This document shows, piece after piece, positions 1-64,000 of a DNA stretch of 64,000 nt (position 1 is its first letter; each line of letters begins with the position of its first letter). This stretch comes from Cafeteria roenbergensis (Eukaryota > Sar > Bigyra > Bicosoecida > Cafeteriaceae). The notes below the pieces were generated by a model. That model was not told where the DNA came from. It made no database searches and saw only the letters and a list, made by a program, of their open reading frames with translations. Position numbers and translations under genes: made by a program. The stretch is from contig VLTN01000048.1 of assembly GCA_008330645.1 (NCBI GenBank), positions 229,077 through 293,076 of the forward strand. The letters are read 5' to 3'.

Positions 1-752
1 GAGCGAAAGCGACATGCAGCGGCACGTGGTCACGCCCATGCGGGTGAACTACGAGGGAACGGTTCGGGCCGCCGTGGCCGCCCTGCCCTCCCTCAGCAAG
101 ACAGCAGGCCGCCTTGTGGTCGTGTCGTCCGGTGAGGCCGGCCAAACGCGAGGTCTGGGCTGCGCCAAGCCGGAGTGCCAGCCGCATGCCACTGGCTTCG
201 TCGAAACGCTTGCTTGCACCGTGCCTTGCCCGGCCAGCTGCGATGGCAGCGGCGCGCCATCAAGCGCGCTTCCTGCGCTTTCGCGGCCACTCACACCACC
301 TTTGTGTTCCGCCCCGAATCGGGTTTGCTGCCTCCGTTTGGGTCGCAGCCTCGGCAAAGGCGCCGGCATACTTCATGGCCGGATACGCCGCGTCCAAGGC
401 CGCCCTTCACTCCTTTTTCGACGCCATGCGCGCGGAGCTGGGTGTCACTGGCCGCGGCAACGTGTCGGTGACGCTGCAGGTGCTGGGAATGATCGGCACC
501 GAGCAGGTGATGGAGGAGCAGTCTCTGCATGGAATTGCCATGCCGGTTCAGGAGTGCGCCGCCGCCATGGTGTGCGCAGAGCGCAGCCGCACCCACGAGT
601 CGTACATTCCCGGGTACATCTGGGGCCTGGTGCGGCTCAACGTGTTCCTGCCGGGCGTCACCGACTGGGCGATGCGCACAATGTTCGTGATGCGCGTTCC
701 CGAATACGTGGAGCGGATCGCGGCGGCGGCGAGCGGCATCGCAGCCGCGTGA
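1..752 (+). CDS. Short-chain dehydrogenase/reductase, 11beta-HSD1-like (5' partial)
   Basis: NAD(P)-dependent SDR oxidoreductase fragment; the Rossmann dinucleotide-binding half lies left of the window. Proposed exons are <1-131 and 349-752. The donor GTGAGG at 132 and acceptor GCAG ending at 348 join in phase to read VVVSSASAKAPAYFMAGYAA, which carries the catalytic Ser region and leads into the YAASK (YxxxK) motif. Downstream, NVSVTLQVLGMIGTE closely follows the same stretch of 11beta-hydroxysteroid dehydrogenase 1 (NVSITLCVLGLIDTE), a known membrane-associated SDR. A hydrophobic C-terminal stretch (YIWGLVRLNVFLPG) may contact membrane. The frame is open to base 2, so no start codon is claimed. 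Family call is firm; substrate is unknown. Confidence 0.8.
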
Positions 753-904
753 GCGAGCCGCAATACCAGACCCCGCCCCCCCCCCCTCCCCCCCCCCTCG
801 CGTGGGTTTGAGACCGCGATCGTGAGGCGGCGAGCCAACGGACCGTCGCGATCGCGCGGCTGCGGCAGCGAATCGCACTCGCACTGGGCTGCTCCCCCTG
901 CAAG

Positions 905-956
<52 letters not shown>

Positions 957-1096
957 TGTGTGCGTAGAGGGCGGGCGCTCCACAGCCGTGCTCCCTGCGG
1001 CAGTCGCCACTGCAAGCATCACCCGCACAGCGCCTGGCCTTGGCCGCATCGCGCACACACAGAGGCGCGCAATCTGGTCATCCAGCTGCGACCGGA
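753..1096. other. Convergent intergenic spacer, low complexity
   Basis: Lies between the 3' ends of the SDR gene and the minus-strand gene ending at 1097. It holds a C-rich tract (about 770-800) and a tetranucleotide microsatellite. I see no gene; the Thr-His-Ala-Arg repeat frames on the minus strand are microsatellite translations. Confidence 0.6.
904..965. repeat. (GTGC)n microsatellite
   Basis: About 15 tandem copies of the tetranucleotide GTGC with a slightly degenerate right end (GTGTGTGC). It is a likely length-polymorphic site. Confidence 0.95.
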
Positions 1097-3559
1097 TCAC
1101 CCAGTCGCCACCACCTTCTTGGCTGCCTCGTCCACCACGGCGGCCTCCGCGGCCCTGGCAGCCGCAAGCACAACTCGCCTCGCCAACGCCTCGGCGATGC
1201 CGGCGGCAGCAGCTTCGCTCTCCGCCGGCCGAAGCGTCACCTCGCCGCTGCCCGGGGAGGATGCGACGCCGCCCCAGGCGTCTCTCACGCGTCGCTCCTC
1301 GCTGTACTCCTGCAGAGCCCTCACACGCCGCTGCGGGAACACCGGACCCCGCCCGGACCCGCCCAGAGAGCCCTCGGCCTCCACCGCAGCAAGCTCTGCC
1401 GCGAGCAGCTGCACATCGGACGGAACCCCTCCCGGGGCAGCAGCGTCGCCACACGCCCCAGCAAGCGCTGCAGGCGCCTCGGCACCCGAGTGCGCCGGCC
1501 CCCCTTCGCTGCCACCCGCCGCGCTGCCACAAGCCGGTGGCAGAGTCATTTCGTCGATCGCAAAGTCTGCTTCCGACGTGGCCAGGCGGGCGGCCATCTC
1601 TAGCTCCTCCTCGTTCCAGCGGCGCAGCGCTCTGCTTGCGGCCTGCAGAGCTGCGTGGGTGTGTCGCGCTGCGTTGGCTGGCGCCGCGGGCGGCTGGTCC
1701 GGACCCTGCCTGCCGCAGTGCGGCGCTGGCCTTGGCCAAGGACCACCAACTGTTCCGTCAGCATTCTCGCCGCGAATCGGCGACGACGACGCCGAGCGCC
1801 CCTCCGATGCGGCTGCGACGCGGCCATTACGCGCGGCTGATGGGCCCCGATCGTCCTGGACCGGGAATCGCCTGCCCGCGCCCGCCCCCGCTGCCACCAC
1901 CCCCTCCAGCTGAGCGACGCTCATTGGCCCGCCCCACCACCAGGGGTGGTTGTTGGCCCGGCTGCCAGCGTGTCCCTGGTGGCGCTGGTGCTGGCTTTGG
2001 TGCTGGTGCAGCTGTTGGAACTCGTCGCTGCGGCCAGACGCCCTGGGCGGCGGCAGTGCGTCCTGCCAATGCCGTGTGTGGTCGCTGAGAGACGCCGCGT
2101 CGCTCAGCGGCGTCCATGCCGTGCGCCACGCTGTCCCCGCCTCCCGATGAACGACCAACTCGCTCGGCTCTGCGCGCATGCTGTCGCCAGCCCATCCCCA
2201 CCCAGTCTCATCCCCATCGCCAGCTCGCTCCCACTCGGACGGGGGGGCGCGGAACGAGACTGGGGCAGGCTGTGGCGGGCCCGAGACGCGGCCGGCCCCA
2301 GCTCCAGCTCCAGCTCCAGCTCCAGCTCCAGCTCCAGCCCAAGCTCCAGCGTCAGGGCCGGTCCTGTTGGCAGCGACGCCCTCGCTTGCGCGGCCTCCTC
2401 GTCGGGCTGCCGCGGTGCTGCGGGGGCCAGTGCCGGGACCCGTAGCCGCCCACCGCTCCAGGTCGGAAGGATAGTCGAGCGTTTCACGAGGGTTTCCCGC
2501 CCTAGCTCTGCTGCTGACGTCGTCAGCAGCGCCGAGGCTTGGCGGCGGAAGCCGCGGGGGCGCAACGGACAGTTCGACTGCTGCGGCGGTGACGGGAACC
2601 CAGGCGTGGCCGGCCGCCGCCTGCGGTGCTGCCTCTGCCGAGGACACTGCCGCGCGGTGCTTCCCAGGCGGGCGGCTGCGGGGGCGGGAGGGGAGCGGCG
2701 CGGCGGCGCTTGCCGAAGGGCTGGGGCGCTGGCGGGCAGAGCCGGTGGCGGGCCGGGCAGAGCTGGTATGCGGCTGCGGGCGGCGGCGGCGGATGCCTTG
2801 GCCGCCCGTGGAGGAGTGCGAGCCGGGATGGTGTCGACGCGTGCCTGCCGTCGCTGGCGCCGCAGCCCGCCTTTCGCCCAGCGAGACACGCCGCGCGTCG
2901 CCCGGCGATGCCCCGCGCGGCGCGGCGCTGGACAGCGCACCCCCCGTCGCCCGCCGCGGGCGCGGGGCGACGCGGGCGTGTCCTGGGGCCGATCCTGCCA
3001 GGAAGGCCTGCAGAGCCAAGTGCCGCTGCCGCTGCTTCCACGCAGCTCGCCGACGGCGTTCAGCGTCGCGGGCTGCCCAGGCAGGGGCGTGGGAGGATCG
3101 CCGGGGAGGGCGGCTGGGGCCATGGCGGGAGGGCGCGGTGGGCGAGGGGCTGCCGCGACTGCTGCCGGAGCTTGGCTTGGCTGCGCCTGCGCCGGGGTCA
3201 GCGCTGCCTTGCGCCGTGGCTGGCCGGTGGCGAGGGTTGGCGAGGCGCATGGGAGCACGGAAGTCGTCGAACGTGGCTGGCACCTTGGTGTCCGAGTTCC
3301 ACTCCGGGAGGGCCGGGGCCTGCGCCGCGGGCGGCGGGCTGCGCGAGGCCCGAGCCTTGCCGATGCTGCGGCTGATCGGCGCCGCAGAGGACGGACGGCG
3401 GCCCGCTGGCACCCGACTGGGGTCTGTGGGCGCGATGCCGCTGGGAGACTCGTCGGGATCGGGCTCTCGCGGCCCATCCCCGCCCGGAGCGCCGCGGCGG
3501 CGAAAATTTAGCGTTTGCGGCCAGGGCTCCTCCGCCGCGCGGCGATGCGACAGCTGCAT
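1097..3559 (-). CDS. Pro/Ala/Arg-rich protein of unknown function
   Basis: An 820-aa single-exon frame from an ATG at 3559. I recognise no domain. The N-terminal third is basic and Pro-rich and contains a less repetitive segment near residues 85-110 (EWNSDTKVPATFDDFRAP). An Arg/Gln-rich helix follows (AWAARDAERRRRAAWKQRQR). The middle has a (Gly-Ala)n tract encoded by an AGCTCC hexanucleotide repeat, and the last ~200 residues are Ala/Glu-rich and probably helical (RRWNEEELEMAARLA). It is divergent with the ARF-like gene across a spacer with TATA-like AT islands, which supports this strand. In DNA this GC-rich long open frames arise easily, so start and continuity are moderately uncertain. 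Confidence 0.5.
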   Translation of the reverse strand: MQLSHRRAAEEPWPQTLNFRRRGAPGGDGPREPDPDESPSGIAPTDPSRVPAGRRPSSAAPISRSIGKARASRSPPPAAQAPALPEWNSDTKVPATFDDFRAPMRLANPRHRPATAQGSADPGAGAAKPSSGSSRGSPSPTAPSRHGPSRPPRRSSHAPAWAARDAERRRRAAWKQRQRHLALQAFLAGSAPGHARVAPRPRRATGGALSSAAPRGASPGDARRVSLGERRAAAPATAGTRRHHPGSHSSTGGQGIRRRRPQPHTSSARPATGSARQRPSPSASAAAPLPSRPRSRPPGKHRAAVSSAEAAPQAAAGHAWVPVTAAAVELSVAPPRLPPPSLGAADDVSSRARAGNPRETLDYPSDLERWAATGPGTGPRSTAAARRGGRASEGVAANRTGPDAGAWAGAGAGAGAGAGAGAGRVSGPPQPAPVSFRAPPSEWERAGDGDETGWGWAGDSMRAEPSELVVHREAGTAWRTAWTPLSDAASLSDHTRHWQDALPPPRASGRSDEFQQLHQHQSQHQRHQGHAGSRANNHPWWWGGPMSVAQLEGVVAAGAGAGRRFPVQDDRGPSAARNGRVAAASEGRSASSSPIRGENADGTVGGPWPRPAPHCGRQGPDQPPAAPANAARHTHAALQAASRALRRWNEEELEMAARLATSEADFAIDEMTLPPACGSAAGGSEGGPAHSGAEAPAALAGACGDAAAPGGVPSDVQLLAAELAAVEAEGSLGGSGRGPVFPQRRVRALQEYSEERRVRDAWGGVASSPGSGEVTLRPAESEAAAAGIAEALARRVVLAAARAAEAAVVDEAAKKVVATG
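2299..2342. repeat. (AGCTCC)n hexanucleotide repeat
   Basis: About seven tandem AGCTCC units inside the minus-strand gene 1097-3559, translated there as alternating Gly-Ala. Confidence 0.9.
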
Positions 3560-4014
3560 CGGGGGTCACCCGCGAACTGGGGTTGGCAGGCCCAAGACGC
3601 GCCAACTGGAGACGCGCGCCGGGTGGCGCGCCTCGTTGAGGGCTTTGTGCAGCGTGCCGCCAAAAGAGGGCTGCAACTGCTGGCTTGCGGTTCAGTCGAT
3701 ATATTTCCAGCACCGGAAATATGTGCATATATACATGGCTGACTGCATTGGTCGGCGCAGGTGTTTTTCCGGTGCGCGCGCCAGCGAGGCTTGGCTGCTG
3801 CCGCCGCAGCGACGCCTCGTCGGCCAGGTGGCACGTTTCGGCAGGTCTGAACTCGGCCCGGGCCGCCCAACTCGCACCAGCGCGGCCCGGCGGCGGAAAC
3901 GCTCCGACGCCGCACACATCGGCGGTGTGCAACTTGCAGAGCCGGCCTGCGGAGGGGCGATCGCGCTATCGCGGAACTGCGCCGGCGCGAGGCGGCACAG
4001 GTCGCACGGCCGGG
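3560..4014. other. Divergent intergenic region
   Basis: A 455-bp spacer between the starts of the minus-strand gene (3559) and the ARF-like gene (4015). It contains a short AT-rich island that stands out from the GC-rich surroundings. No coding signal seen. Confidence 0.6.
3697..3737. promoter_or_regulatory. TATA-like AT island with inverted repeat
   Basis: A GATATATTT motif, then ATATTTCC-AGCACC-GGAAATAT (8-bp arms, about 3701-3722), then GCATATATACATGG. These are the only strong TATA-like strings in this divergent spacer. Promoter function for either neighbour is inferred from position. Confidence 0.35.
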
Positions 4015-4919
4015 ATGGGCGCGTGCATGTCCACGGAGGCCGCGAGACGGAAGGTCATCGTTGTGGGGCTGGAGGGCGCCGGAAAGTCGAGCTTGGCGCT
4101 GGTGGTCGAGCGGCCGGGGGCGTTTACCAAGGCGCCGGCGACGATTCCCAGCGGCCAGGTCTCGGTCGTGAACCGCGAGTACCGGGGCCTGCGCTTCACC
4201 TTTTGGGACCTTGGCGGTGGCGCGCCGCTGAGGCCGTACTGGCGGCACCACTTTGTCGGGGCGCAGGCCGTCGTGTTTGTGGTGGACGCCTCCGCGCCGG
4301 ACATGCTTGACGAAGCGCGCGAGGCTTTGCGGGCCTGCGCGACGGATGATCAGCTCTCGTGGCCGCCCTTTTGCGTGCTTGTGAACAAGGCCGACGCGCC
4401 CGGGGCCATGGCGCTGTCGGACGTGACGGCCGCGTTGGAGGTAGACGAGTGAGTCAAGGCGCTTGCTGCTGCTCGCGCCGCTGTGCCGGTGGCGGGCGCG
4501 CCACCAGAGGGGGGAGCGCAGGGACGCTGATGGCGGGGTGTCGCAAGTCGGCTACCCGGGGCGCTGGCAAACGGCGACTCCTGTTCATGCCGCAACAGCG
4601 CGCGGAAAAACATGTGTCGCGCCGATGAGTCAATTCTGGCCGTCGGGCATCGCTTGCGCCGTCGTGAAGCGACCGCCAGCGCCAAGGCGACGTTGGCCTG
4701 CAGGTCGCATTGCTCTTCCCTCGCCTGGCTTCGACCAGCACTCTATCTTGGCCTCGATGCCTCCGGTGCGCTGCGTGTGCGCGTGCCTTGTCGACGCGTC
4801 GCAGGATTCTCGGCGAATCACGCCAGTGGACGGCCATTTCTACATCCACTGCGACGGACCCGCCCAAGGGCATTCAACAGTGCATGGACTGGCTGGTTGA
4901 AAACACCAAGCCCCTGTAG
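4015..4919 (+). CDS. ARF/ARL-family small GTPase lacking the switch-II glutamine
   Basis: Two exons, 4015-4448 and 4805-4919 (intron GTGAGT...GCAG), give a ~182-aa protein, the normal ARF/ARL length. MGACMS supplies Gly2 for N-myristoylation and Cys4. The P-loop is GLEGAGKS (residues 18-25), switch II is WDLGGG (64-69), the base-recognition motif is NKAD and the end is CMDWLVENTKPL. The joined segment EILGESRQWTAISTSTATD matches the ARF region before G5. ARF proteins act in membrane traffic and ciliary or cytoskeletal transport. Position 69 is Gly where ARFs carry the catalytic Gln (ARF1 Gln71), so slow or GAP-independent hydrolysis is inferred. Subfamily is not assigned. Confidence 0.85.
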
Positions 4920-5348
4920 CGCATGCCAGGCCTCAATCTCACGGGCCGGACGCGGCGCCGTGATTCGCCCCAGCTTATCCGGCACCGACGCCGCCCCTCT
5001 GCCGCAACGCCTGTATTCGCGTTGCGTGCATGCTGTTCTTCTATCCAGTCCCTGCCTGTGCGTCGGTTTCGGAGTCCGCCTGCGTGAATGTTCTGCACTG
5101 CCCCGAAGCACGAGTGCATTGCAGCGCTACCAGTCCGCGACCCGTGCACAATACCGCAACAGCGTCCTCGTCCACGCGGCGGGGGACGGTGCAGGCGGTC
5201 TGAATCGCAATGGCGGGGTGCAGCAGACAGCGGCCGCTGCTCGAACGGCAAGCAGCCGCAGAGCCGCACAGGCCGAGCAGTTGAAATTGAAACACCACTT
5301 GCGGGGCGAGGGGCAGCCCACGGCAACCCCTTGGCGCCGGCACCCGCC
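4920..5348. other. Intergenic region
   Basis: A 429-bp spacer between two plus-strand genes. It is less GC-extreme than the coding flanks. No gene, RNA or repeat recognised; it presumably holds the promoter of the LisH gene. Confidence 0.5.
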
Positions 5349-6448
5349 ATGCCCCGCAAATCTGGGACAGACGACATTGATGAAGTGCGCCGCGGCCGCC
5401 CCGCTTGCTGGCCGCAGCTGCGCACGCAGCCGCTCGGTCGGCCAAGCGCACGCAAGCACGCCCCTGCCCCCCCTGCCTTCTTCCCCCAGCAGCCGCCCCG
5501 TTGCGCCACCCGCCGTGCCATTCAACGCAGCTCTGTATCGTGCTGGACTGGCTGCGGCGCCATAAGCACCGAAAGGCGCATGCGGCGTTGCGCGCGGCCA
5601 CGGCCTCGTCCGTGCCCCCAGTGCTCCGGCCTGTCGTCAGCGGCGACCCGGGCGAGACTCCCAGCGGCCCCCGCGTGCTCCCGTCGGATGTCGAGGCGTC
5701 GGGCGTTCCGGCTCCGATTGTCACCCTGGAGGTGCTGCTCGCTGAACGCGCTGAGAGCCGAGCAGCCGCTGAGCGCAGGGCGGGCAGGCTCCGCCGCCTG
5801 GGCCGGACGGGTGGCCAGAGGCTGGCCGGCGCCGTCCTCAACGTTGAGCGCCTTCTCTCCGACGTTGTGCTCGCCGTCTCTGGGCAGGACGGCCCGCCCC
5901 TGAGCCCTCTCGTGTCCAGCGCGAGCGCGGGCAGTTGCTGGTCGCCCGGCAGAGCTCCCGCTCACGCGGCGGACGCAGCCGACGCGGGCAGTGGCGAGGA
6001 CGCAGCCCAGGGCGGCCGCAAGCGCTCCCGCTCCGAGATGGGCGGTGCAGAGGCCGCCTCGCTGCCCAACAGCCCTCGCGGGTCAGATGGCGGTGCACTG
6101 CTCTCGCGCGGAGGGGGAGCGCGCGCCGGGCCATACTGGGACGTCGACGCGGCGGCGGACGCCGCGGCCGCGGCCTTGGACGGCGCCCACGGGTCCGACG
6201 ACGCCGCTGCCCGGGACGACGGCGGCCTCCTCAGCTTCGCGTCCAACGTGGCGGCGCTGGTCAATCAGGCGAGGAGCCGGGCGAAGCGCCCTCGTGCGGC
6301 TCTGCGTGCAAGGCGCGCAGGGGCTGCGGACGCAAGCAGAGCCGTCGAACCGGCCCCGTCGGCTTCCACCTCGGTTGCAGTGGCTTCCGCGGGCGCGGGC
6401 ACAGACGGCGCGTCGCCGCACCCACCAGCGCCGCCACCGCACTCATCA

Positions 6449-6483
<35 letters not shown>

Positions 6484-7837
6484 GGCTCCGCGTCGTGGCG
6501 CCGGGCCCCGCCCGCCTGCCCTGCATGGCGAGTCACCGCATGCAGAGCAGCGAAGTGGGACCACGTCACCGCTGACCAACCCGGCCCAGTCTCCGGCAGA
6601 GCTGGAGGACGAGTGGGGCAGGATCGCCGAGACCTTAGCGGGGACCGCGGTGCACCTGCCGCTGTTCAAGGGGGTGCTGGAGGCCAGGGCCCGGGCCATC
6701 GACGGCAGGGGACCCCTGGCGAGGCCCGAGCCGGGTCAGGCACGTGCGGCGCGGCCCGCCACGCTCCGGCCGGGATCCGGCGCCGCCGACGCCGCTGCCA
6801 GCGGCGACGAGGCCGATGCTCCTACGGATGGAGCCGTCGGGCGCGGCAATGCAGCCGCCAGCAGAGCCGCGACCAGCCGTCCTCTCGCTGTGGCGGCGGC
6901 TGCAGCGCCTCCGCGCAGCGACGGTGCCGATCCGGCCGCCGGAGACTCCGGCGGCTGCCACAGCGGCGCGGCGGCGCCGGGTAGTCGGGACGCGGGCGCG
7001 TCCCAACGTCAGTCGGGCGACGCCGTGCCTGCCGCAAATGGAGCTGGCAGGGCCACTGGCGGGGGAGGCGGCGGCACGATTGAGGCCGTGAGAGCATTTG
7101 ACAGCGAAGACGAGGACGAGGCCCGCGAGCTGGAGAAGGAGGCGGAAGAGGAGGAGGACGGCCAGCACAGCAACGAGGACGGCGGCGGTGGGGGAGTTGG
7201 GGCCTTGGAGGAGCATGCCGACGGCGACGACGCCGAGGCCACGCCAGGCTTCAGGAGTAGCCGTGGAGACCGCTCTGCCGGGGTCACTCGGCAGAGCACA
7301 GGCGACGTCGACGACGCAGCGTCCTCGCCTGATCGGGTCGATCGCTTGCGGCGGGCGGCCAGGCAGAGGGAGGCATGGGCAGCTCTGGGTGCAGCCACTG
7401 CGGGACCGCGCGGGCCGGCGAGCTCGGCGTCAGCAGCGCTGGCGCCCGCATCAGCAGCAACAGACACAGCAGCTGCGCTGCCTTGTGCGCGTTCGTCGCA
7501 CCTGTCGTGGACTGCCAGCAACGCCGGAGCAGAGGACAGCGACCACGATGACCCTCTCGCGTCCCGCTCTCCAGCGCGGCTGGCAGAGCCTCGCGTCGGC
7601 AGCCGTGCTCCGCCTGCAAGTGCTGCGCCGACGGCCTCGGGCAAGGACCGGACGCATGGACCTGGTCCGCGAGCTCCTGAGAGTGCTGCTGGAAGGAGCA
7701 GTGTGCTGGCAGATCGCCTGAGCAGGCTCAAGGGCATGTCACCGCAGGACGCCATCGCGAGGCTGAGAGCGAGGCGCCGGGCGCAAGCAGCGTCTGCAGC
7801 AGCGATGACCGGCTCAGGTGCTCTGCCCCAAAGGTGA
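5349..7837 (+). CDS. LisH-motif protein with long acidic low-complexity tail
   Basis: Proposed short first exon 5349-5384 (MPRKSGTDDIDE) joined in phase 0 to 5531-7837 (donor GTGCGC, acceptor CGCAG), about 780 aa. The junction is followed by LCIVLDWLRRHKHRKAHAAL, a good match to the LisH dimerisation motif (vLdyLrrhgyskal) found in LIS1-type, centrosomal and E3-ligase proteins. The rest is mostly disordered: a basic patch (GGRKRSRSE), a poly-Ser tract encoded by (TCG)n, a strongly acidic run near residue 565 (EDEDEARELEKEAEEEED) and a C-terminal helix (DRLSRLKGMSPQDAIARLRA). The acidic and basic patches suggest a nuclear or centrosomal scaffold, but function is unknown. The short first exon is inferred. 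Confidence 0.6.
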
Positions 7838-8622
7838 TGTGGGTGGAAGAAACGTGTTCGTGGTTGCAAGGCGGCGGGTTCACAAGCAGCATTTCCCGGC
7901 ACGATAACTTTTTGAGAGTGCAGCCAATTGACCGAGCGTTGACTTGTCAAGTGTGAAGGGCATATGCCCCGCCCAGCTGCCGCTCAGAGCCCGGCGAGAC
8001 GCTTGGCTTTTTTGCTTGCTGCGGCTGAGGGCGCAGCCATTCAGATTCATGCAGCTCTGTGCTTCGCCGTGGCTTCCGAGTTGGTGCTGAGCTGTCATTC
8101 CCCGGGCGCCCGAATACAGCCAAGTTCTGCAGCAGAGACCAAACGCCGGCCTTGGACCTCAAGCGGGCTCCTGAACGGTTCACTGAGGCGCCCAATCGCA
8201 CGGAGCTGGTTGCAGGCTCGGTTTCGCGCCTGCACTCAGCGGGCGCGTGCCACTGGCTGTTGACTGATCCCTGACACCCCACTGTGCTACTTTCCGACGG
8301 CAGAGCCTCGGGGTTTCGAAGAAACGAGGGGGAAACGACCCGCATTCCCTCGGGACGCACTCGCGCGCGACCCCAGAGTCACGCACGCATCCCTCGGCGT
8401 GCGTCAATCAGGCATCACCTTGCCAGCCACCCGTGAGCGCGCGGGTTGCGATTTCGTTGCTGCGCGGGGCGGGCTCCCCGGCCACCCGATCGCGCGTGGA
8501 TGTCTGTCCGGCTGCATCCCGCTTGTGCGCCTCCCGCCCCCCTCCCACCCACCCATCACCGCCCACCCCGCTCCCGTCTGGCAACCAATGCAGTCGCATC
8601 AAGGGCACCAGCCACCTGCGGA
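7838..8622. other. Intergenic region
   Basis: A 785-bp spacer between two plus-strand genes. A pyrimidine-rich, C-rich stretch (about 8520-8580) lies just before the next start and could be the 5' UTR or promoter. I see no convincing gene. Confidence 0.5.
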
Positions 8623-11526
8623 ATGCCCCGACCGCTCTCTTTTCACCTCGCGATCGCACTTCTCGCCGTTGGCAGCACCGCGTCGACCCTGACACCATTC
8701 TTGGCAGCTGACATCGACCCATTTGGTCGCGATGGTCAGGTGACGGGACTTCTGGCTCATAACGGCCAGCTCCTTTTCGGAGGTGACGTGCGCTCCAACG
8801 TCAACGTTGCCGCAGAAGAAGTCTTCACGTACATTCCAACAACCGGATCGGTTTACAAGCAGACTCTAAACTTGGACTCTCTCCCGGCAACAGGTGACAT
8901 GCACTTTTGCGTGTTCAACGGTGAAACTTACTTTCAAGCCGAAATCTACCTGGGCGGGCTTTCGACGCGCAAGGGCGTGGAGCTTGGAATGCTCGATTCG
9001 GCGCGGTCCACCGGAGCCATCGCAGCAGACATTTTTCAAGGGACGAGTGGCTCGTTCCCCGCGTTCATGACTGTCTTCGGCGAGCGCATGTTCATGAGCG
9101 CGCTTGGGAGCGACGCGCAAGGACGAGAGCTGTGGGCCATTAACTCCGCACGGAGCCCGTCTCTCGTGCACGAATTCAGCTCCGTCGAAACGATTGGCGG
9201 CGACCCCAAGTACCTCACTGTGTTCGACAACAAGCTGTTCATGCAGGCGGACTCCCACGCCATGAACAAGGGCGTCGAGCTCTTCGCCTACGACGGCACT
9301 GAAGTGACTCTTGCTGCTGACATCAACGCTGGCGCGGCGAACAGCAACCCCGCGCACATGGCCGTGGTCGCTGGCGTCCTCTACATGAGCGCAGATGGCG
9401 GCAACGGCAACGGCCACGAGCTCTATGCGTACGACGGCACCAACGCCCCCGCCATGGTTGCAGACGTCAACGCCGGCCCTGACGGCTCCTTCCCCCAGTG
9501 GCTGGTCGAGTTCAGCAGCACGCTGTATTTCGTGGCCACCACGCCGACCACGGGCAGGGAGCTGTTCCGCCTCGACGGCTCGACCGCAGTGCTGGTCGCA
9601 GACACGAATCCGGGCGCTGGCGACGGCGGATTCAGGAAGATGGCGGTGCTGGATGGCGTCCTCTACATCCCGCACTTTTCCGTGGCTCTCGGGTGGGAGT
9701 TGCACCGACTGTCCGCTGAGGGCAATGCAATCGCACTGGAGCTGGACGCCTTTCCCGGAGCCAAAGGATCGTCGCCAAGCGCGTTTGTCCACCACGATGA
9801 GCAACTCTACTTCGCAGCGGACGGCGGACAGCACGGAATGTGTGTGTGGAAATTCAACTTGACGCACGGAGCTGAGCTTGCTGTCGCCGTCGAGCCGAAG
9901 CTACGCGTTGCGGGACATGTTGACATGGTGTGGTACCAGGGCGGACTCGTATTTTCGACTGATTTCGAGGACAACGGGGTCGAGCCAGTGTTCTTCAACC
10001 CAATCACGTCGACCGTGACGCTTCTTGCCGATACTGTCCCTGGATCAGTCGGAGGGGAAGCCACAAGCTTCTGCGTCTTCGGCGACAAGTTGTACTTCTC
10101 GGTGGATGCAGTCGATGTTCCTGGCGTCGTCGCGAGCAACCTGTTCCGCTACTCCCAAACCGATGGCGCTGCGCGCGTTGGCTCATCTGCCTTCTCGCCT
10201 GAGCACCTGACCGTGGTTAGCGACGAGATGTTCATGTCTGGCTTCGACGATACGGCCGGGCGAGAGCTCTGGAGCTACAAGGAGGACGGGGAGCCAGCAA
10301 GGTTGCTTGACCTCAGGACTGGTGACAAGTGGTCGTCGCCTTCGTGGCTGACGGCAGTTGGCGACACGCTGTTCTTCGCAGCCAAAACCGATTCCTCTGT
10401 GGGAGGCACGTATCAACTGTGCAAGTACCACCCTGCAACCGAAGCCTTTCAGGTGCTTCCCTTGCCGACAGTGTATGACCTTGTGCTGATGATGCCTCAC
10501 ACTGGCGAGCTCCTGTTCAGAGCTCAGACTAGTGGCAGCAACCCAAGTTTCTTCACGGTGCTGTCCAATGGAAGTGTGGTGCTCTCCGCGGAATTCTCGA
10601 ATCTGCCGCTGGACGTTGATGAAGTTGCCGTCCTCGGAAACCTGACGTTCTTCTCATCTAACACTTTGGATCCCAGCGTTGGTGCTGAGCTGTTCGGACT
10701 GGCTCCCCCGACCGCTTCCCCGACCCCGTCTGCTTCACCGTCTGCATCGCCTTCAGTCAGCCCAAGCGCGTCTGCATCGCCGTCAGTCAGCCCAAGCGCG
10801 TCTGCATCGCCGTCAGTCAGCCCAAGCGCGTCTGCATCGCCGTCAGTCAGCCCAAGCGCGTCTGCATCGCCGTCAGCCAGCCCAAGCGCGTCTGCATCGC
10901 CGTCAGCCAGCCCAAGCGCGTCTGGAAGTCCCTCAGCCTCGTCTTCGGCAACCGCGTCTCCGTCTTCGACAGTGAGTGGCTCACCCTCACCGACGCATTC
11001 GCCCAGCTCGAGTGTCACAGCTTCGCCCTCAGCCACTGGCTCGCCCACACCTTCTCCCACTGCCAGTCCCTCCACGACCGTGTCAGGAACGCCCTCACCA
11101 TCTGCGACGTCATCAGCGACGTCAAGCGCGACCGCTTCCAGCTCACCGACCACGACGCCTTCGCCGACAACTTCGCCGTCCAGTTCTTCCAGCCCCACCT
11201 CGAGCTCCACTGCATCCGCAACTCCCTCCACGAACGCTGCAGATGGCACCAGCGCCACAGGTGTTGGCACTCAGGCGCCGGAGTCCGACTCAACGGCATT
11301 CATCGTGGTCGGCGTCGTAGCCGGGACGTTGCTGCTGGCAGGAGGCGCGTTCTGGGCATGGAACCGCCAGTCAACTGGCCTGCGTGGCGGACAAGGCACG
11401 ACGAGCAGCACAGGGCCTGCGGGAGCAGCTGCCATCCAGGCAAACGGTGACGGCACAGCGTCCGGCGGTGCTGGAGGACTGAGCAGCCTTGGCGCGCACG
11501 CTGATGCAGGGAGCGTGCGTGTTTGA
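8623..11526 (+). CDS. Secreted/type I membrane protein with ELWxxDG-type repeats and Ser/Pro stalk
   Basis: A 967-aa single exon. The start was chosen because MPRPLSFHLAIALLAVGSTAS is a signal peptide. Residues ~25-690 carry repeats of the form LTVFDNKLFMQAD...GVELFAYDGT...ADINAG (also ELYAYDG, ELFRLDG, ELWSYKEDG), like the bacterial and protist ELWxxDGT/hyalin-like repeats thought to fold as beta-propeller blades. Residues ~690-870 are a Ser/Pro/Ala/Thr stalk, partly six exact-length 30-bp DNA repeats and probably O-glycosylated. A TM helix (AFIVVGVVAGTLLLAGGAFW) at ~892-914 and a short Gly-rich tail follow. A cell-surface adhesion or recognition role is inferred from architecture only. Confidence 0.75.
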   Translation: MPRPLSFHLAIALLAVGSTASTLTPFLAADIDPFGRDGQVTGLLAHNGQLLFGGDVRSNVNVAAEEVFTYIPTTGSVYKQTLNLDSLPATGDMHFCVFNGETYFQAEIYLGGLSTRKGVELGMLDSARSTGAIAADIFQGTSGSFPAFMTVFGERMFMSALGSDAQGRELWAINSARSPSLVHEFSSVETIGGDPKYLTVFDNKLFMQADSHAMNKGVELFAYDGTEVTLAADINAGAANSNPAHMAVVAGVLYMSADGGNGNGHELYAYDGTNAPAMVADVNAGPDGSFPQWLVEFSSTLYFVATTPTTGRELFRLDGSTAVLVADTNPGAGDGGFRKMAVLDGVLYIPHFSVALGWELHRLSAEGNAIALELDAFPGAKGSSPSAFVHHDEQLYFAADGGQHGMCVWKFNLTHGAELAVAVEPKLRVAGHVDMVWYQGGLVFSTDFEDNGVEPVFFNPITSTVTLLADTVPGSVGGEATSFCVFGDKLYFSVDAVDVPGVVASNLFRYSQTDGAARVGSSAFSPEHLTVVSDEMFMSGFDDTAGRELWSYKEDGEPARLLDLRTGDKWSSPSWLTAVGDTLFFAAKTDSSVGGTYQLCKYHPATEAFQVLPLPTVYDLVLMMPHTGELLFRAQTSGSNPSFFTVLSNGSVVLSAEFSNLPLDVDEVAVLGNLTFFSSNTLDPSVGAELFGLAPPTASPTPSASPSASPSVSPSASASPSVSPSASASPSVSPSASASPSVSPSASASPSASPSASASPSASPSASGSPSASSSATASPSSTVSGSPSPTHSPSSSVTASPSATGSPTPSPTASPSTTVSGTPSPSATSSATSSATASSSPTTTPSPTTSPSSSSSPTSSSTASATPSTNAADGTSATGVGTQAPESDSTAFIVVGVVAGTLLLAGGAFWAWNRQSTGLRGGQGTTSSTGPAGAAAIQANGDGTASGGAGGLSSLGAHADAGSVRV
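10741..10920 (+). repeat. Six tandem 30-bp repeats (Ser/Pro stalk)
   Basis: Six in-frame 30-bp units, nearly identical (single-base C/T or G/T changes), each encoding SASPS(V/A)SPSA. They form the stalk of the surface protein. Confidence 0.95.
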
Positions 11527-11906
11527 GCGTCTGACAGCAGCAGCCCGGCGTGCGGTTTCGCCGGCCGCGTTCGGCCGAGGGTTCTGGTGGACCCGACGCA
11601 GCTGAATCCAGAGCGATTGCGGCATGGACATGGGTATGACGGCGCTTGAGCGTGTGTGAGTGCGAGCAGCAAGCGCAGCAATGGCCCATTGGCTGCGGCA
11701 AAATACAACGGCAGCGCTGACGGAGCAGCGGCAGAGCAGGGCTGGCGCTCGACCGCACCGCCGGCGCCCACACAGGGACGACGAACGAATGAACAAACAC
11801 CCCGCAGCACAGCGGAGCGTCCCAGAACGGGCCCAAGGCGGCCCTTCCTGGAGCAGGCACCGCCGGAACGGGGAGCGGAGCCGCCTCGGCGCAGGCGGGC
11901 GCCTGC
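11527..11906. other. Convergent intergenic region
   Basis: A 380-bp 3'-to-3' spacer between the surface protein gene and the PH-domain gene. No gene or repeat recognised. Confidence 0.5.
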
Positions 11907-12604
11907 CTACGAGGAAGCCGCGCCAGCCGAGGCGGCGGCTGCTGCACCAGCAGCGGGCTCTTCAGCCGCGACGCCTCCCGCCGCAATGGCCGCCGGGTCC
12001 ACCGGCTTGCCGGACTTGACCGCCTCCTCCATGGCCAGCTCCTTGGCCTTGCGCTCGAGGCGGATGTCGCGGATGGGGCGGCGCATCTGCTCGATGGGCT
12101 CCATGATGGCGCGGATCCACTCGTGCATAACGGACTGCGGTGGGGAGGGCGGCGGTGGGAGGCGGCAGCGTCGAGGGGAGCGGTGGGTGCAGCGAGCGCT
12201 GACGGCGGGGGCGGCTGCGTGCCGCGCTGCTTGTTCGCGCCTGCGCGCGGCGGAGCGACGGAGGACCGCGAGGCAACGCGGAAGGCGCCCCGGCCACTCA
12301 CCTCCTCCTTGGTGCGGCAGGTCATGCTCTTGGGGTAGGCGTGGATCTGGAACTCGAAGAAGCCGCCCTTGGGCTTGGCCTCGCCCTTCTTGCGGAAGGT
12401 CTCCGTGGCCGAAACGAAGTAGGCGCTGAGGCGAATGAGGTTGGGGGAGGCGCCGGACGCATAATCCGCCTGCTTGTTGTAGTAGGCGAGCTGGTCGGTG
12501 AGCACGAAATAGCGCGCCTTCCACGTCCTGTGTCCGCCCTGCTGGCCGCCGAGCTTCTCGACGATGCCTTGCTTGCGCACAGGAGCCTTGACGATGGGAT
12601 CCAT
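11907..12604 (-). CDS. Small PH-domain protein
   Basis: Two minus-strand exons, 12302-12604 and 11907-12134, joined in phase 0 (donor GTGAGT at 12301, acceptor CGCAG), 176 aa. Residues ~10-110 form a pleckstrin-homology fold: KQGIVEKLGGQQGGHRTWKARYFVLTD with the typical beta1-beta2 and WxxRYFVL pattern, then the helix TKEESVMHEWIRAIMEPIE carrying the invariant Trp. PH domains bind phosphoinositides or proteins at membranes. A Lys/Glu helix (DIRLERKAKELAMEEAVKSG) and an Ala-rich tail follow. No catalytic domain is attached, so it is probably an adaptor. The join restores the PH C-terminal helix and is well supported. Confidence 0.8.
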
Positions 12605-14081
12605 TTTGTCTGCAGGCCCGTGGGGCAGGTGGACGGGGAGTTGGGCAGAATGCGGTTGGAGGGGGAGGGGCGGCGCGAACGTGCAAGTGCCTCGTGCCGG
12701 CGGCCCCGCTGCCACGCCCGCCCAGCGAGGCGAGGCGCTGCACAGGGGGCAGAACCGGACGGTCCACGCGGCACGGGCGGGGCGCGGGGAGGGCGGATCC
12801 CGCGCTGGGGGGCGGTCGGGGCTTCCAAAGCCTGCGATCGCGAGTCGGACCTGCAACCGACGGGCGCCCGCTCGAGCAACGCGGCCTTGGCGACGCCCGC
12901 CCCGAGGCACGCCGCGCGTCCCAGCCCCGGCGCGGGAAGCGCAGCCACAGCGCGGTGGCTGCGTCATCACTGCCAGCCGGGGGCGGCGGGGCCGCACGCC
13001 TTCTGAACGCCGGCGCAGGAAGGGGGCGCCAGTGCGGTGCCTCGCGTGATCCAGCGCGCCCCCCTGGCGCGCGCCCAGGCGCAGCCGCCTGCTCCCCTCG
13101 GTGCCCCTTCCCCCCCTGCCCCCACCCGGCCGCGCCGTTGCAACCACGCGCGTGGCGTGCCCGGCCCGGCGGCAGCTCTCAGGCCGCGCTTCCAGCCACC
13201 TGCCCGACGGGCTTGCAGCTTGCGAGATCGCACGGGTTGCGCGGCAGCCAGTCGCCAGCGCGCTCCCACAGCGGCTCCCATCCACCCCGCCGCCCCCTTG
13301 TCCCAGCCCACAGTGTGCAAAGCTCGGCAACGGTCGCGCAAGGCCGAGCTTTCGCAGACGCACGTCAGCAGGCGGCTCACGGTCGACAGACTGAACACCC
13401 AGCGAGTGCCGGACTCGGACGCAGCGGACTGAACACCCGGTCGGCAGAGCCGGGAGGCGGCCGCATTTGCCGGCAGCCAGCCCCCAGCACGCGAAGGGCA
13501 GCTGTGGCCCCCTCCCCGCCCCTGCCCGCGCGAAACAGGTGCTTGCCCCGCGGTAGTCCCCGCGCTCAGTCCACGCGCGGCGAGACTGCCGCTGGGATCC
13601 GTTGTTGCAGGCGCGCACCGCCGCAGTCACGCACCGCAAATGAGGGAGGGAGCACACCGGGAGAAACGTTCCCGAGGTGCCATAGGCACGCGCATGGACT
13701 GCTAAGCCGTAGATGGCGCATGCGTGCCCCCGCCCGCCCTTTCGCGCTGCTCTGCCGGTGTACAAGCAGCTTGGGGCGCGGGCGATGTGGAGCTCAAATT
13801 GCGTTGGCTGCGCGTTCGCCCCCCTCGCAAACTGCCGTCACTGCGAGCCACTCGCAAAGGCACAAAGAATGCGTACGAGCGGTGTCAGAGACCCGGACCG
13901 TGCGGGCGAGAAGGCGCTCACGAAAGCGCGCCCGAGGCGTTGGCAGCCGTTGTTGGTGCCTGCAGAGCTGCCGCCTCGGCCGGCGGTTTGCTTGGCTGCC
14001 TGGCGCGCCGCCGCCACCGGAGGCACCGAGGGCCGCCGAGCGGCAGCCCCAGCGGGCGCTCGTCCTCGGCCGATCGCAGCG
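12605..14081. other. Large divergent intergenic region
   Basis: A 1.48-kb spacer between the divergent PH gene and the coiled-coil gene. Open frames on both strands are long, Arg/Pro-rich, unlike any protein I know, and overlap each other. A CTGCAG acceptor-like site just upstream of the PH start (about 12612-12617) leaves room for a 5'-UTR intron. Confidence 0.45.
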
Positions 14082-16748
14082 ATGGACTTCTCGGGTATCG
14101 ACGAGGCGCTGGATCACGCGCAGTCTGCGATGGGGTCACCCGGCCTGGCGCGGTCGCTGCGCCGGTCTCGGGCGCGGTTCGGGGACTCGGCGGCCGATCG
14201 CTACGCCCTTCCCGGGCAGCGAAAGGCCACGCCTCCCGAGCTTCCGCCTTCGGGGCACCGCTCGTCCCGCTTCGCGGGCGGGGACGGGGCCGACGGGGAG
14301 TGGGCGGACCGCGGACAGCTTGGCAACGGCGCAGCCGGGCAGTTTGGCAGGTCCAGCCGCCGCTTCGAGGGCGGCCACCGCGCCGGCTATGACAGCGACG
14401 GCCGCGCCGACCCTGTCTCGTCGGGCGCTGCGCCGTCGCCGCGCATGGCCAGCGTGGGCGGTTCCTGGGCCGCGGGCGGCTTCGGCGGCGCGGCGGCGGA
14501 GTCGCAAATGGCGGCTGCCGGCCGGGACATCGAGGCCCTTGAGCGGCGCGTGGCGCGGGCCGAAGCCCTGGCAGGGGAGGCCGCGTCGGCCGTGCGCTCC
14601 GCGGACCAGGAGGAGGAGTCGCTTCGAGCAACGGTCGCGTCGCTCGCCACCACCGCAGCGTCGCTCAGGCGCCAGCTGGACGGAGCCGTGGAGTCAGCTG
14701 ACGCCGCCGACTGGAGCCGCCGGCTGGCAGAGCTGGACGCTCGGCTGCGCGTCCCGCTGCAAGCCGCTAGGGCGCTTGAGGCGAGGGTGGAGGCGCTGGC
14801 AGCGGCGGCGGACTCGGCGCCGGACGCGCTGACCGTCCGGGGATGGGCTGATGACAGGGCCGCCGAGGTGGCGGCCGTGGCCAAGGAGGCGGCGATGCGG
14901 ACGGCGAAACGTTTGGCCGACGAGGAGGCGGGGCGGTGGCAGGTTTCGGCAGAGCAGGCCGTCGCGGCCACGGCAGAGGCGCGAGAGGTGGCGGAGGCGG
15001 CGCTCGCGCGCGCCCGCGGGGAGCTGGACGGGGCGGCGACTGGCGCCCGCGAGGCCACGGCCAAGGCGCGGCGGGAGGCGGCGGAGGCGGCCGAGGCCAT
15101 GGCGGCGGAGGCGTCCAAAGCGCGGGCGGCCACCGCGCGCGCCACAGCGTCGGCCGACGCCGCCGACCGCCTGTCAGAGTCGCTCACCGCCGCGCTGGGG
15201 GCTGTTGCCGGGCGGGAGGAGGAGGCGCGGGCGGCGCTGCGGGGCAAGGCGGAGCGTCTGGAGGCGGCCGCGGCGGAGGCGGAGGCGGTGGCGGGGCGCC
15301 TCTCCCGGCTCTGCGTGGCAGCGGAGGAGGCCAGGGCCCATGCGCAGCGCCGGGCCAGGGAGGCGGAGGAGCGGGCCGAGGCGGCGGACGCGGCGCGGGC
15401 GCGGGCGGCCGCTGACGCGCGTCAGATGGCGGAGCGGGTGTCGACGCGGGAGGCGGCGGCGGCGAAACGTGAGGCCGCTGTCGAGGAGCGCGAAGCCGCC
15501 GTGACGGAGCGCGAGGACTCGGCGGAACGATCCGCCGTCCAGTGGCGCGCCGAGCTCCTTGCGACGAGGGAGTCACTGGCGCGCGAAACCGCCGCGGCGC
15601 AGAGCGAGGCCACACGGGTGCGGGAGGAGAGCGCTCGGCGCGCGGAGGAGGCGGCGGAGCGGGAGGCGGCGGCGGCGGCCAAGGCGGAGGCGGCGCGGGC
15701 CCGCGACGAGGCGGCGGCCGAGGCGGCGCGGCGGGCGGCGGAGCGCGAGGAGGCGGCCGCGGCGGCGGAGCGGCGGCTCAGGGAGAGGACGTCGGCGGCG
15801 GAGGGGGAGGCGGCGGAGCGGGGCAGGGGCCTGCAGCGGCGGGAGGAGGAGCTAGCGGCCTGGGAGGCGCGGGCAGGGCGGCGCGAGGCGGAGGCGGCGC
15901 GGGTGGAGGGCGAGGCCGCCCGCGTGCGCGCCGAGCTGGGCGGCAGGGAGGCGGCGGTTTCGGCTCGCGAGGAGGCGGTGCGGCGGCGGGAGGAGGAGCT
16001 GATGGCGCGAGAGGCTGCGGCAGCCCGGGCCACGGAGGAGGCCAGAGTGCGGGAGGCGGCCGCGGCCGCTGCTGCCGCCGACGCCGAGGCGGAGGCGGAG
16101 GCGGCTGCCAGCCGCGCCGCCTCGGCGCGCGAGGAGGAGACCAGGGTTCGCGCGGCCGTGGCCGATGCCAAGGCTGCAGCTAGGCGCGCCCGCGATGAGC
16201 AGGCCGCCGCCGAGCGTGCCAGGGACGAGGCGGAGCGGGCCCGCGGGGAGGCGCTGGCAGGCGCCGGGGCGGCAGAGGCGCGGGCGCGGGTCGCTGAGGC
16301 GCGGGCTGAGAAGGCCGTTGCCGCCGCCGCAGCGCGGGCTTCAACGGAGTTGCTCACGCTGCGCCGGGCCCTGAAGGAGGTGCGCGAGCGACTCCATGGC
16401 GTGGTCACTCGCGGGGACAAACGCGCCGCCGACGAGGCGGCGCGAGAGGCCGAGGCGCGACGCCGCAGGCAGCTGCGCTGGGACGCTGTCAAGGCCGAGC
16501 GGTCGCGCACGCTGCTGCGGCTAGAGGAGGCTAGGGCCAACCTGGAGCGGCTCGACGCGGAGCCGCTCTGGGAGGAGGAGGAGGCCGCGGCCTCGGGCAG
16601 GGGCAGCGCGAGAGAGCCATCGAGCCCGGTGCGGGGCGCGCTGGCGGGGGGCAGGCGTGGCGCTGGCGGCGCCGGTGCTGGGTCGCCGCTCAGAGGCGCG
16701 GCGGCGCGTGGGTCTGCCCGCGGGTCGCCCGGTCGGGTGGTCGGGTGA
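14082..16748 (+). CDS. Ala/Glu/Arg-rich coiled-coil protein
   Basis: An 888-aa single exon; start MDFSGIDEALDHAQSAMGSP. Residues 1-145 are Gly/Ser/Arg-rich. Residues ~146-830 are an almost uninterrupted predicted coiled coil made of Ala, Glu and Arg heptads, including near-repeats such as REAAVEEREAAVTERE and EEAAAAAERRLRER. The last ~60 residues are basic with several SP sites (SSPVRG, GSPLRG, GSPGRV), possible proline-directed kinase targets. The composition suits a cytoskeletal, basal-body or flagellar-root protein, but no family is identifiable because Ala-rich coiled coils match each other non-specifically. The extreme GC-third-position bias is normal for this locus. Confidence 0.65.
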   Translation: MDFSGIDEALDHAQSAMGSPGLARSLRRSRARFGDSAADRYALPGQRKATPPELPPSGHRSSRFAGGDGADGEWADRGQLGNGAAGQFGRSSRRFEGGHRAGYDSDGRADPVSSGAAPSPRMASVGGSWAAGGFGGAAAESQMAAAGRDIEALERRVARAEALAGEAASAVRSADQEEESLRATVASLATTAASLRRQLDGAVESADAADWSRRLAELDARLRVPLQAARALEARVEALAAAADSAPDALTVRGWADDRAAEVAAVAKEAAMRTAKRLADEEAGRWQVSAEQAVAATAEAREVAEAALARARGELDGAATGAREATAKARREAAEAAEAMAAEASKARAATARATASADAADRLSESLTAALGAVAGREEEARAALRGKAERLEAAAAEAEAVAGRLSRLCVAAEEARAHAQRRAREAEERAEAADAARARAAADARQMAERVSTREAAAAKREAAVEEREAAVTEREDSAERSAVQWRAELLATRESLARETAAAQSEATRVREESARRAEEAAEREAAAAAKAEAARARDEAAAEAARRAAEREEAAAAAERRLRERTSAAEGEAAERGRGLQRREEELAAWEARAGRREAEAARVEGEAARVRAELGGREAAVSAREEAVRRREEELMAREAAAARATEEARVREAAAAAAAADAEAEAEAAASRAASAREEETRVRAAVADAKAAARRARDEQAAAERARDEAERARGEALAGAGAAEARARVAEARAEKAVAAAAARASTELLTLRRALKEVRERLHGVVTRGDKRAADEAAREAEARRRRQLRWDAVKAERSRTLLRLEEARANLERLDAEPLWEEEEAAASGRGSAREPSSPVRGALAGGRRGAGGAGAGSPLRGAAARGSARGSPGRVVG

Positions 16749-17125
16749 CTGCCGCCGCGGGCAGCGCAACGCAGCGATGTGCTCGGGCTGGCGGGCGGCC
16801 CCGCGGCCTGTGCCCGGACGCTGCGGTGTGCGTGCGTGGCGAAACCAGTTTCACGGTTCTGTGAGAGTGGTCGAATGCGTTGCGCGGCGAATCGACGGAG
16901 CGGTTTCACCCCAAGCTCGCAGTTGCCAGGGAAGCAAGCGGAAGCGTATCTTTGTGCGTATGTGCGCATGTGTGTGTGTGTGTGGGGGGGCGGGGGGGGG
17001 CGGGGGGCTGGGCCGAGCTTGCAACTCACGGATTGGGTGCATTGCGCGTTCATCTCGTGCTGAATCGAACGACACCGCATGCAGTCAAGCTCCTCCGCCC
17101 AAGTTCGCTTCCCCCCGCGGGGAAA
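16749..17125. other. Convergent intergenic region with (TG)n/poly-G tract
   Basis: A 377-bp 3'-to-3' spacer. A (TG)n run followed by several G-runs at about 16,969-17,007 could form G-quadruplex or Z-DNA. No gene seen. Confidence 0.55.
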
Positions 17126-20100
17126 CTATACACCGGAGTCGCTTGACCGCTGCGCGTGGGATCGCCTGACCGACCGCACAACGCTGCCGCTGGCAGAGCC
17201 CGCTGCGCCCCCTCGCCGCACACTTCGCTTCCCCTCTAGCTGCTGCGTGATGGCCACTGCGTCGAGCACCGTGCCTGCGAGCGGGACCTCTCGCGAGGCG
17301 TCCGACCCGTCCACGCTGCCAGATCGGCCAAACGTTGCCCCGGACTCCCGTCGGCTGTGGGACACCCACTCGACAGAGGCCCGCTTGCGGCGGCTGGAGG
17401 AGGCCGTTGAGCCGGTCCGACGGATGCTGAGAGAGCGGCTCTGGTCGCTGTCGCAGCCCGGGCTGGAACCCTGGGCTTCGGCGGCGCCACCGGACACGAC
17501 CCTGAACCTGCTTCCGGGTCCGCCGCCGCTGACGCGTGATCCAGACCACGGACCCCCCGCCGGCGACGCCGCCGCCAGCGACGCCGCCGCCGCCGCTGCG
17601 GACGCCGCCGACACCGGGCCCGTGAACGACCCCGCCGCCGCGAGAGACCCGGGGGACAGCGGAGCGGGCAGGCGGTCCCGGCCACCTCCCGCGGAGTCCG
17701 GCGACCGGCCGCGGCCGTGGCTGGGACTGACGCTGGAATCGCGAATTCGGGCGTAGCTCTGCCCGGCAGCGGCCCGGGCGGTCGAACCCGACGCCGAGGC
17801 CGATACCCAGGGGTGTGCGCCGTCGTGCTTGCGGTGACTCCGCGCGTGCGAGGCACCAGACGCGCCAGCCACGGTCGCCACGCCGCCGCTGCCCCAGCCG
17901 CTGACGGTGCCGCCGCCGCCGCCGACGCCGCCGCCGACGCCGCCGACGCCACCTCCTCCCCCTGCGCCGTCCGCCTCGGCTCCCAGCACCGCGATGTTCG
18001 CGTTCATGGCTCTGCCCAGCGCCGCCATGTGCTCTGCCGGGAGCGGCACGGCCATTTTCTTGCCGATGGCTACGACTGACGTCTGCGCGAACTCGAGCAA
18101 GCTCTGCAACTTTCCGCCCACGCGCTCCTCCATGGCCGCCACCAGCGCCAAACACTCCGCCGCCTCGGCGTCGCTCACGCCCGCCGACAGGGCGGTGAGC
18201 ACCGCTTGTCGCGAAGAGTCGAGCTCTGCCGTGAGCTCTGCCAGCGCGCGCAGGGAGAGACGGGCGCTTTCCCGGAAATCTCCGCTGATCGCGACCATGA
18301 GGGGGTTCTGACTGACGAGCCTGGACAGCCAATCGCGGCGGGTGGAGGCGGCGAGGCTGGCGCTGGCAGACTGCGCGTCCGCCGCCGCGGCGTGCAGCGC
18401 GCTGCTGGCAGCCCGGCTGTGCATGCCGAAGGCGCCGCCGCCGCCGTCCCCCGGCCCTCGGGGGCCGCCGCCGGCAGAGCCCGCCGCTGCCCTGTGGGCG
18501 GCGTCCGGGCGTCTGTCGCGCCCCGCTGGAAGGGCGGGTCCTCTGGCCGGCTTGGACGTCAGCGGCACCTGCGCCCGCGCGCCAGCCATGGCGGGGTTGG
18601 AGGCTATCACCGGCTCTGAGAGGGCGACGTCGACCAGCGGCGGGGGCGGCCGCCACGGGGCCTGCTCCGCAGGGGTGCCCCCGCCGCTGGCCCCGCCGGT
18701 CGGGGCGGCGGCTGCTGGCCTTGGCGTTGGCGCGGGAGCCACGCGTGCCGACGACCTGAACGCCGGCAGAGCTGGCGCGAACAGCGACTTGGGGGGGTTT
18801 CGCGAAGCGTGGGCCTCCACGTCCTGACCGCTCGGGAGGTCCCCACGGACCCGGTGGTGATGGTCGCGTGATGGCGCCTGATGCTCGGGCCGGCTGGCGT
18901 CGGGGGCTCCTGAGTCAGCCCGGCCGCACGCGCTTGGTCGATCGCTCCGGCGGCGGCTGGATCGAGATCCGCTGCCCTGTGTCCCCGAGGCGGCCGCGCC
19001 ACCTGCCGCGTCCTGGATGGTGGCGCCAGACTCGTTGACCGTCGAGAGATGGCTGAGTGACTCCGCTGCAACCGCTGCCTCCGACCGACGGCCGTCGCTG
19101 CTGCGGGCTCTGGCTCTGTCGCCCCGTCGTGGCTCCGTTCCGGTCCGGCGCATCGTTCTGCCGGCTCCGCTCGGGGGTCGCATCTTCCCGGACCGGCTAT
19201 GGGACGGTTCCGCGAACAGCTCTGCCACTGCCGCCTCGGCTGCCGAGAGCGGTGGCGCAATCCTTCCGGAACCGCCCTGCGACTGTCGTTCCAGCCTTGC
19301 TGTGACCGCCACAGTTCCCGCAGTTGCAGTGGAGCCGCCCACCGACCGCTGGTGAAGGGAAGTCTCAACTCCGCTGGAGCCTGCCCCGCCGGAAACCCCT
19401 TCCGAAACCGGTGCATGCCTACCGAACTCCGCACCACCCATCACGTCCGCATCAGCATCCGCGGCACGCAGCGCGCCGCTGAGACCGGACACGATGGAGC
19501 GGCCTGACTGCCACACCAGCCCTTCGCTCCGCCCGTCAACGGAAGCCCCGTGCCGCTCCGGCAGAGCCGAGCTCGACCCACCGGTAGAGCCCGGGGCCAG
19601 GCCAACAGCGCCCGCGGCCCGGCTCGGTGACGAGGAGCAGCCGGAAGCCCCGGCCGTCGAGCCCAGACATCCACCGCCGGTCACGGCGCCGGCCACGGCA
19701 CCATCCGCCCCGCTGTTGCTGCCACCGGCAGCTGCTTCGGATTCTCCGTCGCTCGCATCGGCAGAGCCGCCGCCAGCCGCAGCAGCAGGGCTGCCGTCCG
19801 ACCCTGCCTGCCCGATCGAGCCGCGGGCTTGGTCTTGGTCGCAGCTCTGCCAGCTGAGCGCCTCCTGGGTGGCTTCCTCGACCAGCTCACGGGCCCGCTC
19901 TGCCGTGGCCAGGCTGCGGCGCGGGTGGCGCAGCCCGCGGCCTCCGACGGCCAGAGAGCCCAGACCGCTCTGCGAGGCGCCGGCAGCGTCCACTTCGACC
20001 CCGCCGGCGAAGCCGGGAGCGGTGTCCGTTGGCTCAAAGGCGGGGTCGGTGACGTCGGGCCGCAGCAGTGCCCCTGACATGGAGCCGGGTGATGCGGCGG

Positions 20101-23100
20101 TGATTCCGGACTGATGCGCGCGTGATGGCATCGAGAGCGCATGCCCGACCTCCGCTGCGTCATCCGCGCGCCCGGCGCGTCGCCCGGCGACGGATGCTTC
20201 CGCTCTGCCGCCTGAATTGCGGTGATGGGCGGGTGACGCCAACGACGGCTGGCTCGGCGAGGCACCGTCGCCATAGCCTTGAGCGAGGCCGTCAGGCGCG
20301 AAACCGCCGCGGTTTCGCGCGCCAGGGCCACCTCTCGCCCGGGACGGCGGTGCGAGGCTGCTGCTGCTGCTGCCGCCGCCCCCACCGCCGCCGCCGCCGC
20401 CGCCGCCGGAGCCGCCGCCGGAGCCGCGGCCGGCACGTGCGGCAGCGGCTTCCGTCCCCGCCGAGAGCGAGGGAGCGTCGCCCTTGATTGAGGCGTTGCT
20501 GCCCCGAACGCTGCCGCTGGTGCTGCCGCTGCCTGCGACGCGGCTGCGGCGGTGCAACCGCGCTTGCATCATCGGGCCGGTCATCGCCCCGTCAAACCCG
20601 GAGAAGGAGGCTCTCGGCCCCGCACCGCCTCTGCCCAGCGGCGACAGGAGTGCCGACACGCCGGCGCCGCCCTTCAGAGCGCGTGTCCCGGACAAACGAT
20701 TCGCCGAGCTCCGCCTGCGCTCCACGCCGCTGCCGACAGACTGGCTCTCCAAGCCGCTCGACGCGCAGCCGGCAGAGCCGGAAACAGCTGCGCTCCCCGC
20801 TTGGACGGCCGCCATAGCCGCGTCGCCCGCGGCCTCCACCGCCGCGTCAAGCCGCAGCCCGTTCCGCCGAACGTGCAGGCTCTGCCGGGAGCCCCCTCGC
20901 GGTTCCATGGTGCCCAGAGCGTTCCATCGCTCTGCAAGGCTCTGCCGGGAGGCTCTGCCGGGAGCAGACGCTTCGCCAGGGAGGGCCCGCTCAGGCGTGC
21001 TGGGCACCGCTCGGTGGGCGTCAACCACCGAGCTGTCCGGCGCAGCAGCTGCCGACAGAAGCGGCGCCCCAGGTCCCGACCGAGTCGACGGGTCTGCGGC
21101 CACGTCCCGGGAGCGCCGGCCGTCAGCGCCCGAACCCTTTGGCGCGGCGGCCGCAGCAGCGTCGTCCGTGGGGGAAACGCCTCTCGGCTCCGTGGCCGCG
21201 GCTCTGCCCCAAGGCCTGGCCACGCCGCTTGCCGAGCGACTGCCGCGTGACCGGCTCCTGAACACCGCGCTCCTGCCTGCAGAGCTTCCGACAGAGGATG
21301 CAGAGCCGCTCCCGGCATCGGCAGAGCCGGTCAGCCGCCCGCCAGGCGTCGTGACGCCGCCGGCCTTGGGGTGTACGTGCCGGCGCGACCGCTGACGTCT
21401 CCGGGAGTTGGACCTGACAGACGTATGACTGTCAGCCGATGGGGTCGCGAGCGACGGCGACTCGCTGTCGAAGATTCCCAGCTCCGCCCGCTGGAAGGCG
21501 GAGAGCTTGCCTGAGGCTTGGTCGGCCGCGGACCGCTTGGCCTCTGCCTCGTCGAGCTCCCTGAGAGTGGCCATGGCCTCCCGCGCTGCGGCCAGGCACC
21601 TGTCCCTGAGGCGGCGCACGGTGGAAGGATCTGCGAGCTGCTCTGCCAGTCGCCGGCGCCGGTCCGAGAGGCCGGTTTCGCCAGCGCTTCCCCTGGAGCT
21701 ACCGGAGAGATGCTTCTCGGGACCTGCGGAGTCGGCGGAGGCTGCCACCGCCGCTGCACCGTCGCCACCGCCACCGCCACCGCCACCGCCACCGCCACCG
21801 CCACTGCCAGCAGACGCAGCGGCTGCTGCTGCCGCTGCTGCGGCTACCGTTGCTCCTGCAGCTCTGCCGGTCAACGTCAGCACAAGCTCCCGCTCCTGGG
21901 CGAGCGACGCTGCAAGTTCTACCACCCCATCGAGGCTCTTCCCACTTCGTGCCTCCTCCAGCACCTTGTCGGCCATGGAGGCTGCTGCCCGCATTCGGAT
22001 GACGCGCTCGGTGAGTTTGGCGCGAGCGACGGCGCGTCGCTCATCCATCGCTACGTCCTGTGCTGCGGCCAGCATTTGCTCCTTGGATCCAAGGTTCGAG
22101 CGACGGCGCGTTGCTCTGGCCCGCCGCACTCCGGCAGGAGCGACGGCGGGCAAGTCGGCCAGACGAAGGTCCGACCGCCCAGCTGCGATGGCGGCGGCGC
22201 CGCCGCTGGCTCTGTCCGCGGTGCGGGTTGTTGGCCCGTCCGCCCGCTGCTGCCGCCGGCCGGAGGGCGCGTTGGGCGACGGCTGGCCGGAGCGGCGGCC
22301 TGGCAGGGCCGGCGCCGTCAGCGGCAGGTCAGCGCGAAGGGTCCCGCCCTCCGCCTCGGAGGCGGCCAGGCTGGGGTGTGCGCCCGGCCGCCGCGTGTCA
22401 AGCTCCCCCACCGGTGGAAGCAGCGCCTGACGTGCGGACGCCCCGCGCATGATGGGGGGGTGATTGTCGTCGTCAGCTGGGCCGTCGCTCTGCCTGCCGC
22501 CGCGTCCCGCCGGCTGCGGCAAGGCAGGCGACGGAGCGCCGTCGTCCATCCAAGGCGCTGCCGGTCCGCCCGCCCCCGCTGCAGGGGCGAGCGCTGCTGC
22601 GGCCGCGGCGCCGCGCTCCCGGCTCCTCGACGGCCGCGCCTTGTGCGCTCGGAGGACTGTTCGCGCGCTGGCAGCTCTGCCCATGCTGCCAGCCGGCCCG
22701 TTGCCGGGGCGACCGGTGGCCGCGCCTGCGGCTGGCGCGGCGTGCGGCTCAGAGTCCAGCTGCGGCGCTCGCAGCTGCAAGGCTGAGCGGTAGCGGTGCC
22801 CCGCCGGCAGCCGCCGCGACGACAACGCTCGGTGGTTGGCGGGTCGATCGCCCCCGCCCCCGCCCCCGCCCCCGCCGTCCAAGCCGCCGCTGTCGACGCC
22901 CCCGCCGTCCAAGCCGCCGCTGTCTGCGCCGTGGCCTCGGCTGCGCCGGCCCCTCGACATGGCCCTCCGCGAAACCGCTCGGCCGTGGGACCTTCGGCTC
23001 AGCGCCGACGCGCCCCCCACGCTCCGTGGGAGGGTGGTGGCGTCCTCCTCGCTGTCGCGGCCGCGTGGCGCCGCGTTCGAGGCGCGTGACCCCGACAGCG

Positions 23101-25520
23101 CGGCCGCGGTTCTGGCGGAGAGCCGGTGGGAGGCCCTGGCAGCGGGCCCCCGGGAGGACCCCGCGCGTCGACGAGGCCCCAGCGTTGGGCTGTCGCTCCC
23201 GCTCCCGCTTCGGGAGCTGCCACCGCTGCGTGCGGCTCCCGCCTGCAGGCGCCAATCGGCGTCCTCTCCCGCCGCCGCGGCTGCGGCTGCGGCTGCGGCT
23301 GCGGCTGCGGCTGCGGCTGCGACTGCCCGGCCAGGCCGCGCCTTGGCATCGCGCCAGGTGCCCTCGTCGTCCACGACGCCCGCCTCGCCATCGAGGCCCA
23401 CGGCGTCGGACACGCCCACCGACGCCCTGTGCCACCGCCCGCCCTTGCTCCGACTCCAGCCCGCGGGGGGGTGCGGCCGCGCCCGGAGGCGCTTCTCGGA
23501 CGTGACTGCGGCCCACCAGTCGTCCCACTCCGGGTCACCCACTTCGCCGCGGCTCTGCCGGCGTGTCGCTTGCGTGAAGTCGTCTGCAGAGCGCGCCCTT
23601 CGCATGCCGATCGCTCGCTCGCGCGCCGTGGGCATCACGGGCCAGTCAGGGTCGTCGCCCAGAGCCGCGCTGTCCGGTGCGATGCCTGCCTGCTGCGAGC
23701 GCCACTTGTCGCGGACGAGCTGCAGCACAAAGTCAACGCTCTCCGTGTCGTCGAGCCCGAACCCAAGCGCCCGCCTGTCAGCCTCGGCTCTGCGCTGCTG
23801 GATCTCGCCCATGAGCTCCTCCTCCTTGAGCAGGCTGAGGAAGTGAGTTGTGATGATATTCACCGCCAGAGACATGAGCACCAGGCCGGAAATCGTGTTG
23901 ATTCCGGCAAAGATTCGGGCCGAGGTGCTCATGGGAACGACGGTGCCGTAGCCAACGCTGGTGATCATAGTCATGACCCAGTACATTGCCAGGGGCACGT
24001 GCCGCAACAAGCCGTATTCGTCCCGAGCGGTGGGGCTCCCGGCCAGGTCCTCGAGCGTGAAAATCGTGTACCCGAGCAGGACAGTGGCCATGACGAAGAA
24101 GAAGGAAAGCACCGCAAGCGAGCGCGACGATCGAACAAGCACCTCGACGAACTGTTGCGCAGAACGCAAAAACCGCGAGAGCTTGAACAGACGCAGAACG
24201 CGCAACAGCCGCAAGATCCTGAGAAAGCCGAGGAAACTGCCCCCCGACCCGTCCAGCGCGTCGAGTGCGTCGAGCACGAACTCAAGATACCACGGGAGAA
24301 TGGCAAGCAGGTCCACGACGTTGAGCCAGTCGTGGCGCCAGGCCGCGCAGCTGTCCGCGATGGCGAGCCTCATAAGCAGCTCGATCGTGAAAAACACCGT
24401 GCACACGGCCTCGAGCATCGGGAAGAAGAGCACTGGCAGCGCCTTGACCACGGGCTCGACAGTCTCGACCACGGTTGCGGTGGCGTTGATGGCAATGACC
24501 GCCACAACCACGTATGCGACAGCGCGCGCCTCGGGTGTCCCGGATCGGTCGTCAAGGCACTGCGTCAGGAGCGGCACAGGGGTGGCGGGGCGCAAACAAT
24601 CCGTCAGGCAGACAGGCGGGGACAGCATCAACAACAATCAGCGGCGAGTCAGATGCAGGCTGCGTCGACCTGCCACTGCCGCTTGCGGCCGTCGGCAAAA
24701 TTCGGTGGCGCGCGACACGCCGGCCACCTGCGCCAACGGCAGCAGGCTCGTGCATACAGCGGTCCGCGGCCCCGCAAGAGAGGCCTCCCCTCACCAGTTG
24801 CAAGCGGGCGCGCGTCGGCCCCCAGCTTGCGCAGCAGGTGCTGCTGTCGTCGTCGTGGCGGGGAGCAGCGGGGCCCGTCTGGCTCCCAGACGGAGGCAGC
24901 ACCGACGCCGGGAACCCGCCGAGGCTGGACCCGCCGCCGCCGCCGCCGCCCAGGCGCGAGGTCAGGCCGGCAGCGCCCATGCCGCTCGCTCCAGCCGCCT
25001 CCTGACGGAGCCGGCGAGTGCGCTGGGCTGCCGAATCGAGCCGCAGCTGCAGGCTGGCCTCTTGCTTGATTGTGTACCGCAGCAGGGCGGCGTGCGCCGC
25101 GTCAATGTCCTCGGCCTTGAGCCGTGCGGGCCGCAGCGACGGCGAGTGGCCCGCCTGCGGGCGCTGGCTCGACGCCACGGAGGGCGCGAGCGGCGAGCCC
25201 TTGGCCCCCAGCGGGGCGTCTGCTGCAACGACATTGACAGTTGCCGACACTGTGGTCCCGCCCACCGCCGCAGGCGCTTGAGTGCCCCGCCCGGGCGACC
25301 ACGCGGGCGGCAACTGTTCCGGCCCAGGTCGCGAGCCAGCGGCTGCGTCGACCCCGCTGCGCGCCGGGCGGCCACTACCTTCCGCCGGGTTGGCATGGCG
25401 AGCTTGCAGCCCGGCCTCGGGCTCGCCGGCTGCCGGGAGCGAGCCCGTGTCGCCGCCGTCGTCGCCCTTGACGCTCAGCCAGCGACCAGGGCCACGCTGC
25501 GCGTGGCCGGGCGCCGCCAT
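17126..25520 (-). CDS. Voltage-gated (Kv-type) potassium channel with giant low-complexity C-terminus
   Basis: Two minus-strand exons, 24795-25520 and 17126-24559 (donor GTGAGG, acceptor ACGCAG, phase 0), ~2,719 aa. The N-terminal ~240 residues are cytoplasmic, with one helical segment (DIDAAHAALLRYTIKQEASL). A 6-TM core follows: S1 ~255-276, S2 ~291-310, S3 ~320-341, S4 ~355-374 with RILRLLRVLRLFKLSRFLRS, S5 ~390-409, the K+ selectivity filter TSVGYGT at ~442-448, and S6 ~458-483. It should form a tetrameric plasma-membrane K+ channel. The remaining ~2,200 residues are Ser/Gly/Ala/Arg-rich with poly-Ala and poly-Gly tracts and one ordered-looking helical block near the end (RRDWLSRLVSQNPLMVAISG). 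The channel core is certain; the far C-terminus could be spliced or belong partly to other exons. Confidence 0.75.
21761..21806. repeat. (GCCACC)n tract, poly-Gly coding
   Basis: A hexanucleotide-like CCGCCA/GCCACC run inside the channel gene, encoding a poly-Gly stretch on the minus strand. Confidence 0.9.
23276..23327. repeat. (GGCTGC)n tract, poly-Ala coding
   Basis: About eight GGCTGC units in the channel gene, encoding a run of ~17 Ala residues on the minus strand. It is a candidate length polymorphism. Confidence 0.9.
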
Positions 25521-25791
25521 GGCGCCGCCAAGCCCACGGCCCCCGTCTGCAAGCGGCACGGGCCAGCCGGAGGGCGGCGGGGCAACCGCTGAGCCACGGG
25601 GCGCCAGGCCCCGCGACAAGGTGGCGGCGCTGCTTTTTGCCCTGCCTCGACGGAAGGCGGAAACGGTTGCAGCAGCCGCATCAGCAGAGCACGATGGCAG
25701 CCCCTCCCCCCCTGCCAGGCCTTCCGGACAGCCGCGACCCGCTGATCCCCACTCCACAACCCGGGCTTTTTGGCACAGGGCTAGGCTCGGA
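25521..25791. promoter_or_regulatory. Divergent promoter region, channel / calmodulin
   Basis: A 271-bp spacer between the proposed starts of the K+ channel (minus) and the calmodulin-like gene (plus). No canonical TATA box seen. Shared regulation is possible by position only. Confidence 0.3.
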
Positions 25792-26612
25792 ATGGCTGCA
25801 ACTGCGGCTTCAAGTGAGGGTGCCGGGCGGCCTCGGGCGCGGTCGCCGCGAGTGCATGTTGCAGGCGAGCGACCCTTGCAGCGCCGCGCCCGCTGCGCGC
25901 GACCGTGGCGCGGCCACAAGGCGACCCCGAAGGCGCTGGCCGGCTGCCTCGTCACTGCGCTCCCCATTGCCTTGTGGTGCTTCGGTCGTGCTCCCGGCGA
26001 AGCGCAGAGCTGTGCGAGCGCAAGCGTCTGGAGTACAGCGCGGCGTTCAAGGAGTTCGACAAGGACGCCAGCGGTGAGCCGCGCGCGCCCGCCCGGCGCG
26101 AGCCCAGGATGAGAGTGACGACTGTGCCTTCCGCTGCCAGCCCCCCTGCGGCGCGCTCGATCGGCTTTGGCTGTCAGTGCGCGGCCAGGGCCGACGCGGA
26201 GCCCGCTGCGACAGCTTGTGGCCCCGCGCTTGGTCGGCCGCCCGCAGGCTTCATCGAGGCCTCCGACCTGGCAGTGGTTCTCAAGAGCATCGGGTGGGCC
26301 TCCGACCGGAAGAGCGCGAAGGACATTCTCAGCGAGGCCGACGTCGACCACGACGGGCGAGTGAGCCTGGACGAGTTCCTCGAGATGATGGCTGCGCAAG
26401 ACCCGGACCCCAACGACGAGCTGCTGGACGCGTTCAAGGTGTTTGACAAGGACGGTAGTGGCTTCGTTTCGGCAGCCGAGTTCAAGGCGACCCTTGCCGA
26501 GAACGGCATGGCAAAGCTGAGCGATGACGACATCGCTGTCATCATCGCAGAGGCGGATGCCAACCACGACGGAAAGATCGACTACGCCGAGTTTGTGGCA
26601 GCCATGGCGTGA
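25792..26612 (+). CDS. Calmodulin-like four-EF-hand protein
   Basis: Three exons, 25792-25813 (22 nt, MAATAAS), 26008-26073 and 26248-26612, give 150 aa, the calmodulin length. Both joins keep frame (phase 1, phase 1). EF1 is DKDASGFIEASD (position 12 is Asp, not Glu, so affinity may be altered), EF2 DVDHDGRVSLDE, EF3 DKDGSGFVSAAE, EF4 DANHDGKIDYAE. EF2-4 have complete Ca2+ ligands. It would act as a Ca2+ sensor for kinases, channels or the axoneme. The N-terminus KLCERKRLEYSAAFKEFDKD replaces the usual LTEEQIAEFKEAFSLFDKD, so it is diverged rather than canonical calmodulin; a centrin-like role is an alternative. The 22-nt first exon is inferred. Confidence 0.85.
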
Positions 26613-27250
26613 GGCGGCCAGGTTTGTCCGTCGTAGCCTCGCCGCGCGACAGCTCGGGAGCCGGCAGGGAGATGTTCCGTCGCTTGCGTGATTCAGCGGG
26701 TGAACCCAAGTCCGAAACGGAACCCGCCACGCAGCCCACACCAAGACATTGCCATGAAGCCCGTCCCATGAAACCAACCACGGCCCAGGCGTGCTGCCAG
26801 ATGCAGCCATCGCTCCGATGATCACGCACCCTGCGGCGCAAGGCTCCGACGGGGATCCGGCCGCTGATGCCACGAAATGGCCACGAGACCAACCCGGCAA
26901 GCCCCCCGCCGTTTCCCCTCTCCTCCTGCTTTCGCTGCTTGAAGGACCCGAGTCCGCGCTCCCCTCCTCGCTTGCTGGACGGTCGGAGCAGAGCCAGGCC
27001 GCTGGGCCTGGCGGACGGACCCCAACTGGCTTCAGCCGAGCTGGGCACGCGCTGGCCCTGCGGCGAGATCAGCCGGTGTCAAGGCGACAAGCTTCCATGG
27101 GCCCCACGGCCGTGTCGGGGTGGTAGACGTTGGCGATACCGTTCGGAGTCGGAAGCCATCGAATATATTGAAGCAACACAAATATTGCGGTTGCACGCAG
27201 CGCGGGTCAAGCCGTGTGCCCAGCAGGGCACGGCGAGCCCCACCGCGGCC
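26613..27250. other. Intergenic region with TATA-like element
   Basis: A 638-bp spacer between two plus-strand genes. An AT-rich island at about 27,158-27,188 (GAATATATTGAAG, ACAAATATTG) lies ~65-95 bp upstream of the dynein light chain start and could be its core promoter. Confidence 0.45.
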
Positions 27251-27725
27251 ATGGCCAAGGCCGGGGACGGGCCCGTTCTCACAACCCCGCAGCTACGGGC
27301 GGCGCTCGAGTCGAAGCTGCCGGGGGTTCTGGAGCGGCAGTTCAGTGGCGCGACCGAGTTCAGCCTGTCAGAGGTGAGGCCGGGGCGATTGTAGCGCCCT
27401 CGCGCCAGTCCAGGCCCGCGGAAGATGCCATATGTGATTCAGCCGCTTCACGCGCTTGGCTTGGTTGGAAGGGCTGGATTCCGAGCCATCGCAGGCTGGC
27501 AAGCTGACGGGCGCGATTTCGGAGGCTGCTGTTGCCCTCGCGGAGGGACTTTCGAGCGGCCACAAGGTGCTCGTGTCGTGCACAGTGTTCGGCACGAGCG
27601 AGGGCGGCGCTGTGAGCTCTTCGTCCGCGATGTTCGGGGACGCCGACGGCGACTCTGCGCTGGCGGTCACTTGCACATTCGGGGGCATCGGCTGCGTGGT
27701 CAACGCGTTTCTGTGCCAGCTGTGA
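27251..27725 (+). CDS. Tctex-type (DYNLT) dynein light chain
   Basis: Two exons, 27251-27373 and 27495-27725 (donor GTGAGG, acceptor CGCAG, phase 0), 117 aa, the usual Tctex1 length. The second exon has the family signature order: HKVLVSCTVFGTSEGGAVSS (family: fKyvVtc-imqk-GaGl-ss), then MFGDADGDSALAVTC (family: wD-etDgs-tvrw), then a hydrophobic final strand GGIGCVVNAFLCQL. DYNLT proteins dimerise on dynein intermediate chain and act in cargo binding or in axonemal inner arms. A TATA-like island lies upstream. Confidence 0.85.
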
Positions 27726-28142
27726 CCGCCAGCCGACTGGAGGTAGTTTGCTGCCGCCCAACACATCTCCTGCCCGTGGAGGCACTGCGTCTGCGAGACG
27801 GTTGCCGTCGCGGTTCCATAGGCCAGGCGGCCAGGCGGCGGCTCTGCCGTTGCGCCCTTGAATTTGCTAAGGGCAAGATGCGTGAAAAAAAGTGAGCGGG
27901 GTGGCGTGGGCCACGGTTGCGTGCTCGGGCATCCAGATCGCTCGCAACCGCACGGGCCCGGCATGGGCCGGGGCCAAGGCGCGTGTGGCATGCTCAATAC
28001 GGCTGAGCACCCGGCGCGCCCGCGCCACGCGGCGGTCAGAGCGGCCCCACGCAGCAAAGACACGCACCCAGGGAGCACAAGACGACAATACGATGCGCCA
28101 CACCGCACACTGCGGCACCGACGCGCCCGGCCACTGCGGCGC
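27726..28142. other. Convergent intergenic region
   Basis: A 417-bp 3'-to-3' spacer between the dynein light chain gene and a minus-strand unknown gene. No gene or notable repeat seen. Confidence 0.5.
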
Positions 28143-29459
28143 CTACGCGGAAAGGTCGCCGCCGCCTGCGAGACGCGACGTCGGCGCGGCGGAAGCGTCA
28201 GCGGCCGGGTCCAGCCTGCTCGGCGCGAGCACCAACCGGCGCCGGGTAGGGCCATCGTAGCGGGGTCGGCGCGTCGCCAAATCGCGGTCTCGACGGGAGC
28301 TTTGGGTCGCAGGCGTGGAAGGCGCCTCCTGCTTCGCGGCCGCCGCAGACCAGCGAGGCAGCGGCGTTGACGCCGCCCGCAAGCAGGCTTTGCTCGGGGT
28401 GAGCGGCGGCACCCGCCCCGGCGAGTCCGTCGTCGCGCCGGGGGGATGCTTCGGCTCTGCGGCCGGCTTGCGAAGTGGCTGGTCGCGAAGAGCGGCGCCG
28501 CCCTGCCCCGCCTCGCCGGGCGAGCAGCAGCTGGGACCCGGGGATACAGCTTGCGAGGCAGGGCCCCGGGTGGGCGGGAGCAGCGGGCTGGCCGGCAATG
28601 CAGCGAAGCAGAGCCTCACGCCGGGCGTGGGCAGTTGCCTTCGCGCCGCGGGGTGTTCCGGCGACTCGCCCAGAGCAGCGCGCGAGGAGACAGCCCGGGG
28701 CCGAGCCCGCCGCCGCGGGGACCCCATGGCCAGCAGGCTGGCACCTGGAGCCCCGGGGCACGCCTGGTCAGCTTGCGACGCAGCACCGAATGGCGCCGGG
28801 CTGGGGGGCGAGCCTGGCGAGTCGGGCCGCGTTTGCCGAGGCCGCAAAGCCACAGGGGCGCCCTGCGGGCTTGTTGATCGCCCACGCTTCGGCTGGCGCG
28901 CGATGGCGCTCGCTGATGGCTCCCGGCGCAGCCAAGCAAGCAGCGCGGGGTCCGTCGCCTGAGCTCGCTGCAAGTGGTCCAGCAGCAGCTTCCACGGCCG
29001 CAGGGGGCCCAGCGGCCTCGACCAGGCGATCCCACCGAGTCTGGCCTCCAGAGCCTTGAACCACTGGACCGTGCACAGAGCGGTTGCCAAATCGTCGCGC
29101 GTTCGCAAGTGCCGAGCACCCGATTCGTCGTCGTCGCTTCCCTCGGGCGTGGCAGCGGCCCCCTGGCCAGGAGCGGGGGCGGCGGCCCTTGCCAGTCCGT
29201 GGAGCTCTGCGCTGCCAGACGGGACGATTGCCATGAGCAGGGCAGCGACTCCCGTCTCGGGGCGGGCGCGAAATGCCTCACGCACCGCGCCTTCCGCCGA
29301 CAAGATCCACCCGGTGCCGCCCCATGCGGTGATGCGGTCGCGCACAACGATCGCATCTGCGAGAACGCTCGCCCTCAGATGGCAAGCCGCGGTGGGCGGG
29401 GCGGCCGGATCCATGGCGGATGCCGAAGCGGGCGGACGAGTGAGGCGAGCGGGGCACAT
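28143..29459 (-). CDS. Hypothetical protein, ordered N-terminus and Pro/Ser/Arg-rich tail
   Basis: A 438-aa single exon; ATG at 29459, with an alternative in-frame ATG (MDPAAPPTAA) at 29414. Residues ~20-185 look folded (ASVLADAIVVRDRITAWGGT, WFKALEARLGGIAWSRPLGP, KLLLDHLQRA). The remaining ~250 residues are Pro/Ser/Arg-rich and probably disordered. I do not recognise a family. It is divergent with the RBM28-like gene across 462 bp and convergent with the dynein light chain gene, which is a consistent gene placement. Confidence 0.5.
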   Translation of the reverse strand: MCPARLTRPPASASAMDPAAPPTAACHLRASVLADAIVVRDRITAWGGTGWILSAEGAVREAFRARPETGVAALLMAIVPSGSAELHGLARAAAPAPGQGAAATPEGSDDDESGARHLRTRDDLATALCTVQWFKALEARLGGIAWSRPLGPLRPWKLLLDHLQRAQATDPALLAWLRREPSASAIARQPKRGRSTSPQGAPVALRPRQTRPDSPGSPPSPAPFGAASQADQACPGAPGASLLAMGSPRRRARPRAVSSRAALGESPEHPAARRQLPTPGVRLCFAALPASPLLPPTRGPASQAVSPGPSCCSPGEAGQGGAALRDQPLRKPAAEPKHPPGATTDSPGRVPPLTPSKACLRAASTPLPRWSAAAAKQEAPSTPATQSSRRDRDLATRRPRYDGPTRRRLVLAPSRLDPAADASAAPTSRLAGGGDLSA

Positions 29460-29921
29460 TCAAGCTTGAGCCCGCCAAATTTGCCGCTCTGCCAAGCAGC
29501 TGGTTGCGCCGGCTGGGCGCGCTCGCCCTTTCCCCGGCCCACGGCGTGGAGCCCTCTTCTCCGCAACGACCCCGCGCCCCCCCACCTCCCACCTTGGGTC
29601 CGGGCGAGGCCGAATCCGCCGGGCAACGCCCTGCGGAATGCGGCAGCGGCGATGTGCGCGCATGGCAGAATCGTTTTTTGGCCCGCCTGTGCCCGGCAGC
29701 GCCGGCGTGCTGCTGGAGGCGCGTGTGCTGCACTCCTCGACCTTGCCCGCGGCCGCTCTCGGGCCCGTTCTGCGGGCGTCGCAGATGTCGCAAAGCCTGT
29801 CGGGGCCGCGGCTGGCCGCGCGCCGGGACGCGCAACTGCAACTGCGTGGCCAGGCCGGCAGAGCCGCGGCAGCGCATCGGCCGCGCTGCGGCTCTGCGGA
29901 GGCACAAAGGGTGCCGAGAAC
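29460..29921. other. Divergent intergenic region
   Basis: A 462-bp spacer between the minus-strand unknown gene and the RBM28-like gene. No clear TATA element. An open frame around 29,662 (MAESFFGPPVPGS) overlaps it but has no family support. Confidence 0.4.
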
Positions 29922-31692
29922 ATGGCCGACGAGGAGCCTGCGCAGCCGCAGCGCAACTGGGGGCTGACCGGCGCAGAGCGCGCGGAGAAGGATGCTGCGC
30001 GCACGGTCTTCGTTCGTGCCCTCGCCCCTGAGGTGGACGACGTGGTGAGCAGAGCCGTGCTTGCCGGCCTCGCGGCCTTTGCCCGCGGCGCCCCCGGGCG
30101 CCTGAAGGTCGAATGCGCCCTCAATGGCCTTGTGCTTTCGGTTTCGTTGGTGCTGCGCAGAAGCTGGAGGAGCTGTTTGCGACTGGCGGCCCTGTGAAGC
30201 GCGCCTTCCTGGTTCGCGACGGCTCAGGGCGGTCCAAGGGCTTCGGCTTCGTGCAGTTGTGAGTGGGCAACGGGACCGCGGCGTGCCAGCACCTGCCAGC
30301 GGGGCGAGGGGGGGCGTCTGCGTTGGGCGTGTGTTGCTTCAGGCGCTGATCGGCGTCCCCGGGCAGCTTGCTTGCGATGGACGGGCGCTTGCTGTGTTTG
30401 CTCCCCTCCCTCCGCCGGCACACTTGCCCGCGCCTCCCCTCGCACTCCCACCCATGCGCTCCGCCGTGCTGCGCATCCCTTTTGCCTCGCAGCGCACTGC
30501 CCGAGGACGCCGAGCGCGCCATGAAGGAGATGCACGGCCAGGTTGTGGAGGGGAAGCGCATGGTCGTGACCAAGGCCAAGCCGAAGCGCTTCGATCGAGC
30601 CCCGCCTCGCACTCGCGGCGGGGACGATGACGCAGCTGGCAGCGCCGCAGACGGCGCGGAGGATCGCGGCGAGGATGCGGACGACGCGGCGACGCCCGAA
30701 GCCGCGGCTGCTACCAAGCCTGCCAAGAAGGCCGCAGCACCGAAGGAGCCGTACGTGCCAAGCCGGAGCGCCCTCTGGCGCGAGAGGACCGCGGTCGTGT
30801 GGGGCCTCCCCGCCGGCACTGCGGAGCGCGTGCTGCGCGTCCGCGCGCGCAAGGTGGGCAAGGTGGAGAAGATCCGCACGGACCTCAAGGCGCCCGGGGC
30901 CGCCTACCCGCCGGGTCAGGGCCCCAGCAAGGCGGAGCGCGACGCGGAGCGCGGCGCGGACGCCGACGCGGACGACGCCGGCGACGCAGCGGGCGACGCC
31001 GCCTCCAAGCCCAAGGGCCAGCCCGGCGCCCGCGTCGTGGCCCACGTGACCATGGTTACCAAGGAGGACTGCGACAAGCTCTGCAAGCACCTGGACGGAC
31101 GGTCGATCAAGGGCGGCGCGCTGGCCGCGCGCCCGCTGTCCCAGCTTCTGCCAATGATGGTGGCAAAGCGCCGGGGCCGCGTCATCGTCCGCAACCTGCC
31201 CTTCGGAGCGACGGAGGCGGACCTCTGGGCGGCGCTCTCGCCCTGCGGCCCGCTGGCGTCCGTTCACATCCCCACGGTGGCGGTGAGGCCGAAGAAGCGT
31301 AAGGGCGCCACGGGCGACGACGGCGCCGCTTCCGCAGAGGCAGCGGACGGCGAGGACGAGGCGGAGGCGGCGCGCGCCAGCCGAGGCTTTGGCTTTGGCC
31401 AGTTCGTGACGCGCGAGGACGCCGTGCGAGCCGTGCAGTGGTCTGGGGCGGAGAAGACCAAAGTCAAGGGCCGGGCCGTGGTGGTGGACTTTGCAACGGA
31501 CAAGGCCGTGTACGAGGCGAACAAGCGCATGCAGGAGGCGCGGGAGGCGGAGGAGGCGGAGAAGGAGGCTGGCTCTGCCGAGGCTGAGGGCGATGCGGAG
31601 AAGAACGGCGAGGACAAGGCCGGCTCTGCCGGCGCCAAGGATGCCGACGGGGCGTCGACCTCATCGTCGTCGTCTTCTGGCAGTGACAGTGA

Positions 31693-31729
<37 letters not shown>

Positions 31730-33601
31730 GCGGAGAGCGTCGGTGCTGAGTCGGCCGGCGCCGGGAAGGAGGATGACGATGGCGCGGCGAGCGGCTCTGA
31801 CGAGGACGACGAGGACGACGAGGAGGGCGCGGATGACAGCGACGCCGACATGAGCGACGCGGACGACAAGAGCGACGTCGCCCCCGCAGGGCCGAGCAAC
31901 GACGCTGAGGAGGGCTGCACCGTCTTCCTCCGCAACGTGGCCTTCGACGCCACCGACGCCGACCTGCGCGCCACCTTTGCCCCGTACGGGACCGTCGCCT
32001 TCGCGGCCGTGGTGCGCGACCGGGCCACTGGCGCCGGCCGGGGCACCGCCTTTGTCAAGTTCTCGTCTCCGGAGGAGGCGGACAAGGCCGTTGCAGCCTG
32101 CGAGGAGTACGACTCCGCCGCTCTCAAGCCCTTCAGCGCCGCGGCAGCGGCCAGCGGGGTCAGCCTGGAGGCTGCGGCCGCACTCGGCGGCACTGACATC
32201 GGCCTCAGCATCAACGGGCGCCGCCTCGTCGCCAAGAAGGCCGTCACCCGCGGCACCGCGACCGACCTCAAGTCTGACTCGGCTAAGCGTAAGGCTGGCG
32301 AGGCAGGCGACCGCTGGGAGAAGCGCCACCTCTACCTTGCCAAGGAGGGTCAGCTGACCGGCGACGTCCTGGCAGAGCTCCCCGAAGTGGACCGGGAGAA
32401 GCGAGAGCGCGCAGTGGTGGAGCGCAAGGCGAAGCTCAAGGCGCCGGTGTTCTTCGTCAACCCCTGCCGTCTCAGCGTGCGAAACCTCTCGCGTGCGATC
32501 GACGAGAAGACGCTCCGCAAGCTCTGCATGGACGCGGCCGTGGAGGGCATGCGCGCGGGAGTGGTGGTCAAGGGCGAGGGGGACCCGTCGCTCAGGCCCC
32601 CCGCGGGGTCCAAGCCCCGCGCCCGCATCGTCAAGCTCAACCTGTTCCGCGAAACCGCGCTGGAGCGGGCCGGAAGGAAGGGCCAGGCGGCGGCCCGGGA
32701 GGCGGCGGAGGCGGTGCGGGAGCAGGGGCTGGCCGCGGGGAAGGTGGTTGGCCAGTCCAAGGGGTTCGCCTTTGTGCAGTTTGAGGAGCACGTTCACGCG
32801 CTGGCGTGCCTGCGCCGGCTGAACAACAACCCGGCGTTTGCGTGGGCCGCTGTGGGCGGCCGCGCCGCGATGGCCAAGCCGGAAGCGGATCGCTCCCGCC
32901 TGCTGGTGGAGTTCGCCGTGGAGAACGCATCCAAGCTCAAGGTGCGTGAGAAGCGCCAGGAGACCGCGCGGAAGCGCCGCGACGCCGAGGCCAAGGTGCA
33001 CGGGTCGGCCGACGCGGCCAAGGAGGCCGGAAACGCTCGGCGGGAGCGCCGGCAGGCCGCTGGCGAGCGGCGCCGGGCCAAGCAGGCCGGCGACTGGGAG
33101 GCCTGGGAGCGCGCCCACACCTCGGGAAAGCTTTCGGCCGACGCCAGCGGCGAAACAGAGGCCGCAGCGTCGTCAGCGGACGGCGCGACGGCCTCCTCCT
33201 CTTCGTCGTCGTCGTCTGCCTCGGCGTCTGCGACTGGCGCGGCCGCCGGCGCCGATGGGGCTCCCAGGGGCACCAAGGCCGAGCGCCGGCGCGCTGCGAA
33301 GCGCGCTCGCTCGGACAGCCGCCGCAAGGCCAAGCGTGACGGCAGAGCCCCGCCCACTGCGACGTCTTCCTCTGCGCCGGCTGCTGCTGGCGGGGAGGCT
33401 GCAGAGCCGCAGGTGGCAGAGCAGGGCAGCCGCTCGGGCAAGCGCGCCCGCCGTGGCAGCGCCGCCGCCGCTGCTGCTGCTGCTGCCGCTGCGCCGGCCG
33501 TCCCTACCCGCCGCGCCCGCGGAGAGAAGGCTCGGCGCAAGACGGAGGACAACCGCGCCGACGCGCTCGAGTCGGCATACCTCGCCGCCATTGAGGCCTG
33601 A
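29922..33601 (+). CDS. Multi-RRM nucleolar ribosome-biogenesis protein (RBM28/Nop4-like)
   Basis: Three exons, 29922-30044, 30161-30258 and 30493-33601, ~1,109 aa; donors GTGAGC and GTGAGT, acceptors GCAG. RRM1 (~24-100) is rebuilt across both introns: TVFVRALAPEVDD, KLEELFATGGPVKRAFLVRD, then GRSKGFGFVQF. Further RRM units lie at ~172-290 (degenerate), ~301-404 (RVIVRNLPFGATEADLW, GFGFGQF), ~548-660 (TVFLRNVAFDATDADLR) and ~729-887 (RLSVRNLSRAIDEKTLRKLC). A Ser/Asp acidic tract (~457-540) and a Lys/Arg-rich C-terminus are typical nucleolar features. RHLYLAKEGQLTG before the last RRM is a Nop4/RBM28 hallmark; Nop4 is needed for 60S maturation and 27S pre-rRNA processing. Longer than yeast Nop4 because of low-complexity insertions. 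Confidence 0.88.
31674..31735 (+). repeat. Ser-Asp hexanucleotide repeat
   Basis: (AGYGAC)n units following a (TCG)n poly-Ser stretch, encoding a Ser-Asp run in the acidic linker of the RBM28-like protein. Confidence 0.85.
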
Positions 33602-34459
33602 GCCGCCGCCGGCTCTGCGATGGCAAGACCCGCCGCACCTGGGTCCCGGGCAATGGCGGGGTGGGGTGCGTCATTGGGGGAGGGCGGCGGCCGGGGGGGC
33701 GGGGGCGCCGGCTCAGGAGGGGCGAGGCTGCGTGGGGCAGGGCTGCAGTGAAGCTGCCTCTCAGAGCGTGCCCGGTGGGTTGGTGCCTGGTCAACCCTCG
33801 CCCCTCCCGTACGACCCGCCACGCGCGGTTTTGCCTCCAATCCCGTTCCTGGGGCCGCCGCGGCGAACGGGTGCTGTGTTTCTGTGTGCTGCTGCGCGTT
33901 GCTCGCTCGCTCTCTCAGTCTCTGGCTGCGTGTGCAATGCAGCCAATTCGTCCGTGCTTCGGCCAACGCCTCACACACGCTCGCACGCACTCGCGCACCC
34001 ACAGACACACCAGCGCCAACAGCAACACTCCCCCTGAAGCAGACGTCCCCGGTGCGCCCGCCGCCGAAACCGTTGAATGCAAGTCCAACCAGCCGGCGTG
34101 CAAGCGCGCGAGGCAGACGAATCACGAATTGTTCCCTTTCAAAACACGCGGCGCCCACAACGCAAGCCTCGTCACTTGGCAGACCCGGCCGCAGCCGCTG
34201 CGCGCATCGCAAGAAGGAAGCCCCCCGCTTGCACAGCGTCCTCGGCAGTCCAGCCTTCGGGCTCGGCTGAGCGCAACACGGCAGGGCCCATCAGGCCGCC
34301 GTCTCGGCGAAGCCCCGATCGAAGAAGCTGCGGAGGGGTGTTGGCGCGGGGGCGTGGGGCGAGGGCGCAGCTGTCGGCATGTGGCTTCAGGCCTTGAGCG
34401 CGCTCGCGGCCAGCGATTGCAAGGGAGACACACCTAGTGCACAGCCGCAGCCGCAGCCG
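33602..34459. other. Convergent intergenic region
   Basis: An 858-bp 3'-to-3' spacer between the RBM28-like gene and a minus-strand gene. It has G-rich runs at about 33,690-33,710 and CA/CT-rich stretches around 33,960-34,030. No gene recognised. Confidence 0.5.
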
Positions 34460-35730
34460 CTAGCGTGCCGCAGAGGCGAGGGGGTGGCAGGGCTTGGCGA
34501 GGCGGACCGCGTCTCTCACCGGAACACAGAGTGGCTCTGCTTCGAAGTGCTTCAGCGCCACGTCATCGGACGGCTTGGGCTCCGTGAGGTCCTGGTTCAG
34601 CTGCATGACGCTCGATACCGTCGCGACGGGGAATCCCTCCGGGAGCGGGAGCTCTCTCAAGGCGTCCTCCAACTGGCCGCGCGTGGTGCTGGCGCCGCGC
34701 TTCCCCTCCAGCGCCCGGAACAGCAGCCCTGCCCGGGCGCTCTCGGCGCCGAGCTGCCCGAGGGCGCTGGCTGCCATTTCTGCCTCTGACGAGCCGGCAG
34801 AGCCCGCCTGGGTGGCAGAGCCCGCGTCCACGGACGCGTTGAGCGCTGCAGCGACAAGCAGGGCGAGGCGGGTAATCGTTTTCCCGTCGGGGGAAGCCGC
34901 CGCTAGCGCCGCGAGTGCTGCCTCTGCGGCTGCGGCCACGGCTGGGGGCGCGTCCACGGCGGCGCAGGCGTTGGCCAGTCTGGCAGAGCAGGCGGCGAGG
35001 GGCACTCCTCCCTGGGGCCACTGCGGGCCCGAGAAATCAGGGGGAAGGGGGGGGGGGAAGGGGCGGTCGCGAAGAGGCGTCAGGCGCAGAAGCAGAGCGA
35101 GGGAGCGACGCAGGCGGCGATGAGCGACGCGCAGGCAATCGCAGGCGCGGGCGCTGCGGGGCCAGGGAGCGGGCCGCGCTGTGCGTGCCGAGGGCCGGCG
35201 TGGGGCGCAGCGCCAGTGGCAGCACGCCCGCTCCGCTTCGCCACCGGCACAGCTGCTGGCGACCCGCGCGCATCCTGGCGCACCAGCGCTCGGCAACCCC
35301 GCGCAGCCCCCCAACGCATGCCCCCCCCCCAGGGTTGGGGGCTCGGACCCCAGGCTGCCCGCGCACGGCACGCGCCCAGATGCGCGCACGCGCTGCAGAT
35401 GAATGGTGCATCGACGCTCACCTCGCCGCGAGACTCCGTGATGAGGAGCTCGACCGCTGGCTGGTCTGCGAGCGCCGGCCGCGAGAAGTCGACCGGGCCC
35501 TCCAACGCCCGCGCGAGAGCCGCCTTGCGCCGCCGGGTGTCGTACAGCGTGTGCACGACCAAGCCCACGTTGCCAACCACGGCGGCGCCGAGGAAGAGGC
35601 GAACCACGACCGGCATGGCGGAGCGCTGGCCGGATGCGGCGGCAGTTGCCAGCGCGCGGCCTGCAGGCGCACGAGCGAGCGGCTGTGGGCAGGCGCGTGC
35701 AGCGCGGGCGAGGCGAGCAGCAACGCGCAT
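34460..35730 (-). CDS. Putative mitochondrial membrane-anchored protein of unknown function
   Basis: Two minus-strand exons, 35422-35730 and 34460-35020 (donor GTGAGC, acceptor CCGCAG, phase 0), 289 aa. The N-terminus MRVAARLARAARACPQPLAR is Arg/Ala-rich and acid-free, like a mitochondrial presequence; an upstream in-frame ATG at 35850 is possible. One hydrophobic segment follows (VVVRLFLGAAVVGNVGLVVH, ~40-60), then RRRKAALARALEGPVDFSRP. The second exon is Ala-rich and helical (armadillo-like in feel: ALAALAAASPDGKTITRLAL) and ends in a less biased C-terminus. No family recognised. It shares a 281-bp divergent spacer with the DHHC-type gene. Confidence 0.55.
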
Positions 35731-36011
35731 GCCGGCCAAGGGGACTTCGGAGGCTGGCGCGTGGCGGGCGGCGGCGAGGCTTTGCGGGGCAACTCGGCCG
35801 GCAGAGCAGCAGCGGCTGGCCGTCTGGCAGCAGCCGCGCCGCTGTCGCACTCGCCCGCACCTCCCCCGGCGACAGGCAGCCAGGCTCGCGCTGGCGGGAT
35901 CGCAAGGGGACCCGAGGGGGACTGGGCCTCCTTTTCGCGCGGCGCCATCCCGGCTGGCGACTGCCGGCCCGCCGGAGCGCAGGGGCGGAAGCGCGAGAAC
36001 TGCGCTCGGGC

Positions 36012-37412
36012 ATGATCGTCACGCACCCCCGGCTGGCCGCTCGCCTGGCCCTGGCGGTGCCGGTCCTGGGCGTGACCTCCATAATTCTGTGCATATGGTG
36101 GTACACGGCGGTGGAGGGGCTGCTCCTTGGGGTGATGAGCGGAAGCCTCGGAGCCGGTTCCGCAGTTGCGTTCGGCCTCGCCACTGCGGGCATGGTTCTG
36201 ACCCTCTGGTCCTTCCTCGTGACGGCGCTGACGCACCCGGGAAGGGCCCCCGCCTTTTTTATGGACCTCCACCCGACAGACGTGGAGAGGGTGGACGACG
36301 ACTTGCCTCCGGAAGCCCGCGGCAACGGGACTCGGCCGACGTTGCTGCGGGTCCTCCGCAGGCGACCTCCGCTGATCGGGAGCGACGGGACTGCGCATTG
36401 CCGGATGTGCAAGGAGCCCAAGCCCGTGAGAGCGCACCACGACAGCGTGAGCGGGCAGTGCATCCTCCGAATGGACCACTTTTGCCCGTGGACAGGCAAC
36501 ACGATTGGGCTTTGCAACTACAAGCCCTTCTTCCAGTTCGTGACGTACGCGATGCTCACATGCGCACTGCTCACGCTGGCCAACCCCAGTGGCGTGCTGG
36601 GGGGCCTCTTGAAATCTGACTCCTCGACCGGAAACCCGGGGCCAGTGAGACAGACGTTCGGGCGGCTGCTGGCTTCGGTGCTGGCGCTAAGCTTTGCCCT
36701 GACGCTGGCCTTCTTTGTGGCCATGCACTCGGTGATCATTTCGCGCAACCAGACAACCCTGGAGGCGGGGCTGGACGAGCGGTCGTTCAACCTCGGGTCG
36801 CTGCTTGCCAACTGGAAAGCCGTGTTCGGCGAGAACAAGTGGGCTTGGTTTTTGCCCATTCCCGCGACGGACGCGTTGGTTGCGTCGCGCATGGGCACGT
36901 TTTACCGCCGCACCGTCACGTCTGTGAACCGCTCCGGCGAAACGGCGGTGTGGCAGGCGCGCCAGCGCGAGTGGCAGCGTTCCAAGCAGCAGAGCTGGCT
37001 CGCTCGGCTCATCCCCGGGCTGGGCAGCGAGAGGCCGACGGACTGGCTCTTCTGGTGGCCCGCAGAGAGCCACCTGGGAGCGGGCGGCGCAGGGGCCGCG
37101 CAGGCCGTTCGCGCAACCACGCAGCTCGCGCGGCCTTCGGCTGGCGCCGCGCCCGATCTGCGAGCCACACTCGCCACAGGTGACGGCGTGTTTGGAGCGC
37201 AAGAGGCGGCGGCGCTCGCCCCCGCGCCCCAGCCTGGGTCGACCATCACCCTTGGCGGCGCGGAACCAAGCCACGCGCCCTCCCCCGTGGAGCCCCGCGC
37301 AGCCAGGCCGATGCGGCCAGCGGCGGGCGACCGCAAGCCCCTCAAGGGGGCCCTCGTGGTGCCTGGGCGGAACCGTGGCGGCCCGCCCAAGACGGTCAGG
37401 ATCTCCTTGTGA
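36012..37412 (+). CDS. Divergent DHHC-family (palmitoyltransferase-like) membrane protein
   Basis: A 466-aa single exon. TM segments: ~11-33, ~37-68, ~185-200 and ~225-250. The Cys-rich cytosolic loop between TM2 and TM3 reads CRMCKEPKPVRAHHDSVSGQ, then C-ILRM-DHFC-PWTGNTIGLCNYKPFF. In the family (Cx2C...HCx2Cx2C...DHHC...NCVG) this catalyses protein S-acylation at the DHHC Cys. Here the core is DHFC (155-158; catalytic Cys158 kept). Two zinc ligands of the HCxxCxxC block are replaced (Asp, Ser) and the NCVG Cys is Thr. It is therefore either a diverged acyltransferase or a pseudoenzyme. The C-terminal third is Pro/Ala-rich cytosolic tail. Confidence 0.75.
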   Translation: MIVTHPRLAARLALAVPVLGVTSIILCIWWYTAVEGLLLGVMSGSLGAGSAVAFGLATAGMVLTLWSFLVTALTHPGRAPAFFMDLHPTDVERVDDDLPPEARGNGTRPTLLRVLRRRPPLIGSDGTAHCRMCKEPKPVRAHHDSVSGQCILRMDHFCPWTGNTIGLCNYKPFFQFVTYAMLTCALLTLANPSGVLGGLLKSDSSTGNPGPVRQTFGRLLASVLALSFALTLAFFVAMHSVIISRNQTTLEAGLDERSFNLGSLLANWKAVFGENKWAWFLPIPATDALVASRMGTFYRRTVTSVNRSGETAVWQARQREWQRSKQQSWLARLIPGLGSERPTDWLFWWPAESHLGAGGAGAAQAVRATTQLARPSAGAAPDLRATLATGDGVFGAQEAAALAPAPQPGSTITLGGAEPSHAPSPVEPRAARPMRPAAGDRKPLKGALVVPGRNRGGPPKTVRISL

Positions 37413-37645
37413 CAGGTACTGCTCGCTGACGGGCTGGCTGGCTGCCCGTGCGGCACTGGGGTGCGTGGGCTGCGCGAGTGGTTGATCGTAGGGCGAGCGA
37501 ATCTATGCATCGCATCAAGCATTCCGCGCCCCTGCGGCGCGCCCCCTGCTCCGAGCTGCTCCCGCATCGCACATTGGGCACTCAGCGTGGCGGGCCGTGC
37601 TAGCGCCCGCCGGCATCAGGCGGGGGCCGGGACGATTCTTTCCCC

Positions 37646-38719
37646 ATGGCGGTAGCCGCAGCGGAAGCCGCGGGCTTGCGGTCCAAGTTGCTTGCCACGG
37701 AGGTCAAGAGCGCTCTGTGCATCTGCCCGCCGCAAGCGCTGTGGCCGTCCATACAGGGCGTGCGCGAGAGGATGGACAAGTCCTACCTGAGGTGGATGCC
37801 GCACATCAACGTTGCCTACCCGTTCGTCGGTGCAGGGCGCGCGGAGGAGGCGGCCAGCGTGCTGCGTTCTGCGTTCCGCTCAGCAGGGATCGCGGAGTTC
37901 TCCGTCGCGTTGGACTCCGCTGGCTACTTTCAGCACAGCAAGAAGTCGTCCACGCTATGGCTGGCGCCGCGCGTCGTCGACGGAGGCGAGCCGGTGAGCG
38001 CCTCAGCGCGTCGCCGATCGGGCAATTGCTGCGCAGATGTGCGCCTTGGCATTCGCCACCGCTCCGACGCGCTTCACGTGGCCATGCCGCAGGACGTGCT
38101 GGACAGGCTACAGCGCGCCGTGCAGGGAGCAATCCCCGCCTGCAGCCACCTGCGTGAGCGTGGGGGCGACGGCCAGTTTCGGCCGCACCTGTCTCTGGCC
38201 CAGCTGGGCGCGCCCCGGCAGGCAACTGCCGCGCTGGCGGAGCTGCTAAGGGCCGGCGCGGGGCCGGAGGCAGCCGCCGCTCTGCGCCCGATCGCGGATG
38301 GGGTGTTGCCGCGCCGGGCGCCGCTGTCGCGAGGCGGCGCGTCAGCGGGCGAGGCCGCAGCAGCTGCCTACCCGGAGGCCGATGCCGCCGGCGCAGCTGG
38401 GGCAGGCACCGTCGCCGTCGGCGCAGCTGGGGCAGGCGCCGTCGCCGTCGGCGCAGCTGCGGGCAGGGCAGTCTCGAGCGAGGCGCTGGCTTCCAGCGGC
38501 CTCACCTTCACCGTGAGATGCCTCTACATCATCCGCCGGGAAGGCTTCGACGACCCGTTCCGGGTCGTCGGTCGCGTGGCCGTGGGCGCCGGGCCCGCCG
38601 ACGAGGAGTGCCTCCCCCTCGGCTTCGTGTACGCGCCGCCCGAGCCGCCCCCCGGCAGTCGCTGTCTCCGCAAGGGCGGAAACGGCGCCGCCATCCTCAG
38701 GGCCAGGGCCAAGCTCTGA
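37646..38719 (+). CDS. 2H phosphoesterase-superfamily protein (2'-5' RNA ligase / AKAP7-like)
   Basis: A 357-aa single exon. Two HxS/T-like motifs define the superfamily: PHINVAYPF (His53-Ile-Asn55) and FRPHLSLAQL (His181-Leu-Ser183), ~128 residues apart as usual for 2H folds, with a beta-rich segment (FSVALDSAGYFQHSKKSSTLWLAP) between. Members hydrolyse 2',3'-cyclic or 2',5'-linked nucleotide phosphodiesters. In the first motif Asn replaces the usual Ser/Thr. Residues ~250-285 carry a duplicated 30-bp repeat (GAAGAGTVAV). After it, LTFTVRCLYIIRREGFDDPF restores the fold's last strand, so the repeat sits in a loop. Substrate is unknown. Confidence 0.7.
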   Translation: MAVAAAEAAGLRSKLLATEVKSALCICPPQALWPSIQGVRERMDKSYLRWMPHINVAYPFVGAGRAEEAASVLRSAFRSAGIAEFSVALDSAGYFQHSKKSSTLWLAPRVVDGGEPVSASARRRSGNCCADVRLGIRHRSDALHVAMPQDVLDRLQRAVQGAIPACSHLRERGGDGQFRPHLSLAQLGAPRQATAALAELLRAGAGPEAAAALRPIADGVLPRRAPLSRGGASAGEAAAAAYPEADAAGAAGAGTVAVGAAGAGAVAVGAAAGRAVSSEALASSGLTFTVRCLYIIRREGFDDPFRVVGRVAVGAGPADEECLPLGFVYAPPEPPPGSRCLRKGGNGAAILRARAKL

Positions 38720-39065
38720 CGAGCAGCCGCCGCCCAGGCAGAGCTGTGCACGCCGCCGCCTCCTCCAGCGCGGCGCATGCCGGGGCCGCTCGATGCAGTC
38801 CCCGCCGCGGGCAGCCGCCCCGCTGCACGCGGGCAGCTTTCGCGCGTTCCGGAGGCAAATGCGCCCCCCAGGACGGCGTGCGCACACGATTTGTTGGTGC
38901 CCGCTCCGTCGACGAATCTTGCGCCACGCGCGCCCCGGCCGCCCCCCATGCGCGCGGTTTGCGCGGCGATTCATGCAGAGCCCGGGCGCTCTGCGCGACT
39001 GGCGACAAATGCCAGCCTTGAAGCACCTGGCCACGCCTCCAAGCGGAAGCGCGCTGGCCCTGGCA
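38720..39065. other. Intergenic region
   Basis: A 346-bp spacer between two plus-strand genes. An in-frame ATG at 39,008 (MPALKHLATPPSGSALALA) could extend the Atg22-like protein. Nothing else seen. Confidence 0.45.
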
Positions 39066-41278
39066 ATGTCGACTGGGGTCGTTAATCCGAAGCCGTCGCC
39101 CGCGGGTGGGGGCGGAGCGCCTGCTGCGCTTGTGCCGGCGAGCGCAGGTTCGCAAGCGGATGCTGTTGATGGCGCCCTCCCTGCAGCGGACGCCGAGACG
39201 GACCCGGACCATCCGCCGGTCACCCAGCGGGAGCTGCGCGGATGGTGCGTTTTGACCACCGAAGGGGACGAGGGCTCGCGCGTCTGCCGCGCCGGCGCTC
39301 CCGACGGGCCTCCGCAAGTGTCGCCAATGCTTGCAGTCGTTTCTTTGCCCGCCCTCGCCGCGCCTCCTGCCCGCGCGCAGGTATGCCTTCGACGCGGGGT
39401 CGAGTGCCGTCAGCACAGTGGTCATCAGTGGCTTTTGGCCCCTTTTGGTCCAGGACACTGCCATCGCGGCGTCTGGTGAGCCAGCGCGCGGTGCAAGGTG
39501 CGCCGCAACCCTCGGCCGCAACCTTGTGACCTGCGCGCACGAGGATCGGACGCGCCCGCCTCCCGGGCACCCCATTTCCCCCATCCCCTCCGCGAGCCCC
39601 TGCTCGCAGGGTTTCCGGAGGTGTGCCCCAATGTGATTCGCAACGCAACCTTCATTGCTGAGGCCCTGGGGGCGACCACAGCCGAGGTGGCTTTTCGGCA
39701 ACTCGCCCCGACCGCCGACGGTTGCGTCGGCGACGTGTGCCCCGGGCTCCCCGCAACCGTCAGCCAGTGTCTGGAGGCCGACGGCAGTTCGCTCTTCCCG
39801 CTGCGGGTCAACTTTGCCGGGACGCCGGTCGAGCCAACCAGCTTCGCGTCAGCCGCCATCTCCCTCAGCGTCATTTTGGTGAGGCTTTGCCTCGCTGCTG
39901 CCAACAAATCGCCCCACCGTGGCCGCGCTGAGCCGGCGCCCGCGGTGGCACTGCGCGCTTTGCGCACTGCGCCTCGCGCTCGCTCCCAACCGCACTGCCT
40001 CTCGTGAGCACGCGCCTTGTGCAGCAAGTCGCGGTGTTCATCTCCCTCGGAGCGTACGCCGACCACGGCAGGGGCCGCCTCACTGCGCTCAAGGTCCTGA
40101 CCCTTCTCGGCGGGCTGCTTTGCTTTGCCATGTTTGCGGTCAACGAGAACACGTGGTGGCTTGGCGGCATCTTCGGGGCCCTGATCAACGTGCTGTACGG
40201 CGCAACCTTTGTCGCGTACAACGCATGGCTTCCGCAGCTGGCCGTGAAGCACCCGACCATGCTAGGAAAGGTTGATGCCGGGACGGCTGAGGGCAAGGCG
40301 AGCCTCCAGTACCTCATGGACGAGCTGTCTGGCAAAGGCTTCATGTGGGGCTACATCGGCTCTGTGGTCTGCATGGCAGTGTGCGTCGGGTTCACGATCT
40401 TCCTTCCCTCGTCGCTGGCCTACCCGCTGAACATGGCGTTTGCTGGGGCGTGGTGGCTTGCGTTTGCCGTCTGGACCTTCGCCACGCTTGAGCCCAGGCC
40501 CGGCCCGCCCCTGCCTGCCGGCGTCAACCCCATCGCCTTCTCGTGGAGGCGGATGTTTGCGACGGTCTCCCGGGCGCGGCACTTGCCGCAGCTTTGGTGG
40601 ATGCTGGGCCTATGGTTCCTGTACAGTGACGGCTTCAACATCGTGGCGTCTGTCGGCGCCCTCTACGCCAACAGCGAGGTCGAATTCGGCTTCAGTCGCT
40701 CCACAGCGCTGGCCATTCTCATCATCCTTTCGCCAATCATGGCGGCGATCGGCAACGCTGCATGGCTTGCCATCGCTAAGCGATTCGACTTGAGCGCCAG
40801 GACTGTCGTGATTCTCAACCTCTGCATCATCGTCGTTGTGCCCGTCTGGGGGCTGCTGGGATTTGCGACAACCGCGATTGGCCTTCGGCACGGCTGGGAG
40901 CTCTTCGTCGGCATTGCAGTCTACGGGTTCAACCTGGGCGCTGTCCAGAGCTTCTCGAGGTCCCTGTTTGCGTCGCTCGTGCCCCGCCAGCAACTGAGCG
41001 AGCTGTTCGCGCTATACGAGATCACCGACAAGGGTTCGAGCTGGCTGGGCCCACTCATTGTGGCCTTGGTCCAGCAGGCGTCCGGCACGCTCCGCCTGGC
41101 CTTCATCTACATCTTGGTTATGCTCGTGGTGCCAGCGCTTGGCCTCCTCACCCTGGACGTAGCCAGCGGGCACAGGCAAGCGATCGCGATGGAGCGCGTT
41201 TTGGACGAGGAGACTGTCCTGCGAGCACGGTCCATCCAGGCTGACAAGGCGGCCGAGTCGGCCGGAACCGATCCGTGA
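39066..41278 (+). CDS. Atg22-like MFS transporter
   Basis: Four exons, 39066-39244, 39381-39475, 39610-39878 and 40025-41278, all phase-compatible, give 598 aa. The first join creates RELRGWYAFDAGSSAVSTVV, the Atg22 signature (gWYaYdfAnSaf); the third gives SLSVILQVAVFISLGAYADH (family: sviLQ...lgAlAD). About 11-12 hydrophobic helices follow, with typical MFS/Atg22 loops (YNAWLPQLA, FSRSLFASLVPRQQLSELFA). Yeast Atg22 is a vacuolar exporter of amino acids released by autophagy; a vacuolar or lysosomal role here is inferred. A loop between the first helices carries several Cys (CPNVIRN, CVGDVCPG), probably lumenal. An upstream ATG at 39008 is an alternative start. Confidence 0.88.
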
Positions 41279-42418
41279 GGCTTTCCCGGGATGGGGGAGA
41301 AAGGCTGGCGGGCGCCGGTGTCCCCCCTGGTTCCTATCTCTGCAGCGCGTGAAATTGACGAACCCCCGGGATGCGCGGAGCCCGTTCAAAAGCAACCAGT
41401 CTCACACGGAGGAGGCGGGCTTCGCGTCTGGAGACCTGCCCAAGCATCACTCTCAGTGGCACTCAGTCGCGCGAGAAGGGCCACGAGGCGGCTGGCCGTG
41501 GTCGCTGCAACGCGATGGGCCCACCACCTCTGCAAGCGTGACGCCGCAGTGCTGGAAAAGGCACCACCGGAGTCACCCGTCTCGGCCATCCCGCCTTGCC
41601 GGCCAAAGCCTCATTCGATTCGGGAGCCAGCTCGTTTGGGCGAATAGCGTTGGGGTGGTGGGCGCGGCCAGCGCACCGCTGCGCGCGACCATCAAGCGCC
41701 AAACTGGCGCACATCCCAACGTGTCGTATTTCCTGTTCAAGCCGACGCGTGCCGCGGCCAAGCCCGAAGCGGCTGCCCCATGAGAACGTAAGACGGTGCC
41801 GCCCTCTCTGGCTGCGATGCCTTGTCGCCACGATTACCGATGAGGGTGATCCGCGGCCTTGCGTTGAGCGCTGTTTCCCGTGCGACGGCACACTCGCGCC
41901 GCGCTGCCTTGCTCTGGGCCTGCCGCCGCAGTTCCCGCTCCCGGGCCGCGCTGGAGACACCTTTGCCGGGAAACAACGAGGGTGGCGCCTCAGCCGGGGA
42001 CCGGAAGCCAGGCCGCTTGCAGCGCAAGAAGCAGCGGCGCCCAGTGGCCAGGGGCTGCTGCTGCCCGGAACCGCGTGCTGGCACTGCAACCGACCCTCTC
42101 CGGCCGAGAGGCAGCGGTCGGGCCCAGGGGCCTCCTGCGGCAACCCGCAGGGGCAAATCTCAGACGGGCGCTGCTCCTGAAACGCAACAGTCCCACGGGT
42201 CCACCTCTGGCTGCTTGCACATCTACCGGTGCGGCGAACGAGTGTTCCCGGCCTCGCGCACACGCGCGAGCCACGACCTGCGAGCTGGGTGTCCGAGCAG
42301 CCAGCCTCCGACGCTTGTTGCTCATGCCGAGCTCGCCTCGCCAGCGGCTGGGGCCGACCCGCAGCGCGCTAAAGGTGAAGCCGAGGCGCGAAGCTTGCCG
42401 GCGCCGCCGCTTGGTTGC
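41279..42418. other. Intergenic / uncertain 5' region
   Basis: A 1.14-kb stretch between the Atg22-like gene and the giant surface-protein gene. The downstream frame is open back to about 41,822, with an in-frame ATG at 41,840 (MRVIRGLALSAVSR). It could be coding, 5' UTR or contain an intron. Other frames lack family support. Confidence 0.4.
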
Positions 42419-45400
42419 ATGGCTCCTTTGCCGGCCCCGCCGCCATTGATACAGTGGCCCACAGCTGGGCGGGCTCTCAGCCGGAGGAGGCAAGTCCCGG
42501 CCAACGGTTCTTTTGTCAAGGTCCCGCGGTCGGCCCTGGACGCGTCGCCTCGGAGGAGGAGGCGGCGGACCCGCACTGCGCTCTTGTGGCGGCTTGCATG
42601 GCTCTGCTGCCTCTGTGCGCTTGTGCTTGCTACTCCTGCTGCGTCGGCATTGCCGGGAAACCAGCGAGAGCGCGGCTGGCATCCCTTCCCTGCGGCCAGC
42701 GACGGTCGCTTGCCGTCGTGGACCGCCTCACGCAACGCCTCCGACGTTGGCGGCATCCACGGCTGCGTTGCAGTGAAGGCCCTGCACGGCCTCCATTCTC
42801 TGGACGTGCATGTGCGAGTTCCACGAGGGTTCCCCAGGCAGCCGCTGGTTCCCTTCTTGCCGAACGCATCGGAGTCAGCAGCCATCTGGGTCACGCTGCA
42901 GGTTGGCGACGCAGCACGTGCCGAGGCCGCTCGCCGGGGTTGGGCTCTTTCTGTGGCCAATGGCGTGGATGGTCAATCCGGCTCGGCGAGCCTTGCTCGA
43001 CGGTCGGCGGCCATGCATGCGCTGTCCAACTATTCTGCGACCGGAAACTCGTCAATGCTGCGCCGCCTCGGCTTTGAACGGAGCAAGAGCCTGCCAAGGG
43101 CCGACGGGCGCTGTTCAGCAAGCAAGGAGGCGGTGAATCCTCCGCACGGGGTGGAGGCAGGCAAGTGGTCGATTGCTTTTGCTGGAAGTGGCAGACACCA
43201 CGTTGGCGGCGAGTGCCGATTCGACACCGGTGCCAATGCCACTTCAGACGCATGGCGCCTCCCTGCCGGCCAGGACGCAGATGCCGCGCTCCTGCTTCTT
43301 GTTCCCTCGGTGCCGCATACCCACAACTTGACTGAGACTGCCAGGCTCGCGCACGCGGTATTTCGACCAAGAGTCGCAGGTGCGTGGTTCTGGTCGATCC
43401 CCGAGCAAGGCTGGAGAGTTTGGGCGGGCGCCCGTGCAGCCATTGTTGCTCTGCCTGAAGACTGGCGGAACAGCACACGCGGCGGGGAAGCTGCCGCGGG
43501 CGTCTCCATCGACCTGCTGAGCTATGACGCCTGGCCGCTGTGGGCGCCGCACTGGAGGCAGGCGGCCGACGCAGCGCCGACCGTCAAGGTCAGGGCCTTT
43601 GTGGAGCAAGCGGCTGACGGACGTGCACAGGCATGCGTGGCCAACGTCGCTGACTCCGGCACGGCAGTCGCGATGGTCCCAGAGAGTCCATTCGGGCTCG
43701 TCGCCGAGCTGCAGCAACGCATCGCGATCGAGGCCAGCGCAGGAGGATATCACTCGCTCGTGCTCCTTGACGATGGAACAGTGCGCGCTTTCGGCTCCCG
43801 CCAGTATGGTCAGCTCGGCTATGGGGCTGCAGGTCCTCTGACATACGAGCTCCCAGTTGCTGCACGGGACGCCGGGCCCGTTCCGCTAGGCGGCAAGGCC
43901 GTGGCCGTCAGCGCTGGGTATCAGCACAGTCTGGTGCTGCTTGAGGACGGCACGGTGCGTGCGTTTGGGGCTGCATGGAGCGGGAAGCTTGGCTACGGCG
44001 CCGAAAGCACCGTGGGTGGCAGCCCGGACAACCTGCCCGAGCACGCTGGGCCTGTGCCCCTCGGGGGGAGAGCGCTGAGCGTCAGTGCTGGGGACGACCA
44101 CAGCCTGGCTTTGCTCGAGGACCGGACGGTTCGAGCGTTCGGCTGGGGACTCTTTGGCCAGCTGGGCTACGGCACCAAGATCGACATCGGGGACACGCCT
44201 ACGACGAGGCCAGTCGATGCGGGGCCAGTGCCTCTGGGTGGCCTGGCGAGTTCGGTCGATGCTGGTGCGCGCCACAGTATCGTGATGCTGGAGGATGGCA
44301 CTGTGCGAGCGTTCGGCATCGCGTTTGACGGCCGGCTTGGCTACGGTCAAGCAAGCGACGTCGGCGACAAGGTCACGACGCGGCCCAAAGACATGGGACC
44401 AGTGCCCTTGGGCGGAAGAGCCGTGGCTGCCAGTGCTGGCGGCGAGCACAGCCTGGTGCTGGTGGCAGACGGCACGGTGCGCGCGTTCGGCGCGGGGAAT
44501 TTCGGCCAGCTTGGCTACGGGAGCACCGGCAGCGTCGGCAACACCCAACCGACTCGGCCGGACCGCGCCGGGCCGGTCCCACTCGGAGGCAGGGCCGTGG
44601 CCGTGAGTGCAGGCGGGCGTCACAGTCTAGTTATGCTGGATGATGGCACGGTGCGTGCATTCGGCTCTGTGCGAGACGGCAGGCTGGGCTACGGGATGCG
44701 CACCGATGTGGGCTCCACGCAAGCGACTCGGCCAGCGGACGTCGGTCCGGTTCCTCTCGCTGGGAGGGCAGTGGCCGTCAGTGCCGGGGAGAGCCACAGC
44801 GTAGTGATTTTGGAGGATGGCACGGTTTCAGCCTTTGGGGACGGCAGCTTCGGTCAGCTCGGGGAGATGGATTGGGATGGCACTGTTGCCGTGGCGAGCG
44901 CCTCCCAAGCGCCAATTTCAAGGCTTCGCATCACGTCATCTCCGTGCCTGCACAGCGCAGAGCCCAACTGCTGGGTTCAGCGCGTGGCGACGCCGATGCA
45001 GCAAACTGCAAGGCTGCTGCGCGGCGCTGTGGGGTGCGCAGCCGGGCGCTCGCACAGCCTTGTCTTGCTGGCAGACGGAACCGTGCGCGCTATCGGATCA
45101 GGGTCGTCTGGCCAGCTGGGGTACGGGAGTTCAAACAACACAGGACACACCCCGGCAGCCAGGGCAGAGCTGCTGGAGCCGGTGCCCCTTGGCGGTCTCG
45201 CAGTTGCAGTCAGCGCCGGCTATGACCACAGCTTGGTACTGATTGATGACGGCACGGTGCGTGCCTTCGGCTCGGGCTGGAGCGGATGCCTGGGCTATCC
45301 GTCAACCGTCCAAGCTGGCGACACTCCGGCGACGCGTCCCGAGGACCTTGGGCCGGTGCCACTGGGCGGCCGGGCGGTGGCAGTGAGCGCTGGCGGGTTT

Positions 45401-48400
45401 CACAGTCTCGTGCTGCTTGATGATGGCACTGTTCGGGCGTTTGGGAGAGGCGCCGACGGGCAACTCGGCTACGGCTCGGCAAGCAACGTCGGAGACTCCG
45501 AGACTGCCCGCGTCGACGAGGCTGGGCCCGTGCCGCTCGGAGGCCGGGCCGTCGCAGTAGACGGCTCGCTCAGCAATGCGGGCGACACCCTTGCCACTCG
45601 CCCGGTCGCCGTGGGGCCTGTGCCTCTGGGGGGGTGGGTGGTGGCCGCAAGCGCTGGCGACTCCCACAGCCTCGTGCTGCTTGAAGACGGCACGGTGCGT
45701 GCCTTCGGGTCCGCTTGGAACGGGCAGCTGGGCTACGGATTTCGCGTTGATTGGGCCAACCCGTTCAGGGCGCTTCCGGCGGACCTCGGACCAGTGCCTC
45801 TCGGCGGCGGAGCTGTGGCCATCAGTGCTGGGGTGTCTCACAGCCTAGTGGTGCTGGAAGATGGAACTCTTCGGGCTTTCGGTCAGGGGAGCGATGGACA
45901 GCTCGGGTACGGCTCCACCAGTCCGGTCGGGATCACGCAGACAACCCGCCCTGTTGATGCAGGGCCGGTTCCGCTCGGAGGTCGAGTATCGGTCGTCAGT
46001 GCCGGGTGGTACCACAGCCTGGTGGTGCTCGAGGACGGCACGGTGCTTGCGTTCGGCGAGGGAAGCGACGGCAAGCTCGGCTACGGCTCCACGGAAGACG
46101 TTGGCGTTGCTCCCGGCTGGATGGTAGATACAAGAGTTGCAGTTCCCCCCCGTGCGGTACTGGCCCAGACTCAAGGGCGTCAGGCATGCGACCGGCCCGC
46201 CTCGTTCCCCATCACCTCCATGATGCTGGCGGGGGATTCGCCGAGCCTACCGTACCCCATCCACTCAATCGACGCGCGGGAGCTTCCCGACGGTCGGGCC
46301 GTGGACGGCACTATTGCTTCTTGGCGGGTTGGAGTCGACTTCGTGCCGTTGTCCGAGGTTCGCTGGCCTCCTGCATTGGCTGATCACGCAGCTTGTCCAA
46401 CCAATTCGCTCCTTCCGGATCCCACCACGGCGCGGCTGTTGTGCGCTACACCCCCCATCTCGTCCGAGCTGAGCTGGCCGCCAAGCGCAACAATAGCCAG
46501 CGTCTGGGTGACTGACCCGGGCCACGGCCGAGCCCAGTTGCTCCCCGCTGGCTCGGTCACCGGTCGCGCCCTGGAGCTGCACGGCGCGTTCCATTGGATT
46601 GCGGTGCTTGGGCTCCTCGCACGCAGCCGGTCGCATGTGAGGCCCGACCCGCGAGCCTGCCCGTCCACAGGCGGGCAGTACTCTTGGAACGTTTCATTGG
46701 AGCGGACTGGGCACTGGCGGCGCCCAGTTGCAGGGTGCGAGCTGGTCAGCGCTGCGGTAATTCGGTGCCTAGTGCTCCCTCCTGGCGAGGGTAGGGTGGG
46801 CGCCCTCCAACTCGCCGCCTCAATGACATATCCAGGCAATGTCACAAATCGCACCAGCGCCTCTCTTGTGGCATTGGTCGGCGTCACGACCAACGCCACG
46901 TCCCAGGTATCCTTCGCTGCGCCGATAGTTGCAGCTGTGTTCCCCACGGCCGGATTGCCCGTGCAGCCAGGGCCAGCCGAAAAACTCTGGATTCAAGGCG
47001 AGCACTTTGGTGGCGACACGACTGAGCTTCCCGTTGTGCGCGTCAGTGGAGTGGGCAAGTGCCTGAATGTCAGCCGCAAGTCTGACAGCGCGCTTTCCTG
47101 CCTTCTTCCAGCCGGGGTTGGGGCCAGGCATCCAGTGGTGGTTTGGGCTGGGCAACAGCAGGCGCAATCTCTTGGGCCGGCGAGCCCAACGATAGCCTTT
47201 GCTTTGCCAGTGGTGCACACGGCAGCTCCCGCGTACGCCCTTGCTGGACTGCGGAACGCGACGGTCGTGCTGCGGGGGCGCAACCTCGCTCTGCGCGACT
47301 CCGACATCGACGCCATCCGGGTGGGAGGCGTGCGCTGCGCGTCGTGGCGAGTGACGCAGGCCGCGAGGGCGGTGTCGTGCGAAGGGCTGGACGCGCCGGA
47401 GGTGTGGCCGTCGCCGGGTACCGTGGAGGTGGTGGTTGGGGGTCAGTCGACGGGAGCCGTGTCGGGCGTGTTCGAAGGCGTCGCGCGGCCCAGCGTGCAG
47501 GCGGTCTCGGAAGCGGTGCTTGGGCCCGCGGGGCTGTGGCGGGCGGTGCTGCACGGCTCCGCGCTGTGGCGCTCCAGTACGGCGGAGGATGTGGCAAACG
47601 TAACCATCGGCAGCGGGTCCGGCCGTTTGGGAGCCGTGGCGTGGCATGACCCGGGCGCGGCATCGGGGACGTTGCCAGGCTCGTACCTCGGGTTTGACCT
47701 TCCACGAGGAGCGGCTGCAGGGGCCAGAGTTCACGTGGTGAGCTCGGCAGGGCTGGTGTCGACAGGCAGCGTGGCCGTGAGCTTCGCGCGAATCTCCGTC
47801 GAGTCGGCGTGGCCGGACCACTTGCTGGCCGGGGAGCAGAACGCGACGGTCGTGCTGCGGGGGCGCAACCTCGCTCTGCGCGACTCCGACATCGACGCCA
47901 TCCGGGTGGGAGGCGTGCGCTGCGCATCGTGGCGAGTGACGCAGGCCGCGAGGGCGGTGTCGTGCGAAGGGCTGGACGCGCCGGAGGTGTGGCCGTCGCC
48001 GGGTACCGTGGAGGTGGTGGTTGGGGGTCAGTCGACGGGAGCCGTGTCGGGCGTGTTCGAAGGCGTCGCGCGGCCCAGCGTGCAGGCGATTCTCGTTGCT
48101 GCGTCAGGAGGGGCCGTGCGTGGTGCCAAAGTGCTGTTGCACGGCACTGGGTTCGGGAAGCGCACTTCCTCCATCTCGAACGTGACGTTTGGGGGCTGGC
48201 CTGCGACTAGCTTTCGGCTTCTAGACCACTCTGCGGGCTTGCTTGAGGCGACACTCCCAGCGGGAGTTGGCTCGGTTCAGGTGCGCGTCGTGTCCGCGAC
48301 TGGATTGGACTCGGGCGCTCTCGCTGCGCCGTCCCTTCTGTACGCTGCTCCATCGGTTGTTCGATGCGAGCCGCCGGCACTGCTTGCCGGTCCGAAGTCC

Positions 48401-51373
48401 CAGTCGCTGACAATTTTCGGCACGAACCTTGGCTTCAAGGTGACGGACGTGGACTCTGTGGAAGTCGGTGGAATACCGTGTTCAGATGTTCAGCATGCTG
48501 CACCGGATGGGACCGCCATTACGTGCCGTGGACTGATTGCCGCGTCTGGATGGGCCGATGAAGGTGCTGGAGTGCACGTCACGGTGGGCAATCAAACTTC
48601 TGCGCCGGTTGGCGCAGAAGTGTTCGAGGCTGTGCCACTTCCTGAGCTGCTGGACGCGAGCCCGCGCGTCGTGTCACCAGGGACCCTCATCTCGCTGCAA
48701 GGGCGCTACTTTGGCAAGCGGCATCAAGACTTGGCAAAAGTTGAGCTTGGGGGCACGGCAGGCCTGTGGAACTGCTCCGGCGCGCAATGGAAAAGCGATG
48801 CACAGGCTGCCTGCACGATTCCCGCAGACCACCCACTGTGGGCGGCTCCAGAGCCTTTGCCTGGCGACCCAAGCGAGACTCTGTCGGTGCGGGTTGTCAC
48901 AACAGCTGGCGCTTCGTCGGCCTGGCTGCTGCTGACTCCTGGCTCCCGGGCCAAGCCTCGAGCCCCAGTCCTAATCCCTCGCGCAGTGGACGTGGCACGG
49001 GATCTTGGCCAGCCTCACCGGCTCACTGTCCGTTGGCTGTACCCCAGAGGGGCCGAGCAGCGTTTGACAGCTGCAGCAGTGGGAAACATTGCTGCCCAAG
49101 GCATTCCCGAGGCAGTTGGGTTTGAAGTAGAGGTGGCAGAGGCGCGCAGTGAGGTTTCCCCTCTTCCTGGGACGGAACGAACGACGCTGTTTGCTGCCAG
49201 TCGCGTCGCCACGGCGCAGCCTGGGCCAAGCGACGAGTGGTGGGACAGCACCGAGTTTGGCCTGTTCGAGGCCCAGGTGCCTGCAGCAACGGCTTTCCCC
49301 GTCCTCGTGCGCGTCCGGGCTTGCAACGGCAACGGCGCAGGCGTGTGGTCGCCCAGGAGTCGCGCGGCTCCTGAGCAATGCACTGCGGACAAGTTCTTGG
49401 ACACGAGGGGCGCGGTGCCGACCGTTGGATGCAGACCATGCCCAGCGGAGGCGACTTGCGCCGGCCTGTCGGACGCCAACGTGACTGCCAGGCCCGGATT
49501 CTGGAGAGTGCCGTGGGCACCCCTCGGTTTCGCCGCTTGCCGAAGCAGGGGTGCCTGCATGGGGGCCGAGCCGCCCTTTGCGCCAGACTTTCGCAACGCC
49601 AGCCTTGCCGAAGGCTGCCTGCTCGCGCCGCGGGAAGCAGTGCCTGGCGTGAAGCTTGACCCAGCCCTGTTGGAGGGGTGCGCCCCCGGCCACCACGGAG
49701 TCGGGTGCTCTTCTTGCGAGCCAGGCTGGTTTGCGACCGGAGCAGGAGCGTGTGCGCAGTGCGGGGACCGGGCGGTCGCAGTCTCCATGCTTGTGCTGTG
49801 CGGACTTGCTCTCTTCGTCTTGGTGGCTGTTGTCATGGCCCAGGGTGGGCTTCTCCGAGGCCCAGCTGCGCCAGGCGGAGCCGATCGGGCAATCAGCGAC
49901 GCCTCCCTGCCCCGTGCTCCCTCGTCCGTTCGGAGCTCGCACCAGACTCGCCCAGTCGCGGGCGCGCTCGGGGTACCCAGGCCATCCACGCCCCAACCCG
50001 CGAGCTCCACCGCACTCATCAAGGTTGTCCTATCGCACCTTCAGGCCATAAGCGTCATCGGTGGCGTGCACTTGGACTGGCCGCCAGCCGCGAACGGCTG
50101 CTTTGCAGTAGCGGACGCGCTGTCCGGATTTGCATTCAGCTCCAGGGCCATGGCCTGCTCCGTCGGTCCATCCGGTGCCATCCAGCGGGCGCAAAATGCC
50201 CTGTGGGGCGTCGGCGCGCTTGCGCTTCTGGCCATTTTGCTCCGAGCCGCCTTCGTGGGCTGCCGCTCACCGGTGTCGGTCAGTCAAGCAAAGGCCCGCT
50301 GCCGCGCGCTGCAGGTGCCGGCACGATGGTTTCACTGGGCCGGGCCGCCAGTCTTGGTGGCGCTGCTTGTGATGCATGCGAGCGTGTCGGTGGCGTCACT
50401 GAGGCTGCTGTCGTGCACGCGTGTCGGGCCGGAGTCTGCGTTGGCCGTTCGAGGCGCTGATCAGGCGGAGCTGGAGGACTATGGACAGCTTCGACTGCTC
50501 GAAGACGCTCAGGTGCGGTGTGACGACCCGAGCAGTTTCGCAGCTCGGATCGGCCTCGCCGTGCCTGTGATTGTCTTCTGCTCCGTTGGTCTTCCTGTGG
50601 GCGCAGCACTTGCCACGTGGGCGCTTCGCAATCGCCGGCACGCGCAGGACGCGAGCGCAGGGGTTGGAGTTCTCGTTGATGGCTTCCGCCTCGACGGCGA
50701 TGTGTATTGGTGGGAATCTGCCATCATGCTCCGGAAGCTGCTGCTGGCTGTCATGATCGCCGCTCTTGCAGCGTCCGGCCCTGTCGCACAGGCAGCGGGC
50801 GGCTTGGTTGCAGTTGCGGCTGCCCTGGCCCTGCACGCGTGGGTCAAGCCCTACGCATCCGCGAGGTTGAACTCACTGGAAGCAGGGGGACTTACGGCCT
50901 TGACTATGACCCTTGTCTCCTCGCTGTTGCTGGCCACAGGCATTCCCGGAGGGCCGAAGGAGGCGGGGGGCGGCCAAGGGTTGACGTCGACAGCCACAGT
51001 TCTCATTGTGGGCAGCAATGCCTGCTTTCTCGCTGCAGCGGCCGCACTTGCCTGGATGCAGGCTGGGCACGGTCGGCAGTGCCGAGGCGAACGGCTCAAG
51101 CTCACGTGCTGGGGGTCGAAGCTCGGCCTCCGCCGGCGGGTGGCAGCCCAAACTGGGGACCAACCGATGCCCGGCACGGGCCAAGTGCTGTCACCCAGCG
51201 CCACGCAAAGCGCAGCGAGAGAGGCGGGGGGAGTACTGCACAATCCCATGGCTTCGTCGCGACAGAGCTCCTGTGCGACGCTCGCGAAGTCTGCCTCTTG
51301 GCGTAGCGTCAACGAACTGCCGGAAGAGTCACGAGTGGCATTCGGGTTTGCTCCCCAGCGCGTGGAAAAATGA
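42419..51373 (+). CDS. Giant RCC1-repeat / IPT-TIG / multi-TM surface protein
   Basis: Up to 2,984 aa in one exon; the start (MAPLPAPPP) was chosen as the nearest ATG before a basic plus hydrophobic signal region (TALLWRLAWLCCLCALVLAT). Residues ~434-1237: 13 full RCC1-type repeats, each like GGYHSLVLLDDGTVRAFG-x-GQLGYG, plus one truncated copy, enough for two seven-bladed propellers. Residues ~1494-2180: several IPT/TIG-like domains, including a duplicated block. Then an FN3-like region, a Cys-rich module (~2317-2450: CRPCPAEATC, CSSCEPGWFATGAGAC), a TM helix and a C-terminal multi-helix block (~2530-2887) containing DGDVYWWESAIMLRKLLLA, a motif I associate with TRP-like C-terminal 7-TM regions of protist surface proteins. 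Sensor or adhesion role inferred. Confidence 0.75.
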   Translation: MAPLPAPPPLIQWPTAGRALSRRRQVPANGSFVKVPRSALDASPRRRRRRTRTALLWRLAWLCCLCALVLATPAASALPGNQRERGWHPFPAASDGRLPSWTASRNASDVGGIHGCVAVKALHGLHSLDVHVRVPRGFPRQPLVPFLPNASESAAIWVTLQVGDAARAEAARRGWALSVANGVDGQSGSASLARRSAAMHALSNYSATGNSSMLRRLGFERSKSLPRADGRCSASKEAVNPPHGVEAGKWSIAFAGSGRHHVGGECRFDTGANATSDAWRLPAGQDADAALLLLVPSVPHTHNLTETARLAHAVFRPRVAGAWFWSIPEQGWRVWAGARAAIVALPEDWRNSTRGGEAAAGVSIDLLSYDAWPLWAPHWRQAADAAPTVKVRAFVEQAADGRAQACVANVADSGTAVAMVPESPFGLVAELQQRIAIEASAGGYHSLVLLDDGTVRAFGSRQYGQLGYGAAGPLTYELPVAARDAGPVPLGGKAVAVSAGYQHSLVLLEDGTVRAFGAAWSGKLGYGAESTVGGSPDNLPEHAGPVPLGGRALSVSAGDDHSLALLEDRTVRAFGWGLFGQLGYGTKIDIGDTPTTRPVDAGPVPLGGLASSVDAGARHSIVMLEDGTVRAFGIAFDGRLGYGQASDVGDKVTTRPKDMGPVPLGGRAVAASAGGEHSLVLVADGTVRAFGAGNFGQLGYGSTGSVGNTQPTRPDRAGPVPLGGRAVAVSAGGRHSLVMLDDGTVRAFGSVRDGRLGYGMRTDVGSTQATRPADVGPVPLAGRAVAVSAGESHSVVILEDGTVSAFGDGSFGQLGEMDWDGTVAVASASQAPISRLRITSSPCLHSAEPNCWVQRVATPMQQTARLLRGAVGCAAGRSHSLVLLADGTVRAIGSGSSGQLGYGSSNNTGHTPAARAELLEPVPLGGLAVAVSAGYDHSLVLIDDGTVRAFGSGWSGCLGYPSTVQAGDTPATRPEDLGPVPLGGRAVAVSAGGFHSLVLLDDGTVRAFGRGADGQLGYGSASNVGDSETARVDEAGPVPLGGRAVAVDGSLSNAGDTLATRPVAVGPVPLGGWVVAASAGDSHSLVLLEDGTVRAFGSAWNGQLGYGFRVDWANPFRALPADLGPVPLGGGAVAISAGVSHSLVVLEDGTLRAFGQGSDGQLGYGSTSPVGITQTTRPVDAGPVPLGGRVSVVSAGWYHSLVVLEDGTVLAFGEGSDGKLGYGSTEDVGVAPGWMVDTRVAVPPRAVLAQTQGRQACDRPASFPITSMMLAGDSPSLPYPIHSIDARELPDGRAVDGTIASWRVGVDFVPLSEVRWPPALADHAACPTNSLLPDPTTARLLCATPPISSELSWPPSATIASVWVTDPGHGRAQLLPAGSVTGRALELHGAFHWIAVLGLLARSRSHVRPDPRACPSTGGQYSWNVSLERTGHWRRPVAGCELVSAAVIRCLVLPPGEGRVGALQLAASMTYPGNVTNRTSASLVALVGVTTNATSQVSFAAPIVAAVFPTAGLPVQPGPAEKLWIQGEHFGGDTTELPVVRVSGVGKCLNVSRKSDSALSCLLPAGVGARHPVVVWAGQQQAQSLGPASPTIAFALPVVHTAAPAYALAGLRNATVVLRGRNLALRDSDIDAIRVGGVRCASWRVTQAARAVSCEGLDAPEVWPSPGTVEVVVGGQSTGAVSGVFEGVARPSVQAVSEAVLGPAGLWRAVLHGSALWRSSTAEDVANVTIGSGSGRLGAVAWHDPGAASGTLPGSYLGFDLPRGAAAGARVHVVSSAGLVSTGSVAVSFARISVESAWPDHLLAGEQNATVVLRGRNLALRDSDIDAIRVGGVRCASWRVTQAARAVSCEGLDAPEVWPSPGTVEVVVGGQSTGAVSGVFEGVARPSVQAILVAASGGAVRGAKVLLHGTGFGKRTSSISNVTFGGWPATSFRLLDHSAGLLEATLPAGVGSVQVRVVSATGLDSGALAAPSLLYAAPSVVRCEPPALLAGPKSQSLTIFGTNLGFKVTDVDSVEVGGIPCSDVQHAAPDGTAITCRGLIAASGWADEGAGVHVTVGNQTSAPVGAEVFEAVPLPELLDASPRVVSPGTLISLQGRYFGKRHQDLAKVELGGTAGLWNCSGAQWKSDAQAACTIPADHPLWAAPEPLPGDPSETLSVRVVTTAGASSAWLLLTPGSRAKPRAPVLIPRAVDVARDLGQPHRLTVRWLYPRGAEQRLTAAAVGNIAAQGIPEAVGFEVEVAEARSEVSPLPGTERTTLFAASRVATAQPGPSDEWWDSTEFGLFEAQVPAATAFPVLVRVRACNGNGAGVWSPRSRAAPEQCTADKFLDTRGAVPTVGCRPCPAEATCAGLSDANVTARPGFWRVPWAPLGFAACRSRGACMGAEPPFAPDFRNASLAEGCLLAPREAVPGVKLDPALLEGCAPGHHGVGCSSCEPGWFATGAGACAQCGDRAVAVSMLVLCGLALFVLVAVVMAQGGLLRGPAAPGGADRAISDASLPRAPSSVRSSHQTRPVAGALGVPRPSTPQPASSTALIKVVLSHLQAISVIGGVHLDWPPAANGCFAVADALSGFAFSSRAMACSVGPSGAIQRAQNALWGVGALALLAILLRAAFVGCRSPVSVSQAKARCRALQVPARWFHWAGPPVLVALLVMHASVSVASLRLLSCTRVGPESALAVRGADQAELEDYGQLRLLEDAQVRCDDPSSFAARIGLAVPVIVFCSVGLPVGAALATWALRNRRHAQDASAGVGVLVDGFRLDGDVYWWESAIMLRKLLLAVMIAALAASGPVAQAAGGLVAVAAALALHAWVKPYASARLNSLEAGGLTALTMTLVSSLLLATGIPGGPKEAGGGQGLTSTATVLIVGSNACFLAAAAALAWMQAGHGRQCRGERLKLTCWGSKLGLRRRVAAQTGDQPMPGTGQVLSPSATQSAAREAGGVLHNPMASSRQSSCATLAKSASWRSVNELPEESRVAFGFAPQRVEK
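47255..47503 (+). repeat. IPT/TIG block duplication, copy 1
   Basis: A 249-bp segment repeated 585 bp downstream with a single synonymous G/A difference. It encodes NATVVLRGRNLALRDSDIDA and the rest of one IPT/TIG-like domain in the giant surface protein. Confidence 0.95.
47840..48088 (+). repeat. IPT/TIG block duplication, copy 2
   Basis: Second copy of the 249-bp segment. Flanking domains are clearly diverged, so near-identity points to very recent duplication or gene conversion. Confidence 0.95.
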
Positions 51374-51933
51374 AGCAGCGTGCAAGCGAAGAGGAGCCCC
51401 GCACTGCCTGCTGGCGCACCTCAGACAGCTATCCGCCAACGCATTGTATCAGTCGTGCAAGTACTGCTGTGACGCCATGGTTCGTGCCGGAGACTATGTT
51501 GAGAACCGCATGCGACAGCAGAGCGCTGGACGGGGGTCGACAGCTGGTGAGTCGCGCAAATTTCACGGCTCTGCACAGCTGGCATCACACAGGCGGAGCG
51601 TTCCACTGCTTCACAGCTCGGAACACGAAGGTCCAGCGCGAGCGCGCCCCCACCGCTCCTCGGCCCTTGGGAGCGACATCGCATGGCAGATCCAGCAGGT
51701 GAGGTTTGCAGCGGTGCCCAGGGAGCGTTGGCAAGGCAGGCAGAGAACTGCCTTGCCGTTTCGGCTTTTGGAGCAGTCACCGTCTGCGTTTGTCGGCGGG
51801 GCTCGCGCATGCCCGCGCTGTGTCCCGGGCCTGCCGCGGCTCGATGGCGTTGAGTTGCTCGTGGCAGGGATAGGGGTGGCAAGCAAGCTCGGCGGCCAGG
51901 CGTGGGTGTGCTTGCGCAGGACTCGGCCGCGAC
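51374..51933. other. Upstream region of ankyrin gene 1 with candidate first exon
   Basis: From about 51,432 the sequence is repeated upstream of each ankyrin gene. A candidate first exon is 51477-51546 (MVRAGDYVENRMRQQSAGRG), donor GTGAGT, joining in phase to an acceptor GCGCAG at 51919, so that GLGRD precedes MLEAARRGD. The same arrangement recurs in units 2 and 3. Confidence 0.4.
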
Positions 51934-52833
51934 ATGCTCGAGGCCGCGCGGCGCGGCGATGCTGTGCGGATCGGCGCGCTAGTTGCCGAGGGGCAAGGCC
52001 TTGAGGACATTTGTGACGAGCTGGGACGGACGCCGCTCTTCATGGCATCCGAGAACGGCCACGACGCGGTGGCGCGGCTGCTTGTGGAGGCTGGGGCGGA
52101 CGCGAACAAGGCCACGACGGACATCGGCGTGACGTGTCTTCACATCGCATCCGAGAACGGCCACGATGCGGTTGCGCGGCTGCTTGTGGAGGCCGGGTCG
52201 GATGTGAACAAGGCCACGACGGACATCGGCGTGACGTGTCTTCACATCGCCTGCCAGAACGGCCACGACGCGGTGGCGCGTCTGCTTGTGGAGGCTGGGG
52301 CGGATGTGAACAAGGCCACGACGGACAACGGCATGACGCCGCTCTTCATGGCATGCGAGAACGGCCACGACGCGGTGGCGCGGCTGCTTGTGGAGGCTGG
52401 AGCGGATGTGAACAAGGCCACGACGGACGACGGCGTGACGCCGCTCGTGGCTGCATGCCGCTGGCCAGACACCCGACTCGTGCGCTGCCTACTTGCCGCC
52501 GGCGCCGACCCGTGCGTCTCAGACAGGCACGGCAGGTCACCTCTTGACGTGGCGGCGTTCCAGAGTTGCAGCGCCGTGACAGTTCGGCTGCTGCGGGAAG
52601 CTGGCGCGCCCGCGCCGTCGTTTGGCGTCTCCGCCTCGGCAAGCCTCGCGACGCTGCAGCGCTCTGGCCACACAGACGTCATCGAGGCGCTTATGACGCC
52701 AACAAAATGGGAGCGGCGGTCCCGGCTCCTGGCCTGGCGGACGAGCGCCCTAAGCCGCATGCGCGACGTTGCATGTGCTTCCTCCGCTGCGGCTCGTGAG
52801 AGCGCGTCGTCCGGCGAATCCGCCATGGTTTGA
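51934..52833 (+). CDS. Ankyrin-repeat protein 1
   Basis: 299 aa from MLEAARRGDAVRIGALVAEG (a further 5' exon at 51477-51546 is possible). About six 33-residue ankyrin repeats with consensus GVTPLFMACENGHDAVARLL-VEAGADVNKATTD, the last two more diverged (ATPLVAACRWPD-like, GRSPLDVAAFQSC). A short C-terminal domain shared with ankyrin gene 2 follows, then a polar tail ending ESASSGESAMV. Ankyrin repeats mediate protein binding; no enzymatic domain is attached. GC content and codon use match the host, not the element, although amoebal and algal viruses also carry such genes. Confidence 0.8.
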   Translation: MLEAARRGDAVRIGALVAEGQGLEDICDELGRTPLFMASENGHDAVARLLVEAGADANKATTDIGVTCLHIASENGHDAVARLLVEAGSDVNKATTDIGVTCLHIACQNGHDAVARLLVEAGADVNKATTDNGMTPLFMACENGHDAVARLLVEAGADVNKATTDDGVTPLVAACRWPDTRLVRCLLAAGADPCVSDRHGRSPLDVAAFQSCSAVTVRLLREAGAPAPSFGVSASASLATLQRSGHTDVIEALMTPTKWERRSRLLAWRTSALSRMRDVACASSAAARESASSGESAMV

Positions 52834-53990
52834 CTGCTCGGGGACTGGAAAGGCACTGACGGGGCGAAACCACGACGTCGGGATCAAGTTGTGTGACTCG
52901 CTCTGTTTTCGCTTCAGGTCTGATTGGCACAAGGGCATCTCTCCACAGCGCTGTTCCGCCTGATAGAGCATCGGCTCTGCGGGTCCTGGCAGAGCGCTGC
53001 TTCGCATTCCCCCGTGTCCTTGAAGCAGTCGATGGCACATCACCGGTGCTGTTGTTGTGTGCTTGCGCGCTGCGTGGATGAATGAGCATCGTTGGGAGGG
53101 GCCGACAACTCGCGTCACCATAACACACACTGGATTCATAGACTCATCAAAGCCAATCCAGCAGCTCCATCACCGAAGAATCACAAACCTGCGTGGAAGA
53201 GGCGAAGAGGCGGTGGGAATGATGTGAATGAACATCGTTGGTGATGATGTGACCGGTCTTGAAACTTTGCCTCGCTGTTTGGTGGTGCCAGAAACGCTGC
53301 TGTCCGGCAACGCCTCCGATTCGAGCTGATGCGTGTGATCGTAAGGGATGGTGATCACGCATCCAGCAGTGGCCAAATGGGCACCTGTTAGGTGTCCGGC
53401 GCCAGCGGGCTGGGAGTGGCAGTGCCTTGCTCGGAGACTGCACCCACAGGGGCACTGAGACCTCACAAGCCACCTCCCAGCCTGCCTCCGCGCCAACCCA
53501 TTGTATCAGTCGTGCAAGTACTGCTGTGACGCCATGGTTCGTGCCGGAGACTATGTTGAGAACCGCATGCGACAGCAGAGCGCTGGACGGGGGTCGACAG
53601 CTGGTGAGTCGCGCAAATTTCACGGCTCTGCACAGCTGGCATCACACAGGCGGAGCGTTCCACTGCTTCACAGCTCGGAACACGAAGGTCCAGCGCGAGC
53701 GCGCCCCCACCGCTCCTCGGCCCTTGGGAGCGACATCGCATGGCAGATCCAGCAGGTGAGGTTTGCAGCGGTGCCCAGGGAGCGTTGGCCAGGGAGGCGG
53801 CAAACTGCCTTGTCGTTTGGGCTTTGGGAGTAGTCACCGTCTGCGTTTGTCGGTGGGGCTCGCGCATGCCCGCGCTGTGTCCCGGGCCTGCCGCGGCTCG
53901 ATGGCGTTGAGTTGCTCGTGGCAGGGATAGGGGTGGCAAGCAAGCTCGGCGGCCAGGCGTGGGTGTGCTTGCGCAGGACTCGGCCGCGAC
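52834..53990. other. Spacer between ankyrin genes 1 and 2
   Basis: 1.16 kb, nearly identical to 55,095-56,248. It contains a conserved non-coding part (52,834-53,490) and the conserved upstream part of unit 2, with the candidate first exon at 53534-53603. In unit 2 the long alternative frame across this spacer hits a stop at 53,831, so it is not coding. Confidence 0.6.
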
Positions 53991-55094
53991 ATGCTCGAGG
54001 CCGCGCGGCGCGGCGATGCTGTGCGGATCGGCGCGCTAGTTGCCGAGGGGCAAGGCCTTGAGGACATTTGTGACGAGCTGGGACGGACGCCGCTCTTCAT
54101 GGCATCCGAGAACGGCCACGACGCGGTGGCGCGGCTGCTTGTGGAGGCTGGGGCGGATGTGAACAAGGCCAGGACGGACAACGGCGCGACGCCTCTGCTC
54201 ATCGCATGCCGGAACGGCCACGATGCGGTGGCGCGGCTGCTTGTGGAGGCTGGGGCGGATGTGAACAAGGCCAGGACGGACAACGGCGCGACGCCTCTGC
54301 TCATCGCATGCCAGGACGGCCACGATGCGGTGGCGCGGCTGCTTGTGGAGGCTGGGGCGGATGTGAACAAGGCCACGAAGGTCATTGGTGCGACGCCTCT
54401 CTTTGTTGCCTGCCAGGACGGCCGCGATGCGGTGGTGCGGCTGCTTGTGGAGGCTGGGGCGGATGTGAACAAGGCCACGACGGACGAAGGCATGACGCCT
54501 CTCTGCATCGCATCCCAGGACGGCGACGATGCGGTGGCGCGGCTGCTTGTGGAGGCTGGGGCGGATGTGAACAAGGCCACGACGGACATCGGTGCGACGC
54601 CTCTCTTCATTGCTTGCGCGAACGCTCACGCGTCAGTGGCGCGTCTGCTTGTGGAGGCTGGTGCGGATGTGGACAAGGCCAGGACGGACATCGGCGCGAC
54701 GCCGCTCGTAGCTGCATGCCGCTGGCCAGACACCCGACTCGTGCGCTGCCTACTTGCCGCCGGCGCCGACCCGTGCACCTCAGACAGGCACGGCAGGTCA
54801 CCTCTTGACGTGGCGGCGTTCCAGAGTTGCAGCGCCGCGACAGTTCGGCTGCTGCGGGAAGCTGGCGCGCCCGCGCCGTCGTTTGGCGTCTCCGCCTCGG
54901 CAAGCCTCGCGACGCTGCAGCGCTCTGGCCACACAGACGTCATCGAGGCGCTCATGACGCCAACAAAATGGGAGCGGCGGTCCCGGCTCCTGGCCTGGCG
55001 GACGAGCGCCCAAAGGTGCAGGCATGACGTTGCATGTGCTTCCGCCGCTGCGGCTCATGAGAGCGCGTCGTCCGGCGAATCCGCCATGGTTTGA
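53991..55094 (+). CDS. Ankyrin-repeat protein 2
   Basis: 367 aa; same N- and C-termini as ankyrin gene 1 but about eight repeats. Repeat variants include GATPLLIACQDGHDAVARLL and GATPLFIACANAHASVARLL. The C-terminal domain (ADPCTSDRHGRSPLDVAAF) differs from gene 1 by a few substitutions (V/T), so the units are recent duplicates that changed repeat number by slippage or unequal exchange. A phase-compatible upstream exon at 53534-53603 exists. Confidence 0.8.
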   Translation: MLEAARRGDAVRIGALVAEGQGLEDICDELGRTPLFMASENGHDAVARLLVEAGADVNKARTDNGATPLLIACRNGHDAVARLLVEAGADVNKARTDNGATPLLIACQDGHDAVARLLVEAGADVNKATKVIGATPLFVACQDGRDAVVRLLVEAGADVNKATTDEGMTPLCIASQDGDDAVARLLVEAGADVNKATTDIGATPLFIACANAHASVARLLVEAGADVDKARTDIGATPLVAACRWPDTRLVRCLLAAGADPCTSDRHGRSPLDVAAFQSCSAATVRLLREAGAPAPSFGVSASASLATLQRSGHTDVIEALMTPTKWERRSRLLAWRTSAQRCRHDVACASAAAAHESASSGESAMV

Positions 55095-56248
55095 CTGCTC
55101 GGGGACTGGAAAGGCACTGACTGGGCGAAACCATGATGTCGAGATCAAGGCGTGTGACTCGCTCTGTTTTCGCTTCAGGTCTGATTGGCACAAGGGCATC
55201 TCCACAGAGCTCTGCCACCTGATAGAGCATCGGCTCTGCGGGTCCTGGCAGAGCGCTGCTTCGCATTCCCCCGTGTCCTTGAAGCAGTCGATGGCACATC
55301 ACCGGTGCTGTTGTTGTGTGCTTGCGCGCTGCGTGGATGAATGAGCATCGTTGGGAGGGGCCGACAACTCGCGTCACCATAACACACACTGGATTCATAG
55401 ACTCATCAAAGCCAATCCAGCAGCTCCATCACCGAAGAATCACAAACCTGCGTGGAAGAGGCGAAGAGGCGGTGGGAATGATGTGAATGAACATCGTTGG
55501 TGATGATGTGACCGGTCTTGAAACTTTGCCTCGCTGTTTGGTGGTGCCAGAAACGCTGCTGTCCGGCAACGCCTCCGATTCGAGCTGATGCGTGTGATCG
55601 TAAGGGATGGTGATCACGCATCCAGCAGTGGCCAAATGGGCACCTGTTAGGTGTCCGGCGCCAGCGGGCTGGGAGTGGCAGTGCCTTGCTCGGAGACTGC
55701 ACCCACAGGGCACTGAGACCTCACAAGCCACCTCCCAGCCTGCCTCCGCGCCAACCCATTGTATCAGTCGTGCAAGTACTGCTGTGACGCCATGGTTCGT
55801 GCCGGAGACTATGTTGAGAACCGCATGCGACAGCAGAGCGCTGGACGGGGGTCGACAGCTGGTGAGTCGCGCAAATTTCACGGCTCTGCACAGCTGGCAT
55901 CACACAGGCGGAGCGTTCCACTGCTTCACAGCTCGGAACACGAAGGTCCAGCGCGAGCGCGCCCCCACCGCTCCTCGGCCCTTGGGAGCGACATCGCATG
56001 GCAGATCCAGCAGGTGAGGTTTGCAGCCGTGCCCAGGGAGCGTTGGCCAGGGAGGCGGCAAACTGCCTTGTCGTTTGGGCTTTGGGAGCAGTCACCGTCT
56101 GCGTTTGTCGGTGGGGCTCGCGCATGCCCGCGCTGTGTCCCGGGCCTGCCGCGGCTCGATGGCGTTGAGTTGCTCGTGGCAAGGATAGGGGTGGCAAGCA
56201 AGCTCGGCGGCCAGGCGTGGGTGTGCTTGCGCAGGACTCGGCCGCGAC
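55095..56248. other. Spacer between ankyrin genes 2 and 3
   Basis: A 1.15-kb copy of the previous spacer with scattered point differences (for example one fewer G near 55,709). Candidate first exon for gene 3 at 55792-55861. No other gene seen. Confidence 0.6.
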
Positions 56249-57733
56249 ATGCTCGAGGCAGCGCGGCGCGGCGATGCTGTGCGGATCGGCGCGCTAGTTG
56301 CCGAGGGGCAAGGCCTTGAGGACATTTGTGACGAGCTGGGACGGACGCCGCTCTTCATGGCATCCGAGAACGGCCACGACGCGGTGGCGCGGCTGCTTGT
56401 GGAGGCTGGGGCGGATATGAACAAGGCCAGGACGGACAACGGCGCGACGCCTCTGCTCATCGCATGCCGGAACGGCCACGACGCGGTGGCGCGGCTGCTT
56501 GTGGAGGCTGGGGCGGATGTGAACAAGGCCAGGACGGACGTCGGTGCGACTCCTCTGCTCATGACATGCCAGGACGGCTATGAGGCAGTGGCGCGGCTGC
56601 TTGTGGAGGCTGGGGCGGACGCGAACAAGGCCACGACGGACATCGGCGCGACGCCTCTGCTGATCGCATCCCAGAACGGCCACGACGCGGTGGCACGGCT
56701 GCTTGTGGAGGCTGGGGCGGATATGAACAAGGCCAGGACGGACACTGGCGCGACGCCTCTGTTCATCGCATGCCAGAACGGCCACGACGCGGTGGCGCGG
56801 CTGCTTGTGGAGGCTGGAGCGGATGTGAACAAGGCCAGGACAGACAACAGCGTGACGCCTTTGTCCATTGCATGCGAGAACGGCCACGACAGGGTGGCAC
56901 GGCTGCTTGTTGGGGCTGGGGCGGATATGACCAAGGCCAGGACCGGCATCGGCGCGACGCCTCTCTACATGGCATGTCAGAACGGCCACGATGCGGTGGC
57001 GCGGCTGCTTGTGGAGGCTGGGGCGGATGTGAACAAGGCCAGGACAGACAACGGCGCGACGCCTCTGCTCAGCGCATGCGAGAACGGCCACGATGCGGTG
57101 GCGCGGCTGCTTGTGGAGGCTGGGGCGGATGTGAACGAGGCCAGGACGGACACTGGCGCGACGCCTCTCTTCATGGCATCCCAAAACGGCCACGACGCGG
57201 CGGCGCGGCTGCTTGTGGAGGCTGGGGCGGATGTGAACAAGGCCACGACGGACATCGGCGTGACGCCTGTGCTGATCGCATGCGCGAACGGCCACGAGGC
57301 GGTGGCCCGGCTGCTTGTGGAGGCTGGGGCGGATGTCAACAAGGCCAGGACGGACAACGGCGCGACGCCTCTGCTCATCGCGTGCCAAAACGGCCACGAC
57401 GCGGCGGCGCGGCTGCTTGTGGAGGCTGGGGCGGACGTGAACAAGGTCAGGACGGACAACGGCGCGACGCCCCTTTATATAGCATGCGCGAACGGCCATG
57501 ACGCGGTGGCGCGTCTGCTTGTGGAGGCTAGGGCGGATGTGAACACGGCCACGACGGACGACGGTGCGACGCCTGTGTACATTGCATGCCAGAGCGGCCA
57601 CGACGCGGTTGTGCGGCTGCTTGTGGAGGCCGGGGCGGATGTGAACGAGGCCAGGACGGACAACGGCGCGACGCCTCTCTGTATCGCATCCGAGAACGGC
57701 CACTATGCGGTTGCGCGGCTGCTTGTGTTATAG
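56249..57733 (+). pseudogene. Ankyrin-repeat protein 3, truncated by the viral element
   Basis: 494 aa of open frame with about 14 ankyrin repeats, the longest of the three paralogues. In the last repeat the reading changes from the expected ARLLVEAGAD to ARLLVL-stop exactly where the AT-rich palindrome begins (57,726). The conserved C-terminal domain of genes 1 and 2 is missing. The protein is therefore a truncated product of insertion; whether its 3' half lies beyond the other end of the element cannot be seen. Repeats are very uniform (GATPLLIACQNGHDAVARLL), suggesting ongoing homogenisation. Confidence 0.75.
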
Positions 57734-57857
57734 TTTAATATATTTTCTGGGTATGATGATATTTCAGCGCGGCCAAAAATGTGTGTATAGTACTATACAC
57801 ACATTTTTGGCCGCGCTGAAATATCATCATACCCAGAAAATATATTAAACTATAACA
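57726..57857. repeat. Perfect 132-bp palindrome at the host/element junction
   Basis: Each base i pairs with base 115583-i without mismatch over 66-bp arms and no loop; the centre lies between 57,791 and 57,792 (TATAGT/ACTATA). The outer ends read TGTTATAG...CTATAACA. It could be a terminal hairpin or cruciform, a fold-back of the element's tip, or a head-to-head joint of two element ends. A read-level fold-back artefact is the main alternative. Confidence 0.95.
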
Positions 57858-57902
57858 GTAATTATTCGCTGAATATATTGAAAACAGTGAAATATATTTG
57901 CC

Positions 57903-58128
57903 AAAATATGTGTATAGTACTTATCGACGCCGATAAGTACCTATAAGTACCTGAAAATTCTCAGCAAGCATTACGGGATAAAAATTATCCAATGTTGCCA
58001 AAAAAGTCAGCGGGTAAACAAAATGTATGTATAGTACTTATCGACGTCGATAAGTACCTGGGAAATTCTCAGCAAGCATTGCCTGCTAAAAATTATCCAA
58101 TGTTGCCAAAAAAGTCAACGGGTAATTA
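57903..58128. repeat. Two ~115-bp terminal direct repeats with nested palindromes
   Basis: Copy 1 is about 57,903-58,017 and copy 2 about 58,018-58,128. Each has a TGTRTATAGTAC-type string (also at the centre of the 132-bp palindrome), then a 24-bp palindrome or near-palindrome (57,917-57,940 and 58,034-58,057; core TTATCGAC-GTCGATAA), then TTCTCAGCAAGCATT and AATTATCCAATGTTGCC. Candidates for integrase-binding or replication-origin iterons of the element end. Confidence 0.85.
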
Positions 58129-58362
58129 TCCCCCATGCTGTACAGCGATTTTTGCAATAATTGGTTGAAAGCCATGGGGTACCCCCCATGGGTTCAGTGC
58201 AATTTCGGGTATTATTACTCTGTGGGAGCATTTTGAGAATTAGTGGGTGGTGCCCGGCAATCCATTTTTCTCTATAGTAAAACTGGATTGCCGGGCAGGG
58301 GCTCTTATCATCTTGTACACCATTTCAGACTACGGTGTTGCCTTCATAGTCTCGTTTCATAT
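58129..58362. other. Non-coding stretch left of the first element gene
   Basis: AT-rich, with a short inverted repeat around a KpnI-like GGTACC (58,174-58,193, CCATGGGG/CCCCATGG) and a 14-bp-arm stem-loop. No gene. Confidence 0.6.
58251..58297. terminator. Stem-loop downstream of element gene A
   Basis: Arms TGCCCGGCAATCCA / TGGATTGCCGGGCA (14 bp) enclose a loop containing TTTTTCTCTATAGTAAAA. It lies ~65 bp past the stop of gene A on the minus strand. A matching loop occurs after gene B, so a 3'-end/termination signal is inferred. Confidence 0.45.
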
Positions 58363-58941
58363 CTATTCACCACACCACTTACGAGTATTATTATACACAC
58401 ATGTTGCACTGATCCATTCTGGAACATACATTCTGTAGCGACTGTCGTAATTCAAACCACAAAAGTAAATGTTGTCAACGTCGCGTGACTTCACACGAGC
58501 CTCATTGTCCACTTCAAGGAGGGCGTCCAGAACCTCACGATGTGAAAAGGTCTCCCCAGGCTCCTTTTTAAACGTCTTCTTATCAACGTCGTTAATGTCA
58601 AAAGGCTTTACACAAGCCTTCTCGCACAGTTCAAGGATGACGCATATCGCCCTATAATGGTAAATGGGCTTAATCCTTTTGCCCAAAGTTAGGATGTGGT
58701 ACGGGTACGCTACACTGTCCAGTTCTTCGTCAGTTGCTTCCCGGAATTCGGGGGTGTCTGTAACTCGGATTGTTCCAAAGGTCACGCCTCGAATTGGCGA
58801 ATCATCCTTTTCTCGTTTTACTCAAGTGTAAATTGTCTTTCCACACTCTGTGTCAACACGAGCCATGAATCTCCAATTTTCCAAGATTTTCCGTGGCATC
58901 TCGATACGCTCTCCATCTTTGGTTGAATCGACGAGTGACAT
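58363..58941 (-). pseudogene. Element gene A, paralogue of gene B with in-frame stop
   Basis: Start at 58941 (MSLVDSTKDGERIEMPRKIL) aligned to gene B's MPVVMRAKNGERIAVPMAIM. Codon 40 (58,824-58,822) is TGA, after which the frame resumes and keeps strong similarity (SPIRGVTF; DEELDSVAYPYHILTLG; GETFSHREVLDALLEV; RVKSRDVDNIYFCGL). Without the stop it would be 192 aa; compared with B it also has an extra ~20-residue segment (IKPIYHYRAICVILELCEKA). No family recognised. The duplication includes a shared upstream block (TTTTAATAT...AAGTACA before ATG). Confidence 0.65.
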
Positions 58942-59012
58942 TGTACTTTTCTACTATACTCATATATTAAAATACATAACGTTTTACAACGCGTCCAAGA
59001 TGTTAGTGGAGT

Positions 59013-59061
59013 TGTCTCGGTTAATCCTTTTTCTCTATAGTAAAATGTATAATCCGAGACA
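59013..59061. terminator. Stem-loop downstream of element gene B
   Basis: Arms TGTCTCGG / CCGAGACA with the same loop string TTTTTCTCTATAGTAAAA as the hairpin after gene A. Stems differ in sequence but pair, a compensatory pattern suggesting a selected structure. Confidence 0.45.
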
Positions 59062-59086
59062 GGGCTCTTATCATCTTGTCCACGTT

Positions 59087-59608
59087 TTAGACTACGCAGG
59101 TGTTGCCACCCATAGTCTCACCACGCGGCAACTCACAAATAGTACGATGCCAACTTGATGCTCCGCCCCATGACGGAGCATACACACCCTTGTGCCAGCG
59201 GCAAAACAGACCACCAAAGTAAATGTGTTCGACGTCGCGTGACTTCACACGATCCTCATTTTCCAGTTCAAGGAGGGCGTCCAGAACCTCACGATGTGAA
59301 AAGGTCTCTCCATACTTCTTTTTAAACGTCTTCGTAGTGATGTAGCCCAGAGTTAGAATGTGGTACGGAAACGCTTCACTGTCCAAGTCTTCGTCAGTTA
59401 CATCCCGGATAGTGTGATTTTCTACAATCCCCAGGTCTTTAAAGGTCACACCTCGAATTGGCGCACCATCCTTTGCTCGTTCGTCCTGAAAATATTCACT
59501 TACCTGCTCCGTATCTGTGTCAACAACAGCCTTGAATACCCAATCCCTCATAATTGCCATTGGCACGGCGATACGCTCTCCATTTTTGGCTCTCATAACA
59601 ACTGGCAT
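59087..59608 (-). CDS. Element gene B, hypothetical protein
   Basis: 173 aa from MPVVMRAKNGERIAVPMAIM; the frame is open farther upstream but similarity to gene A begins at this ATG, which is preceded in both by GTACA. Conserved blocks with A: PIRGVTF, TDEDLDSEAFPYHILTLG, KYGETFSHREVLDALLELEN, RVKSRDVEHIYFGGL. No known domain. Intact where A is broken, so probably the functional copy of a recent tandem duplication. Codon usage is AT-richer than the host. Confidence 0.65.
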   Translation of the reverse strand: MPVVMRAKNGERIAVPMAIMRDWVFKAVVDTDTEQVSEYFQDERAKDGAPIRGVTFKDLGIVENHTIRDVTDEDLDSEAFPYHILTLGYITTKTFKKKYGETFSHREVLDALLELENEDRVKSRDVEHIYFGGLFCRWHKGVYAPSWGGASSWHRTICELPRGETMGGNTCVV

Positions 59609-59858
59609 TGTACTTCTACTGTAGTCAGATATTAAAATACATAACGTTTTACAACTTGTCCAGGCATAAACAACCCCCAAGGGGTTCAGGGAAATCTGGG
59701 GTTCTTGTGTCCAAGATAATGGTAAGTGCTGCCAACTGTCTTTTACATCATCACTGTTCTCTATTCCGTAATATGATTCATAATGAAAAACTATGCACAC
59801 ATCCTGTTCATCAGTGCAGTGTGTCTACTTGTAAAATTGTATTGTGTCTGATATAAGT

Positions 59859-59988
59859 TCAATTTATCTTAGTGGTCAAGTGGTCAACTCAAACCCAGTT
59901 TCAAATCCGATCTGAAATTTGAAATACTGTACTTCTGAGACCTAGGTATCCATAATGAGTTGACCACTTGACCACTAAGATAAATTGA
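59859..59988 (+). repeat. MITE-like element, copy 1
   Basis: 130 bp with perfect 33-bp terminal inverted repeats (TCAATTTATCTTAGTGGTCA...). Internal sequence is the reverse complement of copy 2 with one mismatch. Outer TAA...TTA ends suggest a TA target duplication. No coding capacity. Confidence 0.9.
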
Positions 59989-60004
59989 TATTAGTTCCAT
60001 AGCC

Positions 60005-60008
60005 TCTA
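60005..60008 (+). promoter_or_regulatory. TCTA late-promoter-like motif before gene C
   Basis: CCTCTAAAAA, with 19 nt between TCTA and the ATG. A TCTA core in AT-rich context is the described late promoter of mavirus and its giant-virus host CroV. Four bases alone are weak evidence. Confidence 0.3.
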
Positions 60009-60027
60009 AAAAGGCACAATAACTAAT

Positions 60028-60402
60028 ATGGCTTCTCCTCTTCGCGAAGGCGTTCCCCCTGTTGAAAAGTTTCTTGCATGGGGCTTTACCAACTTCAATG
60101 CGCTAGTATCAACTTGCTTCCTAAACACGATGATGCGGGACTACGGAACTACAACACCTGAGAAGAAGTACTTGAAAAAGCATATGGCTGAGTACAACTT
60201 CTCTCAACATCAAGCCAATATTCTAGCAAGGGCTTACAGACTGATTAAAAAGCGGGAGTATGCTCGTATTGTGCAAGACATGGGCAGGGTAGCGCTTGTA
60301 AGAAATTTGAAGGATGTAAAATCCAAGCAGCCAGTATACTTTATGAACCATATCACAATGGAACTAAAATCAAAGAAGGATGTAACACACACAGTAATGT
60401 AG
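60028..60402 (+). CDS. Element gene C, small hypothetical protein
   Basis: 124 aa, MASPLREGVPPVEKFLAWGF to KKDVTHTVM, basic and predicted mostly helical (EKKYLKKHMAEYNFSQHQAN, RAYRLIKKREYARIVQDMGR). No family recognised. It is framed by two oppositely oriented 130-bp repeats (59,859-59,988 and 60,438-60,567), so this ~450-bp unit could invert by recombination. Confidence 0.6.
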   Translation: MASPLREGVPPVEKFLAWGFTNFNALVSTCFLNTMMRDYGTTTPEKKYLKKHMAEYNFSQHQANILARAYRLIKKREYARIVQDMGRVALVRNLKDVKSKQPVYFMNHITMELKSKKDVTHTVM

Positions 60403-60437
60403 TTATATTATGCACAGTATCATTTTCTACTCTAAGT

Positions 60438-60567
60438 TCAATTTATCTTAGTGGTCAAGTGGTCAACTCATTATGGATACCTAGGTCTCAGAAGTACAGG
60501 ATTTCAAATTTCAGATCGGATTTGAAACTGGGTTTGAGTTGACCACTTGACCACTAAGATAAATTGA
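60438..60567 (-). repeat. MITE-like element, copy 2 (inverted relative to copy 1)
   Basis: Same 130 bp and same 33-bp terminal arms, internal part reversed relative to copy 1. One internal mismatch (AGGAT versus AGTAT). Confidence 0.9.
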
Positions 60568-60666
60568 TATTAGGGAAAAGATACATTGTAGAGCAAACAA
60601 CGAAAAGGTGTTGTGTTTTTCCATCCTTCGTAGTATTATTTACAGGTAAAGAAGTCTGATATAAGT

Positions 60667-60734
60667 TCAATTTATCTTAGTGGTCAAGTGGTCAACTCAT
60701 TATGGATACCTAGGTCTCAGAAGTATAGGATTTC
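60667..60734 (-). repeat. MITE-like element, copy 3 (truncated)
   Basis: The first ~68 bp match copy 2 (AAGTATAGGATTTC at the break); the distal half and right terminal repeat are missing. It shares the flank CTGATATAAGT with copy 1. Confidence 0.85.
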
Positions 60735-60860
60735 CGAACAATGCACTTTCCAGGTCAGCTGGTGGCGCCGTGGTTTCTTCAATGAATGCAAGCGTATCCT
60801 CAAACTCTGAAACTACAGTGTACACTCGTTCACGTTTTTTCCCGGACACTATGATAGAAC

Positions 60861-61469
60861 ATGCCTGCCTACCGCAGTGAAATGGACCCTGATTATCTTC
60901 ATCTCTCTCATGAATTCCTTGTAACACTTACGGGCATGCCCAAGAAGACAAAGGAGAAGATGCTTTCTACACTGTATTTTTCGCATAAGGATTTGCTGTA
61001 TCTTATCAAGAACAACAGATGCCTTGAGGACATCAAGATGGTGCATAGTCTGTTTCCGAAGGTTTGGTACGCTACACAAGGTTTTGATGAGCACAAGCCT
61101 CTACTTGAGAGTCTTTGCGCGACTAGAGGTCGTCTTGATATTGCGGAACATCTTGACCTTGTTCCCTCTCTCCAGAGTGCTTTGAATGCTTGTATGGGAG
61201 GTCATCTACCATATGTGAAGTGGTGTATTTCAAAGGGTCTTAAGATCAACTTTAACATGAGGTTGTCACCCTTGTATTGTTTGTCACGGTCTAACGAGAA
61301 GATTTGCGAATGCATTGATTATGTTGTAGTTTCTGGTCAATATATTCCCTTTACAGTTTCTGACAGTACCCCTGGTTATATGATTGAGAAGATTGAGGAT
61401 CTCCATATTCCTGTTGACAACCAGGAGAAATTTGCTCAGCGCAAAGAAATGACAAAGGGAGGCGTTTAA
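60861..61469 (+). CDS. Element gene D, divergent ankyrin-like protein
   Basis: 202 aa, MPAYRSEMDPDYLHLSHEFL to MTKGGV. The middle has weak ankyrin/helical-repeat periodicity (LESLCATRGRLDIAEHLDLV, ALNACMGGHLPYVKWCISKG, LYCLSRSNEKICECIDYVVV), as in ankyrin proteins of large DNA viruses. It does not resemble the host ankyrin array, so it is not a captured copy of it. Function unknown. Confidence 0.6.
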   Translation: MPAYRSEMDPDYLHLSHEFLVTLTGMPKKTKEKMLSTLYFSHKDLLYLIKNNRCLEDIKMVHSLFPKVWYATQGFDEHKPLLESLCATRGRLDIAEHLDLVPSLQSALNACMGGHLPYVKWCISKGLKINFNMRLSPLYCLSRSNEKICECIDYVVVSGQYIPFTVSDSTPGYMIEKIEDLHIPVDNQEKFAQRKEMTKGGV

Positions 61470-61488
61470 TGTCATAAACGTTTTTTAC

Positions 61489-61492
61489 TCTA
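61489..61492 (+). promoter_or_regulatory. TCTA late-promoter-like motif before gene E
   Basis: TTTTTTACTCTATTATAACAG precursor region with TCTA 9 nt before the ATG, in AT-rich context as in mavirus/CroV late promoters. Confidence 0.35.
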
Positions 61493-61501
61493 TTATAACA
61501 G

Positions 61502-61811
61502 ATGCCAGGACAGAGAACAATTACGAAGGACTATAACCGTCGTATTCGTGAACATGGTGAAACCCTGGACATTGAGATTAGTGACCCAGTGCTTTACCGA
61601 GACTTGATGACCATTCAAGGACTTGCGTGACGCATTTGTAAAAGAGCATGGGATTACGGACAAGCATTTTCACAAGAACGCTGACGGAAACCCTGCTTTC
61701 ATTGACCGCGAACTGGCGACACTGTGGCGCACGTATCACCTTGAGAACGCGAAACTCCAGACACTCTGCAAGACATGTTACAAAGCGGAGACTTTTGGGT
61801 GGTCTGTGTGA
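61502..61811 (+). pseudogene. Element gene E, small protein with one frameshift
   Basis: The first frame runs from 61502 (MPGQRTITKDYNRRIREHGE) to a TGA at 61630. The second frame, entered near 61,620, continues LRDAFVKEHGITDKHFHKNA to 61811. One base change in CAAGGACTTGCG would join them into ~103 aa. The C-terminal HLENAKLQTLCKTCYKAETF resembles the end of HNH nucleases (H-x8-LCxxCHxxK), but the first His/Cys pair of an HNH fold is not visible, so this is only a hint. Convergent with, and 1 bp from, the integrase gene. Confidence 0.45.
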
Positions 61812-61812
61812 A

Positions 61813-62973
61813 TCATCGCTTCTCAGCATCTTTCAGCATCTTGGGGACGTCGCGTTTCAGATTCTCGACGGGTTCCCATGTTGTTTCTCCAGTCGTCCAT
61901 TTGACCATCCATCCTGGTTCTCCATCCCTTGATTGTTTCTTTAACAATCGGGAGATGTCCCACCGTGGCGCAGAGTCGCGGGTATTCTCCACACGTTCAA
62001 CGAGTTGGAGGTCTTCTTCGTACTTGTTTCCAACCCAGTCAGGACGAGGTTGTCCACGCTTTGCTACATATGGCGCACCACTGAGTCTGTAGACCGTTGA
62101 CCCGAATGGCGTCGATGGCCTGAGAATCTTTTCAACACGATGAAGCGTCTTCGACCACTTCTCGCCGTCATTTGCAACTGCAGATTTGACGACCCGCACA
62201 GTTTCTCCGACGCGGAAAGTGGGAGGTGTGGCCAATGCTGTCGCGCGCTTCTTCGTCCTTGCAACAACTCCCTCACGCTTTCCATCTTCGAGTGCATGGG
62301 CTTCGTTGGGTGTCATGTCGATGGTAATCTGGTAGGAGTTGTTGTAGACGTCGACGAGTTCCTGGAGATAGGATGGCCAATCGCGCGTACCCTTTGCGCG
62401 CATGCTCTTCCGAATCATTTCCTTCAGAATACCGTTAAAGCGCTCTACTTGTCCGTTTGACTGTGGCTTCCCAGGTAACGAGAGAATTTGTTTCACGTTG
62501 TGCCGTTTTAGCACAGCCTTGAACTTTTGGTTAATGAACTCCGTTCCCTTGTCACTGCGCACTGACCGAATGCCGTGAGCCTCAGACAAAAGGTTGTCCA
62601 TTGCTTCCGCGACAGTGTCTGCTTTCTTGTTGAGCAGTGCGCGAGCATATCCTTTCTTCGAGAACAGGTCGATGCCCGTGAGGATGTACTGAATACCGTC
62701 CCAGCCAATAAGGCGGACATCTGCGAGGTCGATTCCCATGACTCGTTGAGGCGCTCGAACAATTGTACTCCGCACAACGCGAGGCCTCTTTGGTCGTAGA
62801 TACATTTGATACGTTTCCTGTTTCCGGAGCCACTCTGTTACTTGGCGCTGTGAGACGCCGAGACCCTCTTCGTTGGCCTTGCGCCATACCTTGTCTCTGC
62901 CAAATGTGAACCCGCGTGTATACCAGAGGTCATACAGTCCGTCTTCTTGTGTTTTAGTCAGCGGTGGTACCAT
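61813..62973 (-). CDS. Retroviral-type (rve) integrase with C-terminal chromodomain
   Basis: 386 aa, intact. The N-terminal ~60 residues form a DNA-binding-type helical region (QEDGLYDLWYTRGFTFGRDK; VSQRQVTEWLRKQE). The core has the DDE triad: Asp82 (VMGIDLAD), Asp141 (VRSDKGTEF) and Glu177 (NGQVERFNG), with exactly 35 residues between the second and third, the D,D(35)E hallmark. A chromodomain-like module at ~338-376 (WMVKWTTGETTWEPVENL) may steer insertion to particular chromatin. Such integrases occur in Polintons, mavirus/EMALEs and Ty3-type retrotransposons; no reverse transcriptase is adjacent, which favours the former. Confidence 0.9.
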   Translation of the reverse strand: MVPPLTKTQEDGLYDLWYTRGFTFGRDKVWRKANEEGLGVSQRQVTEWLRKQETYQMYLRPKRPRVVRSTIVRAPQRVMGIDLADVRLIGWDGIQYILTGIDLFSKKGYARALLNKKADTVAEAMDNLLSEAHGIRSVRSDKGTEFINQKFKAVLKRHNVKQILSLPGKPQSNGQVERFNGILKEMIRKSMRAKGTRDWPSYLQELVDVYNNSYQITIDMTPNEAHALEDGKREGVVARTKKRATALATPPTFRVGETVRVVKSAVANDGEKWSKTLHRVEKILRPSTPFGSTVYRLSGAPYVAKRGQPRPDWVGNKYEEDLQLVERVENTRDSAPRWDISRLLKKQSRDGEPGWMVKWTTGETTWEPVENLKRDVPKMLKDAEKR

Positions 62974-63100
62974 TGTGTTCTATAAAGGGGCTCCGCCAAA
63001 GGGGCTTTGCCCCTTTAGAACCCCGGCAATGGAATCCCGAATATGCGTTTACACATCCTTAATATTAAGGACTTGTAACATCTTTGCGACGCAGTCACAA
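62974..63100. other. Intergenic stretch with GC hairpin upstream of the integrase
   Basis: Just upstream of the integrase start (minus strand), GGGGCTCCGCC/AAAGGGGCTTTGCCCCTTT (62,985-63,016) forms a stem-loop. It may end the capsid transcript or regulate the integrase. TTTATAGAACACA precedes the integrase ATG. Confidence 0.4.
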
Positions 63101-64000
63101 TTAGTCCAAATACGCTTTTGGTGTCACTGAAGCGCCTAGACGAATCATGGCCATCAACTGCTTCTTGGTCAACTTCCCGAGACCCTTCTTCGATGGCTTC
63201 CCACCAGCAGTCCGCAGAACATCACCCACCGGATACGTCTCCGTAGCCCATGCTCTTAGCAAATCCACCTGGCAGACTTGAAATCACCAACGTAGGCTGA
63301 AGCGACAGGATGGTTGCGCGCCTGTCGGATTGCCTTCCTCACGCGTGGAGTCTTGAGCCAGGATGTGAAGGATGTCCATGCGTTTTGGATGGGTCGAGGA
63401 ATAGACCAACCTCCCATAATGGCGTTCATCTGAGAGGAATCGTCCGTAAAGACGAACTCTGAATCCAGGAGAGTTCCTGGAGAATAGCGAGGGCGCCACT
63501 CTGTGAATACATCACCCTCCTCGTACACAAAGACGTCATAGAGGAGGAAGACCCGGAGATAGCAGACCTCATCCGTGGATGCACCCTTGACAGTGACACG
63601 GACAATTCCATCAATCGTCTCACCAGACCCGTTCATGATCTCGTCTGTGAGTCCGAGGTCAGAGGGGCGTACGTAGAAGATGGAACCGGCGCCGCGCTGC
63701 GTACTGCCAATTCCGAGGGAATGCCTGCAAACGTTGCCTCGCGCTTGGAGTACCCGTTTCCGGTGGAAATCTTGTATAGTTCCGTGGGGGTTACGCGGGC
63801 ACCGAGAAGGTCAGTTTTTGTTCCCGATGTCAATGGACACGCTCTGAATCGGACAGAACCGATTAGGGAATGCCCACTCAGTACCAGGGATGTCAACACC
63901 AGCGTCCGTCTTGAGGAGGCGGGGACGCTCAACGTAGATAGCAAGCATGTTCGGTACACCGGTCATCGTGAACGTCTTCGATTCCAGAGGAGGGCTGATT
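63101..64000 (-). pseudogene. Major capsid protein-like gene, frameshifted and 5' truncated by the window edge
   Basis: Minus-strand coding spread over several frames: 63,999-63,811 (LAIYVERPRLLKTDAGVDIP; FPNRFCPIQSVSIDIGNK), then ~63,810-63,715 (LYKISTGNGYSKREATFAG), then ~63,715-63,275 (GAGSIFYVRPSDLGLTDEI; LRVFLLYDVFVYEEG), then to a TAA at 63,103-63,101 (LGKLTKKQLMAMIRLGAS). The order of these motifs is that of double-jelly-roll major capsid proteins of Polintons and mavirus-like virophages. At least three single-base shifts separate the parts. Either the gene is dead or the assembly has indel errors; the neighbouring integrase of similar length is intact. The N-terminal half lies outside the window. 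Confidence 0.55.

What the first reader, a model, noticed from the sequence alone, without database searches (positions are those of the whole stretch)
57726..64000. Virophage/Polinton-like provirus inserted into a host ankyrin gene
A sharp compositional switch coincides with a host ankyrin frame breaking in mid-repeat, followed by an rve integrase with chromodomain and a capsid-like gene. Integrated mavirus-type elements can act as inducible antiviral modules against giant viruses in bicosoecids, so a new element type with unknown small genes is of real interest. Its presence is well supported; its class and activity are inferred.
Basis: partly seen in the sequence, partly recalled or inferred. 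Interest (0 to 1): 0.88.

Follow-up and report, generated by a model that had tools for sequence, protein, structure and literature searches.

The report
Virophage provirus with palindromic chromosome ends
A small virus that preys on giant viruses has inserted itself into a gene of a marine flagellate, and its ends, like those of its relatives that lack the usual end-copying enzyme, are perfect mirror-image sequences that look like fold-back telomeres.

Summary
The provirus is real but of a known kind: a mid-GC endogenous mavirus-like virophage (EMALE) in a 36.3-Mb genome that fits Cafeteria burkhardae BVI (inference). The contig ends at window 64000. I found the other end on contig C86, with a 3,009-bp terminal inverted repeat, a 5-bp target duplication (GCTTG) and the ankyrin frame open again.

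The surprise is the tip. Window 57726-57857 is a perfect 132-bp palindrome. Of 31 tips of this class compared, 26 are perfectly self-complementary, in 9 different sequences. One element (C5) has end palindromes that differ from each other by 8 mismatches and a gap per arm, yet each is perfect. Tips of the pPolB-type EMALEs show none (22 located, 5 read by letter). The mid-GC class has a PriCT-2/origin-binding helicase instead; 20 of the 29 phage records matching it also match a hairpin-telomere resolvase.

Best reading: these virophages replaced protein-primed replication by fold-back (hairpin) ends. Palindromes, mirrored variation and gene association are shown. The mechanism is inferred, and the tyrosine recombinase's role is open.

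The parts
56189..57725 (+). Host ankyrin-repeat ORF, interrupted by the provirus
   Evidence: Pfam Ank_2 1.5e-101. The frame has no stop in the 677 codons examined across the joined empty site, window host plus C86 host.
57721..57725 (.). Left copy of the 5-bp target-site duplication GCTTG
   Evidence: The right copy begins the host flank after the element on C86.
57726..57857 (.). Terminal palindrome, 66-bp arms, no spacer, TGTTATAG...CTATAACA
   Evidence: Perfect inverted repeat I3. Same variant at the other end on C86. Perfect symmetry in 26 of 31 tips of the class.
57726..60734 (.). Terminal inverted repeat, 3,009 bp
   Evidence: 99.7% then 99.2% identity to C86:7992-4981 inverted, in two pieces.
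57935..58058 (+). AAGTACC repeats (57935, 57945, 58052); two 24-bp palindromes at 57917-57940 and 58034-58057 overlap them
   Evidence: The motif was picked after looking at the sequences.
58363..58821 (-). TIR-resident small ORF A (152 aa stop to stop, unknown)
   Evidence: No Pfam hit at E<=1; one PHROG at E 0.15; no PADLOC hit at E<=0.1.
59087..59824 (-). TIR-resident ORF B (245 aa stop to stop), paralogue of A (46% aa)
59854..60572 (.). Nested fold-back element, 141-bp inverted arms 96% complementary, with one ORF (ATG 60028 to 60402, +)
   Evidence: I1; tblastn copies.
60721..60843 (-). C-terminal fragment of a primase/helicase gene
   Evidence: 85% aa to residues 1028-1067.
60858..61469 (+). 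Small ORF (203 aa) with faint ankyrin similarity
   Evidence: Ank_4 E 0.018, below cut-off.
61501..61811 (+). Remnant of a 202-aa gene (DUF3223, HNH-like); an internal stretch present in the C1 copy is absent
   Evidence: In the C1 copy PF11523 DUF3223 E 1.3e-4, over its cut-off; HNH_5 only E 0.037.
61813..62979 (-). rve-family integrase, intact
   Evidence: PF00665 3.9e-12, PF13683 4.1e-7. 99-100% identical over full length at 10 loci including the window.
63101..64000 (-). Major capsid protein, C-terminal part, frame-broken and cut by the contig end

Best explanation
The window carries the integrase end of a mid-GC EMALE virophage provirus. Its rve integrase most likely inserted it into an ankyrin gene. 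I propose that this class keeps the ends of its linear DNA as fold-back telomeres. The 90-138-bp terminal palindrome folds on itself. The fold either primes copying of the end, as in the rolling-hairpin replication of parvoviruses, or is closed into a hairpin. The virophage's own PriCT-2/origin-binding helicase, bound to repeats just inside the palindrome, would start replication. This would replace the protein-primed DNA polymerase of the pPolB-type EMALEs. Shown: perfect palindromes, mirrored variation, their absence from the pPolB-type tips examined, and the gene association. Inferred: folding, priming or closure, and helicase binding. The class's tyrosine recombinase may resolve the ends (about 25% likely).
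For: Tips: 26 of 31 perfectly self-complementary, 9 distinct sequences. C5: left and right palindromes differ by 8 mismatches and 1 gap per arm, each perfect. C23a: left and right ends carry different perfect palindromes. pPolB-type tips: 20 located tips show no both-strand self-match; 3 of them and 2 tips of another pPolB type were checked by letters. No pPolB match lies inside a mid-GC element. Host part of the window: 0 inverted repeats of 30 bp or more within 100 bp. Primase/helicase of the C1 copy: PriCT_2 and Herpes_ori_bp, CyRepA1 152 bits, below its cut-off of 200. It matches 29 of 50,697 phage records, 20 of which are among the 44 with a protelomerase match; 3 of 3 opened have a PF16684 gene within 2 kb of it. 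Repeats inside the tips of three TIR types. PMC10945749: primase/helicase versions change together with TIR sequence in EMALE04 (passage).
Against: No molecule has been seen. The recombinase has no PF16684 match at E<=10. CyRepA1-like proteins also occur on bacterial plasmids not known to be hairpin-ended, and 9 of the 29 phage matches have no protelomerase match. Helicase identity is only about 25% over one domain. Five of 31 tips are imperfect. All tips come from one genome; 15 of the 26 perfect ones share one sequence; and 100 IMG/VR stretches with the tip pair are not palindromic. The window's own copy seems to have lost the primase/helicase.
Confidence: 0.68

Rival explanations
1. The palindrome is a recombination site of the class's tyrosine recombinase: the element circularises or resolves dimers there, or enters giant-virus genomes, and replicates as a circle.
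For: Recombinase matches lie with mid-GC elements and R, R, H and Y are invariant in the 10-protein alignment (that these are the catalytic residues is recalled). Sputnik-type virophages are circular (recalled). PMC12220804 suggests that PLVs with such recombinases circularise (passage).
Against: A recombination site needs no 90-138-bp perfect palindrome and does not explain symmetry kept through sequence change. Integrated copies have integrase-type 5-bp duplications.
Confidence: 0.15
2. The palindrome serves integration or expression (for example both arms offer the integrase a TG...CA end), not replication.
For: The outer and inner edges of each perfect palindrome read as the same TG...CA end.
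Against: The C5 element has two perfect palindromes but no match to the rve integrase in a search that scored best candidates only, and pPolB-type elements integrate without such palindromes.
Confidence: 0.1
3. Assembly artefact: long-read fold-back created the palindromes.
For: The paper reports indels and mis-assemblies in EMALEs (passages; section 10), and C29 has mirrored host flanks.
Against: Many independent host junctions; 4 elements with 5-bp duplications (C1, C23, C58, C5) plus the window/C86 pair; none at the pPolB-type tips examined in the same assembly.
Confidence: 0.03
4. An ordinary Polinton/Maverick with protein-primed replication.
For: rve integrase, TIR and capsid gene.
Against: No pPolB match inside any mid-GC element found, including the full C1 copy.
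Confidence: 0.04

Closest known systems
Mid-GC EMALEs (types 5-8), Hackl et al. 2021, PMC8547959
   Same: Integrase near one end, tyrosine recombinase, long primase/helicase in the C1 copy, no pPolB, TIRs, short TSDs; this genome is probably one of theirs.
   Different: The paper's main text has no 'palindrom' or 'hairpin'. The TIR here is 3.0 kb against 0.2-2.3 kb in their 33 complete elements. This copy shows only a fragment of the primase/helicase, and its visible left part has 46% GC against their 47-53%.
Mavirus and low-GC EMALEs
   Same: Capsid, integrase and ATPase homologues, TIRs; life style inferred.
   Different: They have pPolB (paper), and the tips examined here have no terminal palindrome.
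Hairpin-telomere phages of Vibrio (Valp1, HY01, ST2-1pr)
   Same: PriCT-2/origin-binding replication protein; palindromic telomeres recalled, not examined here.
   Different: They carry a ResT/TelK-type resolvase (PF16684), which was not found here.
Parvovirus/AAV inverted terminal repeats
   Same: A palindrome at the very tip of a linear genome of a helper-dependent virus (recalled).
   Different: Unrelated genes; nickase unknown; no cross arms noted.
Dishui Lake virophage DSLV3
   Same: A review mentions palindromic repeats at asymmetric positions of the two ends (passage in PMC10301787).
   Different: Not compared by sequence here.

Membership tests
Mavirus-type virophage (EMALE) | Virophage-type major capsid protein | tested here: met
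   only the C-terminal part lies in the window and it is frame-broken.
Mavirus-type virophage (EMALE) | rve integrase, TIRs and short TSD | tested here: met
Mavirus-type virophage (EMALE) | ATPase, protease and penton genes | tested here: inconclusive
   In the C1 copy ORFs stand in the published order; the ATPase ORF has only weak P-loop hits (best Pox_A32 8.6e-4, below cut-off), the other two no Pfam hit at E<=0.1. The window's own would lie in the assembly gap.
Mid-GC EMALE (types 5-8) | Tyrosine recombinase present, pPolB absent | tested here: met
   Recombinase ORF at C86:1992-3053, PF00589 in 2 of 10 homologues; pPolB matches only elsewhere, about 7 kb of this copy unseen.
Mid-GC EMALE (types 5-8) | Long primase/helicase gene | tested here: not met
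   Present in the C1 copy; in the visible parts of the window/C86 copy only a 40-residue fragment.
Mid-GC EMALE (types 5-8) | Exact type (5, 6, 7 or 8) | not tested
   No type sequences at hand.
Polinton/Maverick | Protein-primed polB and 6-bp TSD | tested here: not met
   TSD is 5 bp.
Hairpin-telomere replicon | Perfect terminal palindrome | tested here: met
Hairpin-telomere replicon | ResT/TelK-type telomere resolvase | tested here: not met
   No PF16684 match in 10 recombinase homologues at E<=10. The structure job never finished.
Hairpin-telomere replicon | Covalently closed ends | not testable with these tools
   Needs DNA.

The most novel reading that the evidence does not exclude
A whole branch of virophages (mid-GC EMALEs) has swapped protein-primed replication for hairpin telomeres. 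The exchangeable module would be a terminal palindrome, a PriCT-2/origin-binding helicase and a tyrosine recombinase, the last acting as a new, eukaryotic-virus telomere resolvase.
Probability: 0.25. Interest if true: 0.88.

Novelty: new variant of a known kind. Interest (0 to 1): 0.74.

Why it matters
How virophages without the protein-primed polymerase copy the ends of their linear DNA did not complete in the sections and passages I read. The palindromes give a concrete, testable answer and tie it to a replication-protein family also found in hairpin-telomere phages. If right, end-replication systems are exchangeable modules in Polinton-like viruses.

Tried and rejected
Extending the contig to the right failed, because C48 ends at the window's last base; the other end was found on C86 instead. 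PF03175 search of the genome: nothing, but its controls were silent too. The 632-aa pPolB candidate (L089) has no Pfam match below E 0.15 and no PDB match below E 0.6; its identity rests on polymerase motifs seen by eye (recalled) and on the paper. The recombinase has no meaningful PDB sequence match. IMG/VR scans with the primase, integrase and recombinase: no relatives, though records very near this genome may be left out there. IMG/VR scans with the tip pair: 100 stretches, best self-complementarity 0.58, read as chance. MCP protein search: 5 hits, only one (33% identity) from a named source collection; not pursued. PF00268 as a marker of EMALE07: no match, uninformative. Rfam on window 55000-64000: nothing at gathering scores. 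C4 at first looked like a counterexample (palindrome and pPolB on one contig). It is a pPolB element inserted into a mid-GC TIR with duplication TATGTA, so it was rejected as one. The AlphaFold job for the recombinase had not finished at the last look, so no fold comparison was done. Rows dropped before the count of 31 tips: C34 (tip missing), C144 (interior only), C135 (solo half arm); C151 (tip missing) was not fetched. C29_L is counted although its flank may be an assembly artefact.
Full report
What is there. The window is C48:229077-293076 of an unnamed 36.3-Mb, 167-contig genome, and the contig ends at the window's last base. The left 57.7 kb are host DNA, 59.5-77% GC in 1-kb windows except one at 82%. 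An ankyrin ORF (open from 56189) breaks at 57725, and DNA of about 46% GC follows to the contig end. The strain name is my inference.

Both ends of the provirus. A TIR on contig C86 (7589-7992, minus strand) shares with the window a palindrome variant found at no other of the 31 tips compared. The TIR runs over 3,009 bp at 99.7% and 99.2% identity in two pieces. Window host DNA ends ...GCTTG and C86 host DNA resumes GCTTG...; with one copy removed, the ankyrin frame has no stop in the 677 codons examined. Complete copies elsewhere have 5-bp duplications too: C1 AGAGC, C23 AGCTC, C58 AGACC and C5 GGCCC. C29 does not, because its two host flanks are mirror copies, probably an assembly fault.

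Gene content. The window holds an intact rve integrase and a broken C-terminal part of the MCP. A full copy at C1:229814-248770 has, among other ORFs and in this order: a DUF3223/HNH-like gene, integrase, MCP (PF22031 2.1e-8), ORFs in the positions of penton, protease, ATPase and MV14, a Peptidase_S74 protein, the tyrosine recombinase, the primase/helicase and a small ankyrin-like gene. On C86 the window's own element shows the S74 gene and the recombinase, but the primase/helicase was matched only as a fragment at window 60721-60843. By comparison with C1, about 7 kb (MCP to S74) are missing between C48 and C86, and I cannot see what lies there. This copy may depend on others for replication; that is inference.

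The tip. Window 57726-57857 is a perfect palindrome. I examined 31 tips of this element class: 26 of the 29 TIR places (3 dropped, named in Tried and rejected), plus C5 left and right, C149, C137 and C35. Of these, 26 are perfectly self-complementary, in 9 distinct sequences of 90-138 bp; 15 of the 26 share one sequence. The five imperfect tips are C29_L (4 gap positions), C58_R (3 mismatches), C76 (6 mismatches, 2 gaps), C110 (4 mismatches) and C108 (14 mismatches, 4 gaps; apparent chimera of two variants). The two ends of the C5 element differ by 8 mismatches and 1 gap per 46-47-bp arm, yet each end is perfect. Had the arms drifted apart as the two ends did, about 8 mismatches per end would be expected; zero at both ends has a chance of about 1e-7 under a rough Poisson estimate (value printed). 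Symmetry is therefore renewed within each end, which a palindrome that folds on itself does naturally.

Control classes. Searches with two low-GC TIR tips listed 20 distinct tips and one partial match (C42). None matched itself on both strands, whereas the same kind of search showed both-strand matches for most mid-GC tips; short palindromes would escape this test. Of the 20, 15 lie on contigs with a pPolB match and 5 (C122, C53, C74, C62, C50) are classed by TIR similarity only. Three tips were read by letter, with no palindrome scoring 14 or more. Two tips of a second pPolB type, from one nested element, had none scoring 12 or more. These tips belong to few TIR families, so they are not 22 independent cases. 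pPolB matches lie inside no mid-GC element; C4, C8, C94 and C115 carry both kinds at different places, nested in the case of C4. Many mid-GC copies are cut by contig ends. The candidate's identity as pPolB rests on the paper and on motifs seen by eye; Pfam and PDB sequence searches did not confirm it. In the host part of the window there is no inverted repeat of 30 bp or more within 100 bp.

What replaces pPolB. The mid-GC primase/helicase (C1 copy) has PriCT_2 and Herpes_ori_bp domains and resembles the CyRepA1 family, below its cut-off. It matches 29 of 50,697 phage records. The protelomerase of one of those records matches 44 records, some weakly and in part, and 20 records are in both lists against 0.025 expected by chance. 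Many of these records are near-duplicates and the query came from the same group, so the computed probability overstates the case. The three I opened have a PF16684 telomere resolvase within 2 kb of the replication gene. The nine others are one Leptolyngbya, one Enterobacter, one Acinetobacter and six 191-196-kb Vibrio phages. Eleven plasmid records match as well; 7 of the 8 shown are annotated CyRepA1, and I do not know that these have hairpins. Inside the palindrome lie repeats AAGTACC or ATGTACC, clustered at 10-11 bp spacing with singles further in: 3-5 per 500 bp against 0.14-0.25 expected (3 in the 107 bp held at C5 left against 0.08), in three TIR types; 0, 0 and 1 in three pPolB-type TIRs. 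In three of the seven mid-GC sequences at least one of 500 shuffles reached 3. I chose that motif after seeing the sequences, and the TIR types share some homology. A passage of PMC10945749 says that new primase/helicase versions always come with a changed TIR in EMALE04, which fits origin recognition in the TIR.

Mechanism. A linear genome with a full palindrome at each end, both edges reading TG...CA, is what terminal resolution by nicking and copying would leave, as in AAV (recalled). Pure hairpin resolution would leave half palindromes on free DNA. I therefore favour fold-back priming, with closed hairpins as an alternative. The recombinase is a PF00589-type enzyme (2 of 10 homologues, best E 6.6e-5) with invariant R, R, H and Y and a Q where the first H of HxxR is usual (the motif is recalled). 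It is not a detectable ResT/TelK relative, and its role is open.

Novelty. The element is a known kind. I found no report of these palindromes: the main texts of PMC8547959 and PMC10945749 contain no 'palindrom' or 'hairpin', and searches for virophage, EMALE, mavirus or Polinton with palindrome, hairpin or telomere-resolvase terms showed none by title and abstract start among the papers listed: 20 of 20, 20 of 39, 11 of 11, 15 of 61, 24 of 24 and 12 of 166. Supplements and subscription papers were not searched. One review passage mentions palindromic repeats at the ends of virophage DSLV3 (PMC10301787).

Noticed in passing
G000 C4:949293-950116 (L064) and C144:10876-12176 (L062): A pPolB-type element inserted into the TIR of a mid-GC element, duplication TATGTA, TIR pieces 99.6% over 479 bp: a virophage within a virophage, split over two contigs.
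   Followed up: yes
window 58363-59824: Two tandem paralogous small genes inside the TIR (46% aa); relatives of ORF A lie in TIR stretches of 12 contigs, the window's included, and vary between copies.
   Followed up: partly
window 59854-60572: A 719-bp fold-back element with 141-bp inverted arms and one ORF, nested in the TIR and so present at both ends; a partial third copy at 60655-60734.
   Followed up: partly
G000 C110:20744-20810 and C135:14407-14476: Extra or solo half-palindrome arms beside a tip or alone in host-like DNA; possible by-products of end folding.
   Followed up: no
G000 C29, around 7076 and 32899: Host flanks on both sides of the element are inverted copies of one another, probably an assembly fold-back.
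   Followed up: partly
window 61501-64000: The window's copy has an internal loss in the DUF3223/HNH-like gene and a frame-broken MCP; sequencing error and decay cannot be told apart here.
   Followed up: no
window 15001-16000: Peak of 81.9% GC with strong GC and AT skew in the host part.
   Followed up: no
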